Assembly (NCBI GenBank): GCA_903929195.1
Contig: CAIYTT010000005.1
Coordinates: 1-41,630, forward strand
Reading direction: 5' to 3'
DNA from: an uncultured Bacteroidota bacterium
Lineage (GTDB): Bacteria; Bacteroidota; Bacteroidia; Chitinophagales; Chitinophagaceae
DNA length: 41,630 nt
Shown: in pieces, positions 1 through 41,630 of the stretch
Numbering within the stretch: position 1 is the first letter of the stretch
How the letters are laid out: each line of letters begins with the position of its first letter
The notes under the pieces: model-generated
What the model saw: only the letters and a program-made list of their open reading frames with translations
Database searches by the model: none
Told to the model about the DNA's origin: nothing
Program-made: the position numbers and the translations under genes

Positions 1-44
1 ATCAGTAACCAATATTATTACAAATGTATCGTAATTTATAAAAC

Positions 45-78
45 AATAAAGGCTTCCTGTTTTCAGAAAGCCTTTATT
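45..78. terminator. bidirectional hairpin terminator after gldJ
   Basis: An 11-bp stem (45-55 with 68-78, AATAAAGGCTT against its complement) encloses a 12-nt loop. Read on the minus strand it follows the gldJ stop and runs into a T-rich stretch, as expected of an intrinsic terminator. It may also serve whatever gene lies to the left of the window. Confidence 0.75.
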
Positions 79-99
79 AAAAATAGATATACTTAACAA

Positions 100-1641
100 T
101 TATCTCTTATGTTTCTTTTGGTTACCAAAATTATTACCACCCGGTTGGTCATCACCGTCAGGACTACCCATTCTATCCATTACACAACGGAAACCGATTG
201 TAGCTGTAGATAAATTACCCTGTAAATAACGACGAGTACCCGGTGATAACCAATATGCACGGTCTGCCCAAGAACCACCTTTAAAAACTTTAGTAGAGTC
301 ATTTATCAAAGTATTTTCACCATATTTATATGCGTAATTAGACAATGTATCACCATCTTTAAAATTATTTAAATCATAGGTTCTTACATCATACGTTCTA
401 GTTGCTTGTAGCTTCTTAGTGCTTACCGGTTGAATTAATAAGCGACCTAATGAATCTTTTTCTTCAAATGTATAATCTTCTTGATAAACATATTCATTAT
501 AGATATTTCCACGGAAACCACGGAATTCATTCATATCAGTATGTGTTTCAGGACGATAAGTATCCATAACCCACTCATTAACGTTACCAGACATGTTATA
601 AAGACCGAAAGCATTTGGTAAATACGAATTTACAGGAGCTGTAACATCTGCATTATCATTTAAACCACCGGCAACACCCATCGCATCGCCTGCACCACGC
701 ATAAAGTTACCTTCAAACTCACCTTGATAACGATTACGTGTACCATATCTTGGTGTGTTTTTGGGTCCCCAAGGTAATGTATTACGGTCGGTAACAACTT
801 CCTCACCTCTACGTCTTTTGTTTTCAGGTGCAGGGTTGTTGCCTAATAAACCTAATGCTGCATATTCCCATTCTGCTTCTGTCGGTAATCTAACATCAGA
901 AATAAATAAACCGTCTTCATATTTCATCGGACGGAATTTATCACCACTAGGGTCAAGGTTATGTTTTAGATTTGTACCGTTCGTTCCTTCATATTGACCT
1001 GCAATATAAGTACCTGTATTGTAAACGTCTTCGTTCGATTGGTCTGTGTTAGGTTGTAAGGTTTGATTTTGAATTAATAAAAACTCATTCAATCTTTCTG
1101 TACGCCATTGGCAGAAATCAGTTGCTTTATACCAGCTTACGCCTACAACAGGATAGTGGTCATAAGCAGGCATTTTGAAATAATTTTTTACATAAGGCTC
1201 ATTATAAGCTAATGGAGAACGCCAAACTGTTTCATCAGGTTGTGTATATACGCATAATTCAGGATAGTCGGATCCATAAACGCGCCAAGTCCAATATACA
1301 TATTCGCGATAGCTCACATTTTCGCATTCTGTTTCATCCATGTAAAAAGACGATACAGAAACAGTTCTACGCATACTGTTAGCCTCTACAGTAGGTACTT
1401 CGTCTTCAGTAGCACCCATTGTAAACCTACCGCCAAGCACAAAAGTCATTCCGATAGGTGTTTGTTGTCCTTTATAGTCAGCAACTTCAAACCCGCCGTA
1501 TCTTCTGTCGTTCCAAAACCAGTTGGTAACCCTTGATACGCCTTCACCTTTGCCAAGCTTATGGGACCGGGATTCGCAGGATGTAATTAATACTGCTGCA
1601 CTGATGCCAAGTAAAATGTTGCTAAAAAGTTGTCTTTTCAT
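100..1641 (-). CDS. gldJ: GldJ-like gliding/T9SS lipoprotein (FGE-sulfatase fold)
   Basis: This 513-residue protein starts with a lipoprotein signal (LITSC, acylated Cys22) and then shows the formylglycine-generating-enzyme-like fold: GMTFVLGGRFTMGA, a central PVVGVSWYKATDFC / RLPTEAEWEYAA block, GLYNMSGNVNEWV and a final KVFKGGSW...GFRC block. GldJ is an outer-membrane-associated lipoprotein needed for gliding and for stability of other Gld proteins in Flavobacterium. The two catalytic cysteines of true FGE (CxxxxC after KGGS) are absent, so a structural role is expected. It is divergent from porU, and gldJ-porU-porV adjacency is known in Flavobacterium johnsoniae, which favours GldJ over the paralog GldK. 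The tail is Gly/Asn/Lys-rich. Confidence 0.87.
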   Translation of the reverse strand: MKRQLFSNILLGISAAVLITSCESRSHKLGKGEGVSRVTNWFWNDRRYGGFEVADYKGQQTPIGMTFVLGGRFTMGATEDEVPTVEANSMRRTVSVSSFYMDETECENVSYREYVYWTWRVYGSDYPELCVYTQPDETVWRSPLAYNEPYVKNYFKMPAYDHYPVVGVSWYKATDFCQWRTERLNEFLLIQNQTLQPNTDQSNEDVYNTGTYIAGQYEGTNGTNLKHNLDPSGDKFRPMKYEDGLFISDVRLPTEAEWEYAALGLLGNNPAPENKRRRGEEVVTDRNTLPWGPKNTPRYGTRNRYQGEFEGNFMRGAGDAMGVAGGLNDNADVTAPVNSYLPNAFGLYNMSGNVNEWVMDTYRPETHTDMNEFRGFRGNIYNEYVYQEDYTFEEKDSLGRLLIQPVSTKKLQATRTYDVRTYDLNNFKDGDTLSNYAYKYGENTLINDSTKVFKGGSWADRAYWLSPGTRRYLQGNLSTATIGFRCVMDRMGSPDGDDQPGGNNFGNQKKHKR

Positions 1642-1777
1642 AATTAAGCTAATAAATTTTTACACTAATTAGTATGCCTGCAATAAAACAAGCGTACAAT
1701 GATAAAGCAAAGTTTTGAAATTTTCAACTTTTAACGATTTTAAGTTGAAAATTTTTTCACTTTTTTTTTATTCTTGC

Positions 1778-1785
1778 CAAACATA
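1778..1785 (-). promoter_or_regulatory. possible gldJ -7 box
   Basis: CAAACATA on the plus strand reads TATGTTTG on the minus strand, fitting the Bacteroidetes TAnnTTTG -7 element. It would give a 5' UTR of about 130 nt. No clear -33 TTG was found, so this is tentative. Confidence 0.35.
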
Positions 1786-1857
1786 ATTTTTGTTAAAAAA
1801 ATACGTTATACATTCCGCAAGGCATATTAAATTTTATTTTTTTTAGTTTAATATGCC

Positions 1858-1865
1858 TATTTTTG
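1858..1865 (+). promoter_or_regulatory. porU -7 box
   Basis: TATTTTTG matches TAnnTTTG and lies 27 nt before the ATG chosen for porU. The TTG at 1863, which would extend the ORF by ten codons, falls inside this box, so the ATG at 1893 is the better start. Confidence 0.6.
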
Positions 1866-1892
1866 TATCATTGTAATTTAAAGGCAAATCTA

Positions 1893-4800
1893 ATGAAAAA
1901 ATTAATTTTCTTTCTTTGTTTCTTTTTGAACTTGTGTTTATTTTTTAAATTAAATGCAAGAACAGAACAGTTTCATGTTAATTCTAATGAGGTTTACAAA
2001 GGTTTTATAGTAGAAAAGATTCTTTTACAACAGTATGCACAACCCGAAATTAGTATCTCTAATACTACTTTTAATGAAAATAGTTCTTTACCGAAAGATG
2101 CAAAACCTACCGACCCTACTAAATTTACTGTTAGAATAGGCATGGAACGCAAAAAAATATATGCATTCATTCGTATTCCTGTATATTCTCTTGCTAATGC
2201 AACAGGCACTATTAGAATGCTTTCTGATTTTACGCTTACTATTAATGAATCTACAATTTCTGCTAAAAATAAATCGGCATTAAGAACCACAGATAAACAA
2301 CCATCCGTATTAGCATCCGGAAATTGGTACAAAATAGGTATTACCGCTACAGGCTTTTATAAAATTGATTATAATTTTATAAATAGTTTAGGCATCAATC
2401 CAAGTACTGTAAATCCGGCAGATATTCGCATATTTGGAAATGGGGGTAAAATGCTGTCAGAAGATAATTCTATAAGTCGATATAATGACTTACAAGAAAA
2501 TTCTATTTGGGTTAATGCCTCCGGCAGTAGTTTCGCATCAACCGATTTTGCTGTTTTTTATGGTGTAGGTACTACCAATTGGATTAAAGATAGTACTGAA
2601 AAATTATTTATGCATCAAAATAATTTATATGCAGATACAGCTTATTATTTCATAACATTTAACAAAGGAGCCGGTGCAAGAATAGCCGGACAAACTTTTA
2701 CGGGTACCCCAAATGTTACCGTAAACAGTTACAACTATTATGATGTACATGATTTAGATTTAATAAATCCGGTTAAATTAGGAAAAGTATGGTATGGTGA
2801 ACAATTTAATCCGATACTTTCAAATTTATTTCAAACATTTACTTTTAATCCGGGTACAACTATTGACAGTGTTTTATATAGGATTTCTATGGGTAGTACT
2901 TGCGATATTTCGGGTAGTTGCTATGATGTTTCTGTAAATGGTGCTAATACCGGCACATCTCCAATTGCTAATGCTACAACAGGAGATGATTTAATGTCTT
3001 TAAGTCCTTATACAAACAAAGTAGCATGTTATTCATCTTCTATAAACATTGGTATTAAATTTAATCCTGCTGATGCGGTTGGGTTAGGCTATTTGGATTA
3101 TGTTGAAATTAATGGACGTAGCCCTTTAACATTAACAGGTAATCAAATAAATTTTAGAGATTGGAACAGTGTGGGAGCAGGTAATATTGCCAATTATCAA
3201 TTGCAAGGGGCAAATGCAAGCACACAAGTTTGGGATGTAACAAATCCACAAATTCCGGTTTTAATGAATGGAAATTTTAGCAGCGGCACATTTACTTTTT
3301 TGCAAGATGCCTCTTATTTACATGAATTTGCTGCATTTAGCACTACAAATTTCAAGTCACCTAAATATATAGGGGTTGTCCCCAATCAAAACCTTCACGA
3401 TTCGGCTTTTTATGATTGCATTATTGTTACCTACCCCGATTTTTTAGAACAAGCAAACAGATTAAAAGCATACCATGAAATTCATGATAATATGAAAGTT
3501 ATTGTAGCTACTACTACTCAAATATATAATGAGTTCTCATCGGGTGGGCAAGATATTAGTGCTATTAGAGATTTCGAGAAAATGTATTATGACAGAGCCG
3601 GTGTGGACAGTACATTAATGCCAAAATATGTATTGCTTTTTGGTGGTGCTTCTTACGATTATAAAAATAGGGTTGCCAATAATTCAAATTATATTCCTGT
3701 ATTTGAATCAGCCTCATCAACAAATGATTTAAATAGTTTTTCAACCGATGATTTTTATGCCTTTCTTGACGATAATGAAAATATTGAAAATTATAGTGTG
3801 TATAATATTATGGATATTGGTGTAGGTAGATTGCCTGCACGAAGTGTTGCCGATGCAACAGTACTTGTAAATAAAATTATTAATTATACAAAAGATTCAA
3901 CCTTAGGCCCTTGGCGTATATCAGCAACTTTTGCAGCAGACAATAACGATGCAGCAGGTAATCACATGGATGATGCCGAATATATGGCAGCAACTGTAAC
4001 TAACAATACCGGAAATTTATATAATGAAGGCAAAGTTTACATTGATGCATTACCGGTTATTTCTACACCTGCCGGCTCCAGATGCCCGGATGCCAATGCG
4101 GGAATAAATAATCAAATTTATAAAGGAACTTTTTTGGTAAATTATAACGGACATGGTAATACAGAGGTATGGGCATCGGAAAGAATATTAACTCAAGATG
4201 ATTTTAATAATTGGAACAATGCCAATATGCTGCCGTTTATGGTTACAGCCACATGTGATTTTGGTCAATTCGACCAGCCTTCTTTTGTTTCTGCCGCAGA
4301 ACAATTAACGCTTAGAAATGGAGGTGGAGTAATTGCAATGCTCACAACAACACAAGCAGTTTATGCTGTTTATAATGTAATTATAAATTCAAATTATTTA
4401 AAATCTCAGTTCACAAAAAATCCTGACGGTTCTTGGAATACGTTTGGAGATGCAAGTAGAAAAAGTAAAAACATAACTTTTTCTACAACAATGGACTCTC
4501 AGGAACTTATAAATTTTCGCAAGTTTTCACTTTTAGGTGACCCGGCTCTCACGCCCGATTTCCCAAAATATAATATAGTTATAGATAGTATTTTAGATGC
4601 ATCTACTATGCATACTACAGATACTGTAATGGCTTTAGGGGCTTATATACTAAATGGCACATTAAAAGATTTAAGTAATAAGGTAATGCAAGATTTTAAT
4701 GGAACATTATATGTTACTTTTTATGAACAAGCTCGCACTATAAAAACAATAAGCGGTACGAATGAATCTTTTAAAATTCGTGACAATGTTATATATAAAG

Positions 4801-5636
4801 GTATTGTTTCTGTTATAAACGGACATTTTTCGTTTACATTTATTACACCTAAAGATATAAATTACAGTTACGGAAAAGGCAAAATAAGCACTTATGCCGA
4901 CAATGGTAACACAGATGCTGCCGGCGCAGATACATCTTATTATATTGGTGGTTATTCTGCCCACCCGGTAATAAGTACAGATACACCAATTGTAAAGGTT
5001 TATATTAATGATACCTTTTTTAAAGAAGGCGGGCTTACCGGTACAAATACATCTTTGTTTGTTGCATTACAAACAGAAACAGGTATTAATGTGTCGGGCA
5101 ATACTGTTGGGCACGACCTTATTGCACTTTTAGACGGTAATAAAGAGGCATCTTATGTATTGAATGATTTTTATCAAACAGCACCCAATACTTATAAAAA
5201 AGGATATGCGACTTTTCCAATTTCAGGTATTCCCGATGGTAAGCATACTCTATTTGTTAGAGCTTGGGATGTAAATGATAATACCGGTACTGGATACATT
5301 GACTTTTATGTTATGGATGGGCGAATTGTAGATATACAAAATTTAACAAACTACCCTAATCCGTTTAGCAATAGTACCTATTTTGTATTTGAGCATAATC
5401 ACCCGAATGAACAATTAAATGCAAAAATTGAAATTTATAATATTGCAGGTGCATTAGTTAAGAAAATTGAAGATACCTTTACGCCTACGGGTAGTGTAAG
5501 CAGAGAAATAAGCTGGGATGGGACAGATGAAAATGGGGCAAGGTTACCGTCGGGTGTATATGTTTATAGAATAAATATAACATCTGATAAAGGATTTATA
5601 TCCTCAGCATACCAAAAGTTAGTGATTGTGCGTTAA
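1893..5636 (+). CDS. porU: PorU, type IX secretion system C25-family sortase
   Basis: PorU is the cell-surface cysteine peptidase that removes the C-terminal sorting domain from T9SS cargo and attaches the cargo to lipopolysaccharide. From the ATG at 1893 the product is 1247 residues, with a signal peptide (MKKLIFFLCFF...). The gingipain-type catalytic pair is visible: His754 in NYNGHGN and Cys788 in TATCDFGQFD. A long N-terminal beta-rich region precedes the catalytic domain. The C-terminus (YPNPFSNST..., WDGTDENGARLPSGVYVYRI) is the FlgD/Ig-like CTD that PorU is known to keep. A slightly longer form from TTG 1863 is unlikely because that TTG lies in the promoter. It is followed by porV, which has its own promoter. 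Confidence 0.93.
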   Translation: MKKLIFFLCFFLNLCLFFKLNARTEQFHVNSNEVYKGFIVEKILLQQYAQPEISISNTTFNENSSLPKDAKPTDPTKFTVRIGMERKKIYAFIRIPVYSLANATGTIRMLSDFTLTINESTISAKNKSALRTTDKQPSVLASGNWYKIGITATGFYKIDYNFINSLGINPSTVNPADIRIFGNGGKMLSEDNSISRYNDLQENSIWVNASGSSFASTDFAVFYGVGTTNWIKDSTEKLFMHQNNLYADTAYYFITFNKGAGARIAGQTFTGTPNVTVNSYNYYDVHDLDLINPVKLGKVWYGEQFNPILSNLFQTFTFNPGTTIDSVLYRISMGSTCDISGSCYDVSVNGANTGTSPIANATTGDDLMSLSPYTNKVACYSSSINIGIKFNPADAVGLGYLDYVEINGRSPLTLTGNQINFRDWNSVGAGNIANYQLQGANASTQVWDVTNPQIPVLMNGNFSSGTFTFLQDASYLHEFAAFSTTNFKSPKYIGVVPNQNLHDSAFYDCIIVTYPDFLEQANRLKAYHEIHDNMKVIVATTTQIYNEFSSGGQDISAIRDFEKMYYDRAGVDSTLMPKYVLLFGGASYDYKNRVANNSNYIPVFESASSTNDLNSFSTDDFYAFLDDNENIENYSVYNIMDIGVGRLPARSVADATVLVNKIINYTKDSTLGPWRISATFAADNNDAAGNHMDDAEYMAATVTNNTGNLYNEGKVYIDALPVISTPAGSRCPDANAGINNQIYKGTFLVNYNGHGNTEVWASERILTQDDFNNWNNANMLPFMVTATCDFGQFDQPSFVSAAEQLTLRNGGGVIAMLTTTQAVYAVYNVIINSNYLKSQFTKNPDGSWNTFGDASRKSKNITFSTTMDSQELINFRKFSLLGDPALTPDFPKYNIVIDSILDASTMHTTDTVMALGAYILNGTLKDLSNKVMQDFNGTLYVTFYEQARTIKTISGTNESFKIRDNVIYKGIVSVINGHFSFTFITPKDINYSYGKGKISTYADNGNTDAAGADTSYYIGGYSAHPVISTDTPIVKVYINDTFFKEGGLTGTNTSLFVALQTETGINVSGNTVGHDLIALLDGNKEASYVLNDFYQTAPNTYKKGYATFPISGIPDGKHTLFVRAWDVNDNTGTGYIDFYVMDGRIVDIQNLTNYPNPFSNSTYFVFEHNHPNEQLNAKIEIYNIAGALVKKIEDTFTPTGSVSREISWDGTDENGARLPSGVYVYRINITSDKGFISSAYQKLVIVR

Positions 5637-5675
5637 AGTACTTTGTTTGTTGATTATAAGTTTCTTTTTTATCTA

Positions 5676-5706
5676 TTGACAAACTGAGGAAAAAGTAATA
5701 TTTTTG
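5676..5706 (+). promoter_or_regulatory. porV promoter (TTG-N20-TATTTTTG)
   Basis: TTG at 5676-5678 and TATTTTTG at 5699-5706 are 20 bp apart, close to the Bacteroidetes sigma-ABfr consensus. It lies between porU and porV, so porV can be transcribed independently of porU. Confidence 0.75.
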
Positions 5707-5743
5707 CGAAAAGTAAAATTTATAAATATTAATCTAAAATAGG

Positions 5744-6937
5744 ATGTCTAAAAAAATTGCTTTAATAGGCTTAGCACTCATGGCTGGGTTTTTTAACTCT
5801 TCAGTATTCGGTCAAAACTTAAATGGTCAGAATTCTAACTTTGTTACTACCGCTGTACCATTTTTAAGAATATCGCCCGATGCACGTTCGGGTGCTATGG
5901 GCGAATCGGGAATTGCAATTACACCCGATGCCAATGCCCAATACTGGAATGTTGCAAAGCTACCATTCACTGATAAAAATCTTGGTTTTTCTGTAACTTA
6001 TACACCTTGGTTAAAGGATTTAGTACCCGATATTTTTCTTGCATATCTTGCAGGTTATGGCAAATTTGGTAAAGACGGTGAAAATGTTATTAGTGGTTCT
6101 ATGCGCTATTTTTCTCTTGGTAACATTAATTATACCGACCAAATAGGCAATGGTATTGGTACCTTTATGCCAAGAGAATATTCGTTTGATTTGGGTTATT
6201 CCCGTAAACTTTCAGAATACTTATCTACAGGTGTAAGTATGCGTTATATTCGATCTGAAATTGCATCGGGTGTAAGTTATTCCGGCAATAGCTCTGAATA
6301 TAAGCCTGGTAATGCAATAAGTGCCGATTTGGGTGTTTATTATACCAAAACAAAGGAAAAAGATGATATTCACAGTAATACTATCAGTTTAGGTGCGGTA
6401 GCAAGTAATATTGGTTCTAAGATTTCTTATAATTCTACTCGTAGCGATTTTATTCCTATGAATTTAGGTATTGGTGCTGCATATACTTCTAAATTAGACC
6501 AATATAATTCTATTACTGTAGCATTAGATTTAAATAAATTATTAGTACCTATTTTAAATAGCGTTGGTAGCGATACGCAGGTATCAGTAATAAACGGTAT
6601 TTTTAATTCTTTTAAAACAGGAGACCAAATTAAAGAAATAGATGCTTCATTAGGTTTGGAATGGTGGTATCAAAACCAGTTTTCTGTACGTGCAGGTTAT
6701 TTTTATGAAGATAAATCAAATGGAGACCGTCAGTATATTACTACAGGTATTGGTTTGAAATATAATGTGTTTCAGGTACATTGTTCTTATATTATTCCAT
6801 CCGGCAGTGGCATAACAAGAAATCCATTGTCTAATACATTAAGATTCACGTTGATTTTTGCATTAGATAAAATAGAAAAAGCTGCTGCTGATAATACAGG
6901 TGGCAGTACCGGAAGTAATGTTAATGACGGGCAATAA
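5744..6937 (+). CDS. porV: PorV (LptO), T9SS outer-membrane carrier protein
   Basis: PorV is a FadL-like 14-stranded outer-membrane barrel that collects cargo from the translocon and delivers it to PorU. The 397-residue product has a signal peptide ending near FGQ, and the family-typical PFLRISPDARSGAMGESGIA segment just after it. Strongly alternating barrel strands follow, including AISADLGVYYTK, FSVRAGYFYEDKS and TLRFTLIFALDK. The last ~25 residues are a Gly/Ser/Asn-rich tail past the final strand. It sits directly after porU, the conserved T9SS arrangement, and 24 bp before the acyl-CoA-binding protein gene. Confidence 0.92.
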   Translation: MSKKIALIGLALMAGFFNSSVFGQNLNGQNSNFVTTAVPFLRISPDARSGAMGESGIAITPDANAQYWNVAKLPFTDKNLGFSVTYTPWLKDLVPDIFLAYLAGYGKFGKDGENVISGSMRYFSLGNINYTDQIGNGIGTFMPREYSFDLGYSRKLSEYLSTGVSMRYIRSEIASGVSYSGNSSEYKPGNAISADLGVYYTKTKEKDDIHSNTISLGAVASNIGSKISYNSTRSDFIPMNLGIGAAYTSKLDQYNSITVALDLNKLLVPILNSVGSDTQVSVINGIFNSFKTGDQIKEIDASLGLEWWYQNQFSVRAGYFYEDKSNGDRQYITTGIGLKYNVFQVHCSYIIPSGSGITRNPLSNTLRFTLIFALDKIEKAAADNTGGSTGSNVNDGQ

Positions 6938-6961
6938 TTTATAATTAAGAACTTCACACGA

Positions 6962-7222
6962 ATGACATTACAGGAGAATTTTATTCAGGCTGTTGCAGAT
7001 AGTAAAGCACTATCTGCAAGACCTGATAATAATACACTATTAAAATTGTATAGTTTATACAAACAAGCTACCGAAGGCGATAATACAGAGGATGAACCTT
7101 CAAACCCGTTTGATATTGTTGGCAAAGCGAAATACAATGCTTGGAATGCACTAAAGGGATTGAATGCAGACGACGCTAAAACTCAATATACAGAGTTGGT
7201 AAAAATGCTAAAAAATAATTGA
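6962..7222 (+). CDS. acyl-CoA-binding protein
   Basis: This 86-residue cytosolic protein has the length and core motifs of the ACBP family: YSLYKQATEGD, a Pro/Phe-Asp turn, then GKAKYNAWNALKG. These residues form the four-helix bowl that binds long-chain acyl-CoA esters. It starts 24 bp after porV and probably shares its transcript. A functional tie to PorV is not shown by the sequence. Convergent ubiX follows after 40 bp without an evident terminator. Confidence 0.9.
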   Translation: MTLQENFIQAVADSKALSARPDNNTLLKLYSLYKQATEGDNTEDEPSNPFDIVGKAKYNAWNALKGLNADDAKTQYTELVKMLKNN

Positions 7223-7262
7223 TTTAAAGGGATAAGAATCATAAGATAATTTGAGGTATATT

Positions 7263-7820
7263 TTATTCGCCCCATTTATAACCTGCATTATGTATGCCTG
7301 CTAATTGCAATACCCTATCAATAACAGTTTCTGCTACTTCTTCTATAGTTTTGGGTATGCTGTAAAAAGACGGCGTAGCAGGGCAAATAATACCACCTGC
7401 TTCTGTTACGATAGTCATGTTACGTAAATGAATTAGATTATATGGTGTTTCTCGAACTACACATATTAATTTGCGTCTTTCTTTTAAAATTACATCAGCA
7501 GCACGTGTTATTAGGTCATTACTGATACCACCTGCTATTCTGCCTAGGGTACCCATGCTACATGGGCATATAATTAAAGTGCCAAATGTAGAACTACCGG
7601 ATGCAAAAGGTGCTAAAAAATCATTTTTACCCCAGACTTTAAAGGGAAGTGCTTCAAAATCTCGATTCCCTAACTCATGTTCCCAAACTGTAGCGGCATT
7701 GTCGCTTAATACTAATGCTATTTCTTCAACCTGATTTTGTAAGTTTCTAAGTTTTTGTAATAAAATTTTTGCATATATAGCTCCACTTGCACCAGTTACA
7801 GCAACTACTATTTTGTTCAT
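7263..7820 (-). CDS. ubiX: UbiX-type flavin prenyltransferase
   Basis: UbiX transfers a dimethylallyl group to FMN to make the prenylated flavin cofactor of UbiD-type decarboxylases. The 185-residue protein begins with the Rossmann-like VAVTGASGAIYA and carries the family block PCSMGTLGRIAGGISNDLI, then RRKLICVVRETP, which contribute FMN and prenyl-phosphate binding. The length fits the family. No ubiD partner lies in this window. It is convergent with the acyl-CoA-binding protein gene. Confidence 0.93.
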   Translation of the reverse strand: MNKIVVAVTGASGAIYAKILLQKLRNLQNQVEEIALVLSDNAATVWEHELGNRDFEALPFKVWGKNDFLAPFASGSSTFGTLIICPCSMGTLGRIAGGISNDLITRAADVILKERRKLICVVRETPYNLIHLRNMTIVTEAGGIICPATPSFYSIPKTIEEVAETVIDRVLQLAGIHNAGYKWGE

Positions 7821-7942
7821 CTGTCTCTTTTAGTACCAACAAAACTACAAAGTTTATAACCAATTAGTCTTTGTTATTTTTTTTGGATATAAATAGATAA
7901 CTGTTATAAATATAAAATGCTCTGCTTTTTTTAGCTATCTTT

Positions 7943-8887
7943 ATGAAAATAATAATTAAAGTGAATAAAGGAAACCTAATCAGGTTCGACTGGGCAATTA
8001 AACGCCTGCTAAGACACAAAGCAAATTATATAATATTAGAAGGATTCCTTAGCGAACTTTTAAATGATGATATTAAAATACAGGAAATTCTGGATAGTGA
8101 AAGTAATAAGGAGACCAAAGATAATAAATATAATAGGGTAGATATGTTGGTAAGTAATGCCAAAGGAGAATTGATTATTATTGAATGCCAAACAAATAGA
8201 AGGCAAGATTATTTAATGCGTATGTTGTTTGGTACTTGCAAAGTAATTGTTGATAATATGGATGAAGGTAAGGGGTATAATAAAATAAAAAAAGTAATCT
8301 CTATTAATATTGTCTATTTCGATTTAGGACATGGAGAAGATTATATTTATCACGGTACAACACAATATGTAGGCATACATAAAAAAGATATTTTGTCCTT
8401 GTCGCCAGTTGAACAAAAAGTATATCATACAGAACAGATAGCAAAAATATATCCTGAATATTATATTATTAAAGTAAATCAATTTAATGAATTAGCAATT
8501 AGTGGTATTGATGAATGGGTGTATTTATTTAAAAATTCTGCTATAAAACCTAATTTTAAAGCAAAAGGAATAAAAGAAGCTGCTGAAAAATTGAGTGTAT
8601 TGCAATTAACGCCAAAGCAAAAAATAGAGTATGATAATTTTATAAAAGATTGGAGAGATTTGGAAAGCTATACGGTTGGTAATTTTGATGCCGGTAGAGC
8701 GGAAGGATTTTCGGAAGGAATATCGGAAGGGATATCGGAAGGAATATCAATTGAAGCTAAAAATACAGATACTAAAATTAATATGGCTATTTTAGAAATT
8801 GCTACAAAAATGAAGAAAAATGGGGTTGACACGAAAACAATAAGTGAAACTACCAATATTTCAATAGAGGATATTGAAAAGATATAA
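7943..8887 (+). CDS. Rpn/PDDEXK_2 family nuclease (putative transposase-like)
   Basis: This 314-residue protein resembles the PD-(D/E)XK nuclease family transposases (TIGR01784, related to E. coli RpnA recombination-promoting nucleases). The visible nuclease residues are Asp67 in KYNRVDMLV and the E81-C-Q83 triad in LIIIECQ, with Glu34 in ILEGFL as a possible first acidic residue. The C-terminal linker carries repeated SEGI units encoded by 12-bp tandem repeats, followed by a helical region ending in a helix-turn-helix-like segment (KTISETTNISIEDI). A start a few codons downstream (GTG at 7961) is possible because a weak TAnnTTTA box overlaps the first ATG. Members are usually solitary and often multicopy. 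A bidirectional terminator follows. Confidence 0.8.
   Translation: MKIIIKVNKGNLIRFDWAIKRLLRHKANYIILEGFLSELLNDDIKIQEILDSESNKETKDNKYNRVDMLVSNAKGELIIIECQTNRRQDYLMRMLFGTCKVIVDNMDEGKGYNKIKKVISINIVYFDLGHGEDYIYHGTTQYVGIHKKDILSLSPVEQKVYHTEQIAKIYPEYYIIKVNQFNELAISGIDEWVYLFKNSAIKPNFKAKGIKEAAEKLSVLQLTPKQKIEYDNFIKDWRDLESYTVGNFDAGRAEGFSEGISEGISEGISIEAKNTDTKINMAILEIATKMKKNGVDTKTISETTNISIEDIEKI
8711..8746 (+). repeat. three 12-bp tandem repeats inside the nuclease gene
   Basis: Units tcggaaggaata, tcggaagggata and tcggaaggaata run head to tail, with a diverged fourth unit at 8699-8710. Each unit keeps the frame and encodes Ser-Glu-Gly-Ile. Unit number could change by slippage without breaking the frame. Confidence 0.9.
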
Positions 8888-8945
8888 TTTTTTTAGTTAG
8901 TATAAAAATGTATCACTATATGTATCGTATAAGCAGATTTGTGTT

Positions 8946-8992
8946 GTAGGTATAAAAAAATCGCCCAATTGAGCGATTTTTTTTATACCTAC
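8946..8992. terminator. bidirectional intrinsic terminator
   Basis: A long stem (gtaggtataaaaaaatcgc with its near-perfect complement, one extra T on the right) closes an 8-nt loop. A-tract and T-tract arms make it work both ways, ending the nuclease gene from the left and the M16 operon from the right. Confidence 0.85.
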
Positions 8993-9009
8993 TTTTTATA
9001 CTTACATAT

Positions 9010-11112
9010 TTATTTAAATTCAGTATCTGCAATACCTTTATTTACTTCTACTGTTTGCACTGTAGCAGTCATTGTAGGGCCACCACCTGCTTGTGTAACA
9101 GAGTAAGGTAGTTTGTAGCCATTAGTTCCCGGTACTTCCCGGTAATCTTTATAATCTGTTGTAGATGTAACACTGCCTTGTGGGCTATCTTGTGTTTGTA
9201 TTTTACGTACTAATAAGCCTGATTTTGCATCGTAATATTCTGTTGACTTACTGTTTTTTGCATTTACAGCTTCAATTACGTAAGTGTCGTTACCGTCAAT
9301 AACTTCCATACCTTTTAGGGTACGTATTATGCCATACTTTTCAGGATGTAAATCACCTGCCGGGTCGGAAGAAGATTTATATTCTGCAATTTCATCGTCT
9401 TTCATATCCATATGTTGGCCACTTGCAGCAGTATATCCTTTAGTACCATCAAAAACAATTGTTTGGGCATTCATGTTTTTCCCATTCATGCTTACATCGT
9501 AAAGGGCTTTAAATTTACCTGGCGTTTTTTTTATTTCTGTAATAGTAAGTGCCATACCTTGCATTGTAGTTGTACTAATTGTTTTTATGTCATTAATGCT
9601 ATTATACGCTTTCTCACCACCCATTGCTGCTATATATTTTTTATAAACATCATCGGCAGTTAAATTACTTGGTGCTGCTTTTTTGTCTGAAATAACTAAA
9701 GGTTTACCTGCATAATCATAAAAATCTATTTTGCCATCGGCAGAAAAATGAGCTAATTTTCCGGCTACATCGTCTTTGCTCCCTGCAACAACAATATTAG
9801 CATTATCGGGACGAATATATTTACGAGACATTTCCATCACATCATCAGGAGTTACCATGCTTAAATTTTTAAGAAAATTCTTATAAAAATCTTTAGGCAT
9901 GTGGTATCTTTCAATGTTAATAGCATATTGTGCAATACGTTTTGGGTCTTCCATGCCAATCGCAAAATTGCCAGATAGGTAAGAAATACAATTTTGTAAA
10001 CCGGTATCAGTTACTTTGTCAGTTTGCATTTGTTTCATTTCATCTAATATTGCGCCAATAGAACTATCTGAAACGATGTTACGGCATTTTACTGTTGCAG
10101 AAAAACTACCACCTAAATCATCTTCACGCAGGCTGGAATAAGCGCCATAGGTCCAAGCGTGTTTTTCGCGGAGGTCAAGAAATAAACGACCTTGCGAGCC
10201 ACCACCTAAAACAGTATTTGCTACTCTTGCTTTAATAACATCTGCTGTACCCGGTTTTAAATCAATAGGGTAGGTAACACTTACTACACTTTGCACAGCT
10301 GCTGTTCTGGGTGCAAATGCAACTTTTGTGAGTTTTGTAGTACCAAGTGCGGGAATGGTATAATTAGTAATAGGTACTTCTTTCTTTTCCCATTTGCCAA
10401 AATATTTTTCTATAAGTGGTTTTACTTCTGCCATTGTTACATCGCCTACAATTGCCATGTATGCAACATTGGGTTTAAAATAAGTAGCATAATAGTTTAC
10501 ACATTTTTCAAGTGTTATTTTATTTATTGTTTCCTCGGTGGGTATTTCGCCATAAGGGTGGTTAGTACCATAATTTACAACGGCACTCACGTTTCTTACC
10601 ATTGCATCGGGGTCATTTTTTTCAGTTTCTATACCGGAAAGTGCCTTTTTCTTAGTGTTATCTAATTCTTTTTGTTCTATTTTAGTATTAATAGCAATAT
10701 CACTCATCAGGTCAAAAATCTTTTCCATGTATTTTTTCATACCGCTACCATTCATACCTTCACTTGATATATTTATTTTTGCTCCTATATTATCTATTTC
10801 CTCATTTAATTTGTCTTTTGTTCTGTTTTTTGTTCCAGATAATAAAAGCTCAGACATCATGTTTCTGTAACCGGCATATTCACCCTCTAATGCCGGTTTA
10901 ATATCTAACTGTATATTACAGGAAACTACAGGTAGTTTATGATTTTCTACAATAAAAACCTTTAACCCATTGGGTAGCGTAAAACTTTGTGGTTCGCCCA
11001 TTACAATTTCCGGTGCAATACCGGGTTTAGGCTTTATGCTACGGTCTAGCTTTTGTGCAAAAACACTTGTAGCTATTGTGAAAGATATGAATGTGATAAT
11101 TATTTTTTTCAT
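9010..11112 (-). CDS. M16 peptidase-like subunit without zinc site, fused to a LolA-like domain
   Basis: This 700-residue protein has a signal peptide (ending VFAQ) and two M16 domains, but the HXXEH zinc motif is replaced: aligned to its neighbour, the two His and the Glu become Asn84, Ser87 and Glu88 (GYRNMMSELLLSG). It does carry the Arg309/Tyr322 pair in GGGSQGRLF...AWTYGAYSS, which in heterodimeric M16 enzymes completes the active site from the non-zinc subunit. Residues from about 490 to 700 form an extra beta-rich domain resembling LolA/LolB-type lipoprotein-binding folds. The gene lies 61 bp downstream of the zinc-binding subunit, so a periplasmic heterodimer is likely. Substrate unknown. 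Confidence 0.87.
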   Translation of the reverse strand: MKKIIITFISFTIATSVFAQKLDRSIKPKPGIAPEIVMGEPQSFTLPNGLKVFIVENHKLPVVSCNIQLDIKPALEGEYAGYRNMMSELLLSGTKNRTKDKLNEEIDNIGAKINISSEGMNGSGMKKYMEKIFDLMSDIAINTKIEQKELDNTKKKALSGIETEKNDPDAMVRNVSAVVNYGTNHPYGEIPTEETINKITLEKCVNYYATYFKPNVAYMAIVGDVTMAEVKPLIEKYFGKWEKKEVPITNYTIPALGTTKLTKVAFAPRTAAVQSVVSVTYPIDLKPGTADVIKARVANTVLGGGSQGRLFLDLREKHAWTYGAYSSLREDDLGGSFSATVKCRNIVSDSSIGAILDEMKQMQTDKVTDTGLQNCISYLSGNFAIGMEDPKRIAQYAINIERYHMPKDFYKNFLKNLSMVTPDDVMEMSRKYIRPDNANIVVAGSKDDVAGKLAHFSADGKIDFYDYAGKPLVISDKKAAPSNLTADDVYKKYIAAMGGEKAYNSINDIKTISTTTMQGMALTITEIKKTPGKFKALYDVSMNGKNMNAQTIVFDGTKGYTAASGQHMDMKDDEIAEYKSSSDPAGDLHPEKYGIIRTLKGMEVIDGNDTYVIEAVNAKNSKSTEYYDAKSGLLVRKIQTQDSPQGSVTSTTDYKDYREVPGTNGYKLPYSVTQAGGGPTMTATVQTVEVNKGIADTEFK

Positions 11113-11173
11113 TTTATAATATTTTACTCTTTTAAATAATATTATTATTTGTATAATTAGTTAGTATAAGTTA

Positions 11174-12748
11174 TTATTTCTTTTTAGTTTCTTCGCCTAT
11201 TAATAATGTACCATATACTTTATTGCGCCAAGTAAATGTGTTTTCACCCGCTTTTCTTGCGGTTGCGAAGGCATCATTAAAAGACATTTTATCATTTACG
11301 GAACTATTTTCGGGTGCAGCGGTTGTAGTTTTTTCTGTTTTCTTTACAGCAACAGTTTCTTTTTTGGGTTCTGCTTTTGTTAATGGTTTTGCAGCTTGTT
11401 TTACATTGCAACCATCGGCTTCGGTAGTTCCTTTTGGTAAATAATAAACTACTAATCTGTTTTCTTTGGTCAAATATTTATTTGCAACACGTTTAATGTC
11501 GTCTTTTGTTACTTTTTTATAATTGTTTAGTTCCGTATTTATTAAATCAGCATTGCGGTGATAAGTATAATAAGTAGCTAAATTTGTTGCAACACCAATG
11601 TCTTTTTGATTTTGATTTATAAAATCGCTTTCTGCCTGATTTTGTAATTTGTTATATTCCTCATCTGTAATACCCGATTTTTTTACTTTTTCTATTTCAT
11701 CAAGCATTGCTTTTTCAAGCTCGTTGGGTTTAATACCCATATTTGCTATTCCTAACATGATTGCAAGTCCCGGGTCTTCATTATTTAAATCGAAAGCGGC
11801 CACTTGTGCTGCCTTTTGTTGTTTATCTGCTATTTCCTTTTCAAAACGAGAGCTTTTGCCCTGCGATAATAATTGTGCCATTAACTGTACTGCATAATAG
11901 TCGGCAGAACCGTTCTTGGGTATATGGTAGGCTAAAATAACAGCCGGTAATTGTACATTATCTTCAAAGTCAACCCGCACTTCTGCTTTTTGCTCAGGTT
12001 CTGTAACATTAGGGCGTGGTATTGGTTTTGTACCCTTAGGTATATCACCATAATATTTACTTACAAGGTCTTTAGTTTGTTGCTCATTAATATCGCCTGA
12101 AATTACTAAAACAGCATTTTCGGGTACATAAAACGTTTTATAAAAATTCATAAATTCAGCTAGAGTAGCTTTATCTATGTACTGTTCTTTTCCTATTGGT
12201 GTCCATTTATATGGGTAAGTGGTATATGCATTTTTATATACAACATTGAAAATTTGACCATAAGGTCTGTTATCATAGCTTTGTTTTTTTTCTTCTTTTA
12301 CTACTTTACGTTGTGTTTCAACGCCAATCGTATCAATTTTGGCATGTAGCATTCTTTCAGACTCCATCCATAAACCTAATTCTAACTGATTTGAAGGCAA
12401 AACTTCGTAATAAAAAGTACGGTCTTGAGATGTATTGGCATTTAATTGACCACCGGCAGATTGTATGAATTTCATATACTCGCCTCTTTTAATGTTATCA
12501 CTACCTTCAAAAAGTAGATGTTCGAAAAAGTGGGCGAAACCTGTTCTTTCCGGGTCTTCGTTTTTAGAACCCACATGATACATTACAGATACTGCAACTA
12601 TGGGGGTTGAATGGTCTTCTTGTAGAATAACATGCAACCCATTGGGCAAGTTATACTCTGTAAAATTGATTTTGGCAACTACTTGGGTTGAATTTACAAA
12701 TAGCAATGGAATGCATAATAGCATTGTAAAAAAAGCGTATCGCTTCAT
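11174..12748 (-). CDS. M16 zinc peptidase, catalytic subunit
   Basis: From the ATG at 12748 the product has 524 residues with a signal peptide. The zinc motif is intact: H73-F-F-E76-H77 in GFAHFFEHLLFEGS, with third ligand Glu153 in VVKEEKKQ. The C-terminal M16 domain (SQGKSSRFEKEI...) lacks the Tyr of the R/Y pair, which the adjacent 700-residue partner has. A Lys/Thr/Ala-rich linker leads to a short terminal motif (NDAFATARKAGENTFTWRN) of a kind I recall from other Bacteroidetes and phage proteins. The seven-codon extension to TTG 12769 is rejected because that TTG belongs to the promoter box. First gene of a two-gene operon. Confidence 0.88.
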   Translation of the reverse strand: MKRYAFFTMLLCIPLLFVNSTQVVAKINFTEYNLPNGLHVILQEDHSTPIVAVSVMYHVGSKNEDPERTGFAHFFEHLLFEGSDNIKRGEYMKFIQSAGGQLNANTSQDRTFYYEVLPSNQLELGLWMESERMLHAKIDTIGVETQRKVVKEEKKQSYDNRPYGQIFNVVYKNAYTTYPYKWTPIGKEQYIDKATLAEFMNFYKTFYVPENAVLVISGDINEQQTKDLVSKYYGDIPKGTKPIPRPNVTEPEQKAEVRVDFEDNVQLPAVILAYHIPKNGSADYYAVQLMAQLLSQGKSSRFEKEIADKQQKAAQVAAFDLNNEDPGLAIMLGIANMGIKPNELEKAMLDEIEKVKKSGITDEEYNKLQNQAESDFINQNQKDIGVATNLATYYTYHRNADLINTELNNYKKVTKDDIKRVANKYLTKENRLVVYYLPKGTTEADGCNVKQAAKPLTKAEPKKETVAVKKTEKTTTAAPENSSVNDKMSFNDAFATARKAGENTFTWRNKVYGTLLIGEETKKK

Positions 12749-12766
12749 AAAAATGATTTTTTTTGA

Positions 12767-12774
12767 CAAAAGTA
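12767..12774 (-). promoter_or_regulatory. M16 operon -7 box
   Basis: CAAAAGTA on the plus strand reads TACTTTTG on the minus strand. A CAA at 12792-12794 gives a -33-like TTG at 17 bp, shorter than usual. Transcription would begin only about ten bases before the ATG. Confidence 0.55.
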
Positions 12775-12891
12775 ATCTAATAAGATTTATTCAACTAAGT
12801 ATTTGTAAATTTCTCTTTGAAAACAAGATTCTGTAATCAATTGCTATTGCTTTTATAACTTTTTGGGGTTTTGTTTATCCTAAAACTATCA

Positions 12892-12979
12892 TAACTATTC
12901 AGTCTCTATAAATAATATCATCCTCTCGGTATTTTGAAAAGGAATAATTTACTTTTTATTTTGATAGCCTGAATAGTTA
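12892..12979. mobile_element. MITE-like element, copy 1 (88 bp)
   Basis: Perfect 11-bp terminal inverted repeats, taactattcag at 12892-12902 and ctgaatagtta at 12969-12979, bound a non-coding sequence. The ends begin and end with TA, which could be a TA target duplication as in Tc1/mariner-type elements. The interior (ataatatcatcc..tcgg) matches the right half of the larger copy at 31.5-31.8 kb. No transposase is encoded. The rest of the 12770-13402 gap holds only this element and the hairpin repeat beginning at 13103. Confidence 0.55.
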
Positions 12980-13102
12980 CAAATTAATGATTTATAATAA
13001 AAAAAGTGTTTTAATAAATTTTACATGGCTTGTAGTAACAGCAAAACAAGTCATCATCGGCAGCTTCTATGAATACCTTCGTAAGAAGGGGTACTATTAT
13101 TA

Positions 13103-13197
13103 GTTCGCGAAGCCCGCGTTGAGGAACATCGCGAACAACTGGAGTGTTTTCCCCAACAAATAGTTTGTTTTTCCGATGACGAGAATAAACCATTTTA
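13103..13197 (-). repeat. dispersed hairpin repeat plus 54-bp module, copy 1
   Basis: Two joined parts. At 13103-13136 an 8-bp perfect stem GTTCGCGA/TCGCGAAC belongs to the same hairpin family as the copies near 23.73, 33.15 and 34.77 kb; the minus strand reads AGTTGTTCGCGATGTTC. At 13144-13197 a 54-bp module matches 23897-23950 in the opposite orientation at 48 of 54 positions. A 60-codon minus-strand frame across this stretch (13011-13193) is judged spurious. A related fragment, GGTGAAAACACCAACAAA, lies at 13289. Confidence 0.6.
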
Positions 13198-13402
13198 ACT
13201 ACTATACGTTTTTGTTGATAAAAATATAAACAAAGACACAGTAAAGATAAAAAACTTAGCTATCTTGGGTTATGATGTTGTTTGTGGGTGAAAACACCAA
13301 CAAAGGCATAATGATATAATGAATACAAACATAAAAAAAGAAATAGACCTGTTTGTCAATATTCTATCTTTTATAGCTATGTATTTGCAAAAAACCACAC
13401 AC

Positions 13403-14431
13403 CTACCTAGCTAACAAGCCCTCGCATATTTTTTTTGCTACCTCCGGGCCTTCATAAATAAAACCGGTATAGAGTTGCACCAAAGATGCCCCTGCGTTCA
13501 ATTTATCTAATGCATCTTTGGCAGTAAAAATGCCACCACAGGCTATAATTGGTATTTTACCATAACTATGATTGTGTATATAGCTTACTATTTCCGTTGC
13601 TCTGTTTTTTACCGGTTGTCCGCTAATGCCACCTGCACCAAATTTTGTTACTTTATCGCCCGGCGAACTTAGTCCGTATCTGCTGGTAGTTGTATTGGTA
13701 GCCACAATACCGTGCAGTCCGGTACTTAATACAATTTCTATAATGTCGTTAAGTTGTTCGTTGGTGTTATCTGGCGATATTTTAAGTAAAATCGGCTTGG
13801 CATTACCCATTTCGGTATTTAATGCCATCAGTCTGTTTATAAGTAGTGTTAAGGGTTCTTTATTTTGTAATTCTCTTAAGCCGGGCGTATTTGGGCTACT
13901 TACATTTAAAATAAAGAAATCAACATAGTTATACAATTCTTTAAAACATTTTTCGTAGTCATCTGTTGCATTTTCGTTGGGGGTGTCTTTATTTTTACCA
14001 ATATTACCACCTATTATTATCTTTTCTTGTCTGTTTTGCAATTGCGTTGCCGTATAAGCAGCACCTTTATTATTAAAGCCCATTCTATTTAATAGTGCTT
14101 TATCGGCAGGCAAGCGAAATAAACGGGGTTTATCATTTCCGTCTTGCGGTAAAGGGGTAACGGTGCCTACTTCTATAAAACCAAAACCTAAACAAGCAAG
14201 AGGGTCGGTAAATTCTCCATTTTTATCAAACCCACCAGCCAAGCCCACCGGATTAGGGAAATGTATGCCCCAAAGAGACCGTTCTAATAATGGATTCTGA
14301 ATAGTATATTTTGATTTCATCCATTTTCTAATAAATGAAATAGAATAGGCATATTTTAGTCGGTTCATAACCCAATGATGAACCTTTTCTGCATCGAAAT
14401 AGAATAGGAACTTGCGAATTAATAAATACAT
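13403..14431 (-). CDS. pyrD: dihydroorotate dehydrogenase (quinone), class 2
   Basis: PyrD oxidises dihydroorotate to orotate with FMN and passes electrons to membrane quinone, the fourth step of pyrimidine synthesis. From ATG 14431 the protein has 342 residues. The N-terminal amphipathic helical extension (YLLIRKFLFYFDAEKVHHW) is the class 2 membrane-association and quinone tunnel. The barrel shows NPVGLAGGFDKNG, GFIEVGTVTP and the active-site loop NVSSPNTPGLRELQ with catalytic base Ser179. The three-codon extension to TTG 14440 overlaps the promoter box. Stands alone; its 3' side faces the repeat-containing gap. Confidence 0.95.
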   Translation of the reverse strand: MYLLIRKFLFYFDAEKVHHWVMNRLKYAYSISFIRKWMKSKYTIQNPLLERSLWGIHFPNPVGLAGGFDKNGEFTDPLACLGFGFIEVGTVTPLPQDGNDKPRLFRLPADKALLNRMGFNNKGAAYTATQLQNRQEKIIIGGNIGKNKDTPNENATDDYEKCFKELYNYVDFFILNVSSPNTPGLRELQNKEPLTLLINRLMALNTEMGNAKPILLKISPDNTNEQLNDIIEIVLSTGLHGIVATNTTTSRYGLSSPGDKVTKFGAGGISGQPVKNRATEIVSYIHNHSYGKIPIIACGGIFTAKDALDKLNAGASLVQLYTGFIYEGPEVAKKICEGLLAR

Positions 14432-14437
14432 GGAGTG

Positions 14438-14445
14438 CAAAGATA
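14438..14445 (-). promoter_or_regulatory. pyrD -7 box
   Basis: CAAAGATA on the plus strand reads TATCTTTG on the minus strand, a perfect TAnnTTTG. It lies only 6 bp before the ATG, so the pyrD mRNA is probably leaderless or nearly so. Confidence 0.65.
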
Positions 14446-14516
14446 CACTACCTAAATTTCTATTTTAACAAAAATAAAAGTCTGCAATATCTGTGAATAT
14501 GTACTTTAGCATAATT

Positions 14517-15221
14517 ATGCGCAATAAAATAGTACTATCGGCATTATGCCTGTTATTCTACATAAATCAAACTCTTATTGCGCAAACAATACGAGGCGAA
14601 GTAGTTGATAAAGAAACAAAAAGACCCATTGAAAATGTGAGTATCGAAAACATACACAGCTCAAAAAGTATGATTACAGACAGCACAGGTACTTTTTTAA
14701 TAAGTGCTGCCAAAGGTGAATTAATTGAATTTAAAAAATCGGGTTATAAAATAGAAAGAGTAAGGATTCCGATGGGTTATTTGCCTGCTTACTTTAAAAT
14801 TATTTTACAAAGAGGTGTTGCAAATGTGCCTTATGTTACCCATAATAACAGGTATGATTATCATGATGACAGCATCCGCTTTTATGAGTTGTATAAGCAC
14901 GAATTAGAATTTCCTAAATTATCGGGTATCGAAATGATAGCCAGTCCTTTTTCTGCACTTAGTAAGAAAAATAGAGAAATATGGCAGTTTCAAGAAGATT
15001 ATACGTATTACGAACAAGAAAAATATATAGATAAAACATTTAATGAGGCTTTAATTACCAAGTTTACAGGTCTTGCGGGTGATAGTCTTCGTAATTATAT
15101 GCGTAGAAACAGACCAAGTTTCGAACAATTAAAATCTATGAACGATTATTCGTTTTACACTTATATAAAGCAGAGTGTTTACAAATACAGACATTTAACA
15201 ATGCCGAGAGGGGCACAATAA
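14517..15221 (+). CDS. secreted protein with carboxypeptidase-regulatory-like domain
   Basis: The 234-residue product, taken from ATG 14517, starts with a typical signal peptide (MRNKIVLSALCLLFY...LIAQ). Residues about 24-105 form a CarboxypepD_reg-like beta-sandwich: TIRGEVVDKETKRPIENVSI, then DSTGTFLISAAKGELIEFKKSGYK. This domain is common at the start of Bacteroidetes outer-membrane and surface proteins. The remaining ~130 residues are Tyr/Arg-rich, helical and not recognised. An upstream GTG at 14493 would spoil the signal peptide. The next gene, GldM-like, starts 17 bp later, so they are probably co-transcribed. Confidence 0.78.
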   Translation: MRNKIVLSALCLLFYINQTLIAQTIRGEVVDKETKRPIENVSIENIHSSKSMITDSTGTFLISAAKGELIEFKKSGYKIERVRIPMGYLPAYFKIILQRGVANVPYVTHNNRYDYHDDSIRFYELYKHELEFPKLSGIEMIASPFSALSKKNREIWQFQEDYTYYEQEKYIDKTFNEALITKFTGLAGDSLRNYMRRNRPSFEQLKSMNDYSFYTYIKQSVYKYRHLTMPRGAQ

Positions 15222-15238
15222 TTTAAAATTTTTATTTC

Positions 15239-15931
15239 ATGAAAACACTTATTAAGATTGTTTTTTGCTTGTCATTAATGTTTTTTTTGTTTTCTGCAAA
15301 TAGCCAAGAGCATAAAGTAAAGAATAATAAAGAGGGTAATAAAGATGCTATGATAAGTGTTTACCCTACAGTAATGAATATACTGTACACCGGTATCAGA
15401 AATCCGCTTACAGTAACTTCGCCATTTATACCATTAGAAGATTTAGAGGTAAGTATTACAGATGGTAAGGTTACCGGCAAGAACGGAAGATATATGGTAA
15501 CAGTTAATACTCCCGGAGAAAAGACATTAACAGTATCTCAAAAAAAGGAAAACGGAGAAGTTATTATTATTAGTAAAGCCAATTTAAGATGTAAGAAATT
15601 ACCCAAAGCACATGCAACATTCACGGGTTTGGGTGGTGGAAGTATTAAAATTGACACCAATAATATAGGTGATAAATTAGTTGTTGAATTGGATGATTTT
15701 GAATTTGATACTAAATATAAAATTACAGAATTTAGTTTTTATTATCAATCTACCAGAAGTACTGATCCTTGGTTAGCTCACATGAAAGATGAAAACATAA
15801 GTTTGGCTATGCAATACTGTATTAAAAATGCAACTAATAGTTCTAAGTTTATTTTTTATAAAATAAAAGCTTTAGACCCCTTAGGAAATCTTCAAGATAT
15901 AGACCCTATCGTTTTCCTTGTAGAAAAGTAA
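15239..15931 (+). CDS. free-standing GldM C-terminal-like periplasmic protein
   Basis: The 230-residue protein has a signal peptide (ending ANSQ) and then sequence resembling the periplasmic D2-D4 region of GldM/PorM: VYPTVMNILYTGIRNPLTVT, followed by a GKNGRYMV...PGEKTLTV segment and a C-terminal GGGSIKI...VVELDDFEFD domain. GldM is the periplasmic part of the T9SS motor. This version lacks the transmembrane and coiled-coil N-terminal part and lies away from a gldKLMN operon, so it cannot replace GldM. Its partner upstream has a carboxypeptidase-regulatory-like fold. A role as an accessory to the motor or an envelope adaptor is inference only. Confidence 0.68.
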   Translation: MKTLIKIVFCLSLMFFLFSANSQEHKVKNNKEGNKDAMISVYPTVMNILYTGIRNPLTVTSPFIPLEDLEVSITDGKVTGKNGRYMVTVNTPGEKTLTVSQKKENGEVIIISKANLRCKKLPKAHATFTGLGGGSIKIDTNNIGDKLVVELDDFEFDTKYKITEFSFYYQSTRSTDPWLAHMKDENISLAMQYCIKNATNSSKFIFYKIKALDPLGNLQDIDPIVFLVEK

Positions 15932-15993
15932 GCCCATACTTTATATATATTGGCTTGCTTATATATGATATTCTACAAAATAATTTTAGACAC

Positions 15994-17184
15994 TTATTTC
16001 AATTCACTTAGTGCTGCACCCATGCGTTCCATAGCTAATTTTAATTGGTCTAAAGAAGCGGCATAAGAAATACGAATACAACCGGAAGCACCAAAAGCAC
16101 AACCACATACTGTTGCAACATTTGCTTTATTTAATAAGTACATACTAAATTCTTCATCATTGGTAATAGTCGTTGTGCCGTCGCTTTTGCCATAAAAAGA
16201 ACTAATTTCGGGGAAAGCGTAGAAGGCACCACCCGGCATATTTGTAATAACGCCCGGCATTTTTTTAAGAGCACCTATAATAAAATCTCTACGTTCTTTA
16301 AATGCCTCTGTCATTTTTTTGGTAGCATCTAACGAGCTTAATAATGCTGTTATAGATGCTTTTTGTGTAATGGAGTTAGCTCCGGATGTAAACTGAGCCT
16401 GCAATTTCTCGCATGCCTGTACTAATACTTTTGGCGCTGCCATGTAGCCCAATCTCCACCCAGTCATAGCAAAGCCTTTAGACATACCATTTATTACTAC
16501 AACTCTATCTCTTAACTCTGTAAATTGTGCAATGCTTTCATGATGACCGATGAAATTTATATATTCATAAATTTCATCGCTAATAATAACTATTTGTGGG
16601 TATCTTTTAAATACAGAAACTAAACCTTCCAACTCTTTTTTAGAATAAACAGAACCCGTAGGGTTGCAAGGTGAGGAGAATATAAATAACTTTGATTTAG
16701 ATGTAATATTTTGTTCTAAGAGTTCGGGAGTTAATTTAAAGTCATCTTTTACGCCACAAGGAATAAATTTTGGAATACCACCTGCAAATAACACTAAAGA
16801 ACTATAGGTAACCCAATAAGGTGTAGGAATAATAACTTCATCACCCGGATCTACAATACTTAATATGGCATTAGCCAAACTTTGTTTTGCACCCGTTGAA
16901 ACAATTATCTCCTCTTTTGAATAATCTAAATTATTATCTCTTTTTAATTTTATGCTTATCGCTTCAAGCAAATCTGCAATACCTGCTACGGGAGTATATT
17001 TTGTGAAACCATCATTTATAGCTTTAATTGCAGCCTCATTAATATGTTCCGGTGTTCTGAAATCGGGTTCGCCTAAACTTAAATCGATTACATTAATACC
17101 TTTTGCCTTTAGTTCCCGACTTAATTTAGCCATTTTAATTGTCTGAGGCTCGGTAATGGTATTTAATCTTTGTGCTATTTGCAT
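15994..17184 (-). CDS. class I pyridoxal-phosphate aminotransferase (aspartate aminotransferase-like)
   Basis: A 396-residue fold-type I aminotransferase. Lys236 in NGMSKGFAMTGWRLGYM is the PLP Schiff-base lysine and Arg244 in the same motif binds the cofactor phosphate. LSLGEPDF near residue 36, PTPYWVTY, SSPCNPTGSVY and VIISDEIYEY are the other family blocks, and RISYAAS near the end holds the substrate carboxylate Arg. These fit the aspartate/prephenate aminotransferase subgroup. ATG 17184 (MQIAQRL) was chosen because the 26-codon upstream extension crosses the promoter and is unrelated to the family. Confidence 0.92.
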   Translation of the reverse strand: MQIAQRLNTITEPQTIKMAKLSRELKAKGINVIDLSLGEPDFRTPEHINEAAIKAINDGFTKYTPVAGIADLLEAISIKLKRDNNLDYSKEEIIVSTGAKQSLANAILSIVDPGDEVIIPTPYWVTYSSLVLFAGGIPKFIPCGVKDDFKLTPELLEQNITSKSKLFIFSSPCNPTGSVYSKKELEGLVSVFKRYPQIVIISDEIYEYINFIGHHESIAQFTELRDRVVVINGMSKGFAMTGWRLGYMAAPKVLVQACEKLQAQFTSGANSITQKASITALLSSLDATKKMTEAFKERRDFIIGALKKMPGVITNMPGGAFYAFPEISSFYGKSDGTTTITNDEEFSMYLLNKANVATVCGCAFGASGCIRISYAASLDQLKLAMERMGAALSELK

Positions 17185-17210
17185 CTTTATATTGCCTATG
17201 ATGAGAAGTA

Positions 17211-17218
17211 CAAATATA
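17211..17218 (-). promoter_or_regulatory. aminotransferase -7 box
   Basis: CAAATATA on the plus strand reads TATATTTG on the minus strand, 26 bp before the chosen ATG. No clear -33 element was seen. Confidence 0.5.
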
Positions 17219-17269
17219 CATGTTTTTATCAGCTTTTGAATATTGCACACTTCTAAGTGCAAAATTTAT

Positions 17270-17277
17270 TAGTTTTG
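17270..17277 (+). promoter_or_regulatory. biotin carrier gene -7 box
   Basis: TAGTTTTG matches TAnnTTTG and lies 22 bp before the ATG at 17300. It is back to back with the aminotransferase promoter. Confidence 0.5.
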
Positions 17278-17299
17278 TACCTTTCTAAATACAAACACA

Positions 17300-17797
17300 A
17301 TGTTTCAACTGATAGTTAATAAAAATACATATACCGTTTCTCGCGATGACAATCAATATACTTTAGATGATGCAAATGTAAATGTTGATATTAGTGAACA
17401 AGCTAATGGTTTAATAAGTGTTTTAATAGAGAATAAAAGTTATACGGCTATTGTTGAAAAAATAGATAAAAAAAAGAAAGAGGTAACAATAATTATAAAT
17501 GGTCATAATTATACAATAGCTATAAAAGAACCTATTGACCAATTATTAAACAAAATGGGGCTTGATTTAAAATCAAATCAAAAAGTAGAGCCAATTAAAG
17601 CACCTATGCCCGGTATGATTCTTAAAATATTAGTGGAAGTAGGGCAAAAGATAGAAAAAGGAGACGGTTTAATAATTTTAGAAGCTATGAAAATGGAAAA
17701 TATTTTAAAAGCATCTGTTGCAGCAACAGTAAAGTCCATAAAAATTACCGAAAAAACAGTAGTTGAAAAAGGGGCAATATTAATAGAAATGGAATAA
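17300..17797 (+). CDS. biotin carboxyl carrier protein (acyl-CoA carboxylase subunit)
   Basis: A 165-residue protein whose last ~75 residues form a biotinyl domain: KAPMPGMILKILVEVGQ, then EAMKMEN with Lys131 as the biotinylation site. The N-terminal ~80 residues form a short beta-rich module (QLIVNKNTYTV..., IIINGHNYTI) seen in carriers of propionyl-CoA/methylcrotonyl-type carboxylases and oxaloacetate decarboxylases. The carboxylase and carboxyltransferase subunits are not in the window, so the substrate cannot be assigned. Confidence 0.88.
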   Translation: MFQLIVNKNTYTVSRDDNQYTLDDANVNVDISEQANGLISVLIENKSYTAIVEKIDKKKKEVTIIINGHNYTIAIKEPIDQLLNKMGLDLKSNQKVEPIKAPMPGMILKILVEVGQKIEKGDGLIILEAMKMENILKASVAATVKSIKITEKTVVEKGAILIEME

Positions 17798-17811
17798 AAA
17801 GCAATTTCGTT

Positions 17812-18537
17812 TTAACGATAGCGCCTATTACTATTATAATTATTTTTGTTTCTTGATTTGTTTTCGCATTGCATATAATTAAATAGCAAGCCGATATTGA
17901 TTCCTAAAGTATTAAAAGAAATATTATCGCTTGAGTTGTCGTTTGTAACCGGATAATATTTTGCAGGGTAAGCATGGAAAGAATAATAACCTTCGCCGGT
18001 AATATAAACTCTGCTGTTTATGGGTGCAAATATTCTATGTAACAATTCCCATTTTTTGCCAAAAGTAAGACTATACGTTTTTGCTTTGCCCATGTTATCG
18101 CTCTGGTAAGCAGTACCATTGGCTAATGTAATGTCTTTTGTACTGTAAGTTCTACCATTTCCAAATATAAAATAGCCACCACTTAGCAAATCTATTTTCA
18201 ATAACCATCCGAAATAGCTTTCTTTTTGTTTTTCTATAAGCCTTTTTGCATTACTAAATTCGTCATAATAGATAAACCCGGTAGGTGAAGGAGTACCGAC
18301 AAAATCTAAACCTAAAGATACATGTACAATATTGTTTTTATGTACCAAATTAGGCCCTACCGTTAACCTAAAACCTAAAGGCACAGCGGTACTACCCGAA
18401 ATATTGTCGGCGCCAACAAATACATAAGACCAGCCACTATATAGCTGTGCAGAAGCATTGAAATAGCTTAATATATCTGTTTGTGCAGTAGCCGGTATTG
18501 CAAAGAATAAAAATAAAGAAAGTAGAATGTTTTTCAT
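17812..18537 (-). CDS. putative outer-membrane beta-barrel protein
   Basis: The 241-residue product has a signal peptide (MKNILLSLFLFFAIPATAQ) and alternating aromatic/polar strands with many Tyr, Gly and Phe (SGWSYVFVGADNI, YFIFGNGRTYSTK, SRVYITGEGYYSFHAY), which suggests a small outer-membrane barrel. The last ~15 residues are Asn/Arg/Lys-rich. No family was recognised. It begins one base after the stop of the vWA lipoprotein gene, so the two are co-translated and probably act together at the envelope. Confidence 0.6.
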   Translation of the reverse strand: MKNILLSLFLFFAIPATAQTDILSYFNASAQLYSGWSYVFVGADNISGSTAVPLGFRLTVGPNLVHKNNIVHVSLGLDFVGTPSPTGFIYYDEFSNAKRLIEKQKESYFGWLLKIDLLSGGYFIFGNGRTYSTKDITLANGTAYQSDNMGKAKTYSLTFGKKWELLHRIFAPINSRVYITGEGYYSFHAYPAKYYPVTNDNSSDNISFNTLGINIGLLFNYMQCENKSRNKNNYNSNRRYR

Positions 18538-18538
18538 A

Positions 18539-19543
18539 TTATAAAAGCTGAGACTTAATTATGAATCTTATTTGTTTATTAGTTATTATAGACGGGTTTC
18601 TTTTATAAGTTAAAGTGTAGGTACTTGCAACCGAATTAGCTACTTTATTGAATATATTTTGAATTTGGTCGTAACTGCCCGATGGCTCATAAAAACCACC
18701 ATTCATTGCTAACTGGTTCATTGCAATTGGGTCCACACCACCGTTATCGGTAAAGCCAATACTATAAGAACTTATTTTAGGAGCAGTAGTACCGGTAAGT
18801 CTTTGTATAATACCTGCATCGGTTGAAAACTGTGTTTGTGTACCCCAATAATTATTAATGCCGTCAGTAAAAGTTACAATTGCCTGCGATTGTGCTGTAG
18901 AAGTACTTAATATATCTAATCCTGTATTTACAGCTTCAAATAGTGCTGTTTGTGAGTTATTGATAACACAAGTATCAATGAAATTTTTTGCTAATGTATA
19001 GCTTTTTGTTAGTGGGTACTGTCTGATGTTAGTTGAGAAGACAACTAAACCAACCGAAGCACTGTCTTGAGAAGCACCTGCAATAATATCGATAAAACTT
19101 TTTGCATCTGTTTTTATTTTATCAACATTATTTTCTAACGAACCACTATTGTCTAAAACTAAAACACAACTTAATGATTGTGTAGTTTTTGCAAAAAGGG
19201 TATCTTCAACATCAACCGTATAACCTAAATTGGTGGTTTTTTCTTCAACCGTTATGGAGTCGGGAGTAGATAACACATGATATGTGCCCGAGTTATCTTG
19301 AAATCTAATATTTTTTAATTTAAGATAAACATATCCATTAGAATCAATACCTGTTGCTATAGGTATTGGCATATTTATAGATATTGAATTAATAGTTAAT
19401 GTGGGTAAAGACGGACTTCCTAAATAATTATAAGTGGCATCAATAATGATACTTTTATAATAAGGGTCTATTTTACCTTTATTACAATTTAAAAAAAACA
19501 GTGAAATGAACATTATTAATAATGAAAAATAGTATTTTTTCAT
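18539..19543 (-). CDS. vWA-domain lipoprotein
   Basis: A 334-residue protein with a lipoprotein signal (FFLNC, Cys20) and a von Willebrand factor A domain from about residue 122. The MIDAS motif is D131-x-S133-x-S135 (VLDNSGS), with the conserved Thr in SQTALFEAV and the Asp of TFTDGINN completing the metal site. About 100 residues of beta-rich sequence lie before the vWA domain. vWA domains bind partners through a divalent metal. Only one base separates this gene from the following barrel-like gene. Function unknown. Confidence 0.82.
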   Translation of the reverse strand: MKKYYFSLLIMFISLFFLNCNKGKIDPYYKSIIIDATYNYLGSPSLPTLTINSISINMPIPIATGIDSNGYVYLKLKNIRFQDNSGTYHVLSTPDSITVEEKTTNLGYTVDVEDTLFAKTTQSLSCVLVLDNSGSLENNVDKIKTDAKSFIDIIAGASQDSASVGLVVFSTNIRQYPLTKSYTLAKNFIDTCVINNSQTALFEAVNTGLDILSTSTAQSQAIVTFTDGINNYWGTQTQFSTDAGIIQRLTGTTAPKISSYSIGFTDNGGVDPIAMNQLAMNGGFYEPSGSYDQIQNIFNKVANSVASTYTLTYKRNPSIITNKQIRFIIKSQLL

Positions 19544-19637
19544 AAAGATTTCTATAAAATGTTAAACTTTTGCACAAGATAAAAGTTTTTCTAAATATTT
19601 AAAAGAAAAATTTAAATTAATTAATATTGTAAATAAA

Positions 19638-22600
19638 CTAATCTTTCAAGCTTCTAAAATCTACCGCTACTAATTTACTTACACCTGCTTCTTGCATGGT
19701 AACACCATAAATAACATCAACCGATGCCATTGTTTGTTTATTATGTGTTACAATAATAAACTGCGAATTATCAGAAAATTTCCGAATCATTTGTGTAAAC
19801 TTACCCACGTTGGCATCATCAAGTGGAGCATCTACCTCGTCTAAAATACAGAATGGAGCAGGTTTAATTAAATAGATAGCAAAAAGGAATGCTGTTGATG
19901 TTAGCGTTTTTTCTCCGCCGGATAATTGTGTTAGTGTACTTGGTTTTTTACCTTTGGGTTGGGCATATATTTCTATATTGCTTTCTGCAAGATTGTCGGG
20001 GTCAGTAAGGCTTAGGTTGCAATTGTCATCGGCAGTAAACAAGGCTTTAAATACCTGTACAAAATTTTCTCTTACTAAATTAAACGTATCATTAAATTTG
20101 GTATTAGCAGTTGTTTCAACCTCTTTTATGGTTGTTAAAAGTGATTCTCTTGCACTTACCAAATCATTTTTTTGTTCTGTAATAAAGGTGTGTCGGGTTT
20201 TTATTTCATTAAACGCTTCTATGGCAGTAGGGTTTATTTCGCCCATATTATCCAATCGTTTTTTTAATTTCTCTGCGTCTTCAGTCAATTCTTTAACTGT
20301 ATTAGTGGTAGTTCTGGCATCGTCTAATATTTCATTTAGAACAACTTTAAATTCAATATTTAGTCTTTCGCTTATGCCTGCCACTTGTAGTTTCATAGCA
20401 TTCAGTTTATCCTTAATATCTAAGAGTATTGTTTCTACCTGTTCTTTTTCTCTTCTTTTTTGATTGATATGCCCGTCTTGTTTTTCAATATTTTGCCTCA
20501 ATTGGTAGAATGCTCTATCGGTATCATTTAAAACTTTTTCGTCAGTTTCTTTTTTTACAAGTAATTCAGATAGCTCTTTATTTATTTGTTGTAATAGTTT
20601 GTCTGTTTCTACTTTTTGGGCAAGTATTTGGTGTAATTGGTCGGTACTGGTAGTTATTTGTTTTTTAAGGTCGTTAAATTGATTGTTTTTAAACCGAAGT
20701 TCTTGTTTAATACTATCAAGTTTGCTGTGTTGCCGTGTATAGTTTATATTTTGTTTGTTATAATATTGATTGCCTTCGTTGTAACCTAATTCTATTGTTT
20801 TAAACTCAGTTTCTGCTTTGTTTATATTCTCTTGTAAATACTTTAAATCACCACTTATTTTTTCTAATTCTTTTTTTGATAAATCAATTTTCGTGATATT
20901 ATCGTTAATCTGTGTTTGTAGTTCTTGCACTCTTTTAGAACTATTGTTATTTAACTGTTCAAAATTTTCAATTCTATGTTCCAGATTTACGCAATGGTTT
21001 TGTAATGTATTTATGTCTTTTTTACATTGGTCTATAACTTTGTCGTTTAGCGATAAAGTAAAGCCGGTAAGCTGTTTTTGTATATCTGTAATTTGTTGTT
21101 TTAGGTTGGTTGTTGTAATAGTAAGTTCTTTAATTTCATTAGCCAAACGTTCCAAATTTTTAGCTCTACCTATTTTATTACCTTCAAAAACACCGGTAGA
21201 ACCACCACCAATTGTGTATTTTCCTTTAAGGCACTTTCCGGTTTTATCTACCAAAACCATTCCACTTTCAAGGTTGGGGAAATGGAGGGTATTATTAGTT
21301 TCGCTAATAAACACATGGCCTAATAGGTGCTTGGCTATTTCGGCATACTGTTCGTCAATATCAATAACACTTAATGCGGGTATTGTACCTTCCGGAATCG
21401 CATAGTCTCGGTTTTTATATTCTCCGGTTTGATTGAGCAGGAAAAAATTTGCTTTACCTTTTTTATTTCTGTCCAGCAGTACAATAGCTTTCGCAGCCTC
21501 TTCTATATTGGCTACTAAATAGTAGTTAAGATAATTATCTAATACATTTTCTAATGCGGTTCGGTATTCATTTTTAACTATAAATACATCAGACAGGAGT
21601 GGAGATGTGTTATCCCATTCTTTATTTTTTTTCAAAAATTTAATACTATCCGGGTATCCTTCCAGGCTTTCAACCAAAGATTTCAATAAATCATGTTCAT
21701 TTCTTTTTGCATCTAATTTTCTGTTTTCCTCAATTAATTGAGACCTTAATTTTTCTATTTGTTCTTGATTTACTAAAATGTTTTGTTTCACATTTTCTTG
21801 CCTCGTAGTAAGCTCATTTAATTCATTCTGCTTCAAACCAAGCTTTTGAACCGTTTCTGTTTTTTCTTTTTCTATATTCAGTATCTGTGTTTCTCTTGTG
21901 TTTTTTTCGTCGTGTACTTGTTGCATGCTGCGTTGCAGGTTTATTAAAGACGTATCTGCAATGGCAACTTTTTTTTCGGCATCAAATTGTATTCTTTGTT
22001 TCTGTTGATAATCAGAGCGAAGTTGTTCTAAATTTTTCTTTTTTTCATCATACGTTTTTCTTTTTTCATCTACATCTTTTCTAAGTTGTTCTAACTCATT
22101 TCTTAAACCTTCTAAAATCGTTGTTTCTTCGTTTGCTTGGTTATTTGAAAACGAAATAGAATCATTTAATTTTATTGATTGAACATCGGCACCGCTTAAA
22201 AAATCTTTTAAAATAATTTCCCTTTCCTTAAGATGTTCTATTTTTTGTGTTGATAGTTTTTTATCACTTTCAAGTTGTCTTATTCTATTTACAAGCTCAT
22301 TAAATTGTTTTTGTAACAGATTTAGTTCTTGTTCTTTTTCTATCAAGTTTACTTTTTGTTGTGCTATGGCTGCTTCTTCTGTAGCTATTAGTGCTTCAAT
22401 CTGTGTTTTCCTGTCTGTTTCTGTGTCTTTCTGCTGGTTTAAATCTTTATATTGCTCATTAAAATGTTCTAAACTGGCTTTCGCAAGTTCTATGCTTACA
22501 TTTTTATATTCGTTTTTTACAAGTAAATATTTTTCAGCCTTTTTTGCTTGGCTTTCTAATGTTTTTAAGTTGTTACTTATTTCAAATAAAATGTCTTCAA

Positions 22601-23171
22601 TCCTAGATAAATCTTGTTGAGTAGCCTCTAATTTTTGTTTTGCTTCTTTTTTTCTTGTTTTATAAATAGATATTCCGGCAGCTTGCTCTAACATTCTGCG
22701 GCGGGCACCGTCTTTATCTTTAATAATATCATCTACCATGCCCAATTCTATTATTGCATAAGAATCGTTACTGACGCCGGTATCCAGAAATAAATTATGA
22801 ATATCTTTTAATCTGCATGCCACATCGTTTAAACGGTATTCGCTATCGCCGTTTTTAAAAAATTTACGGGTTATAGTTACAGTAGTAAATTCAGTAGGTA
22901 ATAAATTGCGCGTGTTTTCGAAAGTTAAAGAAACCTCTGCCATGCCCGAAGCGGAACGAGTACGAGAACCATTGAAAATTAAGTCTTCCAGATTATCCGA
23001 CCGTAACGATTTTATTTTATGCTCGCCTATTACCCATCTTATTGCATCTACAATATTTGATTTTCCACAACCATTTGGCCCCACAATTCCCGTTATTGGG
23101 TTGTCTAATATAATATGAGTTTTGTCTGCAAAAGACTTAAAGCCTTTTATTTCTAATGATTTTAAACGCAA
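19638..23171 (-). CDS. smc: chromosome segregation protein SMC
   Basis: SMC is the ATPase of the condensin-like complex that loops and segregates the chromosome. The protein has the full architecture: Walker A GPNGCGKSN at about residues 31-39, a long coiled coil, a hinge near residues 500-650 (VLVDKTGKCLKGKYTIGGGSTGVF), a second coiled coil, the signature LSGGEKTLTS and Walker B CILDEVDAPLDD. The start is placed at TTG 23171 because MRLKSLEIKGFKSF is the usual N-terminus; the further TTG at 23195 overlaps the promoter box. This gives 1177 residues. ScpA/ScpB genes are not in the window. Confidence 0.95.
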   Translation of the reverse strand: MRLKSLEIKGFKSFADKTHIILDNPITGIVGPNGCGKSNIVDAIRWVIGEHKIKSLRSDNLEDLIFNGSRTRSASGMAEVSLTFENTRNLLPTEFTTVTITRKFFKNGDSEYRLNDVACRLKDIHNLFLDTGVSNDSYAIIELGMVDDIIKDKDGARRRMLEQAAGISIYKTRKKEAKQKLEATQQDLSRIEDILFEISNNLKTLESQAKKAEKYLLVKNEYKNVSIELAKASLEHFNEQYKDLNQQKDTETDRKTQIEALIATEEAAIAQQKVNLIEKEQELNLLQKQFNELVNRIRQLESDKKLSTQKIEHLKEREIILKDFLSGADVQSIKLNDSISFSNNQANEETTILEGLRNELEQLRKDVDEKRKTYDEKKKNLEQLRSDYQQKQRIQFDAEKKVAIADTSLINLQRSMQQVHDEKNTRETQILNIEKEKTETVQKLGLKQNELNELTTRQENVKQNILVNQEQIEKLRSQLIEENRKLDAKRNEHDLLKSLVESLEGYPDSIKFLKKNKEWDNTSPLLSDVFIVKNEYRTALENVLDNYLNYYLVANIEEAAKAIVLLDRNKKGKANFFLLNQTGEYKNRDYAIPEGTIPALSVIDIDEQYAEIAKHLLGHVFISETNNTLHFPNLESGMVLVDKTGKCLKGKYTIGGGSTGVFEGNKIGRAKNLERLANEIKELTITTTNLKQQITDIQKQLTGFTLSLNDKVIDQCKKDINTLQNHCVNLEHRIENFEQLNNNSSKRVQELQTQINDNITKIDLSKKELEKISGDLKYLQENINKAETEFKTIELGYNEGNQYYNKQNINYTRQHSKLDSIKQELRFKNNQFNDLKKQITTSTDQLHQILAQKVETDKLLQQINKELSELLVKKETDEKVLNDTDRAFYQLRQNIEKQDGHINQKRREKEQVETILLDIKDKLNAMKLQVAGISERLNIEFKVVLNEILDDARTTTNTVKELTEDAEKLKKRLDNMGEINPTAIEAFNEIKTRHTFITEQKNDLVSARESLLTTIKEVETTANTKFNDTFNLVRENFVQVFKALFTADDNCNLSLTDPDNLAESNIEIYAQPKGKKPSTLTQLSGGEKTLTSTAFLFAIYLIKPAPFCILDEVDAPLDDANVGKFTQMIRKFSDNSQFIIVTHNKQTMASVDVIYGVTMQEAGVSKLVAVDFRSLKD

Positions 23172-23192
23172 AACAGTTTTTTTGAGGGACGG

Positions 23193-23200
23193 CAAAGATA
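23193..23200 (-). promoter_or_regulatory. smc -7 box
   Basis: CAAAGATA on the plus strand reads TATCTTTG on the minus strand, a perfect TAnnTTTG, 21 bp before the chosen TTG start. It supports the shorter SMC N-terminus. Confidence 0.6.
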
Positions 23201-23415
23201 AGCGTTATTTATTTTTTTAGATATGGTATGAACAAATTATATAACAAATTAAATTTAGGTTTATTTAATTGGTATTTCGTTCGTTTTTATTTACATAAAT
23301 ATATGTTTTCTGCAAGTAAGAATGAATTAGAAGGGAAAGTAGTATATAAAAATAGTATTTATAAAAAAATTAGAATAAAAAAGAAAATATTTTATTTTTT
23401 ATTAAATTTTTGAAC

Positions 23416-23423
23416 TACCTTTG
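23416..23423 (+). promoter_or_regulatory. cold-shock gene -7 box
   Basis: TACCTTTG matches TAnnTTTG, 29 bp before the ATG. The 5' UTR would be about 25 nt, too short for the long cold-sensing leader of E. coli cspA. Confidence 0.55.
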
Positions 23424-23452
23424 GTTTTTATTAATAAAATTAAACATTACAA

Positions 23453-23644
23453 ATGAAAGAAGGTACAGTAAAATTTTTCAATGGAACTAAAGGATTTGGT
23501 TTCATTACCCCATCGAATGGTGGAGAGGACATTTTTGTTCACGTTTCAGGTCTTTATGACGAGATTCGTGAAAACGATAAGGTGACCTTTGATGTTCAAA
23601 ATGGTAAAAAAGGTCTAAATGCAGTTAATGTAAAAGTTATCTAA
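23453..23644 (+). CDS. cold-shock domain protein (CspA family)
   Basis: A 63-residue single cold-shock domain, the usual length for the family. The nucleic-acid-binding motifs are visible: RNP1 as KGFGFIT and RNP2 as DIFVHVS. These proteins bind single-stranded RNA or DNA and remove secondary structure. The gene has its own promoter and terminator, so it is monocistronic. Confidence 0.95.
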   Translation: MKEGTVKFFNGTKGFGFITPSNGGEDIFVHVSGLYDEIRENDKVTFDVQNGKKGLNAVNVKVI

Positions 23645-23666
23645 TCTTATTCATATTCATCATTTG

Positions 23667-23693
23667 AAAAGCATGCGTTTTACGCATGCTTTT
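23667..23693 (+). terminator. intrinsic terminator of the cold-shock gene
   Basis: A perfect stem AAAAGCATGCGT with its complement around a three-base loop, followed by a run of T. It begins 22 bp after the stop codon. Confidence 0.88.
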
Positions 23694-23726
23694 TTAATTA
23701 TATTAATACCCAAACCCAAAGTACCT

Positions 23727-23760
23727 CGTTGTTCGCAATGTTCTGCAACGCAGGCTGCTT
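23727..23760 (+). repeat. degenerate copy of the dispersed hairpin repeat
   Basis: GTTGTTCGCAATGTTCTGC resembles the GTTGTTCGsGATGTTC core of the repeats at 13.1, 33.1 and 34.8 kb, but the right arm has decayed. A local stem CGTTG (23727-23731)/CAACG (23746-23750) can still form. The rest of the 23645-24072 gap holds the terminator, the 54-bp module and a 19-bp palindrome; no gene is seen. Confidence 0.45.
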
Positions 23761-23896
23761 CCTTGAATCCCATATTTTGATACAATTTTACTACCACAAA
23801 AAAAGCACTTTTTTTATTCATCACCTTTCATTTCCCGAAATATAAGATAGATAAGGCTTACAGCGAATTTTACCAACTATTTTGTCCATTAACCCT

Positions 23897-23950
23897 TAAA
23901 ATGGATTGTTTTCGTCATCTGAAGAACAAACTATTTGTTGGTGAAAACAC
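23897..23950 (+). repeat. 54-bp dispersed module, copy 2
   Basis: Matches the reverse complement of 13144-13197 at 48 of 54 positions, including the uninterrupted 17-base core AACAAACTATTTGTTGG. Both copies lie in gene-free sequence next to a member of the GTTGTTCG hairpin family. The end (TTGGTGAAAACACCCAA) can fold on itself. Confidence 0.65.
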
Positions 23951-23972
23951 CCAACAACGTCGTAAATTTAGC

Positions 23973-24018
23973 AACCCATTAGTTCTTTGAAAATAACTAT
24001 TCAAAGAACTAATGGGTT
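23973..24018. repeat. 19-bp perfect inverted repeat with 8-nt loop
   Basis: AACCCATTAGTTCTTTGAA at 23973-23991 is exactly complementary to 24000-24018. It lies 55 bp after the stop of the minus-strand T9SS gene and could end its transcript, although no T-run follows. The loop plus right arm contains TAACTATTCA, the end sequence of the MITE-like elements. Confidence 0.7.
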
Positions 24019-24072
24019 ACTACTCTTGGAAATCTATAATCTATTTTTGCTTCTAATCCGCTTTTATGTAGT

Positions 24073-26679
24073 TTACTTTATTATATCTATCTTCTTAGTT
24101 ACAGTCTTTTCGTCTGCAATAATTAGTAATGTATATATGCCGGTAGCTACATGCACTGTATTGACTGCAATTTTTTGATTAATTGTACCATTATATTTAT
24201 TACTGTAAACGGTATTGCCTTGTAAATCAATTAATTTAACCTCAATAGTTGTATTTAATTCTTTGCCAAAATTCAATTGAAAGATACCGTCATTAGGATT
24301 AGGTAAAATAGTAATTTCTGAATTATCGTAATTTAATATTGATACTCCGGTATTTTGTAATACTAACACGGTATCGGTATAAATATTAGATGTACAGCCA
24401 TTGTTATCAACAGTAAGAGTAATTGTTTTTAAACCCGGTATTGCCCAATTAACTATTTGCGGTCCTGCACCTGTACCCGGTGTACCTGCACCGCCACCAA
24501 AGTTCCAATTATAGGTGCATGTACCCGTAACAGTTCCTGTAAAGGTAATTGTATCATTTATAGCAGTAAAAGTAGAGTGTAATGCCTCGGCAAAAGAGGC
24601 AACAGGGTATATGCCGGGTGTAACCAATAATGTATCGGGCGTACCCATGCCACAGAAATTATAAGGTGTGCAAACAATTGTACCCGTACCTGTACCTACA
24701 CCCGCTGTAAAAGAGGTTGAAGAACTAGTACCCGACCAACCGGTACCATAGGCAGCCCATGTATAAGAACTGGCACCTATAGAGGTAACCGTAAAAATGG
24801 CTGTTGGCGACCCTACACATGCCGGTGAATAGGTAGCAACAGTTGGTGCAACCGGGAATGTAAAAGGAGTAATTGTAAATGTATGGGCAGCACCTTCGCC
24901 ACAAGAATTATAGGCTAAAACCGTGATAGTGGCTACACCGGTACCCGCAATAAGCAAAATGGATGTATCGTATATGCCGGAAGCTATTCCCCAACCTGTA
25001 CCGGTAACATACCATACATAACTTGTAGCACCGGGAATACTGTTTATAATATAATTACCGGTATCACGACTACAAATACTTGTTTTAGAATATGCCATTA
25101 CCGGTTCGTTGGGTTTAGGACATATTTGCACATTAGCCCACCAAGTATCCCAATTAGGCGAGCTGCCAACAGTTGAACTTTCTTGTATTGTCCAGAAATC
25201 AGAATCGTTTCTTGGGTCTATACAGGTATTAGAATAGTCGCCCCATCTATCAAGAGTTCCTCCAAATGTTTCGTAGTAGGGGGCTAAGCCATGTCTAAAT
25301 ATAACCACCGGGCGAATAGAGTCGGTAGGGTCGGTATGCATGTGTAAGGCATAACCTGCACTTGGGTGCAACGAAGAAGAGAAGCAACCAAAACCTACTA
25401 AAGCATCATCATTTCTATTGACAGCAATAGAAGAATAATCATAAAATTTAGTATGCGAAGGGTCGTCAATTAAGCCTGTTTGTAAAGGGTGTGCAGTAGT
25501 ATCTACTTGCCACCACATAACAGAGCATCTGTTTGCAGTGCCTGTTGCAGGTAAAAATACAGTATGCGAACACCATATTTTATGGTTTCTATAGGTGCAA
25601 CTTGTTATTCTATCATCGCCGGCATCCATTTTGTGTGTTGACGCTACTTGTGGTGTAAAATCGCCATAACCGGGTGCATTAGACCGCCAATGTTGCGATG
25701 TACCCGGATAACCCACAACACTCATGGTTTCAGAACCTACGGCTCCGGATATTTTCCAAAGTTTAAGAGTACCCGTAGTATTGTCATTTATTTCAACCGC
25801 AAACATATTATTTTGGGTAGTATCATAAGTTAAAGCGGGGCAAATAGTAAAAGAACTAGTTTGTGTAAATTTTGTGTAAGGTGCACCGGTACCTGCCATT
25901 ATACTGGCATAATCAAATACATATACCACAGCAGGGCCACCGCCACCTGTTGAATTAGGAAACATATTACCTGTAACGGTAATCCATTTTTTATTAAAAC
26001 CTACACAAGGGAAATCCAGCCAATAAGCACCGGTACCATCTACCGTTACCGAATACATGTTCCAAAGTCCGGTCGGGTTATTTGTTTGCGATACAGCAAT
26101 CATTATCTGCGAATTGGCAGACTGCCCATAGGCATCACATACCATAATCCATCTTTTATAAAATGGGTCATAATGTACACGTGGGTCAAAAGCTCCCGGT
26201 CCGGCAGTAAGTAAGGAAGACCAAAAACCATCGATACCGAAACTCATTATATTAGCTCCGGTTCTAGATTGTATATGTACTGCCGTATTAATTGCAGTAA
26301 GGCAATATTGAGAATCTACAGCACCATGTGTATCAGGTGGTATAGATGACAAATTACTTGGTGTAGATTCAAACGTATCGTTAGGAGCAGGTGAAGCAGG
26401 TAATAATGCACTATGAGCAGCTCTCTGTTCGGTAGTATTGTTGGTTCTATAATGTACTAAAGCCGGGTCTGGAATTTCCGGATGTCTTTCTTCGTGTTCA
26501 TCTTCATCAAACAAAGGTTTACGAACTATATTTTCAGGATGTTCTTTATAATAGTTACTTAGCTCAGAAACATTTACAACTGTTTTTTTTGTTTCTCTGC
26601 CTTTGCTTATTATTTGTGCTGTTGAAATAAAAGCAGTACACAAAATGATATAAGCTGAAATAAGGAGATGTTTAATCAT
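24073..26679 (-). CDS. secreted protein with PKD-like domains and T9SS type A sorting domain
   Basis: The 868-residue product has a signal peptide (ending STAQ) and a ~500-residue N-terminal region rich in Trp, Tyr, Asp and Gly (SIPPDTHGAVD, DPRVHYDPFYKRWIMV, DRWGDYSNTCIDP) that resembles sialidase/propeller-like surface proteins. Three Ig/PKD-like repeats follow (residues ~540-770), each with a Cys and a Tyr-Val/Thr-Trp strand; the last has CTYNWNFGGG. The end (TILPNPNDGIFQLNF...ATGIYTLLII...KKIDIIK) is a type A T9SS C-terminal sorting domain, so it should leave through T9SS and be processed by PorU. Enzymatic activity not evident. Confidence 0.88.
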   Translation of the reverse strand: MIKHLLISAYIILCTAFISTAQIISKGRETKKTVVNVSELSNYYKEHPENIVRKPLFDEDEHEERHPEIPDPALVHYRTNNTTEQRAAHSALLPASPAPNDTFESTPSNLSSIPPDTHGAVDSQYCLTAINTAVHIQSRTGANIMSFGIDGFWSSLLTAGPGAFDPRVHYDPFYKRWIMVCDAYGQSANSQIMIAVSQTNNPTGLWNMYSVTVDGTGAYWLDFPCVGFNKKWITVTGNMFPNSTGGGGPAVVYVFDYASIMAGTGAPYTKFTQTSSFTICPALTYDTTQNNMFAVEINDNTTGTLKLWKISGAVGSETMSVVGYPGTSQHWRSNAPGYGDFTPQVASTHKMDAGDDRITSCTYRNHKIWCSHTVFLPATGTANRCSVMWWQVDTTAHPLQTGLIDDPSHTKFYDYSSIAVNRNDDALVGFGCFSSSLHPSAGYALHMHTDPTDSIRPVVIFRHGLAPYYETFGGTLDRWGDYSNTCIDPRNDSDFWTIQESSTVGSSPNWDTWWANVQICPKPNEPVMAYSKTSICSRDTGNYIINSIPGATSYVWYVTGTGWGIASGIYDTSILLIAGTGVATITVLAYNSCGEGAAHTFTITPFTFPVAPTVATYSPACVGSPTAIFTVTSIGASSYTWAAYGTGWSGTSSSTSFTAGVGTGTGTIVCTPYNFCGMGTPDTLLVTPGIYPVASFAEALHSTFTAINDTITFTGTVTGTCTYNWNFGGGAGTPGTGAGPQIVNWAIPGLKTITLTVDNNGCTSNIYTDTVLVLQNTGVSILNYDNSEITILPNPNDGIFQLNFGKELNTTIEVKLIDLQGNTVYSNKYNGTINQKIAVNTVHVATGIYTLLIIADEKTVTKKIDIIK

Positions 26680-26809
26680 TGAATTTTTTTTTAAAGGTAA
26701 ATATTTTTTTGTAAGATTATTTTATTGTCAATTTTTCGGTAGTAAATAGAAGCAATAGAGCAGTTAGACTATTAACTTTTAGAAATGTTTAAGCAGCGGT
26801 TTATAATTG

Positions 26810-26817
26810 TAATTTTG
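26810..26817 (+). promoter_or_regulatory. thioesterase gene -7 box
   Basis: TAATTTTG matches TAnnTTTG, 16 bp before the ATG at 26834. Confidence 0.5.
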
Positions 26818-26833
26818 CATAGAATAGAACCAA

Positions 26834-27292
26834 ATGAGTGATAGAAAAAATACAAACAGACATAATTTAATAGAAATAAAGGCAACGTTTGAAGGAAAAA
26901 AAGTTGAGAATTCCAAATCATCTGCGGGCAATTGGCTTGGGTTCACATTAGAACAAATAGAACAAGGAAAGGCTATAATTTGTTTAACTGTAAAAAAAGA
27001 AATGACAAATCCGTATGGCAATATACATGGCGGCATGATGAGTATGGTAATAGATGAAGCAATAGGTTGGGCGGTTTACAGCTTAGAATCTGAACAACAT
27101 TATACCACATTAAGTCTAAATGTAGATTTTTTATATGCTATAAAAGAAGGCGAAAAACTAAAAGCGATTGCGAATGTAATAAGAGCAGGCAAGAAAATAA
27201 TAAATGTAGAATGCTTTGTTTATAACGATGCAGATAAATTATTGGCAAGAGGCAACAGTAATTTAATTGCTACTACTATGAAATTTATATAA
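26834..27292 (+). CDS. PaaI-type hotdog-fold thioesterase
   Basis: A 152-residue single hotdog domain. NPYGNIHGGMMSMVIDEAIGWAV is the PaaI-family active-site block: the HGG turn and the acidic residue of the following helix position the thioester and water. These cytosolic enzymes hydrolyse acyl- or aryl-CoA esters; the substrate cannot be predicted. It is convergent with the phosphoesterase gene 12 bp away. Confidence 0.87.
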   Translation: MSDRKNTNRHNLIEIKATFEGKKVENSKSSAGNWLGFTLEQIEQGKAIICLTVKKEMTNPYGNIHGGMMSMVIDEAIGWAVYSLESEQHYTTLSLNVDFLYAIKEGEKLKAIANVIRAGKKIINVECFVYNDADKLLARGNSNLIATTMKFI

Positions 27293-27304
27293 TAAAATTA
27301 TCAA

Positions 27305-27931
27305 TTACCAAATAAATTCTATTGGCTTATTTTGCAATTCATACTTACTATTTAACGATGACGCATTTATGTAGGTTGTATCTTTCAATTCTATAATACC
27401 ATAAGCTTCGTGTACATGACCAAATAGATGAAGTCTTGGTTTTATTTCATCTACTTTTTTTAATAAATCATGACAACCGATTTGCAAACCCATTTCAAGT
27501 TTATCTAATGTGCCAAAAATAGGGCTATGAGTAATAAGTAAGTTTGTGTTTTTAGGTATTAATTCCCAATGCTTATTAATATCCTCGCCGGGATGCCTAT
27601 TAAAAGCCCAGTTTTCGTACCATAGTGTTACCGGAGAGCCCCAAATATTAATACCTTCAATTGTTACGCCACTATCATTTAAATAAATTACCGAAGGGGG
27701 TATTAGTGTATCTAATTCTTGTTTATCTATTTTTTCAAAGAAATAATCATGATTACCGGCTATCATGATTTTATATTTATATTGAAGTTCGCCAAACCAA
27801 TTTAAAAAATCAATGACTTCTTCTGTTTTGCCTTCCATCGAAACATCACCTGCATGTATGAGCATATCACCTTTTGGCATATTCAAATTTCTATGCTTGC
27901 CATGTGTATCCGATATAACGATGATTTTCAT
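27305..27931 (-). CDS. calcineurin-like metallophosphoesterase (MPPED/239AB-like)
   Basis: A 208-residue single-domain enzyme with all the metal-binding motifs of the family: D8-x-H10 (ISDTHG), GD29V, GN60H61D, His135 (ITHSP) and H172-V-H174 (FGHVH). No signal peptide, so cytosolic. The tail (TTYINASSLNSKY) fits the MPPED1/2-like ser/thr phosphatase or cyclic-nucleotide phosphodiesterase subgroup. Substrate unknown. Confidence 0.88.
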   Translation of the reverse strand: MKIIVISDTHGKHRNLNMPKGDMLIHAGDVSMEGKTEEVIDFLNWFGELQYKYKIMIAGNHDYFFEKIDKQELDTLIPPSVIYLNDSGVTIEGINIWGSPVTLWYENWAFNRHPGEDINKHWELIPKNTNLLITHSPIFGTLDKLEMGLQIGCHDLLKKVDEIKPRLHLFGHVHEAYGIIELKDTTYINASSLNSKYELQNKPIEFIW

Positions 27932-28037
27932 TTGTAATTAATAGTATCTAAATGGTTTGGCAAAATACAATTTTATTTTCAAATTGTTATAGTAAAAAAA
28001 TATTTGTAAAAATAAAAGAAAAGTAACTTTATCAATT

Positions 28038-28868
28038 TCAATCTAATTTATCAATATATATAAACAATTCATCCCAAGAATAGTCATCTTGTTTTATATC
28101 TAAACAATACACTTTGTTTATAATATTTATTAGTTTATTTTTATTATGTCTTTTGAATGGAGTATGAATTGTTTTTATTTGGTTGCCATATACTATTTTT
28201 AGATAGTTTTTATCAATTTCATAAGGATAATATATAAAATTTTTGCCATTATCGTAAAGAGTTACTTTACCTGTATGCAAAAGCCTCCACAATCTTTTTT
28301 TATTTTCATTAAATCGGGTAAGTGTCATTTGTTTCTCATCAAGATTGCGAACGGTTATTGTTTTTAAATTCTCGTTTTTAATATTGTATTGGCAATTTTT
28401 GCTTACCGGGGAGTCTATATTATATTCTATATTTATTGTGCTTTTATTAAAGATAATATTACCCCAAATAGTATCCTTATTATAAATAATATTTCCTTCA
28501 AATGGCGTTTCTTCATATTCTGTGTTATCATAATTTATTTTAGGGTCTGCAACCGTTTCATTCGGAAAATTGGAGGGTTGATTATTATTGATGCCATAGA
28601 AGGTAAAATTAGACCAAGGATAAAAAAACAGAAAATGTGGTTTCGGCTTCCACCCATCATAAGGGCTTGCAAAAAGTTTATATTTTGTTGCCGGTATTAT
28701 TTTATTTCTTATATCGTTATTGGTATTTTCGTTTTTTTGTAATTTGGTATTTGATGTAGTGGCTCTTTTTTTTGCTTTTTTATTTACTTTTTCTTTACCT
28801 GTTAAATTAAAACTTAGGAATAAAAACGGAGCAAATAAAAATGTAATAATTAAAATATTTTTGTTCAT
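28038..28868 (-). CDS. exported protein of unknown function
   Basis: A 276-residue product with a hydrophobic N-terminus (ILIITFLFAPFLFLSF) that is a signal peptide or anchor, then a Lys/Asn/Thr-rich linker. From about residue 55 the protein is Tyr/Asn/Ile-rich and probably beta-structured (FEGNIIYNKDTIWGNIIFNK has an internal repeat, NIIYNK/NIIFNK). No family recognised. It has no close partner. Confidence 0.55.
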   Translation of the reverse strand: MNKNILIITFLFAPFLFLSFNLTGKEKVNKKAKKRATTSNTKLQKNENTNNDIRNKIIPATKYKLFASPYDGWKPKPHFLFFYPWSNFTFYGINNNQPSNFPNETVADPKINYDNTEYEETPFEGNIIYNKDTIWGNIIFNKSTINIEYNIDSPVSKNCQYNIKNENLKTITVRNLDEKQMTLTRFNENKKRLWRLLHTGKVTLYDNGKNFIYYPYEIDKNYLKIVYGNQIKTIHTPFKRHNKNKLINIINKVYCLDIKQDDYSWDELFIYIDKLD

Positions 28869-28971
28869 AAATGAGTACTTTGAGGGGTAAAGTTCATTAA
28901 TTCTTTATAAAGTTAAGATTTTATATTTTTTTTGTAATCCTTTTCCTGAATTTTTCTTTAGCTTGCTGCCA

Positions 28972-31014
28972 ATGCAAATAATATTCTGGCTTTTAGCAAT
29001 TATAGTATCGGTATTTGCCGGTTATGCTGTATTTAGAAGAGATAAAAAACGGGCTGTTCCTTATCCTTGGATAGTGGCACTATTGCGTAGCATAGTTGTT
29101 TTTCTTACTTTATTATTAGTGCTTATGCCTACTATTACATTAGTAGTAAATGTAACAGAAAAACCTATTATTGTTTTATTGCAAGATAATTCTCGTTCTA
29201 TTGCTAATGCATTAGGTGCAGACAGTGCTACTTATAGAAAAAATGTAAATGAACTTGCTACAAAGTTATCTGAAAAGTATAAAGTTATTAGTCGTGGTTT
29301 TGGGCATAAAATAGACAATGACAGTATTTTTAATTACTATCAATCAACAACAGATATTTCGTCTGCATTAGCCAATGTACAAGAATTTTATGGCATGCAA
29401 AATCTTGGTGCTGTCATTTTAGCAAGCGACGGTAGGTATAATGAAGGTATGAACCCACTATACCAGGATATAGCATTACATAATCCTGTTTATGCGGTTG
29501 CAATAGGCGATAGTTCGCAGCAAAAAGACATAAAAATAGCCGGTATATTTGCTAATAAAGTAGTTACTTTAAATAATACATTTGAAATAAGAGCAGATAT
29601 TATTGCCCAATTATGTGCAGGTTACAGTAATGGTATTATCTTAAAAGAAGATGGTAAGATATTGTCTAATATAATCATTTTTGTAAATTCTAATAGATAC
29701 GATCGTCCTGTTTCTTTTACTTTAAAAGCTGAAAAAGCTGGGTTGCATCATTATATAATTGAAGTACCAGTTGCGGAGGGTGAAAAAAACACAGCCAATA
29801 ACAGAAAAGATATATTTATTGAAATTATTGATGAAAAGAAAAATATACTTATAGTTTCTGCGGCCCCACATCCCGATGTAAATGCAATAAAAGAAGCTCT
29901 TACCGGTCTTGAAACCTATAAAGTTACTATTTGTACTGCCGATAATTTCCCTAAATCTTTATCTACATACAATGCAATTATTATGCATGGGTTGCCATCA
30001 ATTAGGTATAATTTTAATCCGCAACTATTAGCCGCTAAAAAGCCGGCGTGGCTTATTCTTTCCAATCAAACAGGCTATCAGATTTTAAATGATTTAAGAA
30101 CCATTACACACACAACTGTTTCACCGGCAATAGCACATAACATTTTACCGGTCTATTCACCTGCATTTAATTCTTTTACCGTACCTAAAGACATACAAAC
30201 AATTATAGATAAAATGCCGCCTTTATCGGCTAATGTAAACAACATTTTGGCTGCACCCGGCACTACGGCATTACTTAATCAAAAAACAGGGGTTGGCGAA
30301 GGACAGACACCTGTTTGGGTTTTGCAGCAAGGTACTATACCGTCAGCTTTTCTTTTGGGCGAAGGTATATGGCGTTGGAGAATGTATGAATATAAAAATT
30401 TTGGTAATCACAATGTAATAGATGAATGCATACGCCAAACAGTTGCTTTTTTATGTGCAAATACTACTGATAAGCCTTTTAATGTAACATTACCTAAATA
30501 TGTATGGAGCGACCAAGAATCTATTAATTTAGTGGCACATTTGTATAATTCAAATCACGAATCTATAAACACACCTGATGTGCAAATTACAATTACTGAC
30601 AGTGCAGGGTATAAACAAAATTTTTCTTTTGAAAAAGCAGGTACTGCATATAATTTAAATATAGGTGTTTGGGCAGGCGGCACTTATACCTATACAGCAC
30701 ATACAAATTACAACAGCATAAATTACAATGCAACCGGAACTATTGTTGTAGAAAACACCCCTTTGGAATTTATGGAAACAGGGGCAGACTACCCATTATT
30801 ATATGGTATAGCCAAAAAATACAATGGAGCATTCGTACCGGCTACACAAATTGCAAGTTTATATGACAGTATTATTCATAATGAAAAAATAAAACCTATT
30901 ATTCGTTCTAATACCGAAACAATACCCTTAGTGGAACGTAAATGGTATTTCTTCCTTATTTTGTTAGTTGCAGTAGTAGAATGGTTATTAAGAAAATACT
31001 GGCTTGCACAATAA
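28972..31014 (+). CDS. BatA/vWA-like membrane protein
   Basis: The 680-residue protein has two N-terminal transmembrane helices (about residues 4-20 and 35-60) and one C-terminal helix (FFLILLVAVVEWLL), with a large periplasmic region between. A vWA-like domain follows the second helix, with D72-x-S74-x-S76 (LLQDNSRS) as a MIDAS-like motif and an ILASDGRYNEG strand. A glutamine-amidotransferase-like beta/alpha segment appears near residues 290-360 (KNILIVSAAPHPDV, IIMHGLPS). This architecture is common in Bacteroidetes and resembles BatA/BatB helpers. ATG 28972 is preferred over TTG 28963. The HhH gene follows after 18 bp. Confidence 0.72.
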   Translation: MQIIFWLLAIIVSVFAGYAVFRRDKKRAVPYPWIVALLRSIVVFLTLLLVLMPTITLVVNVTEKPIIVLLQDNSRSIANALGADSATYRKNVNELATKLSEKYKVISRGFGHKIDNDSIFNYYQSTTDISSALANVQEFYGMQNLGAVILASDGRYNEGMNPLYQDIALHNPVYAVAIGDSSQQKDIKIAGIFANKVVTLNNTFEIRADIIAQLCAGYSNGIILKEDGKILSNIIIFVNSNRYDRPVSFTLKAEKAGLHHYIIEVPVAEGEKNTANNRKDIFIEIIDEKKNILIVSAAPHPDVNAIKEALTGLETYKVTICTADNFPKSLSTYNAIIMHGLPSIRYNFNPQLLAAKKPAWLILSNQTGYQILNDLRTITHTTVSPAIAHNILPVYSPAFNSFTVPKDIQTIIDKMPPLSANVNNILAAPGTTALLNQKTGVGEGQTPVWVLQQGTIPSAFLLGEGIWRWRMYEYKNFGNHNVIDECIRQTVAFLCANTTDKPFNVTLPKYVWSDQESINLVAHLYNSNHESINTPDVQITITDSAGYKQNFSFEKAGTAYNLNIGVWAGGTYTYTAHTNYNSINYNATGTIVVENTPLEFMETGADYPLLYGIAKKYNGAFVPATQIASLYDSIIHNEKIKPIIRSNTETIPLVERKWYFFLILLVAVVEWLLRKYWLAQ

Positions 31015-31032
31015 GGTACAGCCTAAAACATA

Positions 31033-31509
31033 TTGAAACAATTATCCGAAATAATAAAATCATACATCAACTTTACTCGTAGCGAACGTATGGGATTCAT
31101 TGTTTTATGCTCGGCACTTTTTATATTAATTATAATCAGGCTAAGTATTTCTGTTTGGGTGCATCCAAAATTAGAAACAGATAAAGAAAATAAATTACGC
31201 ATAGCTTGGGCGGCTTTCAAAAAAAATGAAACTTACCGGAAACCGGAGGAAGAAATTACTGAGAATAAAAATGATTATGAAGATGCATTTGATGATAACC
31301 CGTTACCTATGCCTGCTATCATTGGTATAAACACTGCCGATTCGGTTACTTTAGTACGCTTAAAAGGAATAGGGCCGGCAATTGCATCTAAAATAATTTT
31401 AAGAAGAAATACAAAAGGTAAGTTTAAAAACATTAATGAATTAAAAGAAATATATGGGTTTAGCGAACAAACGTTTCTAATTTTAAAACAACATTTAAAA
31501 ATAGATTGA
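31033..31509 (+). CDS. ComEA-like helix-hairpin-helix protein, membrane-anchored
   Basis: A 158-residue protein with one transmembrane helix (IVLCSALFILIII, ~residues 22-37), an acidic linker and a C-terminal HhH DNA-binding module: INTADSVTLVRLKGIGPAIASKIILRRN, then KFKNINELKEIYGFS. ComEA family proteins bind DNA at the cell surface during natural transformation; many Bacteroidetes carry such proteins and their role is not proved. The start is TTG at 31033; the first in-frame ATG (residue 20) would cut the conserved SYINFTRSERMG segment. Just downstream of the vWA gene. Confidence 0.78.
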   Translation: MKQLSEIIKSYINFTRSERMGFIVLCSALFILIIIRLSISVWVHPKLETDKENKLRIAWAAFKKNETYRKPEEEITENKNDYEDAFDDNPLPMPAIIGINTADSVTLVRLKGIGPAIASKIILRRNTKGKFKNINELKEIYGFSEQTFLILKQHLKID

Positions 31510-31547
31510 TTTGAGCGTACAAAACTGAAAATTAAATTATATATAGC

Positions 31548-31768
31548 AACTATTCAAGTAAATAAAAAAATCCTGAAAGGATGATATTAGTATCGCAAAA
31601 TGGCACTAAAAATCCTAAAACCCTGAAAGGGTAACATTATTCTATTATGCTGAAAAATAATACCACCCTTTCAAGGTTTTATCATAATTACACCTTTTTT
31701 ATAATAATATCATCCATTCGGGATTAAATGCAAAATAATAATATTTTTTTTTGCACATCTGAATAGTT
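31548..31768. mobile_element. MITE-like element, copy 2 (221 bp, nested inverted repeats)
   Basis: Ends AACTATTCA (31548) and TGAATAGTT (31760-31768) match the first copy. Inside are two nested inverted repeats: 31569-31592 with 31702-31725 (21 of 24 paired) and 31617-31641 with 31656-31680 (21 of 25 paired), built on a TCCTGAAAGGATGATATTA / CCCTGAAAGGGT theme. The whole can fold into one long hairpin or cruciform. It encodes nothing, and it fills most of the gap between 31510 and 31815. Confidence 0.6.
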
Positions 31769-31770
31769 AC

Positions 31771-31778
31771 TATTTTTG
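31771..31778 (+). promoter_or_regulatory. DUF922 gene -7 box next to MITE end
   Basis: TATTTTTG matches TAnnTTTG and begins two bases after the MITE-like terminal repeat. The nearest TTG (31751-31753, 17 bp upstream) lies inside the element, so the element may supply the -33 region. Confidence 0.5.
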
Positions 31779-31815
31779 CATATTTTAGAGTTCCAATTAC
31801 CAAAGAGATACATAA

Positions 31816-32385
31816 ATGACAAAAAAACACAACTTATATTTTCTATTATTTATATTCTTATTTCAGATTTTGCATATCGAACTTTATGCACAAACAAATG
31901 CAGATGAATTAAAGTGGAAAGCAGATTTAAAGCTTAAATGGACTGATTTTAAAGCTTTGCCGGATAAATCATCTCCACACGCAGCAACTACCTTTTCAAA
32001 ATTAAACTATAGTTATACTTCAGACGAGAACGGAAAACAGACTATTAAAATAAATTGCTGCTTTATAAAAAGTAAATCGTGGAAAAAGAAAGAGGTAGTA
32101 AATGCATATATACTAACACACGAACAATTACATTTTGATATTACAGAGCTGTATGCAAGAAAAACAAGACAAGCAATGGCAAAATACTTAAAAGAAAATG
32201 CAAATTCAGAAAATGCTGTTGCTGAGATTAAACAAATTTTCAGCACCTTATTTGCAGAAAAAGTAAACTTTGATACTCAATATGACCTTGAAACCAACCA
32301 CTCTCGCAACAAAGAAAAACAAGAGGAATGGCAAATAAAAGTAAAAGATATGATGAAAGAATTGGTTGAATTTGCATCTAAGTAA
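31816..32385 (+). CDS. DUF922-like zincin protease, secreted
   Basis: A 189-residue exported protein (signal peptide ending LYAQ). The core has DLKLKWTDFKALPD near residue 40, typical of the DUF922 family, and an HEXXH zinc motif at His102-Glu103-His106 in THEQLHFDITELYAR. DUF922 members are proposed Zn-dependent proteases with an unknown substrate. The C-terminal half is a Lys/Glu-rich helix. The promoter lies against a MITE-like element. Confidence 0.8.
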   Translation: MTKKHNLYFLLFIFLFQILHIELYAQTNADELKWKADLKLKWTDFKALPDKSSPHAATTFSKLNYSYTSDENGKQTIKINCCFIKSKSWKKKEVVNAYILTHEQLHFDITELYARKTRQAMAKYLKENANSENAVAEIKQIFSTLFAEKVNFDTQYDLETNHSRNKEKQEEWQIKVKDMMKELVEFASK

Positions 32386-32470
32386 GATTTAGGACGTGCT
32401 AAATAAGTATAAACTCGCTGTTTTATTATACCATACTTTTGCGTCTTTCACTTCTTGTTTCGTCTCCTGT

Positions 32471-32545
32471 CTGGTCTTAGCGTCTGCTTATACCAAAAAT
32501 GTGTAAATTTCTGCTTGCGTATAATACTCTCATTGCTACTTCCTC
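32471..32545 (+). repeat. repeat A, copy 1
   Basis: GGTCTTAGCGTCTGCTTA, then a shared AAAATGTGTAAAT.TCTGCTTGC stretch and CTACTTCCTC, match 34866-34931 in the same orientation with a few substitutions and length differences. The first part can fold with an AGC/GCT stem. Together with repeat B it brackets the protease cassette. Confidence 0.6.
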
Positions 32546-32785
32546 CCCAATGTTATTTTTTTTACCATAAATCCTTTTTTAAAATAAAAATTTGTATAAA
32601 CCCAAATTTTGCAGTAGCTTCGTAAAACGCTGTAATCATTTGATTATCAATTACTTGTGTATTGAATTTTTTACTACAAAGCAGTGTAGATTTTATCAAA
32701 AATGCCATTGATAATCAATCAGTTAAGTCAATTATGTGGTTTCAACTGCAAAATCATGGGTTAAACTACTTCGTAAACTCTACTT

Positions 32786-33126
32786 TTAATATTTTTGCCC
32801 TGTTTCAGGAATGATTGTATAGCAATAACAACACCAACTAAACAGGAGTATATTACCACTATTTTTATCAATCATTATATCAACAAATGGGCAGTTCTGA
32901 TTTTGCCACTCTGTTATTTCGATTTTTTCAATTTGCCATACTTTATTTCCAAATATATCAAGAGCAAAGACGTTTTAATTAAATATTGTTTTTAGGGGTG
33001 GTGATAGTATTATGTATACCATATTCCGATATACCATTTTTTTGCAATATCATGTGGAAATACATGTGATTTCCCGTTAGGAAGTATAATACAGTTACCG
33101 ATTACTTTTATTTCGTGTTCATTCAT
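32786..33126 (-). pseudogene. possible decayed gene (two broken minus-strand frames)
   Basis: On the minus strand an ATG at 33126 opens 38 codons (MNEHEIKVIGNCIILPNGK...KKWYIGIWYT, stop at 33010). About 35 nt later a second frame (32786-32974) reads 62 codons (NVFALDIFGNKVWQIEKIE...). Both have protein-like composition and could be one frameshifted gene. A 66-codon frame on the other strand (32795-32995) is equally open, so coding is uncertain. The rest of 32386-33568 holds repeat A, repeat B, a terminator and the protease promoter. Confidence 0.22.
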
Positions 33127-33144
33127 AGATATTATTGTCCCCAG

Positions 33145-33226
33145 TTGTTCGGGATGTTCTGTAGGGCATCCCGAACTCCAAATATAAGTCCATCTCCGAC
33201 GACATTCACCTTGACAAAGCTAAATC
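33145..33226 (+). repeat. 82-bp direct repeat B, left copy
   Basis: Matches 34767-34848 at 80 of 82 positions. It opens with a hairpin: a 10-bp stem GTTCGGGATG (33147-33156)/CATCCCGAAC (33167-33176), extended by T.G, T.G and C-G pairs to a TGTA loop. The two differences from the right copy both lie in the loop, leaving the stem intact. Confidence 0.9.
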
Positions 33227-33380
33227 AAGAAATTGAATTTTCACCCTGTTTAAATCTGTCATTCTGAACCGACCTGCCTTTTTCGGTCATTTTTGTAACC
33301 ATATCTACATCATGCTGAAAATGGCTTAAGCACGCAAAGTAATTTATTTTTTAATTCGATTTGATTGTTTATTCAGTATA

Positions 33381-33417
33381 AAAAATGAAAGCTGCTCCTG
33401 TAGCGGCTTTCATTTTT
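33381..33417. terminator. strong hairpin terminator upstream of the protease gene
   Basis: A 16-bp stem (33381-33396 with 33402-33417; AAAAATGAAAGC arms extended by four more pairs, one of them T.G) closes a CCTGT loop, with an A-tract before and a T-tract at the end. It insulates the protease promoter from transcription from the left, although no intact gene lies directly upstream. Confidence 0.75.
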
Positions 33418-33518
33418 GTGAACGGGACTGGCTATTCTCGAACATTTTCATTGATGATTTGATGAAATTGACGGAAAATTTTCAACGTTTATCTGCTTAT
33501 TAGGCTTTAAATAAATTA

Positions 33519-33549
33519 TTGTACATGCTTATTTTTTAACGTAATTTTG
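33519..33549 (+). promoter_or_regulatory. protease cassette promoter (TTG-N20-TAATTTTG)
   Basis: TTG at 33519-33521 and TAATTTTG at 33542-33549 have a 20-bp spacer, close to consensus, 19 bp before the protease ATG. The island therefore has its own native-type promoter. Confidence 0.72.
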
Positions 33550-33568
33550 TAGCGAAAAGTTATCATTA

Positions 33569-34528
33569 ATGAAATTGACAAAAGCCTATGATATTAAAAG
33601 CAAATTAACGGAGGAATTGCTACGTAATTCAGGTGTAATAAGAAAATCATACTCTATTATTGAGAATTTCTCTTATTCAAATTTTGTTGGAGACCCCTTG
33701 TCAAGCATCAATGGAATTGGGTTGGGTTTTAATAACCATCGTGAATATTTTATTAAGGTCTATACTGAATACGACATAAGGTTTAATAAGGAATACATTG
33801 CGGATGTTTTTGGAGTAACCACAAATGATATTATTGTTTCTAATGTTGGAGTTATTAAGCCATTAGCACTAACTACAAGCAGAATTAGACCTGCTTACCC
33901 CGGGCTGTCAATCGGACATTTCAAAGTTACTGCCGGAACTTTTGGTTGTGTGGTGCAAGATGATGAGGGGGATTTTTACATTTTAAGTAACAATCACGTT
34001 TTAGCAAACTGCAACAATTGTAATATTGGAGATGAGATACTGCAACCCGGTAATAATGACGGAGGTACTTTACCAAGCGACCACATTGCCAATTTATTTG
34101 ATTTTATTCCACTTGATTTTAATGGTATTAATACAATAGATGCTGCAATTGCTCAGCCAATTGATATTACACAAATTCAAGAACAATTACCTTTAATTGG
34201 TAGAATAAAAGGTGTTAGTAATCCGAGAATTGGTATGAAAGTTGCCAAATTTGGCAGAACTACAGGTTACACAACAGGTATTGTAACAGCAAGAGGCGTT
34301 GACATAAAAGTAAACTTTGGAAGAAATCAATTGGACTTTGAAGACCAGTTTGAAATTAATAGCAACAATGGTAAACCGTTTTCTGAAGGAGGTGATTCGG
34401 GTTCTGTTATTATTGATTTTGATACCAAGCAAGCTGTTGGACTACTCTTTGCTGGAGCTACAGGTAGTAGCACATTTGCAAACCCAATTACGACAGTATT
34501 AAATAATTTTGATTTAAAAATAGCTTAA
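33569..34528 (+). CDS. trypsin-like serine protease (Nal1-like)
   Basis: A 319-residue protein without a signal peptide, so probably cytosolic. Chymotrypsin-fold triad: His143 (LSNNHVLAN), Asp191 (NTIDAAIA) and Ser277 (EGGDSGSVII). The Gly-Asp-Ser-Gly context and RTTGYTTGIV strand fit the Nal1-like trypsin family. Residues 1-110 form a separate N-terminal domain (NGIGLGFNNHREYFIKVYT...IIVSNVGVI) that resembles the 69-residue protein encoded next, which suggests a shared module. The gene lies between two 82-bp direct repeats, has its own promoter and is followed after 9 bp by the small gene. Substrate and role unknown; a conflict or processing role is speculation. Confidence 0.82.
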   Translation: MKLTKAYDIKSKLTEELLRNSGVIRKSYSIIENFSYSNFVGDPLSSINGIGLGFNNHREYFIKVYTEYDIRFNKEYIADVFGVTTNDIIVSNVGVIKPLALTTSRIRPAYPGLSIGHFKVTAGTFGCVVQDDEGDFYILSNNHVLANCNNCNIGDEILQPGNNDGGTLPSDHIANLFDFIPLDFNGINTIDAAIAQPIDITQIQEQLPLIGRIKGVSNPRIGMKVAKFGRTTGYTTGIVTARGVDIKVNFGRNQLDFEDQFEINSNNGKPFSEGGDSGSVIIDFDTKQAVGLLFAGATGSSTFANPITTVLNNFDLKIA

Positions 34529-34537
34529 ATTTATATT

Positions 34538-34747
34538 ATGGATATTTTAGCAGCTAAGAAATCTCTTTACGAAAGGCTTAAATCATTTGGGGAAGTGATG
34601 GGTGCCGGAATTAAAGAAAAGAACGGAACAGAATACATTGTAATATTCCTTTCTAATGCTACCCAATCTATAATAGAAAGAATTCCAAAGGAATATCAAG
34701 GCAACAAGGTTGAAACTGAAATAAAAGGGGAAATTGTAACTCAGTAA
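34538..34747 (+). CDS. small protease-associated protein
   Basis: This 69-residue protein starts with a Lys-rich amphipathic helix (MDILAAKKSLYERLKSFGE) and then a compact alpha/beta unit: VMGAGIKEKNGTEYIVIFL, then RIPKEYQGNKVETEIKGEIV. The spacing of GxGI, NxxEY and V....G.I parallels residues 48-97 of the upstream protease, so it may be a free copy of the protease N-terminal domain, acting as inhibitor, chaperone or adaptor. It begins 9 bp after the protease stop and is surely co-transcribed. No family recognised. Confidence 0.68.
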   Translation: MDILAAKKSLYERLKSFGEVMGAGIKEKNGTEYIVIFLSNATQSIIERIPKEYQGNKVETEIKGEIVTQ

Positions 34748-34766
34748 ATAAACATATTTTGACCCA

Positions 34767-34848
34767 TTGTTCGGGATGTTCCGCAGGGCATCCCGAACTC
34801 CAAATATAAGTCCATCTCCGACGACATTCACCTTGACAAAGCTAAATC
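34767..34848 (+). repeat. 82-bp direct repeat B, right copy
   Basis: Same orientation as the copy at 33145-33226, with 80 of 82 matches. The hairpin stem (34769-34778/34789-34798) is unchanged and the tetraloop reads CGCA instead of TGTA. It starts 20 bp after the small gene's stop. Confidence 0.9.
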
Positions 34849-34865
34849 TGCAATTCTGCCCCCTT

Positions 34866-34931
34866 TTGGTCTTAGCGTCTGCTTAGACCCAAAATGTGTA
34901 AATGTCTGCTTGCAAATAAAACTACTTCCTC
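34866..34931 (+). repeat. repeat A, copy 2
   Basis: Second copy of the 32471-32545 repeat, 17 bp after repeat B. GGTCTTAGCGTCTGCTTAGACC is a near-palindrome (one T-T mismatch). Its right end overlaps the last codons of the glycosyltransferase remnant. Confidence 0.6.
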
Positions 34932-35095
34932 TTAGACTTCTCCCACATTACACTTTGTTTTTTTAAGAAATACCTACGGATACCTGCAATAAGGGCATAG
35001 TTCATCATTGCAAAAATAATAGGGTATAAAAAAATAAATAATAAAATTATTTTAACAATATATCCGTTTAAGTTTATATTTAACCATACAAAACC
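34922..35095 (-). pseudogene. C-terminal remnant of a family 2 glycosyltransferase
   Basis: The minus strand reads 57 codons before TAG at 34922-34924. It holds a hydrophobic helix (KIILLFIFLYPIIFAMMNYA) followed by LIAGIRRYFLKKQSVMWEKS, the usual basic C-terminus of membrane-associated Bacteroidetes family 2 glycosyltransferases. An in-frame TAG at 35096-35098 and absence of the catalytic domain show that only the 3' end survives. The HEAT-repeat gene begins immediately beyond, so the rest was deleted or replaced. The rest of the 34748-35148 gap holds repeats A and B. Confidence 0.6.
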
Positions 35096-35148
35096 CTAAG
35101 CATTGAACAACGAAAAAGACAAAAATATCCTTTGCTTTTTCTCTTAAA

Positions 35149-35910
35149 CTAACAAAATTTTGTTTTTTCAATAATACTTATTGCCTCTGCTTGGGTATAA
35201 AATGAAAAATTGCTGTACCTATCATGTACATCTATAATTTCTACGATTGCGTCTTTTACCAATTGTTGGTTTTCCCATGTGTTTATTTCTGCTAATACTG
35301 TTTCTAAACATCCTTTTTTATAGGCTATTTGCCCTAGTACATGTACTAATGTCCATCTAACACGTTTTGTTTTATCAAATTGCAATTCTTTTAGCAATGG
35401 TAAAATATCTTGCGGGTGTGTTCTACCTCTTAATTCAATACCATGACACACCTCTCTTCTTATTTCTTTGTCGGTATGATGCAAATATTGTTTTGCCCAT
35501 TGCAACATTGGCTCCGGGTTTTTCTCTCCTATCTTTTTTATAGAACCTATTACTGCATTTCTAACAGAATGGTGGTTGTCAAATAGTCCGGTATCAAAAA
35601 AATGTTTTACAATTTCAAAATCTGTTTTACCAATCTCTCCGGCAGCATTTATAGTTGTTTGTCTTATTTTCGGCTCCTCATTTATTAAAAGCTTTTGCAA
35701 TACAGCAATACAATTATTTTGTAAATACAAACATCTATTATATATTTTTCCTATAGCTAAGTAAGCTGTTTTTCTAATATAAGTATCCTCATCGGCAAAA
35801 TAGAGAAGTATATAATTTAGTAAATCTGCATTTAAATTATCGGTTATATTATTTGTAATTTCTATTACAAGACTGTTTCTATCTTCTTTAGGTAAATCAT
35901 AAAATGCCAT
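35149..35910 (-). CDS. HEAT-repeat protein (AlkD-like superhelix)
   Basis: A 253-residue all-helical protein made of about six HEAT-like repeats, for example EDTYIRKTAYLAIGKIY, EPKIRQTTINAAGEIG, HHSVRNAVIGSIKKIG, DKEIRREVCHGIELRG and TKRVRWTLVHVLGQIA. The WAKQYL...RREVCHGIELR segment recalls AlkD-type DNA glycosylases, but no catalytic residue could be assigned. It is more safely a scaffold protein. It starts 2 bp after the GNAT gene's stop, so the pair is one operon. Confidence 0.75.
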   Translation of the reverse strand: MAFYDLPKEDRNSLVIEITNNITDNLNADLLNYILLYFADEDTYIRKTAYLAIGKIYNRCLYLQNNCIAVLQKLLINEEPKIRQTTINAAGEIGKTDFEIVKHFFDTGLFDNHHSVRNAVIGSIKKIGEKNPEPMLQWAKQYLHHTDKEIRREVCHGIELRGRTHPQDILPLLKELQFDKTKRVRWTLVHVLGQIAYKKGCLETVLAEINTWENQQLVKDAIVEIIDVHDRYSNFSFYTQAEAISIIEKTKFC

Positions 35911-35912
35911 AT

Positions 35913-36443
35913 TTAGATTGCAATATTTTTTTTCATTAATAAATCTGTTTGCTCATCATTACCAAATAAAAACACATGCGACCCGAATATTTCGAAACCT
36001 AAGTGAAAATAAAATTTAAGAGCATTTGCATTATGTTCCCATACCCCAAGCCATAAGGTATTACAACCGGTTTCAATTGCATATTTTTCGCAATATTTTA
36101 TAAAAGCAGCACCTATCTTTTTGCCTTTATATTCTTTCAATACATATATCCTTTCCAACTCTATAGATATTGTTTCAAAAAGTTCTATAGGTTCGTAGCC
36201 TTTTCTAAGTTTTATATACCCTGCAATACTACCATTATAATATGCAAAAAAGAAGCTATTATTACTATCTTCTAATTCATATTGTAGTTTAGAAGACTGC
36301 ATATTATCTGCTAAATATTTTTCAAGATTTTCTTTAGTATTTACATGTGCATAGCTATCACAAAAAGTAGCAATACTTAATTCTGTAAGTAATTCAACTT
36401 CTGTAATATCTACTTTTCGTATAGTAATTAAATCTGTTTTCAT
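35913..36443 (-). CDS. GNAT-family N-acetyltransferase
   Basis: A 176-residue single-domain acetyltransferase. The acetyl-CoA pyrophosphate loop is VLKEYKGKKIGAAFIKY (motif A), preceded by the LERI strand and followed by WLGVWEHNANALKFYFHLGFE (motif B), ending in VFLFGNDEQTDLLM. This resembles the PaiA/spermidine-acetyltransferase-like group. It is the first gene of a two-gene operon with the HEAT-repeat protein. Acceptor substrate unknown. Confidence 0.88.
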   Translation of the reverse strand: MKTDLITIRKVDITEVELLTELSIATFCDSYAHVNTKENLEKYLADNMQSSKLQYELEDSNNSFFFAYYNGSIAGYIKLRKGYEPIELFETISIELERIYVLKEYKGKKIGAAFIKYCEKYAIETGCNTLWLGVWEHNANALKFYFHLGFEIFGSHVFLFGNDEQTDLLMKKNIAI

Positions 36444-36533
36444 AAACTAAATAGATAAGTGCAATAAGTAGATAGTTAACAATGATAAAATTGACAATAT
36501 TATAATTGTAACTTGCTTAAATAATATAAACGA

Positions 36534-37058
36534 ATGCATCAATTTAATTCAATTTTAGCTTTGGCTTCCATACTTTTTTTTACAGAATGTAGCCAAGCAC
36601 AAAACAAAGATACTATGCCGGAACATAAAAACAATCCCTACTACAGCCGTACAGCAAAAACACATTTAGCAGTAACTAATGACGAGTGGAAAAAAATACT
36701 ACCCAAAGATGTCTTTAATATTGCCCGCTTAAAGGGTACGGAATATGCATTTACCGGCAAATATTACAAAACAAACACAAAGGGAATGTATTACTGTGCT
36801 GTTTGTGGTAATGCATTATTTAAATCGGATGCTAAGTTTGCGAGTAGTTGCGGATGGCCGAGTTTTTTTGAATCATTAGAACCCGGAAGTGTAAAATATG
36901 AAGCGGATAATACCCATGGTATGGAACGGACAGAGGTGCTTTGTGGTCGTTGCGAATCTCATTTAGGTCATGTTTTTGATGATGGCCCACCACCAACCAA
37001 CCGCCGCTTTTGCATGAATTCTGCTGTTTTGGAGTTTGAACCTGATGCAACTAAGTAG
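36534..37058 (+). CDS. msrB: peptide-methionine (R)-S-oxide reductase MsrB, exported
   Basis: MsrB reduces methionine-R-sulfoxide in damaged proteins. The 174-residue product has an N-terminal export signal with Cys19 (possibly a lipoprotein, although FFTEC is a poor lipobox). Structural zinc is held by Cys88/Cys91 (CAVCGN) and Cys137/Cys140 (CGRCES). Cys160 in RRFCMNSAVLEF is the catalytic residue, and Cys106 in SSCGWPSF is the likely resolving cysteine. A periplasmic repair enzyme is the natural reading. Convergent with the CAP-domain gene. Confidence 0.94.
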   Translation: MHQFNSILALASILFFTECSQAQNKDTMPEHKNNPYYSRTAKTHLAVTNDEWKKILPKDVFNIARLKGTEYAFTGKYYKTNTKGMYYCAVCGNALFKSDAKFASSCGWPSFFESLEPGSVKYEADNTHGMERTEVLCGRCESHLGHVFDDGPPPTNRRFCMNSAVLEFEPDATK

Positions 37059-37095
37059 AAAATGTTAAATTTAAATAAAATTAATATAAAATTAT

Positions 37096-37617
37096 TTACT
37101 TCTTTTTGGAAGATGTGTTTTTAGCTGCTCCTTTATTTATAAAGATGTGTGTATAATAAAGTTCACCACCGGCACTTTTAGCAATACCTATTCCCGATAA
37201 ATTATAATCGCCCTCTATATTTTTTTTATGTGCCGGGCTATGTAGCCAACTATCTACAACATCGTTGGCTGTTTGCTGACCATAAGCTACGTTTTCGGCC
37301 CAGCCGTAAACGGGTTTTATTTTTTCTCTTAATAATGCCATTCTGGCATCAAAACCATCGTGCCCGAAAGGTACTTTTTCAGTAGCCATATCCATACTAT
37401 GCTTTTCTGCTACTTTAGCTATTTGCTCATCCATTTCTAACGCCTTCAAACCTTTATCTGTTCTATATTTATTAATAAGCTTTAAAATGTCTTGAGACAT
37501 AACTGCATAAGAATGAGTGTTTTTCTGTGCTGTAAGAGTATTAGTTGTAAAGAGCATTACGAATGCTACAACAATTGAAAAAAAGTATTTTGTGTACATG
37601 TTTATTTTTAATAACAT
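37096..37617 (-). CDS. CAP-domain (SCP/PR1-like) secreted protein
   Basis: A 173-residue exported protein with a signal peptide ending LTAQ. The CAP domain shows LINKYRTDKGLKALEMDEQI, the His of AEKHSMDM, the FGHDGFDARM block, YGWAENVAYG and VVDSWLHSPAHKKNI, where His and Glu line the conserved cleft. The C-terminus is Lys/Ser-rich. Bacterial CAP proteins are extracytoplasmic; their activity is generally unknown. ATG 37617 is used; ATG 37599 is an equally good start. Confidence 0.9.
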   Translation of the reverse strand: MLLKINMYTKYFFSIVVAFVMLFTTNTLTAQKNTHSYAVMSQDILKLINKYRTDKGLKALEMDEQIAKVAEKHSMDMATEKVPFGHDGFDARMALLREKIKPVYGWAENVAYGQQTANDVVDSWLHSPAHKKNIEGDYNLSGIGIAKSAGGELYYTHIFINKGAAKNTSSKKK

Positions 37618-37721
37618 TATTACTAAAATCGTGCCTAAAATCCGGAATTAAAATTAAATAATTATCAACAAAACATTGAATTTTTATTATTCAGTATGTA
37701 CTTTTATTCTATAAATAAACT

Positions 37722-38174
37722 ATGCGAGCGGTAATACAAAGGGTTTCGTCGGCAAGTGTAACTATAAATGGTACTGTAAAGGCAACTATTTCTAAAGGTT
37801 ATATGATACTTTTAGGCATTGATACCGCAGATACTATTGAAGATGCAGAATGGTTATGCACTAAAATTATACAATTGCGTGTTTTTAATGACGAAGCCGG
37901 ATTAATGAATTTAGATATTTCTGCTGTCAATGGTTCTATATTGCTTATCAGCCAGTTTACCTTATTAGCTTCTTACAAAAAGGGTAATCGTCCATCCTAT
38001 CTACAGGCAGCACGTCCGCCGCAAGCTATACCATTATATGAATACTGCATCAATTACTTGTCTCAAAAAATGAACAAACCTGTTTCTACCGGTACTTTCG
38101 GTGCAGATATGCAAGTAGCATTAGTAAATGACGGGCCTGTTACCATTATAATGGATACTAAAAACAAGGAATAA
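37722..38174 (+). CDS. dtd: D-aminoacyl-tRNA deacylase
   Basis: DTD removes D-amino acids (and mischarged glycine) from tRNA. The 150-residue protein has the complete family pattern: MRAVIQRVSSASVTING, the active-site strand SQFTLLASYKKGNRPS, and the NDGPVTI motif, whose Gly-Pro carbonyls give chiral selectivity. Homodimeric, cytosolic, chain length normal for the family. Transcribed alone. Confidence 0.95.
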   Translation: MRAVIQRVSSASVTINGTVKATISKGYMILLGIDTADTIEDAEWLCTKIIQLRVFNDEAGLMNLDISAVNGSILLISQFTLLASYKKGNRPSYLQAARPPQAIPLYEYCINYLSQKMNKPVSTGTFGADMQVALVNDGPVTIIMDTKNKE

Positions 38175-38453
38175 GAATTTGTTTAAATTGCAGTAATTTG
38201 ATAAAAAGCTATCATGTCAAAAAAGTATTATACTACTCCATATTAATCCTGTTGGAATAATATTATTTTGTCTGTCTTAAACTATATTAATGTTACACCT
38301 ATAGATTTAAGCAACTTAAAGAATATCTTTTTCAATTTAAATTGAGAAAATCGAAGTGCCGGACTTTGGGCATATTTTTGTTTTTTGTAGTAAAATATAC
38401 ATGAATATAAGAAATTACAGTTTACTACTCATTTTTGAAACAAATTAAAACAC
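38175..38453. other. gene-free AT-rich spacer
   Basis: Between dtd and the CcmE-like gene no convincing coding frame, RNA gene or strong hairpin was seen. Only small palindromes occur, such as TTCAATTTAAATTGA near 38330. Confidence 0.5.
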
Positions 38454-38461
38454 TAACTTTG
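38454..38461 (+). promoter_or_regulatory. CcmE-like gene -7 box
   Basis: TAACTTTG matches TAnnTTTG, 43 bp before the ATG. A TTG at 38435-38437 is 16 bp upstream, shorter than the usual spacer. Confidence 0.5.
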
Positions 38462-38504
38462 TAATGAAATACGAAACAAGCATAATTATTGAAAATATTT
38501 ATTT

Positions 38505-38900
38505 ATGAAAAAGACACACATCATTCTTTTGGTATTAATGGTAGTAGCAATAGCAGGTATTGCAAGTACTTTTGTTGATTTTAGTACTTACGAAACATTT
38601 GCATCGGCAAGTGCAAAACCGGGAAAAACATTTCCTGTTTATGGTTTTATACAAAAGGATATGGACATGAAATATGACCCGAAAATTGACCCGAATCATT
38701 TTGTATTTTATGCAAAAGATAAAGCAGGTAATCTAAAGCAGGTAATTTTAAACGATGCGAAACCAAGAGACATTGAGAAATCGGAATGGATTGTAATGAC
38801 AGGCTTTGAACAAGACGGGGTTTTTCATTGTTCTAAAATAAACATGAAATGTCCATCAAAGTATAAAAAAGAAATGGTTACAGTGGGCAAAGACGCTTAA
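38505..38900 (+). CDS. ccmE: CcmE-like heme chaperone with CXXXY motif
   Basis: CcmE carries heme in the periplasm for cytochrome c maturation (system I). This 131-residue protein has one N-terminal membrane anchor (HIILLVLMVVAIAGIA), the OB-fold barrel strands (FPVYGFIQKDMDM, NHFVFYAKDKAGN, WIVMTGFEQDGVFHCSKI) and the heme-attachment region MKCPSKY. The usual His of HxxxY is replaced by Cys116, with Tyr120, which is the CXXXY form known from archaeal and some sulfate-reducer CcmE proteins. No other ccm gene is present. A 29-bp hairpin follows the stop. Confidence 0.82.
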   Translation: MKKTHIILLVLMVVAIAGIASTFVDFSTYETFASASAKPGKTFPVYGFIQKDMDMKYDPKIDPNHFVFYAKDKAGNLKQVILNDAKPRDIEKSEWIVMTGFEQDGVFHCSKINMKCPSKYKKEMVTVGKDA

Positions 38901-38908
38901 ATATTGCG

Positions 38909-38974
38909 TTTCTTAAAACTAAAGGGTATTATTCAATCTTATTGTATTGAATAATACCCTTTAGTTTTAAGAAA
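38909..38974. repeat. 29-bp perfect inverted repeat (terminator-like)
   Basis: Arms 38909-38937 and 38946-38974 are exactly complementary and enclose the 8-nt loop CTTATTGT. It begins 9 bp after the CcmE stop, so it probably ends that transcript and shields the rRNA promoters. It is far longer than a normal terminator stem, and no T-run follows. Confidence 0.75.
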
Positions 38975-39212
38975 GAAGCAAATGAACTTTGGTTTACTTT
39001 TATGAACCTGGATTTGTCCGATTATTCCATGTAAAAAGGGTTTCGTGCGGTGTTTTAGATTTAGTTCTACTGGCACTGTGGGTACTAAAAAGCGGTATAA
39101 AACGGGGTATTTTTTCTTTTTTTTGGTACTAAAAAAAGTGCTAAAGCGATTGCTGGTAGGTGTTTATGGGTATTGTGAGGGTGTTTTATTTGGTATTATT
39201 TTTAAAAATAAG

Positions 39213-39243
39213 TTTGTTAAGTTGAGGAAAGTGTATATCTTTG
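39213..39243 (+). promoter_or_regulatory. 23S rRNA promoter P1
   Basis: TTTG at 39213-39216 and TATCTTTG at 39236-39243 with a 19-bp spacer, then GCAGCCCGCAAAAAA, a typical Bacteroidetes rRNA promoter context. From the hairpin at 38909-38974 up to this point the sequence is G/T-rich with no reliable gene. Confidence 0.78.
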
Positions 39244-39307
39244 CAGCCCGCAAAAAAAGGAGAAAGCTTCTTAGAAAGTGGGGAGCAAAAAAAATAAAAA
39301 AATAAAT

Positions 39308-39338
39308 TTTGCTGAATGAAAAACAACGCTTACCTTTG
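39308..39338 (+). promoter_or_regulatory. 23S rRNA promoter P2
   Basis: TTTG at 39308-39311 and TACCTTTG at 39331-39338, again with 19 bp between, 95 bp after P1. Tandem promoters are usual for rRNA units. Confidence 0.75.
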
Positions 39339-39420
39339 CACTCCGTTTCTGAAAAGAGTAAAAAAGGGAAAAGGGGAAAGCGGGAAAAAGGAAGTTCTTA
39401 AAGGGAGATAAAAAAAAGGG

Positions 39421-39465
39421 AATGTAACCGTAAAGGCGGTAGAGTGGTTCAAATCCGCTGACATT
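39421..39465 (+). ncRNA. tRNA-like three-stem fold in the pre-23S leader
   Basis: AATGT (39421-39425) pairs with ACATT (39461-39465). Inside lie ACCG-TAAAGG-CGGT (39427-39440) and a T-arm-like AGTGG-TTCAAAT-CCGCT (39443-39459). It looks like a tRNA cut down to 45 nt: acceptor, one short arm and T-arm, without a full anticodon arm. It may be a remnant of the spacer tRNAs found between 16S and 23S, or chance. Confidence 0.3.
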
Positions 39466-39507
39466 ATCAAGGAAGAATAAAGGAGTTAAAATTTTTTATT
39501 TTTCAAA

Positions 39508-39526
39508 GTTCTTTGACATAATGGGA
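39508..39526 (+). promoter_or_regulatory. boxA-like leader signal before 23S
   Basis: AGTTCTTTGACATAATGGG matches the GTTCTTTGACA leader motif that I recall from in front of rRNA genes in Bacteroidetes, in the role of boxA antitermination/processing. It lies about 115 bp before the mature 23S end. Confidence 0.5.
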
Positions 39527-39589
39527 AAGCAATTTTTGTTTGTTTCGGGTAACCGGAATGAAGCAAGTAGTAAAAGAAACAATAAGAAG

Positions 39590-39615
39590 CTTTATCTGAG
39601 CAAAAGCAGATAAAG
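39590..39615 (+). other. hairpin just before the 23S 5' end
   Basis: CTTTATCTG and CAGATAAAG form a perfect 9-bp stem with an 8-nt loop, ending about nine bases before the mature 23S. It may be involved in processing the precursor. Confidence 0.45.
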
Positions 39616-39623
39616 AAACAATA

Positions 39624-41630
<2,007 letters not shown>

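Follow-up and report, generated by a model that had tools for sequence, protein, structure and literature searches.

Protease and partner genes between two copies of a dispersed hairpin element in an uncultured Bacteroidota bacterium

Results

Genes and features at the locus

The window, a stretch of 41,630 bases from an uncultured Bacteroidota bacterium, carries two direct repeats of 86 bp (33141-33226 and 34763-34848), which are identical in register at 82 of 86 positions with four mismatches, share a longest exact run of 64 bp and hold the only repeated 24-mers of the window. Each repeat opens with a hairpin (GTTCGGGATG/CATCCCGAAC). The segment between them encodes a serine protease and a small protein, hereafter the partner, whose ORF starts 9 nt past the protease ORF. 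An initial annotation had described near-identical direct repeats of 82 bp, each starting with a hairpin, around a trypsin-like protease and a 69-residue partner; all of these features are borne out, the repeats being slightly longer. The genome that holds the window (G000) was compared with three congeners (G001, G002 and G003), of which G002 is about 90% identical. The features of the locus are as follows.

31816-32385, plus strand: DUF922 gene, the conserved left flank, of full length in both G000 and G002
32389-35153, no strand: variable island without a colinear counterpart in G002, its flanks (92% and 89%) lying on different contigs there
32472-32528, plus strand: outer direct repeat of 57 bp around the whole segment, 89% identical to 34867-34923
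32597-32765, plus strand: third dispersed repeat, present at five other sites of G000 (75-89%)
33141-33226, plus strand: repeat copy 1, a solo arm of a dispersed hairpin element, GTTC..GAACTCC subtype
33226-33499, plus strand: second dispersed sequence, beginning at the end of repeat copy 1, with a 75% copy in G002 (C99) and partial copies in G000 (C214 and C179)
33569-34528, plus strand: NAL1-like serine protease of the trypsin type, 319 aa, whose N-terminal domain is built helix-strand-strand-helix-strand and whose H143, D191 and S277 are conserved
34538-34747, plus strand: 69-aa partner, a free-standing homologue of the protease N-terminal domain
34763-34848, plus strand: repeat copy 2, a solo arm of the same subtype, 82/86 identical to copy 1
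34867-35033, minus strand: 3'-end fragment and downstream spacer of a glycosyltransferase-like gene, with the full-length gene in G000 (C142) and a matching stretch in G002 (C48)
35149-35910, minus strand: HEAT-repeat gene, conserved right flank

The protease and partner genes have a GC content of 34.1% against 33.4% for the window, which gives no compositional signal. The strong terminator reported earlier corresponds to a strong stem-loop at 33381-33417 (-20.6 kcal/mol, z -5.84), which sits inside the dispersed sequence 33226-33499 and is not peculiar to the cassette; a consensus scan found one terminator-like site against 1.1 expected. The consensus promoter reported with it did not hold up, as the consensus scan returned four sigma-70-like sites against 7.4 expected, with none directly upstream of 33569, and the TANNTTTG box at 33542 is a motif of chance frequency (78 in the window against 75 expected). 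A search of Rfam with 32000-36000 and with five element loci gave no relevant match, only one sub-threshold microRNA match each.

The protease and its partner form a recurring pair

The protease matches the Pfam family Nal1_C above the cut-off and Trypsin_2 below it, and NAL1_N is present in 13 of 20 aligned protease sequences. H143, D191 and S277 are invariant in all 20, the window's included, and from these motifs are read as the putative catalytic triad. Structural comparison of the protease model (pLDDT 83.5) returned rice NAL1 (E 4e-13) and, from 1e-10, proteases of the Streptomyces and alpha-lytic type, including the Streptomyces fradiae protease and alpha-lytic protease. NAL1 (NARROW LEAF 1), the plant member of this protease family, has had its structures solved and has been studied in cereals. 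The window protein shares Nal1_C with NAL1-type proteases; in contrast to NAL1-type and known bacterial proteases, it combines a bacterial origin, a length of 319 aa and no evident signal peptide with a free-standing relative of its N-terminal domain as neighbour.

The protease is absent from the three congeners examined, and the 58 nearest other genomes yielded a single distant match (G008). Among 394 other genomes of the phylum, 24 have a protease match. A search of a genome-contig collection with the protease gave zero relatives, whereas plasmid records gave 13 matches and phage records distant proteases only, in three records. Neither protein matched any family of the PADLOC defence models at E <=1, and the two NCBIfam matches of the bracketed proteins lie far below the cut-offs. 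In one genome of the sample (G226, contig C7, locus L109), two NAL1-like proteases of 375 and 370 aa stand in tandem, and a small partner was not seen there.

The partner lies directly downstream of the protease in 13 of the 24 phylum genomes with a protease match, where it overlaps the protease stop by 4 nt in ten and follows after 12, 54 and 102 nt in the other three. By manual reading, three of the remaining 11 loci are truncated there by the end of a contig (L092, L102 and L105) and eight are without the partner, one of which (L094) is perhaps frameshifted. Within the phylum sample the pair spans five families. A Rubrobacter plasmid likewise carries the protease followed by a distant homologue of the partner, which a plasmid search with the partner alone as query did not return, giving no match at all. 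In two Rhizobium plasmid protease loci that were read, the partner was not seen. The protease and its partner are a recurring pair with a patchy distribution, and we take it to be a laterally acquired two-gene unit.

In hhalign, the partner profile aligns with protease residues 2-100 at a probability of 98.4 and an E of 7.9e-15, which makes the partner a homologue of the protease N-terminal domain, and both models run through a helix, two strands, a helix and a strand in that order. The partner falls into no Pfam family (the best match among 15 member sequences has an E of 0.076), its best sequence-profile match has an E of 1.5, and Foldseek gave no PDB chain at E <=0.001. Alignments of the partner model reached Z 6.1 with NAL1, over a range extending beyond the N-terminal part of NAL1, Z 5.2 with the alpha-lytic pro region (2pro) and Z 5.3 with the prodomain-like 4hlb, scores that are not above those of unrelated KH domains and are matched by cation-transporter domains. 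By manual reading, at least eight of 14 aligned partner homologues start with a lipoprotein-like signal, and the window copy is without one.

The pro region of alpha-lytic protease is known to bind its enzyme in trans, helping it to fold or inhibiting it. By analogy, binding to the protease in trans, in one or other of these two roles, is the most likely function of the partner, although it is encoded by a separate gene and the adjoining protease keeps its own copy of the domain; this regulatory role is deduced from homology and fold only. The initial annotation had suspected a small, possibly undescribed, protease-regulator system. Such a pair does exist, though it recurs in five families and on the Rubrobacter plasmid and is thus not peculiar to this cassette. 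Such a recurring pair of a protease and a free N-terminal-domain relative would be a ready model for trans control of a trypsin-fold enzyme.

The repeats belong to a dispersed hairpin element family

A family search with 201 bases around copy 1, in which the best 40 of 76 candidates in G000 and up to 40 in each other genome were scored, returned at least 36 matches in G000 (the query and the other window copy included), at least 35 in G002, three in G003 and zero in G001; three genomes of other genera gave zero matches. The initial annotation had regarded repeats abundant throughout the genome, with no link to gene gain, as speaking against its cassette, and the first half of this, abundance, is what the at least 36 matches in the own genome show. 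The core CATTYAC..TTGACAAAGCTAAAT was found in a single assembly, CAIWXG01 (uncultured Bacteroidetes bacterium, 12 stretches), in a scan of a genome-contig collection from which the own genome may be absent. CAIWXG01 was taken as G002. Zero matches to the core motif were obtained among viral contigs.

Iterated profile searches over fetched loci yielded 23 full elements in each of G000 and G002, along with 32 solo ones in G000 and 44 in G002. Full elements, 178-258 bp long and mostly near 200 or 253, consist of a strong arm and an inverted weaker arm with a terminal hairpin on each, and both window copies are solo arms, without the second end of the element, and have GTTC..GAAC stems. Terminal inverted repeats are present in 46 full elements from the fetched loci of the two genomes, and 31 of the 44 full elements with a strong-arm score >50 have GTT in the first nine and AAC in the last nine bases. 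The hairpins are conserved: in an alignment of 20 hand-chosen arms, 34 cells are changed on both sides of the stem, against 13.8 in shuffled and 0-10 in slid alignments. No excess over shuffles is seen in the number of base pairs altered on both sides (6 against 5.6) or of pair types (10 against 9.5), and alifold yielded a structure from these 20 sequences and none from 86. Target-site duplications of 3-8 bp at 44 full elements are not above the level of re-paired flanks.

Among the 86 strong arms of the two genomes, the window copies are mutual best matches (95.5% identical), and the next relative of either is at 81%. The same element stands at orthologous places in G000 and G002 in at least four cases, and several elements in both genomes lie at contig ends. 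The element is lineage-restricted, non-coding and dispersed through this genome and its close relative. Probably, the elements are non-autonomous and MITE- or REP-like in build. The titles and abstract openings retrieved in a literature search contain nothing describing the repeat family or a free partner, which is no proof of absence. On the minus strand of the two window copies (33215-33222 and 34837-34844), the most conserved part of the element, TAGCTTTG, fits TAnnTTTG, which is the Bacteroidetes promoter box, a motif no commoner in the window than chance predicts. A weak and probably old arm of the same element lies elsewhere in the window, at 13069-13141 on the minus strand.

Elements cluster and bracket diverse small genes

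The 38 strong copies in G000 show nine neighbour gaps <2.5 kb against 0.85 expected, all nine between like-oriented copies; when all copies are counted there are 20 such gaps, 17 of them like-oriented, with clustering inflated because weak copies were sought only in fetched loci. For both genomes together, 27 of 42 neighbours (p=0.09) and 13 of 18 strong neighbours (p=0.10) are like-oriented, so that G002 alone has no orientation preference. Mean identity is 87% for like-oriented neighbours (19 pairs, non-adjacent pairs of the same cluster included), 73% for oppositely oriented ones (seven pairs) and 79% for all pairs. One further pair (L026) is mutual best, with 100% identity over the arm and 93% over 204 bp, as is one pair at L028, and in several other neighbour pairs the copies rank 2 to 79 and are not sisters.

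Elements of the family also bracket further cargo, often one gene or a small operon: HicA with a HicB-like gene, GNAT with TfoX_N, PDDEXK_2, GIY-YIG and DUF6794, these families coming from ten scanned proteins, three of which had none. Genes and elements are mixed in relative orientation (about 11 opposite and five like of 16 by manual count), the window being in the minority. In one such locus of G000 (L015:664-1788, contig C21), the HicA toxin gene and the HicB-like gene lie between like-oriented elements at 121-202 and 1976-2057.

The bracketed segment lies in a variable island

The window is colinear with G002 up to 32388 (92%) and again from 35154 (89%), so that synteny ends 753 bp before repeat 1 and resumes 306 bp after repeat 2. 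In G002, a 314-aa ORF follows the DUF922 gene, and ORFs other than those of the window lie beside the HEAT gene. The 90% relative of the 314-aa ORF in G000 is the PDDEXK_2 gene (L141:5065-6268, contig C98), which is flanked by two elements of like orientation, the second represented by a partial copy of 48 bases. The reappearance of a bracketed gene of G000 beside the left-flank orthologue in G002 is suggestive only, and PDDEXK_2 is possibly repetitive on its own account, as Pfam names the family a nuclease family transposase. An empty site with one repeat and without the cassette was not found, the window flanks being not even adjacent in G002. Decayed genes had been proposed on both sides of the segment. 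On the right this agrees with the glycosyltransferase-like fragment at 34867-35033, but on the left the DUF922 gene is full length and the spacer consists partly of dispersed repeats.

Element sites are associated with gene-order change

Gene order around the elements was compared by means of two 100-base tags in the nearest ORFs of each site, which were searched in G002 (the best 40 of 197 and the best 40 of 140 candidates being scored). Both flanks are adjacent in G002 at 0 of 16 element sites compared with 8 of 16 element-free control sites (Fisher p=0.0024), and at 0 of 14 compared with 8 of 15 (p=0.0022) when three cases running into a G002 contig end (element sites L020 and L027, control L012) are left out. 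The element sites were 16 hand-chosen from 24, omitting both window sites, both at L018, both at L028, one at L015 and L024; the controls were 16 hand-chosen from 35 intergenic sites >=2 kb from any element, with tag distances unmatched to those of the element sites. At the element sites, one flank was found in 12 cases, one weak flank in one (L013), both flanks on different contigs in one (L026) and none in two (both at L017), with the number of missing flanks inflated by nearest ORFs of 100-130 aa, some of which may be spurious. The controls comprise eight with adjacent flanks, five with one flank, two with both flanks non-adjacent and one with none. Of the omitted loci, the window and L028 had flanks on different G002 contigs in earlier searches with longer stretches, and L018 matched G002 at its elements only, bar one short match.

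Moreover, four comparisons (L015:13694, L019:5341, L019:8874 and L025:5019) show 85-95% similarity that extends along one flank and across the element, then breaks off <=1 bp from an element end. Similarity stops 51 bp inside the element at L028:7687, 37-97 bp short of the element at L014, L026, L028:5338, L141 and L144:4289, and >=144 bp from it in further comparisons. Among the breakpoint matches listed (up to six alignments per element, >78% identity, >150 bp of one flank, within the fetched part of G002), none crosses an element so as to take in both flanks. The element family is associated with gene-order change. Such breakpoints would arise if new DNA were joined to element ends or close to them, and contig errors at repeats could also give them.

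Discussion

The reading we prefer, held tentatively and at just under an even chance, is that the segment between the repeats is accessory DNA joined near a dispersed hairpin element and carrying the laterally acquired protease-partner unit. Pieces of accessory DNA of about 0.3-2 kb would be joined where an element already resides, or close to it, recombination of that chromosomal element with one carried on incoming or circularised DNA being the most likely route. Single genes or small operons would then come to lie between like-oriented, sometimes sister, element copies, and the window segment, having moved as a unit, would be one such bracketed case. Weighing against this reading are the lack of an empty site, the position of the window breaks away from the repeats, the missing target-site duplication, the GC content without a compositional signal and the lack of an orientation preference in G002. 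The recombination-prone or movable cassette of the initial annotation stands in outline, in that the island has no colinear counterpart in G002, the protease is missing from three congeners and family sites lose synteny more often than controls; against it, repeat copies abound throughout the genome, the empty site was not found, and neither the families of the two bracketed proteins nor the Y1 transposases sought genome-wide pointed to a recombinase.

The bracket might instead be a coincidence that plays no part in movement, the pair having entered a variable intergenic hot spot in some other way and the element having inserted independently, or been copied locally, on both sides. This is possible, though we lean against it. 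Elements cluster, the island holds at least three other kinds of dispersed repeat, the close relationship of the two window copies fits local copying, and at the window itself synteny is lost some way off from the repeats. Yet four comparisons elsewhere break exactly at element ends, and the flank test (0/16 against 8/16) is not what coincidence would lead one to expect.

A further reading would be a cassette system of a non-integron kind, in which element ends join single-gene cargo (such as a toxin-antitoxin pair, an acetyltransferase and the protease with its free prodomain-like partner) by means of a postulated dedicated recombinase and the N-terminal-domain relative controls the protease in trans; as a whole, this seems unlikely.

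It appears decidedly unlikely that repeat, genes and repeat form a compound non-autonomous transposon, moved as a unit by a trans-acting transposase in the manner of IS26 translocatable units or mobile insertion cassettes. Sister direct repeats around cargo and junctions that in some cases fall exactly at element ends do recall IS26, for which PMC4894685 describes targeting of a resident copy by an incoming one. However, neither bracketed protein belongs to a transposase-like family, the elements are only 86-258 bp long, no 3-8 bp target-site duplication is seen in 44 full elements, and Y1 transposases (one in G000, three in G001, none in G002 and four in G003) do not track element abundance.

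Very unlikely, too, is an assembly artefact in which the repeats misled a short-read assembler into false joins. Both genomes are fragmented (244 contigs in G000, about 490 in G002), several elements lie at contig ends, and the window copies share the 64-bp exact run; but arms differ by about 21% on average and are separable by long k-mers, and at least four times both genomes have the same element at an orthologous site.

Integron cassettes carry attC sites with the core motifs RYYYAAC and GTTRRRY. A reading of the elements as unusual attC sites, suggested by single accessory genes such as HicAB, GNAT and TfoX between hairpin sites and by like-oriented neighbours in G000, was rejected and is extremely improbable, since none of the 86 strong elements has these cores on either strand (shuffled sequences give 0.87), the elements are dispersed over dozens of contigs instead of one array and gene orientation is mixed.

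If element ends truly join accessory genes, as in the preferred reading of accessory DNA joined near a resident element, the lineage would possess a decentralised counterpart of the integron, spread chromosome-wide rather than gathered in one array. In build, the elements resemble MITEs and REP/BIME sequences in being short, dispersed, mostly intergenic and equipped with terminal inverted repeats and covarying hairpins. They differ from both in the absence of a target-site duplication and of a Y1/RAYT link, in the many solo arms and in the synteny breaks that in some cases fall exactly at their ends. A REP/RAYT reading fails on the distribution of the Y1_Tnp matches given above, which come from incomplete assemblies.

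Two minor arrangements of the element were also observed. At one place in G002 (L062:1584-1743, contig C195), two solo arms abut head to tail with zero gap. In G000 (L010:8663-8700, contig C142), a lone hairpin of 38 bases, identical to the start of copy 1, stands beside the full-length glycosyltransferase-like gene of which 34867-35033 repeats the 3' end.
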